From Salegentibacter lacus (GTDB lineage: Bacteria > Bacteroidota > Bacteroidia > Flavobacteriales > Flavobacteriaceae): DNA of 32,383 nucleotides. The notes under the pieces are model-generated. The model did no database searches. It was not told the DNA's origin and saw only the letters and a program-made list of their open reading frames with translations. A program made the position numbers and the translations under genes. The stretch spans positions 1 to 32,383 of the forward strand of contig NZ_JAIQZB010000027.1 in assembly GCF_020164555.1 (NCBI RefSeq), given 5' to 3'. Positions 1 to 32,383 of the stretch are shown one piece after another (the stretch's first letter is position 1; the number at the start of each line of letters is the position of its first letter).

Positions 1-54
1 ATAATAGCTATTGACTAGCTTACGCATTTCTGTGGCAATTGAAGATCGGGTCAT
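1..54 (-). mobile_element. Start of a probable IS66-like insertion-sequence ORF (partial, runs off the left edge)
   Basis: On the minus strand an ATG at position 54 opens a frame that stays open for 18 codons to the window edge, reading MTRSSIATEMRKLVNSYY. This resembles the beginning of the small accessory or TnpA-like proteins of IS66-family elements in Bacteroidota, which start with a short helix rich in K, E and Y before an 'SG(L/I)S..AF' helix-turn-helix. The match is by pattern only and the diagnostic part lies outside the window. Positions 55 to about 118 would then be the element's 5' noncoding end. The neighbouring PorP-like gene loses its 5' part exactly here, which fits an insertion. 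I cannot fix the terminal inverted repeat or the target duplication. Confidence 0.4.
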
Positions 55-115
55 TTTGATTATATTTAGACCGCTAAATTATAATCTAGAAAGGTTTCTG
101 AAAAGATGCACTTAG

Positions 116-691
116 ACGGATGCATACATTGTAAGCGGCAACAATGTTTCTGATACCTTTGGAAATATGGATCTGGGATTGTCTTATTATTATATGGATT
201 TCTATGCTCATCTTGCGGCTAAGAATTTAATTTCTGTAAACCGTGAACTTTTCTATTCGGCAGCTGTTCCTAGCAATCAACGTAAATATCTATTCTCTAC
301 CGGATATGTTTTTGCTAATAATAGCGATTGGAGTTATGAACCCTCGATTTTATATCAACTTAGGGAAGCTACAAATGAGATGAATATTGATTTGAATATG
401 AAAGTTTACCGAACCGTTAATTTTGGTCAATTATGGGGCGGGCTTTCTTACCGAAACAGTTTTGAAGGTGCCGAATATACCAGTGATGGGAATGAAATTA
501 AAAGTCAGCAGCTGCGGTATATTACTCCTTTTGTTGGTTTAGACTACAAAAACTTTATGTTTGGCTATACTTTTAGTTACCAGTTTAACTCTGTGGTTTT
601 GAGTAATAATGGTTTCCATCAAATCACTATTGGATACGATTTTGGGAAGAGTAGAGGACGCTGGAACTGCAAATGCCCTGCCGTTAATTAG
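116..691 (+). pseudogene. PorP/SprF-family outer-membrane protein, 5'-truncated
   Basis: The frame is open from just after a TAG at 113-115 to the TAG at 689-691. It reads about 17 family-like residues (…IVSGNNVSDTFGN) before the first ATG at 167, then MDLGLSYYYMDFYAHLAAKN and a run of amphipathic beta strands. PorP/SprF proteins are beta-barrels of roughly 300 residues associated with type IX secretion and gliding. They carry the 'GLgyyy..fyagls..nl' block seen here in their middle, so about the first 40 percent of the gene is missing. No signal peptide remains, so the product could not reach the outer membrane in the normal way. The C-terminus (GYDFGKSRGRW…CPAVN) is intact. The gene converges with murI and the two overlap by 4 bp at their stops. 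Confidence 0.7.
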
Positions 692-1485
692 AAATCCAAA
701 TAAGATACTTTATAGCCATTTTGAACAGCTTCAGTTAAGTTCTCCAGAACTTTTGGATCAGTGTTGCTGATAAATTCCGGGATAGGTTTTTGATATGTTG
801 TATCCGTCCGTAATAAATTATTTTTATTTAAAATAGATTTGGTTTGTCTCGCAACCGCTTCTCCAGAATCTATAATCACCACATCTTTAGATAATAATTC
901 TTCAAGAATGGGAATGAGGTAAGGGTAGTGACTGCAACCTAGAACCAGGTAGTCTATTTTATTCACTAAAAAAGGTTCAAGTAATTTAAGCAAAAGGCTT
1001 CTCATTTGGGGAGAATCTAACTCCCCGGCTTCAATAAGCTCTACCAGCCCACGACCTTCTACTTCAACTACATTTATGTTTCTGGCATAAAAATCTGAAG
1101 TTTGAGAAAATAGGGTACTGGTTAAAGTACCTCGGGTAGCGAGAATTCCTATGGTCTTGGTTTTAGTATTTAAAGCTGCGGGTTTAATTGCAGGTTCAAT
1201 CCCAATAAAAGGAATAGCATATTCATTTCGAAGGTCTTTAATTGCATTTGTAGTAGCGGTATTACAGGCAACCACAATAATTTTCGCGCCCATATCCAGC
1301 AACTTTTCAGTGTTTTTTCGGCTTAAACTTTTAATTTCTTCAATGGGTTTTTCACCGTATGGAGCATTCTTACTATCGGCGAGATAGATGGTTTTTTCGT
1401 TGGGAAGTAACCCGTGGATCTCCTTCCATATGGAAGTTCCACCTACACCAGAATCAAAAATACCTATGGGTTGCGAATTGCTCAT
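688..1485 (-). CDS. murI: Glutamate racemase MurI
   Basis: This enzyme interconverts L- and D-glutamate and supplies D-Glu for peptidoglycan in the cytoplasm. The 265-residue protein has the family's usual length and its landmarks. These are the N-terminal GIFDSGVGG loop (residues 8-16, catalytic Asp11), VVACNTA with the first catalytic cysteine Cys74, and VLGCSHYP with the second, Cys184, next to His186. The start lies 12 bp beyond a strong hairpin terminator that ends the upstream ompH genes, so the gene probably depends on its own promoter or on readthrough. Placing murI at the end of the porG-uppS-bamA-ompH-ompH cluster is common in Bacteroidota. Confidence 0.95.
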   Translation of the reverse strand: MSNSQPIGIFDSGVGGTSIWKEIHGLLPNEKTIYLADSKNAPYGEKPIEEIKSLSRKNTEKLLDMGAKIIVVACNTATTNAIKDLRNEYAIPFIGIEPAIKPAALNTKTKTIGILATRGTLTSTLFSQTSDFYARNINVVEVEGRGLVELIEAGELDSPQMRSLLLKLLEPFLVNKIDYLVLGCSHYPYLIPILEELLSKDVVIIDSGEAVARQTKSILNKNNLLRTDTTYQKPIPEFISNTDPKVLENLTEAVQNGYKVSYLDF

Positions 1486-1490
1486 TGGTA

Positions 1491-1498
1491 CAAAAATA
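1491..1498 (-). promoter_or_regulatory. Possible -7 element for murI inside the terminator U-tract
   Basis: The minus strand reads TATTTTTG here, matching the Bacteroidota -7 consensus TAnnTTTG. It overlaps the T-run of the hairpin terminator at 1498-1528. There is no TTTG at the -33 position. Transcription would start roughly at the murI ATG, which implies a leaderless or almost leaderless message. A match in a T-rich run may be chance. Confidence 0.3.
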
Positions 1499-1528
1499 AA
1501 AACTGCGCCTGGAAAGGGCGCAGTTTTT
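1498..1528 (-). terminator. Rho-independent terminator of the ompH/bamA cluster
   Basis: A 12-bp perfect stem (AACTGCGCC at 1501-1509 pairing with GGCGCAGTT at 1517-1525, extended by three A-T pairs on the outside) closes a 7-nt loop. On the minus strand it is followed by TTTTATTTTTG. It sits 26 bp after the stop of the OmpH-like gene at 1555. The plus-strand side is also T-rich, so it could work in both directions. Confidence 0.9.
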
Positions 1529-1554
1529 AATCTTTATTTATGTATTGGGTAATA

Positions 1555-2064
1555 TTACATTCCCAATTCAGCTTTTACATCAGTCATAAGATCTTTACCG
1601 TCGGCAAGAATTACTCCTGTTCCTGTAGTAGAATCAAGTACATAATCAAATCCTTGTTCTCTGGCTACTTTTTGGATAGCTTCACGAGCTTTTTCAATTA
1701 CTGGTCTAATTAGATCGTTTTCTTTTTTCTGAAGTTCCTGTCTCGCTCTCTGGCTATGCTCCTGGATTCTTCTTTCAGTTGCCTGAAGTTCACTCGCTCT
1801 TTTTGCGTTTTCTTCTTCAGTTACTGTTTCAGCTTCAGATTGGTAACGTTGCATGGTGTTTTGAGCCTCAGTAAGCATATCTTTAATCTCGGCATCATAA
1901 GTTTTCTCTAACTTTTCAAGTTGAGACATCGCATCTTTATAAGCAGGCATAGTTTCTACTAGCTCCTGGGTTGCAATGTGTGCAACTTTACTCTGTGCGT
2001 TTGTAAATGCTGTAGCTCCTATGGTTAATGCAAGGGCTATAAAAAGTGTTCTGAATTGTTTCAT
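1555..2064 (-). CDS. Skp/OmpH-family periplasmic chaperone
   Basis: A 169-residue protein with a signal peptide (residues 1 to about 23, cleavage near TNA-QSK), a short beta segment (KVAHIATQELVETMP) and a long charged coiled coil from about residue 45 to 125. It closes with the second half of the beta body (GFDYVLDSTTGTGVILADG). That is the jellyfish-like layout of Skp/OmpH trimers, which hold unfolded outer-membrane proteins in the periplasm and hand them to BamA. It follows a second OmpH-like gene and bamA on the same strand, and a strong terminator comes after it. In this order it corresponds to the second OmpH of the Porphyromonas gingivalis bamA cluster. Confidence 0.9.
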   Translation of the reverse strand: MKQFRTLFIALALTIGATAFTNAQSKVAHIATQELVETMPAYKDAMSQLEKLEKTYDAEIKDMLTEAQNTMQRYQSEAETVTEEENAKRASELQATERRIQEHSQRARQELQKKENDLIRPVIEKAREAIQKVAREQGFDYVLDSTTGTGVILADGKDLMTDVKAELGM

Positions 2065-2107
2065 TTTAATTGATATTAATTGTTTAATTATTAAGGTTTA
2101 AAATTAT

Positions 2108-2911
2108 TTAGTTTATTGTGTCTTTTCTTGCTCGAGCCGCTTGTATAGAATCTCTTTTTTCTTGTCTTTCTTTTAAAATTCTTTCCCGGCGTTCTTCAAA
2201 AGCTTTTTGTCTTGCGTCTTTAATAGAGTCCTGTTTTTTTCTTCGTTCTTCTATTAAGGCTTCCCGCTCGTTTTTACGGTCCTGAATTGCTTCTTCTCGT
2301 TCGCTTAATTCTTCATCTTCTTCAAGCGTTCGGGCTTCTGCCTTTTCAAGTTCTCTTTCTTCCTGTTTTGTTTCAATCTGTTTCCGGTTAGAAGCTCTGT
2401 TAATACTTCTTAGAACCTGGTCACTTAGATCAAATCGTTTCTTGGCAAAAAGCATACCTGATTCTGAATTCCTGTCAAAAATAAAATCGAAATCCCTGGT
2501 TTCGCCTATTTCCTGTAATGCGGTAAAAACCTGATCCTGGATTGGCTTTATTAATTGCCTCTTCTGAATCATATAATCACCTTTCGGGCCAAAACGCTTT
2601 TGCTCATAATTTGTAGCCTGTTCTTGCTGGTATGCGATCTCTTCTTCCCGTTCTTCAATTAGTTCTGGAGTAAGCAGTGCGCGTTCATTTTGCAGGCTGG
2701 TTTTCATTTCACTAATTTCTTTCCGCTTCTGCTCAATTTCGTTTTGCCATTCTTTAACTCGCTGGTCTAATTGAGTTGAAGCTTGCTGATATTCGGGAAC
2801 ATTTTCAAGGATATACTCCATATCCACAAAGCCTATGTTGATTGGTTTTTGAGCGCTTGCTCCGAATCCAATTAAAATAAAAAGTGTGAATAAAAATGTT
2901 CTTTTAAGCAT
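2108..2911 (-). CDS. Skp/OmpH-family periplasmic protein with long charged C-terminal extension
   Basis: The 267-residue protein begins with a signal peptide (residues 1-20, ASA-QKP) and the OmpH start motif NIGFVDMEYILENVPEYQQA. A coiled coil follows, then the closing segment RDFDFIFDRNSESGMLFAKK. Ordinary family members end near this point at about 170 residues. Here another 90 or so residues continue as an almost uninterrupted helix of Glu, Arg and Lys with a repeated (K/R)(Q/R)DSI unit. The protein lies 33 bp after bamA and is presumably translated from the same message. Its likely role is to chaperone outer-membrane proteins; what the charged tail does is unknown. Confidence 0.88.
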   Translation of the reverse strand: MLKRTFLFTLFILIGFGASAQKPINIGFVDMEYILENVPEYQQASTQLDQRVKEWQNEIEQKRKEISEMKTSLQNERALLTPELIEEREEEIAYQQEQATNYEQKRFGPKGDYMIQKRQLIKPIQDQVFTALQEIGETRDFDFIFDRNSESGMLFAKKRFDLSDQVLRSINRASNRKQIETKQEERELEKAEARTLEEDEELSEREEAIQDRKNEREALIEERRKKQDSIKDARQKAFEERRERILKERQEKRDSIQAARARKDTIN

Positions 2912-2944
2912 ACCTAAATCGAATATAGAAAATATCGTGCCAAA

Positions 2945-5563
2945 TTAAAATTGTTGTCCGATAATGAAATGTGTTTCCCATCCATTAGCTCCGGGTTGTC
3001 CACCAATTGGATCAAACCCATAACCGAAGTCAATACCAAGTAAACCAAAGGCTGGCATAAAGATTCTTAAACCTGCACCGGCCGATCTATTCACCTGGAA
3101 AGGATTGAAATCCCTGAAATTATCGTAAGATGCACCCGCTTCTAAGAAGGTAAGTGCATAAATAGATGCAGAAGGTTTTAAAGTAATAGGATATCTAAGT
3201 TCTAAAGAATATTTGTTGTAAATGGTCGCACCATCATCATTAACTCCCGCTGGGCGGTCTAAAGGCACTACAGATTGGTTTGGGTAACCTCTTAACTGTA
3301 CAGTTTCTCTCCCATCTAAACTAAACGCTCCAAGGCCATCACCACCAAGAAAGAATCTTTCGAAAGGAGGAACGCCACGGTCGCTGTTATAAGCTCCAAG
3401 GAAACCATATTCAGCATTGGTTCTTAATACAAGTTTGTCGTAGATTTGGGTAAACCACTCTCCACTAAATTTAACTTTATAGAATTCTAGCCAGTTAAAT
3501 TTTTTCTGATCTATTAGACGTTGGTCTCCCACTGCATTTTCAGGAGTTACTCTATTGCCTTGTTGGTCTATAAGATTCCCATTGTCATCTTCCAGTTGAA
3601 ACTCTCTTTGTTCGTCTAGATTGGCATAATCTACACCATTCCATAAAGAATAAGGAGGGGTGAATTTTGCCGTAAGTTTAAATTTAGAACCTCCCATTGG
3701 GAAAATTGGGTTCACGTATGTATTATCTCTGGTAAGCCCAAAAGTATAGGTAAAGTTGTTAGAGTGGCCATCACCAAAAGTAAATAAGCCTGTGTTGTAA
3801 TTATTTAAGTTATAACGTTGAAAACCTAAAGAGTGAGATACCGTCATATAAGGATCGGGTACCGTTAAACGTTTTGCTAAACCTACATTTACTCCAAGAA
3901 TATCAAAACTCCTGCTTCTATCTGCCTGGCGATTTATATAATCGAATAAAAACTGCCTTGTATAAGAGAAAGAAGTTTGAAGGCTTACCGGTTTTTTGCC
4001 TCCTAACCAGGGCTCCTGAAAGGATAGGCTATAAGTTTGGTAGAACGTACTGGCTTGTGCTCTTAAAGAAAGGGTTTGCCCGTCTCCCATTGGTACCGGT
4101 TTATAGGCTTCTTTATCAAAAATTCCCGATAAAGAGAAGTTGTTGAAAGAAAGTCCCAAAGTACCAATGAAGCCACCACCACCGTAACCACCTTGTAGTT
4201 CTATTTGGCTAGCGCCTGCTTCTACAACCGAGTATTCAAGATCTAAGGTACCTGCCTGTGGATCTGGATCAACAAATTTTGGTTCAAGTTGCTCTGCATC
4301 AAAGAAACCTAATTGACCAAGCTCCCTAACAGTATTTACAACATCTTCCTGGCTGTATTTTTGTCCTGGTTTTGTTCTTAATTCACGATAGATTACGTGA
4401 TCTTTTGTCTTATCATTTCCGGTTACGCTAATATTATTGAAATATGCTTCTTTACCTTCTACAATTCGTATTTCAAAATCTATCGTATCATTATAAACGT
4501 TAGTTTCTACGAGGTTGATGTTAGAAAATAAATAACCATTGTTTTTATATAAGTTAGAAAGATCTTCCCCGTCCGGTTTGGTTTCATCGGCAATTCGCTC
4601 GTCCAAAAGAACTCCATTATAAACATCGCCTTTATTTATTCCTAAAGCACGTTGTAATTGAGCATCTGTATAAACCGAATTTCCAAGATAATCTATGTTA
4701 CCTATGTAATATTGATCTCCTTCTTCTACTTTAAGGTTTAAAGCTATGGTTTTATCATCAACCTCTACAAGAGAATCTGTTACAATCCTGGCATCTCGAT
4801 AACCGCTTTCTTTATACTTATCTATAATATTTTCTTTGTCTTCCCGGTAATCTGCCCTAACAAATTTTGATCTTTTCCAGAAGCGGATAAAATTCTTTTG
4901 CTTGGTGTTTTTCATTGCCCTTTTAAGTTTAGCATCAGAGAATTTTTCATTTCCGCTAAAGTTTATATCGGCAATTTTTACACGGTCACCCTGATCTATA
5001 TCTATAAGCATATTTACCAGGTTAGTGTTAGCCGTGGTATCGGTAACTTCGCTGGTGCTTATTTTTGCATTAGCATTAAAATATCCTTCTTTACGATATT
5101 TACTTTCAATGTAATTTTTGGTAGTAGTGATAAGGTTTTCAGAAACTTTAGCACCTGCTCTCAACTTATTTTCCTTAATAATTTCTTCTTGTTCACGTTT
5201 TTTGAGACCGGTAACCTGAATTTTATTAAGTTTTGGAACTTCCTGAATTTCAATTTCAAGATCGGCTATATTGCCGTCGCGAACATTAGTGATGTAAAAA
5301 TTGATATCGCTAAATTGATCAATATCCCATAGTTTATTGATCACGCTACTAATTTTGTCTCCGGGAATATAAATTTCCTCCCCTTTTTTAAGTCCGGTAT
5401 AGGCAATCACGGTTTGCTCGTTAAAACTAACGGTCCCCGTAACTTTTATATCTCCAATTATATACTTTTTGCCATCTGCTAATGGTAAGCCCTGAGCTTG
5501 TGAAGAAATGCTAAAAATTAAACTGCATGCTACTGCCAGAAGGGTAAATACTTTCTTCGCCAT
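2945..5563 (-). CDS. bamA: Outer-membrane protein assembly factor BamA
   Basis: BamA is the essential outer-membrane insertase that folds beta-barrel proteins. I place the start at 5563 (MAKKVFTLLAVACSLIFSIS…), which gives a clean signal peptide cleaved near SQA-Q24 and an 872-residue protein 7 bp after uppS. A frame open further upstream to 5701 would run through the end of uppS and is not credible. About five POTRA repeats span residues 30-430, with typical 'GNEKFSDAKL', 'GNSVYTDAQL' and 'GQLGFFD' elements. A surface-antigen beta-barrel follows to the C-terminus. The chain ends in GQQF, with the terminal aromatic residue expected of a beta-signal. Insertions in the barrel loops (for example around EFQLEDDNGN) are typical of the phylum. 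Confidence 0.95.
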   Translation of the reverse strand: MAKKVFTLLAVACSLIFSISSQAQGLPLADGKKYIIGDIKVTGTVSFNEQTVIAYTGLKKGEEIYIPGDKISSVINKLWDIDQFSDINFYITNVRDGNIADLEIEIQEVPKLNKIQVTGLKKREQEEIIKENKLRAGAKVSENLITTTKNYIESKYRKEGYFNANAKISTSEVTDTTANTNLVNMLIDIDQGDRVKIADINFSGNEKFSDAKLKRAMKNTKQKNFIRFWKRSKFVRADYREDKENIIDKYKESGYRDARIVTDSLVEVDDKTIALNLKVEEGDQYYIGNIDYLGNSVYTDAQLQRALGINKGDVYNGVLLDERIADETKPDGEDLSNLYKNNGYLFSNINLVETNVYNDTIDFEIRIVEGKEAYFNNISVTGNDKTKDHVIYRELRTKPGQKYSQEDVVNTVRELGQLGFFDAEQLEPKFVDPDPQAGTLDLEYSVVEAGASQIELQGGYGGGGFIGTLGLSFNNFSLSGIFDKEAYKPVPMGDGQTLSLRAQASTFYQTYSLSFQEPWLGGKKPVSLQTSFSYTRQFLFDYINRQADRSRSFDILGVNVGLAKRLTVPDPYMTVSHSLGFQRYNLNNYNTGLFTFGDGHSNNFTYTFGLTRDNTYVNPIFPMGGSKFKLTAKFTPPYSLWNGVDYANLDEQREFQLEDDNGNLIDQQGNRVTPENAVGDQRLIDQKKFNWLEFYKVKFSGEWFTQIYDKLVLRTNAEYGFLGAYNSDRGVPPFERFFLGGDGLGAFSLDGRETVQLRGYPNQSVVPLDRPAGVNDDGATIYNKYSLELRYPITLKPSASIYALTFLEAGASYDNFRDFNPFQVNRSAGAGLRIFMPAFGLLGIDFGYGFDPIGGQPGANGWETHFIIGQQF

Positions 5564-5570
5564 GAATGCG

Positions 5571-6311
5571 CTAACTGAGTTGCTCACTGGTTTTTCCAAA
5601 TCGTCGTTCTCTATTTTGATAATTGTAAATGGCTTCAAAAAGATTTTCTTTTCTAAAATCTGGCCACAAAATTTTTGTAAAATATAATTCGGCATAAGCA
5701 ATTTGCCATAAAAGGAAGTTGCTTATGCGTTGTTCTCCGCTGGTTCTGATTAATAAATCTACCTCCGGAAAATTTCGGGTGTAAAGATGCTTATTTATAA
5801 CCGATTCATCAATAGCATCGGCGCTTATTTCATTATTTTTAACTTTCAGGCTAATTTCCTTTATCGCAGAGGTTAACTCTTCCCGCGAACCGTAACTAAG
5901 TGCAAGATTAAGCACCATACGATTGTTGGTTTTAGTTTTCTCTATAACTTCGTGAAGTTCTCTAAAGACTTTTTTAGGAAGAGTGTTTAAATTTCCTATG
6001 GCATTTAATCTAATATTATTATCCTGAAGGGTTTTAATTTCCTTTCTTAAAGAAGAAACCAATAACCGCATTAGAGTGTCTACCTCTAATTTGGGACGTT
6101 TCCAGTTTTCTGTTGAGAAGGCATAAAGGGTTAGGTATTCAATACCAATTTCGGCTGAAGCTTCTACAACATCCCTTACCGCGGTGGTACCCTCTTCGTG
6201 TCCCGCAGCTCTTAGAAAGCCTTTTCTCCTGGCCCAACGTCCATTACCGTCCATAATTATGGCAATATGTTTGGGCAGTTTTTTAAGATCTATGTTGTCT
6301 TTATAATTCAT
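5571..6311 (-). CDS. uppS: Isoprenyl transferase (undecaprenyl diphosphate synthase) UppS
   Basis: This cis-prenyltransferase condenses isopentenyl diphosphate onto farnesyl diphosphate to make the C55 carrier for peptidoglycan and other cell-wall polymers. The 246-residue protein shows HIAIIMDGNGRWA with the catalytic Asp21, then the helix TLYAFSTENWKRP, and near the C-terminus LLIRTSGEQRISNFLLWQ followed by AYAELYF, all hallmarks of the family. It is packed 1 bp after porG and 7 bp before bamA on the same strand, so the three are almost certainly cotranscribed. Its substrate would come from the mevalonate route whose genes lie at 22.7-24.8 kb. Confidence 0.96.
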   Translation of the reverse strand: MNYKDNIDLKKLPKHIAIIMDGNGRWARRKGFLRAAGHEEGTTAVRDVVEASAEIGIEYLTLYAFSTENWKRPKLEVDTLMRLLVSSLRKEIKTLQDNNIRLNAIGNLNTLPKKVFRELHEVIEKTKTNNRMVLNLALSYGSREELTSAIKEISLKVKNNEISADAIDESVINKHLYTRNFPEVDLLIRTSGEQRISNFLLWQIAYAELYFTKILWPDFRKENLFEAIYNYQNRERRFGKTSEQLS

Positions 6312-6312
6312 A

Positions 6313-7017
6313 TTAAAATCTACTGTAGCAAGGCTCTCTACCCCAGGAAAAGGTAAAATTTACTGCTGTAAAAACATACCAATCATTAGTATTCCTATTT
6401 CCGAATTCCCTTTTAGGCATTCTGTTGCCAAAAATTTCTTCGGGCCAGCTTCCATCCAGATTATCGGTAAATGTATAGCGCACGCCTAATTCCAAAGCTC
6501 CTACGATATGGGTGGTAATACTCTCTTTGTAACCAAAAACCACCGGGATTGCAAAATCCCAGTTTGCGCCCTGGTTTTCCAGTTCGCCATTAGGGAAATC
6601 GGCGTTAAGCAATAAATGGTCTGCTCTAAAATAAGTTATCCCTGTATATAGATATGGTGTGCTTTGGGGATGACCCTCGTGAAGATCAAAACTCCAAAAA
6701 TTATACTCTAAACCCAAAGAAGCTTCTGCAATAGTATTACTAAATGAGTACCCTCTGTTTAATCTTCGTGGATCGTTAGAATTTGCATCATCTGCACTTA
6801 TTTCTGCATATAAAAGTGAAAATCTAAAGGCGTGCCGGGGACTTCTATTCCATTTAAGAAGTGCGCCACCAACCAGCCCACTGGGAAGAACAAAGTTAGT
6901 TCGGCCTACATCTCCAATATAGTTAGCGCCACCAATATATGGTCCTACTTCAAATGTTTGGGAATGTGTTTTCGGAGCAAAAACAAGCATGATAACAAAT
7001 ACTAATAGGTACCTCAT
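6313..7017 (-). CDS. porG: PorG-like outer-membrane beta-barrel (DUF6089), type IX secretion component
   Basis: A 234-residue protein with a signal peptide (residues 1-19, THS-QTF) followed by 'EVGPYIGGANYIGDVG' and a series of short amphipathic strands (RFSLLYAEISADD, YFRADHLLLNAD, LGVRYTFTDNLDG). It ends near an aromatic-rich strand. In P. gingivalis the gene directly before uppS and bamA is porG (PG0189), an outer-membrane barrel linked to the PorK/N ring of the type IX secretion system. The same gene order, size and DUF6089-like sequence support that identity. It is the first gene of the cluster and has its own promoter-like element. Sequence similarity within this family is low, so synteny carries much of the call. 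Confidence 0.8.
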   Translation of the reverse strand: MRYLLVFVIMLVFAPKTHSQTFEVGPYIGGANYIGDVGRTNFVLPSGLVGGALLKWNRSPRHAFRFSLLYAEISADDANSNDPRRLNRGYSFSNTIAEASLGLEYNFWSFDLHEGHPQSTPYLYTGITYFRADHLLLNADFPNGELENQGANWDFAIPVVFGYKESITTHIVGALELGVRYTFTDNLDGSWPEEIFGNRMPKREFGNRNTNDWYVFTAVNFTFSWGREPCYSRF

Positions 7018-7034
7018 AGGCTTTCAAAAGTTTG

Positions 7035-7064
7035 CAAATATAACAATTATGTTTGCTCCACAAT
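7035..7064 (-). promoter_or_regulatory. Promoter of the porG-uppS-bamA cluster
   Basis: On the minus strand TATATTTG at 7042-7035 matches the Bacteroidota -7 element TAnnTTTG exactly. ATTG at 7064-7061 lies 18 bp upstream as a near match to the -33 TTTG. The start of transcription would be about 10 bases before the porG ATG. Confidence 0.55.
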
Positions 7065-7117
7065 AATTTGAGCAAGTTTGTACATATTCATAAACAGTTT
7101 TTAAAATCATTTATTGC

Positions 7118-8002
7118 TTAATTGCGCTTATCCTCACCCCACATTAACTTTTTTCTAAGGGTGTGAAGAAAACTATCGCCTTTGAGTTCAACAAGATTTA
7201 TTGCGTAGGGTGCTTTTTCTATAATGATTTCGGTATCATTTTCCAGAGTTGCGATTCGGGAATCCATAGAAACTAAATGTGATTCTTCCCGTCCCGAAAC
7301 CCGAAGTGTAATTTTTGTGTCGTCTTTAATTACTAATGGGCGCGCATTTAAATTGTGCGGTGCGATGGGAGTAATAATAAGAGAGCCTGCATCTGGAGTA
7401 ATTACAGGTCCGCCACAGCTAAGGGAATAACCTGTAGAGCCTGTGGGTGTAGATACAATAAGTCCATCTGCCCAATAAGAATTTAAATATTGATCATTTA
7501 GCCAGGTATCTACAGTAATCATAGAAGTGGTGTTCTTTCTACTAACCGCGACTTCATTTAAAGCTATATTTCTAAAAACTGGATCGTGGCTGGGGGGATT
7601 GGTGCTTATATTTAAAACACTGCGCCTGGAAATGCTGAATTTCTTTTCCAGTATACTCTGTAGGCATTCCTTAATTTCCTCTTTCTGAATTGTAGACAAA
7701 AACCCCAATCTCCCGGTATTAATACCTACAATTGGAATATCTAAATTCCTGATATAATTAATAGATTTTAGAATAGTACCATCACCCCCAATACAAAAAA
7801 ACAAGTCGAAGCTATTATCCAGTTCTTCAAAAGTGCTGAAATGGGAATATTTTTCATCTATAGTCTTGTTTAGATGAATTAGATCAAGGAAATTTTCTTC
7901 AATTACTACTTTAATATTCTCGCGCTTCAGTAACTCCAGAAGCTGTCCTATATAGACACCGGCATTGGTGTGGTAAAACTGACCGTAGATGCCTACTTTC
8001 AT
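7118..8002 (-). CDS. nadK: NAD kinase
   Basis: This enzyme phosphorylates NAD+ to NADP+ in the cytoplasm. The 294-residue protein carries FCIGGDGTILKS (the GGDGT phosphate-binding motif at residues 72-76), GINTGRLGFLST, NEVAVSRK, and the glycine-rich WADGLIVSTPTGSTGYSLSCGGP segment that binds the dinucleotide. It ends with the beta-sandwich domain typical of the family. Its ATG overlaps the stop of the upstream CBS-domain gene as ATGA, so the two are translationally coupled. This pairing suggests that the CBS protein senses a nucleotide relevant to NADP supply, but that is inference. Confidence 0.96.
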   Translation of the reverse strand: MKVGIYGQFYHTNAGVYIGQLLELLKRENIKVVIEENFLDLIHLNKTIDEKYSHFSTFEELDNSFDLFFCIGGDGTILKSINYIRNLDIPIVGINTGRLGFLSTIQKEEIKECLQSILEKKFSISRRSVLNISTNPPSHDPVFRNIALNEVAVSRKNTTSMITVDTWLNDQYLNSYWADGLIVSTPTGSTGYSLSCGGPVITPDAGSLIITPIAPHNLNARPLVIKDDTKITLRVSGREESHLVSMDSRIATLENDTEIIIEKAPYAINLVELKGDSFLHTLRKKLMWGEDKRN

Positions 8003-8655
8003 ATATTCATATATTTATCTAAATACTTAGAACGGGCTCTAAGATTTTTGCTGAAATTGTCTTCCCGATGTTCTGAAATAATCTTATACCCATACCTACG
8101 GAAAGACTGAATTATTTCATTTATCCCCGAAGGACTCAATTTAACGGTAATCTGGGCAACATCATTTTCAATTTTCGAAATAAAAATTCCCAAAATATTG
8201 GCATTATTAGATTCGGTTATTTGGGTGATTTCGCTAAAAGAATAATCTTTAATTCCTTTTTGAATCACAATAATATTTCCGGCTTCACTTAAAAAAGGCG
8301 TTTCGTTAAATAATGCAATAATTTCGTTGAGTTCTACATACCCCAAATAGGTGCTTTCTTCATCTAAAACAGGAAGGATATTGGTGTTGTTTTGAGCAAA
8401 ACGTTCTAGAATATCGAGCCAGAAATCGGTATTTCTTACAAAGAACCCTTCTAGCGCATATTGGTAATCTTCAAGCGATTTTTCAGTCTCAAAACAACGA
8501 ATATCGTTTTCTGAAATACAACCCATATAAATACCATTATTTTCTACCGGTAAATGAGAATAGGTTAACTGATTGAACAAGTCCTGGACTTCCCCAATTT
8601 TATCAGAAAAATGCCTTATAGAGACATCGTTAATTATAAAGTCTTCCATGTTCAT
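7999..8655 (-). CDS. CBS-domain protein coupled to nadK
   Basis: A 218-residue soluble protein. Residues about 5-60 (FIINDVSIRHFSDKIGEVQD … SHLPVENNGIYMGCISENDI) and 75-125 (FWLDILERFAQNNTNILPVL … YLGYVELNEI) form a tandem CBS pair of the kind that binds adenosine ligands. The remaining part (GNIIVIQKGIKDYSFSEITQ … RRYGYKII) looks like an ACT-like regulatory fold. No catalytic motif is visible. ATGs at 8655 and 8649 are both possible starts. Its stop overlaps the nadK start by 4 bp. The gene is divergent from pdxJ, separated by 90 bp. The ligand is unknown. Confidence 0.88.
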   Translation of the reverse strand: MNMEDFIINDVSIRHFSDKIGEVQDLFNQLTYSHLPVENNGIYMGCISENDIRCFETEKSLEDYQYALEGFFVRNTDFWLDILERFAQNNTNILPVLDEESTYLGYVELNEIIALFNETPFLSEAGNIIVIQKGIKDYSFSEITQITESNNANILGIFISKIENDVAQITVKLSPSGINEIIQSFRRYGYKIISEHREDNFSKNLRARSKYLDKYMNI

Positions 8656-8718
8656 GATGTCGCTTCCTTTTTATGCAAATTAATTAAAATAAAATTCATT
8701 AGGGCATTTACAAGTTTG

Positions 8719-8726
8719 TATTTTTG
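8719..8726 (+). promoter_or_regulatory. -7 promoter element of pdxJ
   Basis: TATTTTTG fits the Bacteroidota TAnnTTTG element, 19 bp before the pdxJ ATG. No TTTG is found at the -33 distance, so the assignment is only moderate. Confidence 0.45.
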
Positions 8727-8745
8727 TTAAACAAAAGCTTATAAA

Positions 8746-9459
8746 ATGACGAAATTAAGTGTAAATATCAATAAAATTGCGACTTTAAGAAATGCCCGCG
8801 GGGGCAATATTCCCAACGTGGTAGAAGCCGCTAAAAAAATTGAGTCTTTTGGCGGTCAGGGTGTCACCGTTCACCCAAGACCAGACGAGCGCCATATTAC
8901 TTACCAGGATGTTAGAGATCTTTCTCCAATTGTAAAAACCGAATTTAATATTGAAGGAAATCCCGTGGCGAAATTTATTAATCTTGTGATGGAAGCTAAA
9001 CCGGCCCAGGTTACTTTGGTGCCAGATGCCGAAGATGCAATCACCTCAAATGCCGGCTGGGACACTATTAAAAATAAAGGATTTCTTCAGGAAGTAATTC
9101 AGGAGTTTAAAAACAACGGGATTAGAACTTCTATTTTTGTAGATCCCGATGAGAAAATGATCAAAGGAGCTGCAGATACAGGAACAGACCGTATAGAATT
9201 ATATACCGAAGCTTTTGCGGTAAAATATGCTGAAGGCGACAAAACCGGGGTAGAACCTTATAAAAGATGTGCAACTATTGCTCATGAATTAGGCCTGGGA
9301 ATTAATGCTGGTCACGATCTTTCCTTAGATAATATCAAATATTTTAAAAATAATGTGCCTTATTTAGATGAAGTTTCTATTGGCCACGCGTTAATTGCCG
9401 AAGCCTTATATATGGGGCTGGAAAATACCATTAAACAATACCTGGAACTGCTAAAATAA
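8746..9459 (+). CDS. pdxJ: Pyridoxine 5'-phosphate synthase PdxJ
   Basis: PdxJ condenses 1-deoxy-D-xylulose 5-phosphate with 3-amino-2-oxopropyl phosphate to give pyridoxine phosphate, the last ring-closing step of the DXP-dependent vitamin B6 route. The 237-residue TIM barrel begins [20 protein letters not shown] and includes [15 protein letters not shown] and a [17 protein letters not shown] block. [14 protein letters not shown] and [17 protein letters not shown] follow near the C-terminus. All are family signatures. The product serves as cofactor for the PLP-dependent arginine decarboxylase encoded later in the window, among many other enzymes. A hydrolase gene follows after 25 bp on the same strand. 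Confidence 0.97.
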
Positions 9460-9484
9460 TAGTGGTTTTCTAAAAACATTTTGC

Positions 9485-10249
9485 ATGAAATTAAATTCAA
9501 TAGTAATTGGAGAGGGAAAACCACTTCTAATCCTTCACGGCTTTTTAGGAATGAGCGATAACTGGAAAACCATTGGTAATAAACTTGCTGAAGAAAAGGA
9601 ATTTCAGGTACACTTAATAGATCAACGTAATCACGGGAAAAGTCCGCATACCGATGAGCATAGCTATGAGTTAATGGCCGAAGATATTAAAGAATATTGC
9701 GATCAAAATTCGTTATCGAATATTATTTTAATGGGGCATTCTATGGGTGGAAAAACAGCTATGCTTGCTGCTACTGAATATCCTAATTTGGTGGAAAAAC
9801 TCATCGTAGTAGATATTGCGCCCAAATATTATGAACCGCATCATCAGCAAATTCTAAAAGGCTTAACTGCTTTGGAAGAGGCTAATCTGGAATCGCGGCA
9901 GGAAGCCGATAGCTTGCTTTCGGAATTTATCTCAGAAAAACCGATTAGACTTTTCCTGTTAAAGAATCTAAATCGAAAATCTGAAGGTGCATACTGCCTA
10001 AAAGTAAACCTGGAAACTTTGAAAAATAATATTGAAGAAGTTGGTAAGTCGCTTGCACAGGATAAAACTTTTAATGGGCCTACACTTTTTATAAAAGGTG
10101 GAAACTCAAATTATATAAGAGAAGAAGATAAACCGGAAATTAAAAAGCAATTTCCTAAAGTTCAGTTTAAAGAAATTGCAAATGCCGGGCATTGGGTTCA
10201 CGCTGAGAAAATGACCGAATTCTACAAAGCTATGGTCGATTTTCTTTAA
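9485..10249 (+). CDS. Alpha/beta-fold hydrolase (YbfF-like esterase)
   Basis: The 254-residue protein has an oxyanion-hole motif LHGFLGMSDNWK and the segment HLIDQRNHGKSPH. The nucleophile elbow GHSMGGK places the catalytic Ser at 86, and the catalytic His lies in NAGHWVHAEK near the C-terminus. This order is that of the YbfF/acyl-CoA-esterase branch of the alpha/beta hydrolases. There is no signal peptide, so it acts in the cytoplasm. The natural substrate cannot be told from sequence; short-chain acyl esters are the usual activity. It follows pdxJ by 25 bp and is probably cotranscribed. A perfect inverted repeat comes just after the stop. Confidence 0.88.
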   Translation: MKLNSIVIGEGKPLLILHGFLGMSDNWKTIGNKLAEEKEFQVHLIDQRNHGKSPHTDEHSYELMAEDIKEYCDQNSLSNIILMGHSMGGKTAMLAATEYPNLVEKLIVVDIAPKYYEPHHQQILKGLTALEEANLESRQEADSLLSEFISEKPIRLFLLKNLNRKSEGAYCLKVNLETLKNNIEEVGKSLAQDKTFNGPTLFIKGGNSNYIREEDKPEIKKQFPKVQFKEIANAGHWVHAEKMTEFYKAMVDFL

Positions 10250-10259
10250 AATCCTTCTA

Positions 10260-10285
10260 AATTTATTATGTGTGCATAATAAATT
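10260..10285 (+). terminator. Perfect 11-bp inverted repeat, AT-rich, possible terminator or operator
   Basis: AATTTATTATG (10260-10270) is followed by TGTG and then its exact reverse complement ending at 10285. It sits 11 bp after the hydrolase stop and 34 bp before the -7 element of the FadL-like gene. The run of T downstream is poor (TGTGCAATTTTG), so it may be a weak terminator or a protein-binding palindrome for the next promoter. Confidence 0.5.
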
Positions 10286-10295
10286 GTGCAATTTT

Positions 10296-10326
10296 GTTGA
10301 GTAATATGTAATTTATGCTAAATTTG
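10296..10326 (+). promoter_or_regulatory. Promoter of the FadL-like porin and SGNH lipoprotein genes
   Basis: GTTG (10296-10299), a 19-bp spacer and TAAATTTG (10319-10326) fit the Bacteroidota TTTG-N19-TAnnTTTG pattern with one mismatch. The ATG follows 42 bp later. Confidence 0.6.
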
Positions 10327-10368
10327 AGGTCAACAAATTATTAGAATACAAATAAATCCAAATCAATT

Positions 10369-11619
10369 ATGAAAAAATTACTTTTCCTTGGCCTTTTTGG
10401 TCTAATGGCTGCGGTAACTTATGCAGGTGGGTATAGGGTGAGTCTTCAGGGACAAAGATCGCTCGCTATGGGTCACACGGGGGTTGCAGTAGTTAACAAT
10501 GCCGAACTTGCTTTTTTTAACCCGGCAGGGCTTGTTTATCTTGAGAACAAGATAAATGTTGCAGCCGGTGCTAGTGCTGTATTTTCCAATGTAAAATATC
10601 AAAATTCAGAATTCGGGATTAGCTCTGAGACGGAGAGTGCTGTAGGAACTCCTTTTTACGCCTATGGTTCTTATCGTGTAAACGATTGGCTAACTTTAGG
10701 TTTGGCTGCTTATACTCCTTATGGGAGTAGCGTAGAATGGCCAACAGACTGGGCTGGGTCTCATTTGGTTAACAATATAGACCTTCAGGCTATTTATATT
10801 CAGGCTTTAGCTGCAGTGAAAATTTCAGATAAATTAAGTGTTGGTGGTGGGCCAATCTATGTAAATGGATCGGTAAACTTTAATCGTAACTTAAACCGTA
10901 CTTTATCTGATATAGAAGGAAATCGCTCTAATGTAACCGTAGATGCCAGTAGTGTTAGCGCTTTTGGATGGTCTGCCAGTGCAATGTATAATGCTACTGA
11001 AGATTTACGTTTTGGTATTAATTACCGAAGTGAAATTATAGTGGAGGCCGAAGGTGGAGATGCCGATTTTGAAAACATTCCAAACTCACCATTAACACCC
11101 TTCCAGGATACGCAATTTAATGCTTCTTTACCAATGCCGGCTGAGCTTTCAGTAGGGCTTTCTTATGAACTTCTGGATAAATGGCTTTTTGCTTTCGATT
11201 ATAATATGACGTATTGGAATGTATATGAGTCTTTAGATTTAGATTTCGCAAATGCTCAGATTCCTGATTCTGAAAACCCAAGAAACTACAAAAATTCTTC
11301 CACTTACAGATTTGGTTTACAGTATCTTGCAAACGAAACCGTTACCTTAAGAGTTGGATATTATTTTGATGAATCTCCGGTGCAATCTGGTTACTTTGCT
11401 CCTGAAACTCCAAGGAATGATGCCCACGGATTTACAGGCGGACTTTCTTTACACGTAAGTGATAGATTCTCTATAGATGCAGCTTTCCTTTACAACAGGT
11501 ATGAAGAAGTAGATGAATCTTACAATTACTATACTGAGAATGGAGAGACTGTTCCTTTTGAAGGAACTTATAAAACTTCAGCCTTTATTCCGGGACTTGG
11601 TGTAACCTACAAATTATAA
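10369..11619 (+). CDS. OmpP1/FadL/TodX-family outer-membrane transporter
   Basis: A 416-residue protein with a signal peptide (residues 1-19, TYA-GGY). The FadL-type plug region follows directly: YRVSLQGQRSLAMGHTGVA, then NNAELAFFNPAGLVYLENKI with the conserved NPAGL motif. After it come about 14 amphipathic strands ending in the aromatic-flanked GVTYKL. FadL proteins let long-chain fatty acids or other hydrophobic compounds cross the outer membrane. The SGNH lipoprotein gene begins only 10 bp downstream, so the two are an operon. The specific ligand is not evident. Confidence 0.92.
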   Translation: MKKLLFLGLFGLMAAVTYAGGYRVSLQGQRSLAMGHTGVAVVNNAELAFFNPAGLVYLENKINVAAGASAVFSNVKYQNSEFGISSETESAVGTPFYAYGSYRVNDWLTLGLAAYTPYGSSVEWPTDWAGSHLVNNIDLQAIYIQALAAVKISDKLSVGGGPIYVNGSVNFNRNLNRTLSDIEGNRSNVTVDASSVSAFGWSASAMYNATEDLRFGINYRSEIIVEAEGGDADFENIPNSPLTPFQDTQFNASLPMPAELSVGLSYELLDKWLFAFDYNMTYWNVYESLDLDFANAQIPDSENPRNYKNSSTYRFGLQYLANETVTLRVGYYFDESPVQSGYFAPETPRNDAHGFTGGLSLHVSDRFSIDAAFLYNRYEEVDESYNYYTENGETVPFEGTYKTSAFIPGLGVTYKL

Positions 11620-11629
11620 AATTTAGAAG

Positions 11630-13171
11630 ATGAAACAGTATTTTAAATATATAGCAATATTGTCGCTGGGAATTGTTTCCTGCGAGCCAGAATTTGACAA
11701 TCCGGTAGACGAGCCAGGAGCTTATAGTAATGGAGAAGCCGATTTTACACGCTACGTAGCGCTTGGTAATTCACTTACCGCGGGATATGCAGATAATGCC
11801 CTTTATATTACCGGGCAGGAAAATTCTTATCCAAACATCCTTGCTCAGCAGCTTGATAAAACTCAGGATATCGAGGAATTTACGATACCCTTTATGAGTG
11901 ATAATGCCGGCGGACTTTTGCTAGGCGGAAACCAAATTACTAATAATCGACTTGTATTAGCGGCTGGTGAAGGCGGTAGTGATCCATCTCCGCAGGTTTA
12001 TACCGGGATGCAAGCCACTACTGAAGTAGGTAATGTTCTACAGGGACCTTTTAATAATATGGGAGTTCCAGGAGCTAAATCTTACCACCTTGGATTTTCT
12101 GGTTATGGAAATGTTCAAAATTTAGCTACACAAAGTGCAAACCCTTATTTCGTTCGTTTTGCATCATCACCAAATGCTACGGTAATGGAAGATGCTCTTG
12201 CTCAAAATCCAACTTTTTTCTCCTTATGGATAGGAAATAACGATGTGCTTGGTTATGCGACTTCTGGAGGGACTGGGGAATTTCAATTGAATAATTTAGA
12301 TCCTTCAACTTATGGTCCGAATGATATTACAGATCCTAATGTATTTGGTAGTATTTACAGTGAAATGGTCCAGGCTTTAGTTGCTAATGCAACAGGAGGA
12401 GTTCTTATAAATATTCCAGATGTTGCTTCGGTACCGTTTTTTACAACTGTGCCTACTAATGCAATTCCTTTAGATGCGCAAACTGCCGGAGTACTTAATC
12501 AGCAGTTTTCAGCTTATAACACCCAGGTTCTTCCAGGCTTAGTTCAGGCTGGGTTTATAACTGCGGAAGAAGCTCAGGCCAGACAAATTAATTTTGCTGA
12601 AGGGCAAAACTACGTGACCTTACAAGACGAATCGCTTACTAATATTAATCAGGCAGTTCAGGGACCACCTTTCAATCTTGATCCTCAAACAGCCGGCTTA
12701 TTAAGTCAGCTTAGACAGGCTACTCCAACAGATTTAATTCCACTAACCAGTGCCGGTTTTCTGGGGACTACGGTAGGTGGTAATCCAAATATGATTAATG
12801 GAGTTTCAGTTCCGTTAGGAGATCAACACGTTTTAACCAATGCAGAACAGGAAATGGTTAGAACTGCTACCGAAAAATATAATCAGGTTATTTCAGGTTT
12901 GGCTCAGGTTAATGACCTTGCACTTGTAGATGCAAATGCAATGTTACGCCAGTTAGCAGAAGGTGGAATTGCATATGATGGAGGAACTGTAACTGCGCAA
13001 TTCGCAACTGGTGGTGCTTTTTCATTAGATGGAATTCATCTTACTCCTCGTGGTTATGCCATAGTTGCCAATCGTATGATCGAGGAGATAAATGCTACTT
13101 ATAACGCAGAAGTGCCAAAGGTAAATGTGGGAACTTATAGCACGGTTACTTTAAGCAATGACGTTCAATAA
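11630..13171 (+). CDS. SGNH/GDSL-type lipoprotein, putative esterase
   Basis: The 513-residue protein starts with a lipoprotein signal whose lipobox LGIVSC places the lipidated Cys at 18. The acidic residues that follow (EPEFDNPVDEP) resemble the export signals that send Bacteroidota lipoproteins to the cell surface. The hydrolase landmarks are YVALGNSLTAGY (Ser48 in a GNS rather than GDS block), FSLWIGNNDVLGYA (the Asn block V-type loop), and DGIHLTPRGYAIVANRMI (Asp467, His470). It is longer than compact SGNH esterases, with inserted regions between the blocks rich in Gln, Asn and Ala. Paired with a FadL-like porin, it may release fatty acids from extracellular lipids; that is inferred from context. 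Confidence 0.85.
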   Translation: MKQYFKYIAILSLGIVSCEPEFDNPVDEPGAYSNGEADFTRYVALGNSLTAGYADNALYITGQENSYPNILAQQLDKTQDIEEFTIPFMSDNAGGLLLGGNQITNNRLVLAAGEGGSDPSPQVYTGMQATTEVGNVLQGPFNNMGVPGAKSYHLGFSGYGNVQNLATQSANPYFVRFASSPNATVMEDALAQNPTFFSLWIGNNDVLGYATSGGTGEFQLNNLDPSTYGPNDITDPNVFGSIYSEMVQALVANATGGVLINIPDVASVPFFTTVPTNAIPLDAQTAGVLNQQFSAYNTQVLPGLVQAGFITAEEAQARQINFAEGQNYVTLQDESLTNINQAVQGPPFNLDPQTAGLLSQLRQATPTDLIPLTSAGFLGTTVGGNPNMINGVSVPLGDQHVLTNAEQEMVRTATEKYNQVISGLAQVNDLALVDANAMLRQLAEGGIAYDGGTVTAQFATGGAFSLDGIHLTPRGYAIVANRMIEEINATYNAEVPKVNVGTYSTVTLSNDVQ

Positions 13172-13196
13172 GAACAATTACTTTATTGTAAAAATT

Positions 13197-13225
13197 AAAC
13201 GCCGGATTTTTTCCGGCGTTTTTTT
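13197..13225 (+). terminator. Rho-independent terminator after the SGNH lipoprotein gene
   Basis: AAACGCCGGA pairs with TCCGGCGTTT (10 bp, 13197-13206 with 13212-13221) around a five-T loop and runs into a T-tract. It lies 25 bp after the stop codon. Confidence 0.95.
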
Positions 13226-13257
13226 GTATTTTTCAGAAACCAACTAATCTAAATATT

Positions 13258-13599
13258 ATGAATTTTATATTAAGAATATTACTTACCGCATTAGCGGTAG
13301 TTATCCTTGCTAAATTTCTACCGGGTGTTGAGGTAGATGGCTATTTAACTGCAATAATTGTGGCCGTTGTTCTGGCTATTTTAAATTTACTGGTAAAACC
13401 TATTTTAGTGATTTTCACCCTGCCGGTTACTATTATTACCCTGGGCTTGTTTTTATTGGTAATTAACGCCATAATTATTTTGCTGGCTGATGCTTTTGTT
13501 ACAGGATTTGGAGTTAGTGGCTTTTTTATCGCCCTTCTTTTTAGTCTGCTTTTATCTTTATTTCAATCGCTCTTATTTTCATTATTGGGAAAAGATTAG
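13258..13599 (+). CDS. Phage-holin-family / YvlD-like small membrane protein
   Basis: This 113-residue protein is almost entirely hydrophobic and has about four membrane segments. They are residues 1-22 (FILRILLTALAVVILAKFLP), 30-60 (with the family-typical NLLVKPILVIFTLPVTI), 60-85 and 90-110. The pattern NxxxKPxxxxxTLPxTxxTLGLF is characteristic of the 'phage holin family' (YvlD, DUF360-like), which is chromosomal and not evidence of a prophage. Its function is unknown in Bacteroidota. It stands alone between the terminator of the lipoprotein gene and the trigger-factor promoter. Confidence 0.85.
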   Translation: MNFILRILLTALAVVILAKFLPGVEVDGYLTAIIVAVVLAILNLLVKPILVIFTLPVTIITLGLFLLVINAIIILLADAFVTGFGVSGFFIALLFSLLLSLFQSLLFSLLGKD

Positions 13600-13628
13600 A
13601 AGTATGCTGAAATTCAATAATTTGAAAC

Positions 13629-13659
13629 TTTGTTGGCTTGGGAAAAAAGTGTAATTTTG
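13629..13659 (+). promoter_or_regulatory. Full-consensus Bacteroidota promoter of tig
   Basis: TTTG (13629-13632), exactly 19 bp, then TAATTTTG (13652-13659) match TTTG-N19-TAnnTTTG at every fixed position. The trigger-factor ATG follows 26 bp later. This is the best promoter I could find in the window. Confidence 0.85.
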
Positions 13660-13685
13660 CACTCCAATTTTTATAACAAGTCAAG

Positions 13686-15008
13686 ATGAATATTACCAGA
13701 GAGAATATTGATGAATTGAATGCGGTGGTAAAAGTAGATATCGCCAAAGACGACTATGCCGGTAAAGTTGATAAAATTTTAAAAGATTACCGTAAAAACG
13801 CCAATATTCCCGGCTTTAGAAAAGGACACGTGCCTATGGGAATGGTGAAAAAGCAATACGGTCAGGCTGTATTGGTAGATGAGGTAAATAAACTTTTACA
13901 GGAATCACTAAATAAATATCTTACCGAAGAAAAACTGGATGTACTTGGAAATCCTATTCCAAAAGAACAGGAAAACTTCGATTGGAATAAAGAAGAATAT
14001 ACGTTCGAGTTCGAACTTGGTTTGGCTCCGGAATTTGATGTGAAACTTGACCTTGATAAGCCCGTAATCCATTATAGTATTGTTGCAGACGAGAAAATGG
14101 TGAACAACCAAATTGAATCTATGCGCAAACAGTATGGAAAAATAACTTCTAAAGATGAAGCTGAAGAAGGAGATATCGTTGCCGGAACTTTCAAAAATGA
14201 AGAGGAAGGAATCGAGAAAGAAACTTCAATTGAATTAGAAAAGATCAAGGGAAAAAGAAATCTTGGTAAGTTTGTTGGTGCTAAAGTTGGCGATGTTATA
14301 ACTTTAAAGACCAAAAATCTTTTTGAAGACGATCACGATCTTATTCAGCATTTAGGAATTGAGCACGATAAAGCACACGATCTTGATATTGAAGTTGAAT
14401 TTACTGTAAAGGAAGTCAACCATAGAGAACTTGCTGAGCTTAACCAGGAATTGTTTGATAAGCTTTTTGGTGAAGGAAAAGTAACGAGTGAAGACGAGCT
14501 TAAAGAGAAGATCAAGGAAGATGCAGCAAAGCAGTTCAAGCAGCAGAGCGATCAGCAGTTAATGAACGATGTGACCAAGCAACTTATTGACCAAACAAAC
14601 TTTGAACTTCCAAAGGAATTTCTTCAAAAATGGATTCAGACTGTTGGTGAAAAACCAATGACAGAGGATGAAGCCAGAGAGGAATACGAAAAGAGTGAAG
14701 AAGGTTTGCGTTACCAGTTAATTGAAGGTAAAATAGTAAACGAAAATAAGCTAACTGTAGAATTTGAAGATCTTAAAGCATTTGCTAAAGAAAAGATCAA
14801 AGAACAAATGGCGCAGTTTGGCCAAATGAATCCTGAAGATAAAGAACTTGACGATATTGCGGCAAGAATCCTTTCTAATCAGGACGAAGTAAAAAGACTT
14901 TCAGAGCAATTAATGAACGAAAAATTGCTTGATTTCTACAAAGAGAAAATGTCTTTTGAAGAAAAAGAAGTGACTTACGATGAATTTGTGAAAGAGATTT
15001 ACGAGTAA
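13686..15008 (+). CDS. tig: Trigger factor
   Basis: Trigger factor is the ribosome-bound chaperone that meets nascent chains at the exit tunnel. The 440-residue protein has the ribosome-docking signature IPGFRKGHVP at residues 41-50 and a middle FKBP-like domain (about 150-235, beginning GDIVAGTFKNEEEG). A long helical C-terminal chaperone domain follows, rich in Glu and Lys. The FKBP part is divergent and may not be an active prolyl isomerase. The gene precedes clpP and clpX, the common tig-clpP-clpX order, but a hairpin terminator separates it from clpP. A full-consensus promoter lies just upstream. Confidence 0.95.
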   Translation: MNITRENIDELNAVVKVDIAKDDYAGKVDKILKDYRKNANIPGFRKGHVPMGMVKKQYGQAVLVDEVNKLLQESLNKYLTEEKLDVLGNPIPKEQENFDWNKEEYTFEFELGLAPEFDVKLDLDKPVIHYSIVADEKMVNNQIESMRKQYGKITSKDEAEEGDIVAGTFKNEEEGIEKETSIELEKIKGKRNLGKFVGAKVGDVITLKTKNLFEDDHDLIQHLGIEHDKAHDLDIEVEFTVKEVNHRELAELNQELFDKLFGEGKVTSEDELKEKIKEDAAKQFKQQSDQQLMNDVTKQLIDQTNFELPKEFLQKWIQTVGEKPMTEDEAREEYEKSEEGLRYQLIEGKIVNENKLTVEFEDLKAFAKEKIKEQMAQFGQMNPEDKELDDIAARILSNQDEVKRLSEQLMNEKLLDFYKEKMSFEEKEVTYDEFVKEIYE

Positions 15009-15037
15009 GCTTTTTCTATAAATTTATACTTATATTT

Positions 15038-15072
15038 AAGGCGTTAAACCATTTTTTGGATTAACGCCTTTT
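15038..15072 (+). terminator. Rho-independent terminator or attenuator between tig and clpP
   Basis: AAGGCGTTAA (15038-15047) pairs perfectly with TTAACGCCTT (15061-15070) around a 13-nt loop and is followed by TT and then an A-rich stretch. The short T-run suggests partial termination, so some readthrough into clpP is likely. Confidence 0.75.
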
Positions 15073-15118
15073 CACTTAAAAGGCAGCTAAGAGAAAAAGC
15101 TAAAAAACAGAAAAATTG

Positions 15119-15796
15119 ATGGATTACGGAAAAGAATTTGAAAAATACGCCACTAAGCATCACGGTATAAATAGTAATTATTACCAAAAGATAGTGAGCA
15201 GCGTTACTCCTACAGGAATGACGCCAAATATTATTGAGGAGCGACAAATGAATGCCGTTGCTATGGATGTTTTTTCCAGATTAATGATGGATAGAATTAT
15301 CTTTATGGGTACGGCAATTAACGATCAGGTTGCTAATATTATCCAGGCGCAAATGCTGTTTTTGGAAAGTACAGATGCTTCTAAAGATATCCAGATCTAT
15401 ATAAACTCTCCGGGAGGAAGCGTTTATGCGGGTTTGGGAATTTATGATACGATGCAGTTCATAAAACCAGATGTAGCTACAATTTGTACGGGAATGGCAG
15501 CCTCTATGGGGGCAGTATTGCTTTGTGCAGGTGAAAAAGGAAAAAGAAGCGGTTTACCGCATTCAAGAGTGATGATTCACCAGCCTTTAGGAGGTGCGCA
15601 AGGTCAGGCCAGCGATATAGAAATTACAGCGAGAGAAATCTTAACCCTTAAAAAGGAACTTTATGATATTATCGCAAAACATTCAGGCCAATCTTACGAA
15701 AAAATTGAAGAAGATAGTGATCGTGACTACTGGATGAAGGCCGAGAAAGCCAAGGAATACGGAATGATCGATGAGATTTTAACGAGAGAAGGATAG
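15119..15796 (+). CDS. clpP: ATP-dependent Clp protease proteolytic subunit
   Basis: ClpP forms the 14-mer serine-protease chamber that degrades proteins fed by ClpX. From the ATG at 15119 (a TTG lies immediately before it) the protein has 225 residues. An N-terminal extension of about 35 residues precedes the core, as is usual in Bacteroidota. The catalytic Ser129 lies in [12 protein letters not shown], His154 in RVMIHQP and Asp203 in SDRDYW, and the strand [18 protein letters not shown] is well conserved. clpX starts 52 bp downstream on the same strand and completes the protease. Confidence 0.96.
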
Positions 15797-15848
15797 GAAT
15801 TAATTTTCAGTTTATTATTTTATAGACTGCAAATTGAAATTTGATGAA

Positions 15849-17081
15849 ATGGCGAAAGAAGAATTAGAATGTTCGTTTTGTGGTAGGAAAAAACCCGAAA
15901 CCAACTTACTTATAGCTGGGCTGGACGCGCATATATGTGATAAGTGTATAGAGCAGGCGCACGGCATTGTTATGGAAGAGCTTAAACAGGGAGAAGCCAA
16001 GGAATTGTCTTCAGATCTCATGCTGAGCAAACCAAAAGTGATAAAAGAGTTTTTAGACCAATATGTGATTGGGCAGGAAGCGACCAAAAAAGTGATGTCT
16101 GTAGCCGTTTATAACCACTATAAAAGGTTATTGCAGCCGGCAAGCGACGATGATGTAGAAATTCAAAAATCTAATATCATTATGGTTGGGGAAACCGGTA
16201 CGGGTAAGACCCTTATCGCTAAAACCATTGCCAAGATGCTTAATGTTCCTTTGGCTATTGTAGATGCTACGGTACTTACCGAGGCTGGTTATGTAGGTGA
16301 AGATGTTGAGGGTATTTTAACGAGATTGCTTCAGGCAGCCGATTATAATGTTGAAAAAGCGCAACGTGGAATTGTATTTATTGATGAAATAGATAAAATT
16401 GCCCGTAAAAGCGATAACCCTTCAATTACCAGGGATGTTTCAGGAGAAGGTGTTCAACAGGCATTGTTGAAACTACTGGAAGGAACCACGGTTAACGTGC
16501 CGCCAAAAGGAGGCCGTAAGCACCCCGATCAGAAATTTGTTGAGGTTGATACTGAAAACATCCTTTTCATTGCAGGAGGAGCCTTTGATGGTATTGAGCG
16601 TAACATCAGCAAGCGTTTAAATATGCAGGCAGTTGGTTTCAGTGCTTCTAAAAGCGATGATAAAATAGAAAGAACTAATCTTCTTAAATATATTATTCCG
16701 AAGGATTTAAAAGATTTCGGGCTTATTCCTGAAATCATAGGAAGATTACCGGCGCTTACTTATATGAATCCGCTAGATGAAAGCACACTTCGTTCTATTT
16801 TGACAGAGCCAAAAAATGCCATTGTAAAACAATATCAGAAATTGTTTGAAATGGACGACATCGAGTTCGAAATGACCGATGATGCGTTGGATTATATAGT
16901 TGAAAAAGCTGTGGAATACCGATTAGGAGCAAGAGGATTAAGATCTTTATGCGAAGCAATCCTAACCGATGCAATGTTTGAAATGCCCGAAAGTGGTAAA
17001 AGCAAACTAAAGGTTTCTCGCGCTTATGCAGAAGAGAAACTTGATAAATCAACGATAAGTAAACTAAAAGCGGTGTCTTAA
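15849..17081 (+). CDS. clpX: ATP-dependent Clp protease ATP-binding subunit ClpX
   Basis: ClpX is the AAA+ unfoldase that recognises tagged substrates and threads them into ClpP. I choose the ATG at 15849 ([12 protein letters not shown]), which puts the zinc-binding cysteines at 8, 11, 30 and 33; an in-frame TTG 15 bp earlier is less likely. The protein has 410 residues, normal for the family. It shows the Walker A motif GETGTGKT, the pore loop GYVGEDVEG, Walker [12 protein letters not shown], and sensor 2 RLGARGLR near the C-terminus. It lies directly after clpP and is followed by a strong terminator. Confidence 0.97.
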
Positions 17082-17103
17082 AACCACCTTTAAGTAAATT
17101 AAT

Positions 17104-17138
17104 AGCGGCCAGAAATCTAGATTTTTTGGCCGCTTTTT
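17104..17138 (+). terminator. Terminator after clpX, possibly shared with the convergent operon
   Basis: AGCGGCCA (17104-17111) pairs with TGGCCGCT (17127-17134), and the loop contains an inner palindrome around TCTAGA. The hairpin runs into TTTTTG on the plus strand. It lies between the converging clpX and DUF1989 genes and has T-rich sequence on both sides. Confidence 0.92.
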
Positions 17139-17162
17139 GTTTTTAAAAAGTGTTTTAAAAAA

Positions 17163-17741
17163 TTAACCTAATATCTCATAATGTATAGGTTTAAAACTTC
17201 CGTTATTGCTGTCTTCGGCAGAACAAGCGGTTAAGCCAACAATCAGGTCCATTTTGGCCTCAAACAAGATATAGTCACCCGCTTTACTTAAAGGCGGGTC
17301 TACATTTATTTTTCCATTTTTATCAAATTGAACATTCATAAATATGTTGAATGCCGTGGGAATATCGTCTGGCTCAATTTCAAATTTTTCCAGGTTGGTA
17401 TAAAGATTTTCAAAACAGCTGGGATGGTAACCCTTATAATCATACATCACCTCAAAAGTTTCAGGGCTGCAGGGTGCCAGTAAAAAGTCATTTCTTCCGT
17501 TGGTATCTTCCAGGATTTCTATCATTTTATTGCTCCGGTTGCTCCAAAGGAAGTTACCGGCAGTTATCAAAATAGATTCTTCAAAATCCATTGTTTTCCC
17601 TGATGATAATTTTTCCCTACGGTCTTTTGCATTAAATAAAACCATATCGCTAACCTGCTCGCCTTCGGGATCTATTACTTTCAGTTTCTGCCCTTTTTTC
17701 AGTTTAAAGGCGGCTCCAGATTGCTTTTTAATTATATGCAT
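17163..17741 (-). CDS. DUF1989 / urea-carboxylase-associated family protein
   Basis: The 192-residue protein has the DUF1989 layout. It comprises an N-terminal 'GAAFKLKKGQKLKVIDPEGEQVSD' barrel strand set, LLAPCSPETFEV (Cys91), GYHPSCFENL (His106, Cys109), FNIFMNV, and the closing SKAGDYILFEAKMDLIVGLTACSAED (Cys173). The Cys and His positions are likely metal or active-site residues. Relatives include the urea-amidolyase-associated proteins and the subunits of carboxyguanidine deiminase, which act on small guanidine- or urea-derived molecules. Here no urea carboxylase is nearby. The gene overlaps the upstream PaiB-like gene by 10 bp and is the last of a three-gene operon. Its substrate is unknown. 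Confidence 0.88.
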   Translation of the reverse strand: MHIIKKQSGAAFKLKKGQKLKVIDPEGEQVSDMVLFNAKDRREKLSSGKTMDFEESILITAGNFLWSNRSNKMIEILEDTNGRNDFLLAPCSPETFEVMYDYKGYHPSCFENLYTNLEKFEIEPDDIPTAFNIFMNVQFDKNGKINVDPPLSKAGDYILFEAKMDLIVGLTACSAEDSNNGSFKPIHYEILG

Positions 17742-18343
17742 TTATGCTCTTTTTTAATGTTTTCGCTTAAAGCGGAATTATTTTGTTGCTGTTCTAAATG
17801 TGAGGTGACCGATTCGATATCTTCTTTATTATAACCCTGATGCAGTTTCGCTATTCCCTGAATCTTTTCCACTTCACACCAAAACCCGGAAATTAATGGT
17901 AAATGATCTTCCAGCATTTTCTTTGGAATATCATTATAATACAAGGGTTTTTCCTGTGGCTTTTCAAAAGTGGCTACAAGTTTCTGTAACGAATCTTCAA
18001 GCTCTTCCCTGGACTGGATCTTAAGTTTTACGTTTACATGCACTGCAGAATAATCCCAGGTGCTAATATCTTTTTCTTTGTACCAGGAAGAAGAAACGTA
18101 GCCGTGCGCTCCCTGAAAAATCAGCAGTGCTTCTTTACCATCTTCCAGGTATTTAAACTGTTCGTTGTGGTTTGCTATATGAGCAAATAAAATAAAGTCT
18201 TTTGCCGTACCGTGAGTGAGAACAGGGATATGGGTAGCTAAAAGCCGGTCGCCGTTAATTATAAAAGTTGCAAAGGGATGATGCTGTATAAATTTAAAAA
18301 TAAATTCAGGATCATCCTTTTTGTATTTCTTAGGCTGGTACAT
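17732..18343 (-). CDS. PaiB-like FMN-binding protein
   Basis: From the ATG at 18343 the protein has 203 residues and begins MYQPKKYKKDDPEFIFKFIQ, the standard PaiB start. An upstream in-frame start at 18379 would overlap the previous gene by 31 bp and adds 12 unconserved residues, so I reject it. Family features are HPFATFIINGDRLLATHIPV, FILFAHIANHNEQFKYL, ALLIFQGAHGYVSSSWY and the KPLYYNDIPKKMLEDHLPLISGF block. The fold is a split-barrel flavin-binding one. PaiB was named as a transcriptional regulator in Bacillus, but the fold also suits an enzyme. Five bp separate it from the YcgG-family gene, so it is part of one operon. Confidence 0.88.
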   Translation of the reverse strand: MYQPKKYKKDDPEFIFKFIQHHPFATFIINGDRLLATHIPVLTHGTAKDFILFAHIANHNEQFKYLEDGKEALLIFQGAHGYVSSSWYKEKDISTWDYSAVHVNVKLKIQSREELEDSLQKLVATFEKPQEKPLYYNDIPKKMLEDHLPLISGFWCEVEKIQGIAKLHQGYNKEDIESVTSHLEQQQNNSALSENIKKEHKCI

Positions 18344-18348
18344 AGTTA

Positions 18349-19044
18349 TTATTTTCCGTGAAGAAAAGGACATTTCCATTCCTCTCCAACTTTACGGCCA
18401 CTATATTGCCTGGCTTCGCTTTTTTCTCCAAAATCTTCCAACATAGGGTTTATGTTACCCTGTAACTCGCTATCGCGTTCTCTAATCTTATCACGAACGG
18501 TATTAAATGCGCCCATTTCTCTTAATTTTTCAAATTGCCAGTGTAAATTAAAGGCAATCGCCGGGTAAGGGCTCCGTCTTGCTTTACGGCTGCTGTTTGG
18601 ATGCATGCCAACTATATAAAAAGCTTTTCCGGCAATGCTAAAACTGAAATTTTTATCTTCGGGGTTATCGCTAACTTCAGGATCCCAGTTTTCATTATCT
18701 AAATCATGTAAAAACTCAAGTTGTTTCCAGAGCGCTGTTTCAAATTGATTTTCAGAAAATGAATCCTGATCTTTAAAAACCGCCATAAACGTATAGAATT
18801 CTTTAGATTCAAAATCGTAGTTTTCAATATACTTTTGTAAATCTTTATAGATGAGTTTTGCTGTTTTTCGGCTGGGAAATTCATCGTAGGTATGAAGATC
18901 TAAATGGTTTTGTCCAAAAACCGTTTGGGCCATAATACAAGGATGATCTTTAGTTAGCACAAAATCTTTAAATGCAAGCTCTATAGTCTTGTCTGCAGTA
19001 GTTTGTGACTGCTTTGCTTTTGGTTTTTCCTTTGAAGAAATCAT
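18349..19044 (-). CDS. YqcI/YcgG-family protein, putative heme-dependent N-oxygenase
   Basis: The 231-residue cytoplasmic protein carries the family landmarks. These are an early HPCIMAQTVF segment (His34-Pro35-Cys36), a central YIVGMHPNSSRKARRSPYPAIAFNLHWQFE stretch split here as HPNSS (148-152) and AFNLHWQFE, and a C-terminal QYSGRKVGEEWKCPF ending with Cys225. The family (PF08892) includes GntA of guanitoxin biosynthesis, described as a heme-dependent N-hydroxylase acting on a guanidine nitrogen. That activity is a hypothesis for this gene. It heads a tight operon with PaiB-like and DUF1989 genes. A decayed SemiSWEET gene lies 102 bp upstream on the same strand. Confidence 0.85.
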   Translation of the reverse strand: MISSKEKPKAKQSQTTADKTIELAFKDFVLTKDHPCIMAQTVFGQNHLDLHTYDEFPSRKTAKLIYKDLQKYIENYDFESKEFYTFMAVFKDQDSFSENQFETALWKQLEFLHDLDNENWDPEVSDNPEDKNFSFSIAGKAFYIVGMHPNSSRKARRSPYPAIAFNLHWQFEKLREMGAFNTVRDKIRERDSELQGNINPMLEDFGEKSEARQYSGRKVGEEWKCPFLHGK

Positions 19045-19146
19045 AACATTGTGGTTATTTTGGTAAAACTATCAAGTTTGTATTTTCTTTCAATATTGTT
19101 TAAGAATAAATTAGTTCAAAATTTAATAAGATTAACAGGTCTTGAT

Positions 19147-19402
19147 TTATTCCTTTTTACGGTATCGAAGCATTAAATACAACATAACTCCATTTAACCA
19201 GCGAGAAACTCCATTTGTAGCAATAATAGGAAGATGATTTTAGGTAATTCCATAGAAAAACGCCCAGAATTAAAATGCTAAACATTTCCGGAGACACATC
19301 TTCTATTTTCTTGGTTTTCCAGGCTTTTTTAATCTGAGGAATAACCTCCAAGGTTGTACAGATTCCTGCAGCCAGTCCCCTAATATCAGTCCACTATAGC
19401 AT
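19147..19402 (-). pseudogene. SemiSWEET-family sugar transporter, inactivated
   Basis: Read from an ATG at 19402 the frame gives M-L-stop-WTDIRGLAAGICTTLEVIPQ and continues into IKKAWKTKKIEDVSPEMFSI and LILGVFLW. This is the first half of a SemiSWEET (PQ-loop) protein with its PQ motif. The family's second half then appears in another frame as FYGIT-stop-NHLPIIATNGVS and WLNGVMLYLMLRYRKKE, ending at a TAA at 19147-19149. The damage is therefore a TAG at codon 3, a small indel at FLW/FYG and a TAA soon after. The total span of 256 bp fits the usual 85-90 codons. It begins 6 bp after the DUF421 stop and was probably its operon partner. The middle frame alone gives a 64-codon TTG-initiated ORF that is not a real protein. 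Confidence 0.85.
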
Positions 19403-19408
19403 CTTGAT

Positions 19409-19933
19409 CTATTTATCTTGTACATCTTTGGTAAGCCAAGCTTCTACTTCCTGATTTTTATCAGATGTATGTAAAACAGAAATATCTCCGGTTGTTTCAA
19501 AAATTACCGCTCTAACCTGCGAAAGATCCAATACATTCGATTCTCTTAATTTCGAGCGAAGATCTCCCTCGGTAACCCTGGCTTTTTTTAAATTTTCATG
19601 AAGAATATTTTTCCCATCCATTAGCATTAGAGGCGAATTATCTATCGCTTTTTGAAACCATATGTATCTTCTGGAATAAGCCGCTGAAATTTGCAAAATA
19701 TACACTGCTGCAAGGCCTACAATTCCCTGTATTAAACTTACGGAGGCTGAAAGTACTGTGCTCGCAATAATAGAACCTATGGCTACCGTCATCGCAAAAT
19801 CAAAACTCGACATTTTAGAGAAACTGCGTTTTCCCGCAATTCTGGTAAAAATTATAATAGCCAGATAAATTCCTGCAGCTGTTATTAAAATTGCGATTAT
19901 AGATGTCCAGGAAGCTTCAAACCATTTTTCCAT
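19409..19933 (-). CDS. DUF421 / YetF-family membrane protein
   Basis: The 174-residue protein has three N-terminal membrane segments (about residues 10-30, 45-62 and 65-85). Between them lies the conserved loop FTRIAGKRSFSKMSSFDFAMTVAIGSI (shown from Phe30), typical of DUF421. A cytoplasmic domain follows with PLMLMDGKNILHENLKKARV and a strand pair ending AVIFETTGDISVL, as in Bacillus YetF. The family is linked to spore and membrane biology in Bacillus but has no defined activity in Bacteroidota. It is divergent from the phosphodiesterase gene and sits just upstream of the SemiSWEET remnant. Confidence 0.88.
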   Translation of the reverse strand: MEKWFEASWTSIIAILITAAGIYLAIIIFTRIAGKRSFSKMSSFDFAMTVAIGSIIASTVLSASVSLIQGIVGLAAVYILQISAAYSRRYIWFQKAIDNSPLMLMDGKNILHENLKKARVTEGDLRSKLRESNVLDLSQVRAVIFETTGDISVLHTSDKNQEVEAWLTKDVQDK

Positions 19934-20025
19934 AGCTAAAATTATTGATTAGATAGTTTTATAAAATTAAAAACAATCGTCCACAAGTAAATGTTAAATC
20001 CTGATAAGTCTTTCTTAATAAGAGT

Positions 20026-20056
20026 TTTACTCACTACCCCAGATTGAATATATTTG
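20026..20056 (+). promoter_or_regulatory. Promoter of the glycerophosphodiester phosphodiesterase gene
   Basis: TTTA (20026-20029), a 19-bp spacer and TATATTTG (20049-20056) match the Bacteroidota consensus with one mismatch. The -7 element ends only 4 bp before the ATG, so transcription would begin at or next to the start codon. Confidence 0.6.
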
Positions 20057-20060
20057 CGTC

Positions 20061-20759
20061 ATGAACAAAATTCTAAAAATTGGCCACCGTGGCGCCAAAG
20101 GGCATTTAGCCGAAAATACACTCGAGAGTATCAAAAGAGCGCTGGAATTTGGCGTTGATGCCATAGAGATAGATGTACATAGGTGCAAAACCGGAGAGTT
20201 GGTGGTAATTCACGATTTCACTTTAGACCGAACCACGAACGGAAGCGGTGAAATTGCAAAAAAAACTTTAGCGGAATTAAAAGATCTAAAAGTTGAAGAT
20301 CAATTTGAAATTCCTTTGCTTATCGAAATTTTAGAACTTATTCAGGGTAAATGCGCCATAAATATCGAATTGAAAGGTCTGAATACAGCTACCGCTACTT
20401 CAGAAATCATCAAGAAATATATTGCTAAAAAGAATTGGAAGTATGAAGATTTTATCGTTTCCAGTTTTCAGAAAAATGAGTTGTTTCAAATGCGAAAACT
20501 CGATGAAAATGTTCCATTAGGAATTCTAAGCAAAGCAAGTGTTTCTGAAGCTATAGAACTGGGAAAACTACTAGAAGCATCGGCTATTCATCCTTCTCTG
20601 GGAATTATTACAAGAGATAATGTAACGGCATCTCAACAGGCTGGATTTAAAGTGAATGTCTGGACGGTAAATGAGCCGCAAGATATTGAGCGAATGCGGG
20701 AATTTGGCGTTGACGGAATTATCTCAGATTTCCCCGATAGACTTTTTGAAAGGAAGTAA
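20061..20759 (+). CDS. Glycerophosphodiester phosphodiesterase
   Basis: The 232-residue TIM-barrel enzyme hydrolyses glycerophosphodiesters from phospholipid turnover to glycerol 3-phosphate and an alcohol. Visible motifs are IGHRGAKGHLAENT (His9, Arg10, Glu18), the metal-binding AIEIDVH (Glu36, Asp38), LVVIHDFTLDRTTNG (His51), INIELKG, and VNVWTVNEPQDIERMREFGVDGIISDFP at the C-terminus. It has no signal peptide, so it is the cytoplasmic UgpQ-like form. A flavoprotein gene follows 65 bp downstream on the same strand. Confidence 0.95.
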   Translation: MNKILKIGHRGAKGHLAENTLESIKRALEFGVDAIEIDVHRCKTGELVVIHDFTLDRTTNGSGEIAKKTLAELKDLKVEDQFEIPLLIEILELIQGKCAINIELKGLNTATATSEIIKKYIAKKNWKYEDFIVSSFQKNELFQMRKLDENVPLGILSKASVSEAIELGKLLEASAIHPSLGIITRDNVTASQQAGFKVNVWTVNEPQDIERMREFGVDGIISDFPDRLFERK

Positions 20760-20824
20760 GAAAAAAGAGTCAAGATTTAAATAACTCTAACCTGGAATTT
20801 AAAACCTCAAACTGAAACTTAAAA

Positions 20825-22045
20825 ATGCAGCATTTCGATATAATTATAGTTGGTGGCGGTGCCGCTGGATTTTTCACCGCAATAAACGTTGCAGAATTAA
20901 ATCCGAACTTAAAAATTGCCATTTTAGAACGAGGGAAAGAAGTGCTTACCAAAGTCAAAGTTTCGGGTGGCGGAAGGTGTAATGTAACCCACGCCGAATT
21001 TCTTCCAAAGGAACTCAGCACCAATTATCCTCGAGGTGAAAAGGAATTACTGGGGCCTTTTCACAGTTTTATGACCGGCGATACCATGCAATGGTTCGAA
21101 GAAAAGGGCATAGTATTAAAGATCGAAGATGATGGCCGCATTTTTCCCGTTTCAGATGATTCTCAAAGTATTATCGATTGTTTTTTACGGGAAACTGAAA
21201 GATTGAAGATTCAGGTTTTAAAAAATCATTCTGTTCAGGATTTTCAGCAGGAAGAAGAAGTTTGGATATTAAAAACCAGTAAAGGAGATTTTTCGACAGG
21301 AAAAATTATGCTTGCTACCGGCAGCAATCCGAAAATCTGGAATATGCTGAAAAAACTCGGGCACAATATTATTGAGCCGGTGCCATCCCTTTTTACCTTT
21401 AACATAAAAGACGAAAGAATTAAAGACCTGCCCGGAATTGCAACAGAAGCCGAAGTAAAAATAAACTCCAAAAAAATAAATTTAGAAAGTAAAGGCCCGT
21501 TGTTAATTACCCACTGGGGAATGAGCGGCCCGGGGATTTTAAAACTTTCGGCCTGGGGCGCTAGGGATTTGGAGAAGCTGAATTATCAATTTGAAATAAA
21601 AGTAAACTGGTTGCCGGGAGTTAATTTTGAAGAAATTTTAAATCAATTAAAAGATTTAAAAACAAAGCTTGCGAAACAGCAGGTATTAAAAAATGCACAA
21701 TTCGATTTGCCTAAAAGATTGTGGAGAAATCTTATAGTGGCTGCGGGTATTTCGGACGGCACTACCTGGGCCGATTTAAATAAAAATCAGCTACAAGATT
21801 TAAGCAGTCAGCTTACCGAAGCAGTTTTCAAAGTAAACGGGAAAAGCACTTTTAAAGAAGAATTTGTCACGGCCGGCGGCGTAGATCTCAAAGAAGTAAA
21901 TTTTAAAACTTTTGAAAGCAAACTTCATAAAAACCTATTTCTCGCGGGGGAAATTTTAAATATTGACGCCATAACTGGCGGATTTAACTTTCAGAATGCC
22001 TGGACAGGTGGTTCTCTCGCTGCAAAAGCAATGAGTAAAGATTAG
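20825..22045 (+). CDS. HI0933/YhiN-family FAD-dependent oxidoreductase
   Basis: The 406-residue protein starts with a dinucleotide-binding fold, FDIIIVGGGAAGFFTAINVA (GxGxxG-like at residues 10-15). It then has the family-specific KVSGGGRCNVTH block, a second FAD contact IMLATGSNP, THWGMSGPGILKLSAW, and the C-terminal EFVTAGGVDLKEVNFKTFES … GFNFQNAWTGGSLAAKAM. These define the HI0933-like (BaiN/YhiN) flavoproteins. The activity is not established for most members; some reduce steroid or unsaturated substrates. Its stop overlaps the convergent tspO stop by 4 bp. No partner gene suggests a substrate. Confidence 0.92.
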   Translation: MQHFDIIIVGGGAAGFFTAINVAELNPNLKIAILERGKEVLTKVKVSGGGRCNVTHAEFLPKELSTNYPRGEKELLGPFHSFMTGDTMQWFEEKGIVLKIEDDGRIFPVSDDSQSIIDCFLRETERLKIQVLKNHSVQDFQQEEEVWILKTSKGDFSTGKIMLATGSNPKIWNMLKKLGHNIIEPVPSLFTFNIKDERIKDLPGIATEAEVKINSKKINLESKGPLLITHWGMSGPGILKLSAWGARDLEKLNYQFEIKVNWLPGVNFEEILNQLKDLKTKLAKQQVLKNAQFDLPKRLWRNLIVAAGISDGTTWADLNKNQLQDLSSQLTEAVFKVNGKSTFKEEFVTAGGVDLKEVNFKTFESKLHKNLFLAGEILNIDAITGGFNFQNAWTGGSLAAKAMSKD

Positions 22046-22518
22046 TTAAATTGCCAAATCTCGAAATTAAGAGCCACTACAAGAAGTACCCAAATCGCAT
22101 AGGGAATCAATAAATAGGCCGCCACTTTGTTTACTATTTTAAACCACTTAATGGTGAAAATAATAAGTATAAATAAGGCGATAATATTCAAAAATGCTAG
22201 AAATGGTTTTTGGAGTCCGAAGAAAAGCAAAGACCAGGAACCGTTTAATAGTAACAAGAATCCAAGATGGTACAAAGCGGTTTTCACCCATTTATGATAA
22301 AAGCCCTTATTCCAAACTATTCCCGCGGCTACCCCCATTAATAGATACATTAAAAACCATACAGGTCCAAAAAGAAAGTCGGGCGGATTAAACCAGGGTT
22401 TGTTGAGTTCGGGGTACCAAGCTTCATATCCTGCTTGGGTAGCAATTACTCCCATAAATCCGAAAAGCAAACAAATGCCAATGGCCACAGAACTTCGTAA
22501 TATGAGTTTTTTGGTCAT
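22042..22518 (-). CDS. tspO: TspO/MBR-family protein
   Basis: The 158-residue membrane protein has five transmembrane segments. It shows the TspO hallmarks WYPELNKPWFNPPDFLFGPVWFLMY (split: WYPELNKPWFNPP, then FGPVWFLMYLLMG) and the later LLNGSWSLLFFGL and PYAIWVLLVVALN stretches. TspO proteins bind porphyrins and help handle tetrapyrroles or oxidative stress, and in bacteria lie in the outer or cytoplasmic membrane. The gene stands alone on the minus strand, converging with the flavoprotein gene. Confidence 0.95.
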   Translation of the reverse strand: MTKKLILRSSVAIGICLLFGFMGVIATQAGYEAWYPELNKPWFNPPDFLFGPVWFLMYLLMGVAAGIVWNKGFYHKWVKTALYHLGFLLLLNGSWSLLFFGLQKPFLAFLNIIALFILIIFTIKWFKIVNKVAAYLLIPYAIWVLLVVALNFEIWQFN

Positions 22519-22763
22519 TTTTTGATTGTTTTTCTGAGTGAAATTAAAACATATTAAGCTTTATAGATTAAAATGACTTCATGTAAAAATCACTATTTCA
22601 GACTTTAAGCTTGTAAGTTTCCTTCTACTAAAATATAAATTTATTTGAACCGGGAAAGAAAATTCCCAAAACATAAAACATATCTTTGCTGCCTAATTGA
22701 GATTTAAATTTTTCAATCTACCGCCTTTGGCTTGCTCCGGGGTGATTTATTAAAAGTTTTGCT
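22519..22763. other. 245-bp divergent intergenic region between tspO and mvaD
   Basis: No ORF is supported here. It holds a short GGGAA…TTCCC inverted repeat at about 22652-22667, the -7 element TATCTTTG at 22681-22688, and a GC-richer stretch (CCGCCTTTGGCTTGCTCCGG, about 22721-22740) unlike its AT-rich surroundings. This stretch resembles scattered flavobacterial intergenic repeats, but I cannot confirm that. Confidence 0.5.
22681..22688 (+). promoter_or_regulatory. -7 promoter element upstream of mvaD
   Basis: TATCTTTG matches TAnnTTTG. The -33 TTTG is missing at the right distance. It would give an untranslated leader of about 70 bases before the mvaD ATG. Confidence 0.4.
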
Positions 22764-23852
22764 ATGAGCGAAAAGGATTTTATTCCAAGGCAATATTCGA
22801 ACAAAATAGAAAAAGGAGAAGTGACCTGGCAGTCGCCCAGTAATATCGCCCTCGTTAAATATTGGGGAAAGAAGGAAAATCAAATCCCTGCAAATCCTTC
22901 GGTAAGTTTTACATTGAATAACTGCAAAACTACCACAAGATTCGAGTTTCTGAAGAAATCAGAGAAATCTGAAACTTTTGATTTTGAGCTTTATTTTGAA
23001 GGAAAAAAGAAAGAAGATTTTAGGCCTAAGATTCAGCAGTTTTTTGAGCGTATTGAGAAGTATTGTCCGTTTTTAAAAGACTATAATTTTAAGATTCATA
23101 CCGAAAATTCATTTCCACACAGTAGCGGTATCGCTTCTTCTGCCAGCGGGATGAGTGCCCTTGCGCTTTGTGTAATGAGCTTAGAAAAGGAACTGGGTTC
23201 GAATGAAGTAAACAACGAAGAATATTTTTATAAAAAAGCTTCGTTTTTGGCTCGGTTGGGTTCAGGGAGTGCTTGTCGCAGTTTAGAAGGTGAATTAATC
23301 GAATGGGGTGAACATGAAAATATTTCTGAAAGCAGCGATCTTTTCGGAATAAAATATCCTTTTGAAATCCATGAGGTTTTTAAAACTTTTCAGGATACTA
23401 TTTTGCTAGTAGATAAAGGCCAGAAGCAGGTGAGCAGCAGCGTAGGTCATAATTTAATGCACGGCCATCCTTTTGCTGAAAATCGTTTCGCGCAGGCACA
23501 TTCAAATTTAGATAAATTGAAGGAGGTTTTTGCTTCAGGTAATTTGGAAGAATTTATCGCAATTGTAGAAAGTGAGGCACTCACGCTGCACGCGATGATG
23601 ATGAGTAGCAATCCTTATTTTATTCTGATTAAACCCAATACCCTGGAGATTATCAATAAAATATGGGAGTTCAGGGAAGCAACAAAAACGCCGGTTTGCT
23701 TTACCTTAGATGCCGGTGCAAACGTACACGTACTTTATCCTGAAAAAAATAAAGCAAAAGTTTTAGAATTCATTAAGAATGAGCTTGTTGTCTATTGTGA
23801 AAAAGGGCAGTATATTTGCGATCAGGTTGGAAAGGGTGCAGAAAAATTGTAG
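22764..23852 (+). CDS. mvaD: Diphosphomevalonate decarboxylase
   Basis: This enzyme makes isopentenyl diphosphate from mevalonate 5-diphosphate with ATP. The 362-residue GHMP-fold protein has SPSNIALVKYWGKKE (Lys32 region), the nucleotide loop FPHSSGIASSASGMSALAL, LGSGSACRSLEG with catalytic Arg172, and CFTLDAGANVHVLYP with the catalytic Asp316. All match known decarboxylases. The mevalonate-kinase-like gene follows 52 bp downstream, then a UbiA prenyltransferase. The mevalonate route replaces the MEP pathway for isoprenoids in many Flavobacteriaceae. Confidence 0.95.
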   Translation: MSEKDFIPRQYSNKIEKGEVTWQSPSNIALVKYWGKKENQIPANPSVSFTLNNCKTTTRFEFLKKSEKSETFDFELYFEGKKKEDFRPKIQQFFERIEKYCPFLKDYNFKIHTENSFPHSSGIASSASGMSALALCVMSLEKELGSNEVNNEEYFYKKASFLARLGSGSACRSLEGELIEWGEHENISESSDLFGIKYPFEIHEVFKTFQDTILLVDKGQKQVSSSVGHNLMHGHPFAENRFAQAHSNLDKLKEVFASGNLEEFIAIVESEALTLHAMMMSSNPYFILIKPNTLEIINKIWEFREATKTPVCFTLDAGANVHVLYPEKNKAKVLEFIKNELVVYCEKGQYICDQVGKGAEKL

Positions 23853-23904
23853 ATTTACTTACATTGCTCTTTTTTGAACTCAAAAAAAGACTATTCGATA
23901 GCTT

Positions 23905-24843
23905 ATGAAAGGACCTTTATTTTATTCGAAAATTCTTCTCTTTGGAGAGTATGGAATCATCAAAGATTCCAAAGGTTTATCTATTCCTTATAATTTTTAT
24001 AATGGTGCTTTAAAAGTAGACGAAGATCCTTCTGAAGTTGCTATTGCCTCTAACAAAAGTTTACGACGCTTTGCCGATTATCTAAAAGAGCTTGAGCAAA
24101 ATAGTCCCGAACTGGTTCAATTTGATATGGCTGCCTTAAATGCCGATATTGAAAAAGGCATGTATTTCGATTCTACCATTCCGCAGGGATATGGAGTTGG
24201 AAGCAGCGGTGCTTTAGTTGCGGCTATTTATGATAAATATGCTACCGGAAAGATTACCGTTTTAGAAAACCTTACGCGTGATAAATTATTAAAACTAAAA
24301 AAGATTTTCGGAGAAATGGAATCTTTTTTCCACGGAAAATCTTCAGGTTTAGATCCGCTTAACAGCTATTTAAGCATTCCAATTCTTATAAATTCTAAAG
24401 ATAATATTGAACCTGCGGGAATTCCGTCTCAAACCGAAAATGGTCTTGGTGCTGTATTTCTATTAGACAGCGGTAGCACCGGCGAAACCGGCCCGATGGT
24501 TGGAATCTTTATGGAGAATATGAAGCAGGAAGGTTTTAGACAAATGCTTAAAGAGCAATTTGTGAAACATACCGATGCCTGTGTTGATGATTTCCTAAAA
24601 GGTGATGTAAAATCTTTATTTACTAACGTAAAAAGACTTTCTCACGTAGTTCTGGACAACTTTAAACCAATGATTCCCGATCAATTTCATAAACTTTGGA
24701 AACACGGTATTGATACCAACGATTATTACCTGAAACTTTGTGGTTCTGGCGGTGGTGGTTATATCTTAGGGTTTACCGAAGACATTGAAAAAGCTAGAAA
24801 ATCTCTTAAAGATTACAAATTAGAAGTGGTTTACAACTTCTAA
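23905..24843 (+). CDS. GHMP kinase, probable mevalonate kinase
   Basis: A 312-residue GHMP-superfamily kinase. It starts with SKILLFGEYGIIKDSKGLSI (the usual 'lLfGEh.vv.G' substrate strand). The ATP loop is IPQGYGVGSSGALVAAIYD, the catalytic Asp motif is ESFFHGKSSGLDPLNSY, and motif 3 is KLCGSGGGGYILGF. In Bacteroidota this type lies next to mvaD and is taken to phosphorylate mevalonate. Phosphomevalonate kinase is the alternative, as no separate gene for that step is in the window. It is 11 bp from the prenyltransferase gene, so all are one operon. Confidence 0.85.
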   Translation: MKGPLFYSKILLFGEYGIIKDSKGLSIPYNFYNGALKVDEDPSEVAIASNKSLRRFADYLKELEQNSPELVQFDMAALNADIEKGMYFDSTIPQGYGVGSSGALVAAIYDKYATGKITVLENLTRDKLLKLKKIFGEMESFFHGKSSGLDPLNSYLSIPILINSKDNIEPAGIPSQTENGLGAVFLLDSGSTGETGPMVGIFMENMKQEGFRQMLKEQFVKHTDACVDDFLKGDVKSLFTNVKRLSHVVLDNFKPMIPDQFHKLWKHGIDTNDYYLKLCGSGGGGYILGFTEDIEKARKSLKDYKLEVVYNF

Positions 24844-24854
24844 ACTCACCTTAC

Positions 24855-25760
24855 ATGGCGTCTACTTCTAAAAAGCGCTTATTGCTGAAAATGTTTAGTT
24901 TATTTTCAGTGGTTCGCGGTTATAATATTCTTGTGCTTATTGTTGCACAATATCTTACTTCCGCATTTATTTTAGCGCCAGAGCTGCCATTAAGGGATAT
25001 CCTTTTTGACGATAATTTATTTTTCCTCATCCTGTCTTCAGCAACGGTAATCGCTTCCGGGTATATTATTAATAATTTCTACGACAGCGAAAAGGACCTG
25101 ATCAACAGGCCGAAGAAGACAATGTTGGACAGGTTCGTAAGTCAGCGTACAAAACTTTCGGTGTATTTTATCCTTAATTTACTCGCTATTTTCTTTGCGA
25201 GTTATGTTTCTTTTAGAGCGGTTGTTTTCTTTTCAATTTACATTTTTGCTATTTGGTTGTATTCTCACCGTTTAAAGCGAATTTTATTCCTCGGAAATCT
25301 CGTAGCTTCAATACTGACTATAACCCCGTTTTTCGTGGTTTTTGTTTATTATAAAAATTTTGAAACGGTAATTTTTATTCACGCTACATTTCTTTATTTA
25401 ATGATTGTGATGCGTGAATTAGTGAAGGACTTGGAAAACATGAGGGGTGATTTAATTCAAAATTATCAAACCATACCGGTTGTTTATGGAGAGCGGCTTA
25501 GTAAGCTTTTTCTTTCAGTCTTATGTATTTTGGCAATTGTTCCTATTTTGCTTTTAATCACGCGGTATGATACGGGTTATATGAATTACTATTTCTATAT
25601 TTCCCTGCTGCTACTATTATTCTTCTTGTTATTTCTCTATTTCAGCAAGGCAAAATGGCAATATTTATTGCTTCATAATATTTTAAAACTAATTATTGTG
25701 GTTGGCGTTTTCAGTATCTTATTAATTGATATTAAAGAAGTGCTCAACCGGGTATTTTAA
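24855..25760 (+). CDS. UbiA-family prenyltransferase, DGGGP-synthase type
   Basis: The 301-residue protein has about eight to nine membrane segments. The first Asp-rich motif is NNFYDSEKDLINRPKK (NxxxDxxxD, about residues 73-88) and the second is RELVKDLENMRGDL (about 188-201), followed by VVYGERLSKL. These bind the prenyl diphosphate through magnesium. Bacteroidota members of this branch are usually labelled geranylgeranylglycerol-phosphate geranylgeranyltransferase, the second enzyme of archaeal-type ether-lipid synthesis, though the true acceptor is unproven. Lying after mvaD and a mevalonate kinase ties it to isoprenoid use. Confidence 0.85.
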   Translation: MASTSKKRLLLKMFSLFSVVRGYNILVLIVAQYLTSAFILAPELPLRDILFDDNLFFLILSSATVIASGYIINNFYDSEKDLINRPKKTMLDRFVSQRTKLSVYFILNLLAIFFASYVSFRAVVFFSIYIFAIWLYSHRLKRILFLGNLVASILTITPFFVVFVYYKNFETVIFIHATFLYLMIVMRELVKDLENMRGDLIQNYQTIPVVYGERLSKLFLSVLCILAIVPILLLITRYDTGYMNYYFYISLLLLLFFLLFLYFSKAKWQYLLLHNILKLIIVVGVFSILLIDIKEVLNRVF

Positions 25761-25781
25761 TCACATTATTCAAAAATTAAT

Positions 25782-26258
25782 ATGGAAAAAGATCATAGCT
25801 ATTTTCTGAAAAGAGCTATTCAATTAGCAGAAGAAGGAATGGATAAGGGTCAGGGCGGTCCCTTTGGTGCTGTAATTGTTAAAGATGGCGAAATTATAGC
25901 TGAAGCCAATAACATAGTAACTGCGAGCAACGACCCAACAGCTCACGCTGAAGTTGTCGCGATTAGAAAAGCCTGTAAAAAATTGCAGGATTTTCAACTT
26001 GAGGATTGTATTTTGTATACTTCCTGCGAGCCCTGCCCAATGTGTTTAGGCGCCATTTACTGGGCTCGTCCCGAGAAAGTATATTATGCCCTCACGAGAG
26101 AAGATGCCGCTAAAATTGGTTTCGACGATCAGTTTATTTATGATGAAATAGCATTGAAGATGGGCGATCGTAAAATTCCTTTTGAAAATCTAATGCGCGA
26201 AGAAGGACTTCCGGTTTTTCAAAAATGGGAAGCTAAGGGAGACAGGGTTGATTATTAA
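25782..26258 (+). CDS. guaD: Guanine deaminase (cytidine/deoxycytidylate deaminase fold)
   Basis: The 158-residue zinc enzyme belongs to the CDA fold. The zinc and catalytic residues lie in TAHAEVVAIRKAC (His55, Glu57) and SCEPCPMCLGAIYWARP (Cys85, Cys88). Guanine-deaminase features are the GGPFGAVIVKDGEII strand, the DAAKIGFDDQFIYDEI segment and the length, shorter at the N-terminus than TadA. It would convert guanine to xanthine for purine salvage. It follows the prenyltransferase by 21 bp and is probably the last gene of the mvaD operon, with no evident metabolic link. Confidence 0.88.
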   Translation: MEKDHSYFLKRAIQLAEEGMDKGQGGPFGAVIVKDGEIIAEANNIVTASNDPTAHAEVVAIRKACKKLQDFQLEDCILYTSCEPCPMCLGAIYWARPEKVYYALTREDAAKIGFDDQFIYDEIALKMGDRKIPFENLMREEGLPVFQKWEAKGDRVDY

Positions 26259-26328
26259 TCATTAATTTTCAATAATGAGTTGCATAAAATCTTTCAATTA
26301 AATAGAATGCCACTATAAATCAATAGAG

Positions 26329-26336
26329 TACCTTTG
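26329..26336 (+). promoter_or_regulatory. -7 promoter element of the pseudouridine synthase gene
   Basis: TACCTTTG matches the TAnnTTTG element, 15 bp before the chosen ATG at 26352. The -33 match is poor (AATG at the expected site). Confidence 0.5.
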
Positions 26337-26351
26337 CAAAAAATTAGCGAC

Positions 26352-27194
26352 ATGAGTAGAAACGATAAATCTAAAGGTGGAAAAGTTAGCGGAAGACAGG
26401 GTGGTGGTTCAACCAAAAAGTCTTCATCCCGCGGCAATGCGCCTATAAAACAGCAGCAGTCGGCTCCTAAAACCCCTTCCAAAACCGATGGAATTCGTTT
26501 AAATAAATATATTGCCAACGCAGGGATTTGTTCCCGTCGTGATGCCGATATCTTTATTTCTGCCGGAAATGTAACCGTTAATGGAAAGGTTGTAACCGAA
26601 ATGGGTTATAAAGTAGCTCCAACCGATGAGGTGAAATTCGACGGAAGAAGGGTGAATCCCGAAAAGCCAGAATATTTTATCCTAAATAAACCAAAAGGAG
26701 TTTACGTAACGGGAAGCACCGAAAAAGGAGGGAAAACCGTAATGGATATTATGGCAAAAGCTACCAAAGCAAAACTTGATCCTGTAGGAAAATTAGATAC
26801 CCAGGCAATGGGACTTTTAGTTTTTACCAATGATGGAACTCTGGCCAAAAGACTTGGGAAACCCAGAAACGGAATCAGACAAATTTACCAGGTTAATCTA
26901 ACCAAGCCAATTTCTGTAGAGCATTTAGAGAAAATTAGAAACGGGGTGATCCTGGAAGATGGGAAGGTAAACATTCAGGATATTAGCTTTATTGCCGATA
27001 GACCTAAGAACGAAGTTGGTATAGAAACCAATAGTACAAAAAATCATATAATTCAACGACTTTTTAAAAGTCAGGGTTATGAAATAGAAAAGCTGGATCG
27101 TGTAGTTTTTGGCGGACTTACCAAGAAAGACCTACCAAGAGGCCGATTTAGAAGGCTTACAGATCAGGAAGTTATAAATTTAGGAATGCTTTAA
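26352..27194 (+). CDS. RluB/RsuA-family pseudouridine synthase
   Basis: I choose the ATG at 26352 (MSRNDKSKGGKVSG) over a TTG at 26334, which falls next to the promoter element. The 280-residue protein has a disordered Lys/Ser/Gly/Gln-rich head (1-46). An S4 RNA-binding domain follows (IRLNKYIANAGICSRRDADI, about 48-95), then a catalytic domain with YFILNKPKGVYVT and VGKLDTQAMGLLVFTNDG carrying the catalytic Asp149. It would isomerise a uridine in rRNA. The active-site motif differs from the usual GRLDxxTxGLL: Lys for Arg and Ala for Thr. The closest class is the large-subunit RluB/RluF branch. Confidence 0.9.
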   Translation: MSRNDKSKGGKVSGRQGGGSTKKSSSRGNAPIKQQQSAPKTPSKTDGIRLNKYIANAGICSRRDADIFISAGNVTVNGKVVTEMGYKVAPTDEVKFDGRRVNPEKPEYFILNKPKGVYVTGSTEKGGKTVMDIMAKATKAKLDPVGKLDTQAMGLLVFTNDGTLAKRLGKPRNGIRQIYQVNLTKPISVEHLEKIRNGVILEDGKVNIQDISFIADRPKNEVGIETNSTKNHIIQRLFKSQGYEIEKLDRVVFGGLTKKDLPRGRFRRLTDQEVINLGML

Positions 27195-27479
27195 AAAAAG
27201 TGATTCCGTATCAAGTTTTTTAATATTTTTGAACCGGATTAGGATTTTCCTTCTCCGGTTTTCTATTTCGAATATTTAATGCACACAAATAATTGACAGG
27301 AGTTTATAATCTAAACAACGGGCGGTACTCACCGCATCCGAACATTCTATATTTTGAGACCCTTTCAGGCTTCAAATCAGTTATTTCCAATCATTTTCTT
27401 AACATTAATTTACCAGTCATTTCTTTTGGTGCGAAAAATTAATGCCTAAATTTTTACCTTTAATATATAAACCAATCAT
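27195..27479 (+). other. 285-bp region before the polyamine operon: terminator plus possible structured leader
   Basis: No ORF is supported. After the rluB-type stop comes a hairpin terminator (27232-27262). Two further hairpins lie downstream: GCGGT-ACTC-ACCGC at 27322-27335, and an imperfect TTTGAG…TTCAAA stem at 27353-27376. The second half is AT-rich and leads to a TTG start codon at 27480. The promoter of the operon is not clear; TACCTTTA at 27455-27462 is a 7-of-8 match to the -7 consensus. Confidence 0.5.
27232..27262 (+). terminator. Terminator after the pseudouridine synthase gene
   Basis: AACCGGA pairs with TCCGGTT (27232-27238 with 27254-27260), and an inner AGGA/TCCT stem shortens the loop. 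TTCT follows. It lies 37 bp after the stop codon. Confidence 0.75.
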
Positions 27480-28883
27480 TTGAAGACTAAATACAGCGAT
27501 TTAATAAACCAGACCTATTATTTTCCCCAGGAAGAGTTCACTCTGGAAGGCACCGAATTAAAATTTCATGACATAGATTTAATGGAGCTTGTTAAGCAAT
27601 ATGGCTCTCCGTTAAAATTTACTTATCTGCCTAAAATTTCAGACAATATAGGAAGGGCAAAAAAGTGGTTTGCAGATGCCATGGCAAAACACGATTACAA
27701 AGGGAGCTATAATTACTGCTATTGTACTAAAAGTTCTCATTTTCAGCATGTTTTAAATGAAGCATTAAAAAATGATATTCATATTGAAACCTCCTCGGCT
27801 TTCGATATAAATATTGTGGAAGAATTAAAGAAATCTGGAAAAATAACCGACGATACTTTTGTGCTTTGTAATGGTTTTAAGCGAGACCAGTACGTAGAAA
27901 ATATTTCACGTTTATTGAATAATGGCCATAAGAATTGCATTCCGATTATAGATAATTACGAGGAAATTGATCTTTTAACTGAAAAAATTGAAGGGAAATT
28001 TCCTATCGGAATAAGGATTGCTTCAGAAGAAGAACCAAAATTTGAATTCTATACCTCAAGGTTAGGTATAGGCTACAAGAACATTGTGCCTTTTTATAAT
28101 AAGCAGATAAAGGAAAACGACCAGGTTAGCCTTAAAATGCTGCATTTCTTTATCAATACAGGAATTCGTGATACTGCTTATTACTGGAACGAATTACAGA
28201 AATGTTTACGCGTTTATGTGAATTTAAAGAAAGTTTGTCCTGAATTGGATAGCTTGAATATTGGCGGAGGATTTCCGGTGAAAAACTCGTTGCATTTTGA
28301 GTATGATTATGCCTATATGGTAGACGAGATTATAAACCAGATTAAGCTTTATTGTGAGGAAGCCGAAGTTGATGTTCCTAATATTTTCACTGAATTTGGA
28401 AGTTTTACCGTAGGAGAAAGCGGCGGTGCGATCTATGAGATTTTATACCAAAAACAACAAAACGATCGTGAAAAGTGGAATATGATTAATTCTTCATTTA
28501 TTACCACTTTGCCAGATACCTGGGCCATAAGTAAGAAATTTGTTATGCTTCCGGTAAACCGTTGGAACGATGAATATGAACGCGTTTTACTTGGTGGTTT
28601 AACCTGTGATAGTGACGATTATTATAATTCAGAGCAGAACGTGAATGCCATTTACCTACCGAAGTATAAAAAAGATAAACCGCTTTATATTGGGTTTTTT
28701 AACACGGGGGCGTACCAGGAAACTATTGGAGGTCACGGTGGTTTGCATCACTGTTTAATTCCGCAGCCAAAACACATTCTTATAGATAAAGATACAGATG
28801 GAAATATAGAAACCAGTTTGTTTAGCCCTGAACAAAATGCCGATGATATGCTTAAAATACTGGGTTACAAGGAAAACAATTAA
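27480..28883 (+). CDS. speA: Arginine decarboxylase, short Bacteroidota type (PLP, alanine-racemase fold)
   Basis: The enzyme should decarboxylate arginine to agmatine, the first step of putrescine synthesis. The 467-residue protein is much shorter than E. coli-type SpeA (about 630-660). It has YNYCYCTKSSHFQHVL with the PLP-binding Lys84, HIETSSAFDINIVEELKKSG, LNIGGGFPVK (the phosphate-binding glycine strand), FTEFGSFTVGESGG, and LGGLTCDSDDYYN with the catalytic Cys, ending GAYQETIGG. The substrate is inferred from the agmatinase gene 46 bp downstream. The start is TTG at 27480 (MKTKYSDLINQTYYFPQEEF); the next ATG is 35 codons in and would remove conserved sequence. Confidence 0.88.
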   Translation: MKTKYSDLINQTYYFPQEEFTLEGTELKFHDIDLMELVKQYGSPLKFTYLPKISDNIGRAKKWFADAMAKHDYKGSYNYCYCTKSSHFQHVLNEALKNDIHIETSSAFDINIVEELKKSGKITDDTFVLCNGFKRDQYVENISRLLNNGHKNCIPIIDNYEEIDLLTEKIEGKFPIGIRIASEEEPKFEFYTSRLGIGYKNIVPFYNKQIKENDQVSLKMLHFFINTGIRDTAYYWNELQKCLRVYVNLKKVCPELDSLNIGGGFPVKNSLHFEYDYAYMVDEIINQIKLYCEEAEVDVPNIFTEFGSFTVGESGGAIYEILYQKQQNDREKWNMINSSFITTLPDTWAISKKFVMLPVNRWNDEYERVLLGGLTCDSDDYYNSEQNVNAIYLPKYKKDKPLYIGFFNTGAYQETIGGHGGLHHCLIPQPKHILIDKDTDGNIETSLFSPEQNADDMLKILGYKENN

Positions 28884-28929
28884 TTTTTTATAAATTTATA
28901 TAACCAACAACAACCAATTTAGCATTACA

Positions 28930-29805
28930 ATGAATAAAAAGAATTACGCCGGAATACCTGATAAATATTCGCGTATTGATGACGCGAAAGTGGTATTAAT
29001 CCCGGTTCCTTACGACGGAACAAGTAGCTGGCAAAAAGGGGCAGATAAAGGACCAGAAGCTTTTCTTGAGGCTTCAGAGAATATGGAACTTTATGATATT
29101 GAAACAAAATCTGAAGTTTATAAAAAAGGAATTTATCTAGCACCGCCAGTAACCGAAGATTCTTCGCCAGAGAAAATGGTAGATACCGTTTATAAAACCG
29201 TAAAAAACTACATAAAACAGGAGAAGTTTGTTACTATTTTCGGGGGAGAACATTCTGTGTCCATAGGTACTATTCGGGCGTTTAATGAGAGTTTTGAAGA
29301 TCTTACCATAGTGCAATTAGATGCGCATGCCGATCTTAGACCTGAGTATGAAGGTTCAAGTTGTAACCACGCTTGTGCAGTTCACGAGGCCAGTAAGAAA
29401 GCTAATTTAGTGCAGGTTGGGATTCGTTCTATGGATGTTTCTGAAGTTGAACATATGGACGAAAACCAGGTTTATTTTGCCCACGATCTTTATGAAGACT
29501 GGCAGGAGGATGCTATTGGACAAATGACGCCAAATGTTTTTATTACCATAGATTTAGATGCGTTTGATCCTTCAATTTTACCATCTACAGGAACCCCGGA
29601 ACCGGGCGGACTTTTCTGGTACGAAACGCTGGAATTCCTAAAAATGATGTTCAAGAAGAAAAATGTTGTAGGATTTGACATTGTAGAACTTTGCCCGAAT
29701 AAAAACGAAAAATCATCAGATTTTCTTGCGGCTAAGCTTTATTATAAGATGTTGAGCTACAAATTTAAATACCAAAATTATAACGAAGAAGACGAAGATG
29801 AGTAA
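28930..29805 (+). CDS. speB: Agmatinase
   Basis: This ureohydrolase splits agmatine into putrescine and urea. The 291-residue protein carries the binuclear manganese ligands in FGGEHSV (His108), QLDAHADLR (Asp131, His133, Asp135) and ITIDLDAFDPS (Asp208, Asp210). The substrate-side loop is PSTGTPEPGG, typical of agmatinases. It follows arginine decarboxylase by 46 bp and overlaps the deoxyhypusine-synthase-like gene by 8 bp, so the three are translated from one message. The tail is acidic (YNEEDEDE). Confidence 0.94.
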   Translation: MNKKNYAGIPDKYSRIDDAKVVLIPVPYDGTSSWQKGADKGPEAFLEASENMELYDIETKSEVYKKGIYLAPPVTEDSSPEKMVDTVYKTVKNYIKQEKFVTIFGGEHSVSIGTIRAFNESFEDLTIVQLDAHADLRPEYEGSSCNHACAVHEASKKANLVQVGIRSMDVSEVEHMDENQVYFAHDLYEDWQEDAIGQMTPNVFITIDLDAFDPSILPSTGTPEPGGLFWYETLEFLKMMFKKKNVVGFDIVELCPNKNEKSSDFLAAKLYYKMLSYKFKYQNYNEEDEDE

Positions 29806-30769
29806 AGGTGCGATTTCCCAATTTATAGAAAAATATTATTTACATTTTAATTCCGCAGCACTAGTAGATGCTGCAAAAAGTTACGAAAAGCAACTTGAAG
29901 GAGGCTCAAAGATGTTGGTTTCCTTAGCCGGTGCAATGAGTACTGCAGAGCTCGGCAAAATCTTTGCGGAAATGATTCGTAAAGACAAAGTTCATATTGT
30001 TTCCTGTACCGGCGCAAACCTCGAAGAAGATGTAATGAATTTGGTGGCTCATTCCCATTATAAAAGAGTTCCGCATTACCGCGATTTGACCGCTCAGGAT
30101 GAATGGGATTTATTAGAAAAAGGTCTTAACCGGGTGACAGATACCTGTATTCCCGAAGAAGAAGCTTTTAGAAGAATTCAGAAGCATATTGTAAAAATTT
30201 GGAAAGATGCCGAAGCCAATGGCGAACGCTATTTCCCTCATGAATTTCTTTACAAATTATTACTTTCCGGGGTTTTGGAAGAGCATTACGAAATAGATCT
30301 CAAAGATTCCTGGATGTATGCCGCAGCCGAAAAGAATTTACCAATGGTTGTTCCAGGATGGGAAGATAGTACCCTTGGGAATATTTTCGCTTCCTACGTG
30401 CTTAAAGGCGAATTAAAAGCAAGTACAATGAAGTCCGGGATTGAATATATGACTTTCCTTGCAGAGTGGTACACCAATAATTCTAAAGAAGGAATTGGTT
30501 TCTTCCAGATTGGTGGAGGAATAGCCGGTGATTTTCCTATCTGTGTAGTACCAATGTTATATCAGGATATGGAAAGAACTGACACTCCTTTTTGGAGCTA
30601 TTTCTGCCAAATCTCAGATTCTACAACCAGTTATGGTTCTTATTCTGGAGCTGTACCTAACGAAAAAATCACCTGGGGAAAATTAGATATAAACACTCCC
30701 AAACATATTATAGAAAGCGACGCAACCATTGTCGCACCCTTAATTTTCGCTTATTTGCTGGATATGTAA
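29798..30769 (+). CDS. Deoxyhypusine-synthase homologue, probable homospermidine synthase-like enzyme
   Basis: The 323-residue protein has the DHS fold and NAD sites: MLVSLAGAMSTAELG, HIVSCTGANLEEDV, IGFFQIGGGIAGDFPI, SDSTTSYGSYSGAVPNEK, and TWGKLDI, where Lys295 matches the human catalytic Lys329 that carries the aminobutyl imine. By hand alignment human Trp327 and Glu323 are kept (Trp293, Glu289), but human Asp316 is Tyr282 and His288 is Asp245. Bacteria lack eIF5A, so the acceptor must differ. In Anabaena a DHS homologue is needed for homospermidine. With agmatinase directly upstream, putrescine is the likely donor or acceptor. Confidence 0.88.
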   Translation: MSKGAISQFIEKYYLHFNSAALVDAAKSYEKQLEGGSKMLVSLAGAMSTAELGKIFAEMIRKDKVHIVSCTGANLEEDVMNLVAHSHYKRVPHYRDLTAQDEWDLLEKGLNRVTDTCIPEEEAFRRIQKHIVKIWKDAEANGERYFPHEFLYKLLLSGVLEEHYEIDLKDSWMYAAAEKNLPMVVPGWEDSTLGNIFASYVLKGELKASTMKSGIEYMTFLAEWYTNNSKEGIGFFQIGGGIAGDFPICVVPMLYQDMERTDTPFWSYFCQISDSTTSYGSYSGAVPNEKITWGKLDINTPKHIIESDATIVAPLIFAYLLDM

Positions 30770-30793
30770 TTAACAAAGAATTATTAGAGATTG

Positions 30794-30837
30794 AAGCTGT
30801 TCGATACTACAATTAATGTATTATTGAACAGCTTTTT
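30794..30837 (+). terminator. Terminator between the polyamine operon and the convergent glycosyltransferase
   Basis: AAGCTGTTC (30794-30802) pairs with GAACAGCTT (30826-30834); the 23-nt loop contains an ATAC/GTAT inner stem. TTTTTATTTG follows on the plus strand. It lies in the gap between converging genes and its end touches the stop codon of the minus-strand gene. Confidence 0.85.
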
Positions 30838-32242
30838 ATTTGTAATACGGAAGTCTGGAAAGTAGGTTTGGTTGAAATATTTCAAGCATAAAAATTCCTA
30901 TTACAATAATATATTCGGCTGCAGTAAGCCAGTAATTCTCCTGAAATTCAGCACTAGCATAAGCCGAATAACTTAGCATCACTAAAAATGACCAAACAAG
31001 GGCAAACCTGTATTTTGTAAAAACCGAAAGTAAAAGTGGTGTGGCAATATACCAGGGATGTACTGTAGTTGATAGAAAAAAGTAGACTGAAACTCCCAAA
31101 AGCATGGTAGTTAGTAATTTTTCAATGGAATTATTTTTTCTAAAAAAAGCTAACCCGGCAAGAATCAGGATCACAATTAGCGGCAAGATCTTCCCTGCAG
31201 TTGCAATGATGTTGTAGCCTTTCAGTTGAAATCCAATCCATCTGATTATATAATAAACACTTGCGTTAAACTCAAATTTCTGAAACCAAAGCGCGATACT
31301 GAACGAAAAATTAGAGATGAATTCTGAAGAAATAAAGGGAAGAAAACTTACTAAAACTGTTACTCCTACTATTGAATAATAGAGCAGTAATTTTTTGAAA
31401 CCCAACTTTGGCCCTGGTTGAGCCTGACTTTCAGCCACCGTATTATTATCTTGACTTTCAATCTTTCTTTTCCTTGAAAAATAATTCCATAAAAGGGGTA
31501 AGAACAATAATGGCAATAGTTTTAATGAAACAGAAATCCCCAGTAAAACCGCGCTCCAAATCCACTTTCTTTGATGTAATAAATAAACAGACCAGATCAG
31601 GGAAAAAAGCATCACGCCTTCAAAATGAAGGTTTCCGGTGAGTTCTATAATGATAAAAGGATTCAAGATAAACCAGAAAATCGGGTAAGGTGGCAGGTTT
31701 AATTTTAGCAATAATTTTCTACCAAAATAAAGAATTCCTAGATCGGCTAAAATAATAAAGCATCGCATCGCGATCACAGAACCCAAAATACTTTTTCCTC
31801 CTAAAAATGCAGAAATAGTAAATAACAACTGATTAACCGGCGGGTAGCTAGTGTAATTTCCGGCACTTAAACTGCCCATTCCCTGTATTAAAATATCTTT
31901 ATGCCCCGAAGCAGGCTGGGAGTCGTTGGGGACCGATAAATAAGGATTTATTCCGTCCAGAATTAACTGTCCGTCCCAGATAAAGCGATAGAAATCTTGC
32001 GAAAGGTTTGGGGTGGCTGCAATAAAAACGAGTCGGAATAAAACTGCGATTCCGGCTAACAACCAGAAATTATTCTTTTCTAATTGAATAAGCTTAAAAC
32101 TGATAAAAAACAAACCGGTATAAAGACTGATTAGTTTTATAAAATCAGCACGGTTTAGATCGTAAGCGAAAGACCAATAAAATGCAATTCCTGTTAAGAT
32201 TAGGAGAATGGGAAACTTATGATTTTTAAGGAAATCTTGCAT
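30836..32242 (-). CDS. GT-C-fold membrane glycosyltransferase (mannosyltransferase-like, GT87/DUF2029 type)
   Basis: From the ATG at 32242 (MQDFLKNHKFPILLILTG) the protein has 468 residues and about twelve membrane segments. A frame open to 32368 adds 42 residues read through an intergenic repeat and is not credible. The first outer loop carries NLSQDFYRFIWDGQLILDG and then INPYL. This Asp-Arg-Trp-Asp pattern is typical of polyprenyl-phosphate-dependent GT-C enzymes such as bacterial mannosyltransferases. Later motifs are SYPPVNQLLF, ELTGNLHFEGVMLF and TVHPWYIATPLLL. It would transfer a sugar from a lipid-phosphate donor at the outer face of the cytoplasmic membrane. Acceptor and sugar are unknown. 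Confidence 0.82.
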   Translation of the reverse strand: MQDFLKNHKFPILLILTGIAFYWSFAYDLNRADFIKLISLYTGLFFISFKLIQLEKNNFWLLAGIAVLFRLVFIAATPNLSQDFYRFIWDGQLILDGINPYLSVPNDSQPASGHKDILIQGMGSLSAGNYTSYPPVNQLLFTISAFLGGKSILGSVIAMRCFIILADLGILYFGRKLLLKLNLPPYPIFWFILNPFIIIELTGNLHFEGVMLFSLIWSVYLLHQRKWIWSAVLLGISVSLKLLPLLFLPLLWNYFSRKRKIESQDNNTVAESQAQPGPKLGFKKLLLYYSIVGVTVLVSFLPFISSEFISNFSFSIALWFQKFEFNASVYYIIRWIGFQLKGYNIIATAGKILPLIVILILAGLAFFRKNNSIEKLLTTMLLGVSVYFFLSTTVHPWYIATPLLLSVFTKYRFALVWSFLVMLSYSAYASAEFQENYWLTAAEYIIVIGIFMLEIFQPNLLSRLPYYK

Positions 32243-32383
32243 TTTATTTTTATAAACGTCATCCTGAGACCTGTGATAAAAAAAATTACCTAGCGTAGGA
32301 TTTTGACGTAATTTTATTGGTAAATATAATGAACCACGAGTTAACCGATATAAGTATAGTGTTTTCATACCTGTTCCTGAGTA
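32243..32383. repeat. Intergenic flavobacterial repeat-like segment
   Basis: No gene is supported. The stretch near 32257-32275 reads ACGTCATCCTGAGACCTG, which resembles the 'CGTCATCCTGAG…' units found many times between genes in Bacteroidota genomes. It is followed by 'CCTAGCGTAGGATTTTGACG'. Only one copy lies in this window, so the repeat nature rests on general knowledge of the group. The region also holds the upstream part of the glycosyltransferase gene. Confidence 0.4.

Follow-up and report, generated by a model that had tools for sequence, protein, structure and literature searches.

The gntA–DUF1989 gene pair of Salegentibacter lacus and other bacteria likely encodes an uncharacterised N-oxidation pathway

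Introduction

Pfam continues to list DUF1989 as a domain without a known function. Its relatives include carboxyguanidine deiminase (PMC11271267) and TMAO demethylase (Tdm), which acts on an N-oxide and whose N-terminal and GcvT domains are reported to be inactive in isolation. Because Tdm acts on an N-oxide, membership in the DUF1989 family does not by itself imply deimination. The YqcI/YcgG family has more than 4,000 members, few of them characterised (PMC10849742); the characterised enzymes hydroxylate guanidines and serve natural-product biosynthesis (PMC12866846; PMC10849742). Relatives of PaiB include enzymes that act on N-hydroxylated amines; one relative, the N-hydroxylamine dehydratase NohD, is known here by its PDB molecule name only, and our search of the open-access literature found no paper on it.

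Here, we describe a locus of Salegentibacter lacus in which genes of these three families are adjacent. The stretch of DNA analysed, referred to as the window, comprises 32,383 nucleotides (NZ_JAIQZB010000027.1). Our literature search, which was confined to open-access articles, listed no joint description of the gntA–DUF1989 pair.

Results

The three genes form an operon with a gap of 364 bp on one side and a terminator-like hairpin on the other, the latter sitting between the DUF1989 gene and a convergent downstream gene (Table 1). The initial annotation had described three packed minus-strand reading frames separated by a 5-bp gap and a 10-bp overlap, and the coordinates were confirmed, as were the families with Pfam and NCBIfam. 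The overlap between the PaiB and DUF1989 genes is exact. For the PaiB gene there are two candidate starts, ATG codons at 18343 and, further upstream, at 18379; the former coincides with the beginning of the conserved family alignment and gives the 5-bp gap to gntA. Profile searches found one PF08892 and one DUF1989 match in the host genome. Upstream of gntA lies a truncated SemiSWEET/PQ-loop remnant of 64 aa (19157–19351, minus strand), and clustered copies of about 86–119 aa are present in the loci of 32 relatives. The agmatine-producing operon that had been noted nearby also exists: arginine-decarboxylase-like, agmatinase and deoxyhypusine-synthase-like genes occupy 27480–30769, about 8.4 kb from gntA and outside the 8-kb flanks used for locus comparison.

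Table 1. Features of the gntA–PaiB–DUF1989 operon in the window.
Feature	Position	Strand	Basis
gntA-like YqcI/YcgG thiolate-heme N-oxygenase (probable), 231 aa	18349..19044	-	PF08892 and NF041366; predicted heme ligand Cys36
PaiB-family (PF04299) protein, predicted heme-binding, accessory, lineage-specific	17732..18343	-	PF04299, 143 bits; PDB matches PaiB, NohD
DUF1989 (PF09347) zinc enzyme (predicted), 192 aa	17163..17741	-	Predicted Zn ligands Cys91, Cys109, Cys173; Asp32 and His106 nearby
Terminator-like palindromic hairpin, probable operon end	17104..17134		12-pair stem, T tail; consensus match only

The GntA-type product scored 217 bits against PF08892 (cut-off 27) and 322 bits against NF041366, "GntA_guanitoxin" (cut-off 145). 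In all 34 sequences compared, Cys36 occupies the position of the axial Cys44 of AglA (E 1.3e-7 for the profile match), and the window protein has the sandwich fold that marks YqcI/YcgG thiolate-heme N-oxygenases. Fold matches to the nitric oxide synthase oxygenase domain were sub-threshold only. Judged by these features, the protein is probably a YqcI/YcgG thiolate-heme enzyme, predicted to N-oxygenate a nitrogen compound.

The DUF1989 product matched PF09347 with 194 bits. Its Cys91, Cys109 and Cys173 are invariant in 30/30 aligned DUF1989 sequences and align to Tdm C263, C279 and C343, so that the cassette protein, in which the residues of a zinc site described for a relative are preserved, is predicted to be a zinc enzyme. 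Two specific identities found no support. As a TMAO demethylase the protein reached 90 bits against NF053776 (cut-off 1100) and carries no GcvT fusion, and as a carboxyguanidine deiminase it stayed below the cut-offs, with 118.5 vs 284.7 bits and 86 vs 205.95 bits (TIGR03424/TIGR03425). A tandem DUF1989 pair from another Bacteroidota genome (G154) served as positive control for the UAAP models and scored 293 and 258.5. In this pair (L093 1396–2774, minus strand; UAAP2 plus UAAP1), the zinc cysteines are missing from the partner of UAAP1 type.

To place the locus in its phylum, we used an evenly drawn sample of 395 genomes of Bacteroidota, including the host of the window. NF041366 was found in 9 and PF09347 in 10 of them, and all 9 GntA genomes are among the 10 (Fisher p 1.7e-17, a statistic that ignores relatedness). 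The tenth is G154, with its two tandem genes that exceed the cut-offs for UAAP2 and UAAP1. Apart from the window's own genome, where a PaiB gene intervenes, all GntA genomes (eight) have gntA directly next to the DUF1989 gene. A protein scan of genome contigs, covering close relatives only, provided a second set: the best 80 of 84 GntA relatives (50–88% identity, apparently all Bacteroidota). In 78 of these 80 loci the DUF1989 gene lies downstream of gntA on the same strand, with gntA first in all 78. Among 33 directly neighbouring pairs, 26 overlap or are at most 15 bp apart, with starts chosen mechanically. The two exceptions, with gntA and without DUF1989, are L050 (Salegentibacter echinorum) and L088 (Gramella sp. 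AN32); the latter strain has a second, complete gntA locus (L040). The association of GntA with DUF1989 is far beyond chance.

The middle gene behaves differently. It lies between gntA and the DUF1989 gene in 43 of the 80 loci, is apparently split in L025, and has another position within the locus in L033, L043 and L048. PF04299 is common (99/395 Bacteroidota genomes) and present in 7 of the 9 GntA genomes, adjacent to gntA only in the window's own; no PaiB gene separated the pair in the eight other sampled GntA genomes or in 12 plasmid regions opened (see below). Its association with the pair is restricted to a set of Flavobacteriaceae-type genera and is seen in some marine bacteria. Since it separates the pair in only 43/80 loci and lies elsewhere in others, PaiB is a lineage-specific addition, and gntA plus DUF1989 form the core of the cassette. 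Of the three-gene cassette initially proposed, the gntA–DUF1989 part thus holds and the PaiB part is confined to these genera. The idea that the association might be limited to close relatives was not borne out, as the pair is spread over three or more phyla.

H55, N60, T95 and K166 of the PaiB-like protein are invariant in 22/22 sequences and were matched by motif and spacing to piperazate synthase/PaiB. Profile comparison gave E values of 6e-38 for PaiB and 2e-23 for NohD. Because the residues of heme-binding relatives are kept, the label "flavin protein" given to this product before is doubtful. In five loci (L027, L030, L035, L045 and L052), three separate LigD-type genes for a 3'-phosphoesterase, a ligase and a primase-polymerase lie between the PaiB and DUF1989 genes, the families having been scanned in L027 only; in L032, one of the separate ligD-type genes is inside the cassette. 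LigD is normally one fused protein.

We also searched plasmids by tblastn. The GntA query matched 28 records and the DUF1989 query 492, of which the best 40 were inspected. A GntA match adjoins each of the best 14 of the 492 DUF1989 records (51.6–74.2% identity), and the 15th-best (36.6% identity) is unlinked to gntA. The 14 records come from Chryseobacterium, Hymenobacter, Sphingobium, Novosphingobium, Sphingomonas, Skermanella, Comamonas, another Comamonadaceae and Deinococcus, so that the pair is present in Bacteroidota, Alpha- and Betaproteobacteria and Deinococcus. In 11 of the 12 regions opened, gntA is directly followed by an annotated DUF1989-type gene, with a 4-bp overlap in five, an 8-bp overlap in three and a gap of 3–4 bp in three; on the Hymenobacter plasmid, the DUF1989 match lacks annotation and is broken into two pieces. 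For four DUF1989 genes from outside the clade, the genes annotated alongside are different ones. Conversely, GntA-type genes of one Rahnella and two Streptomyces plasmid regions, and distant YqcI/YcgG genes of Priestia and haloarchaea (four regions read), have no DUF1989 gene annotated beside them in gene tables that are incomplete.

Three of the records examined have features of their own. The Rahnella operon (L108 6941–12226) encodes GntA-type, SDR, 2Fe-2S, LysE, B3/4 and MOSC proteins and an unknown protein of 343 aa with no annotated DUF1989, and possibly represents another N-hydroxylation pathway. On a Sphingomonas insulae plasmid (L113 5264–8816), the pair ends in an overlap with a deaminase gene, and a divergent gene upstream is Orn/Lys/Arg-decarboxylase-like. 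The pair, with a 4-bp overlap, also occurs in a record from human faeces (L176, MT836826.1) that is labelled "Bacteriophage sp.", lacks annotation and is probably a bacterial contig.

Phylogenetic trees were calculated for 45 chosen pairs, comprising the window, 27 named loci, six more relatives and 11 plasmid pairs; Haloflavibacter and the split Hymenobacter pair were among those excluded. Distances in the gntA and DUF1989 trees correlate with r 0.83, compared to a maximum of 0.33 in 2000 permutations. Both trees share 17 of 42 splits, and strongly supported splits reappear in the other tree in 13/20 cases for gntA and 9/13 for DUF1989, with one strong conflict. This agreement points to transfer of the pair as a unit. 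Four Bacteroidota pairs (L007–L010) group with Alphaproteobacteria in both drawn trees, which suggests that gntA and DUF1989 may have been transferred together.

Neighbouring genes were compared within about 8 kb in the 80 loci, assigned by our own grouping to 27 genera, for families picked after being seen. A YetF gene is present in 52 loci and 20/27 genera, followed by SDR (17 genera), SemiSWEET/PQ-loop (15), AraC regulator (11), catalase HPII (KatE; 7), DUF892 (6) and unsplit LigD (4). In 20 arbitrary 20-kb stretches of eight relatives, SDR appeared once and the other neighbour families not at all. None of these families is listed for L038, L062, L063, L066 and L074. YetF, SDR, KatE and similar neighbours are what we take to be stress-type genes; in Bacteroidota, the pair often lies among such genes. 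Outside this phylum, YetF, catalase and Hsp20 genes are scattered near the pair on plasmids, with no fixed neighbour; within it, LigD is near the pair on the Chryseobacterium plasmid.

Clues to the substrate were sought in the same surroundings. The window and seven loci gave no match to a guanidine riboswitch at the Rfam gathering score. No urea/guanidine carboxylase (TIGR02712) exceeded the cut-off in the host genome, which bears out the carboxylase half of the initial statement that neither urea carboxylase nor toxin genes are near. The scan of neighbour families recognised neither a transporter for guanidine or amino acids nor a recurrent biosynthetic gene, SemiSWEET/PQ-loop being the sole recurrent transporter-like neighbour, and the operon itself encodes no ferredoxin or reductase. 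Glycosyltransferase genes precede gntA in 3 of the 80 loci (L060, L061 and L088, about 3474–7965), where four overlapping or tightly spaced genes lie directly upstream; their families were scanned in L088 only. The scanned or annotated neighbours of gntA include no gene named as another gnt gene, and no other guanitoxin gene is annotated in the 12 plasmid regions read. Nevertheless, NF041366 gives its name to the DUF1989-linked proteins of L102–L107, L109, L110, L113, L114, L144 and L145. Attached to DUF1989-paired genes, the database name "guanitoxin biosynthesis GntA" misleads.

Discussion

As an N-oxygenase family gene is conserved together with DUF1989, the pair likely represents an uncharacterised N-oxidation pathway, in line with what was first suspected for this locus. 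The sequences compared here speak for genetic coupling, joint inheritance and intact metal sites of the two proteins; for the substrate, reaction order, product and physiological role, we infer the following. The small mobile operon would encode a short oxidative pathway acting on a single nitrogen compound: GntA would N-hydroxylate a guanidino compound and DUF1989 would cleave what results, a reading to which we give slightly better than even odds (about 55%). A guanidine substrate is plausible. GntA would use O2 to N-hydroxylate a small guanidino compound, either arginine-like or guanidine itself, with electrons presumably drawn from a general ferredoxin/reductase, since the operon encodes none. 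DUF1989 could then polarise the N-hydroxyguanidine on its zinc and hydrolyse a C–N bond, as carboxyguanidine deiminase does on its own substrate, releasing ammonia or hydroxylamine. In the Salegentibacter–Gillisia–Christiangramia group and a few others, the inserted heme PaiB-like protein probably handles the N–O product or a side product, by analogy with its relatives, which carry the names piperazate synthase and N-hydroxylamine dehydratase. The operon is part of a stress-type gene island in many Bacteroidota. Because all three families meet on N–O or guanidine chemistry, N-hydroxylation followed by zinc-dependent C–N cleavage is the most economical reading.

The two enzymes might instead act in reverse order, with DUF1989 making or trimming the substrate and GntA N-hydroxylating last to yield a small N-hydroxylated metabolite, for instance a chelator, a signal or a growth inhibitor. 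This is possible though unlikely: characterised YqcI/YcgG enzymes do serve the biosynthesis of natural products and the pair occurs on plasmids, but gntA comes first in each of the 78 paired loci, none of the scanned neighbour families supplies a recurrent biosynthetic gene, glycosyltransferases being limited to 3 of 80 loci, and two genes would be minimal for an exported product. Rather doubtful is a route for detoxification of free guanidine or nitrogen assimilation that bypasses the carboxylase, leading from guanidine via N-hydroxyguanidine to hydroxyurea and ammonia. In its favour are the guanidine-acting members of both families and a host genome with no carboxylase over cut-off. Against it, neither a guanidine riboswitch in the window and seven loci nor a guanidine exporter among the neighbour families scanned accompanies the pair, and the proposed product hydroxyurea would be toxic. 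We consider oxidative N-dealkylation improbable; here, an N-alkyl amine or guanidine would be oxidised by GntA, and DUF1989 would rearrange the resulting N-oxide or hydroxylamine with release of an aldehyde, like TMAO demethylase. The alignment of the zinc cysteines, D198 and H276, together with the N–O substrate of that enzyme, makes this chemistry conceivable, but the window protein has no GcvT domain, the separated N-terminal and GcvT domains of TMAO demethylase are reported to be inactive, and the score against the TMAO demethylase model is far below cut-off. That the genes merely share an island and have no biochemical link is very improbable, since, rich as many Bacteroidota loci are in stress-type genes, the pair persists across phyla while other neighbours vary, gaps and overlaps are short, and the two trees are correlated.

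If hydrolysis of an N-hydroxyguanidine is correct, the pair would add a new branch to guanidine metabolism, next to those that run via carboxylase and guanidinase. Moreover, the co-transferred pair provides a defined upstream enzyme for DUF1989, whose substrate could be found by making the GntA product. At present, the automatic "guanitoxin biosynthesis GntA" label covers DUF1989-paired genes of Flavobacteriaceae, sphingomonads, Comamonas and Deinococcus. A bolder and quite speculative extension is a mobile two-enzyme pathway of the general stress response. Here, the N-hydroxyguanidine made by a compact guanidine N-hydroxylase of the thiolate-heme type would be passed to a DUF1989 zinc hydrolase dedicated to it, possibly with release of a reactive N–O species, a task similar to that of nitric oxide synthase but performed in the absence of that enzyme, while the heme PaiB would manage the N–O product. 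The fold of the N-hydroxylase would be related, remotely and in minimal form, to the oxygenase domain of nitric oxide synthase, a kinship drawn from the sub-threshold fold matches alone.

Compared to known systems, the DUF1989 protein resembles TMAO demethylase in the three zinc cysteines and the equivalents of D198 and H276. In Tdm, however, DUF1989 is fused to GcvT, whereas the 192-aa window protein has neither GcvT nor an extra N-terminal domain. With CgdAB (UAAP1/UAAP2) it shares the DUF1989 family, and UAAP2 gives its best NCBIfam score. CgdAB, in contrast, is encoded by two adjacent DUF1989 genes with a urea/guanidine carboxylase, and the host genome has a single DUF1989 gene and no carboxylase over cut-off. 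Furthermore, SSG[KR][ST]xD[FY] and FKPI motifs occur in 8/8 gntA-linked and 0/6 unlinked DUF1989 proteins, with L114 and L051 deviating from these motifs in the alignment. The PaiB-like protein keeps the heme and catalytic residues of piperazate synthase and PaiB and is nearer to PaiB than to NohD. With the heme-dependent guanidine N-hydroxylases AglA, GntA, ChmN and DcsA, the window GntA has in common the Pfam and NCBIfam family match; it has the axial Cys, the equivalents of Arg166 and Phe182, and the fold of AglA. It differs at two substrate-side positions, Gln177 and Arg179 of AglA being replaced by Asn166 and His168 in 34/34 sequences, which suggests that the substrate may not be arginine-like; AglA Lys196 and Arg200 fall outside the aligned part. 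Finally, the characterised YqcI/YcgG enzymes belong to natural-product clusters, whereas the cassette GntA is coupled to DUF1989 instead.
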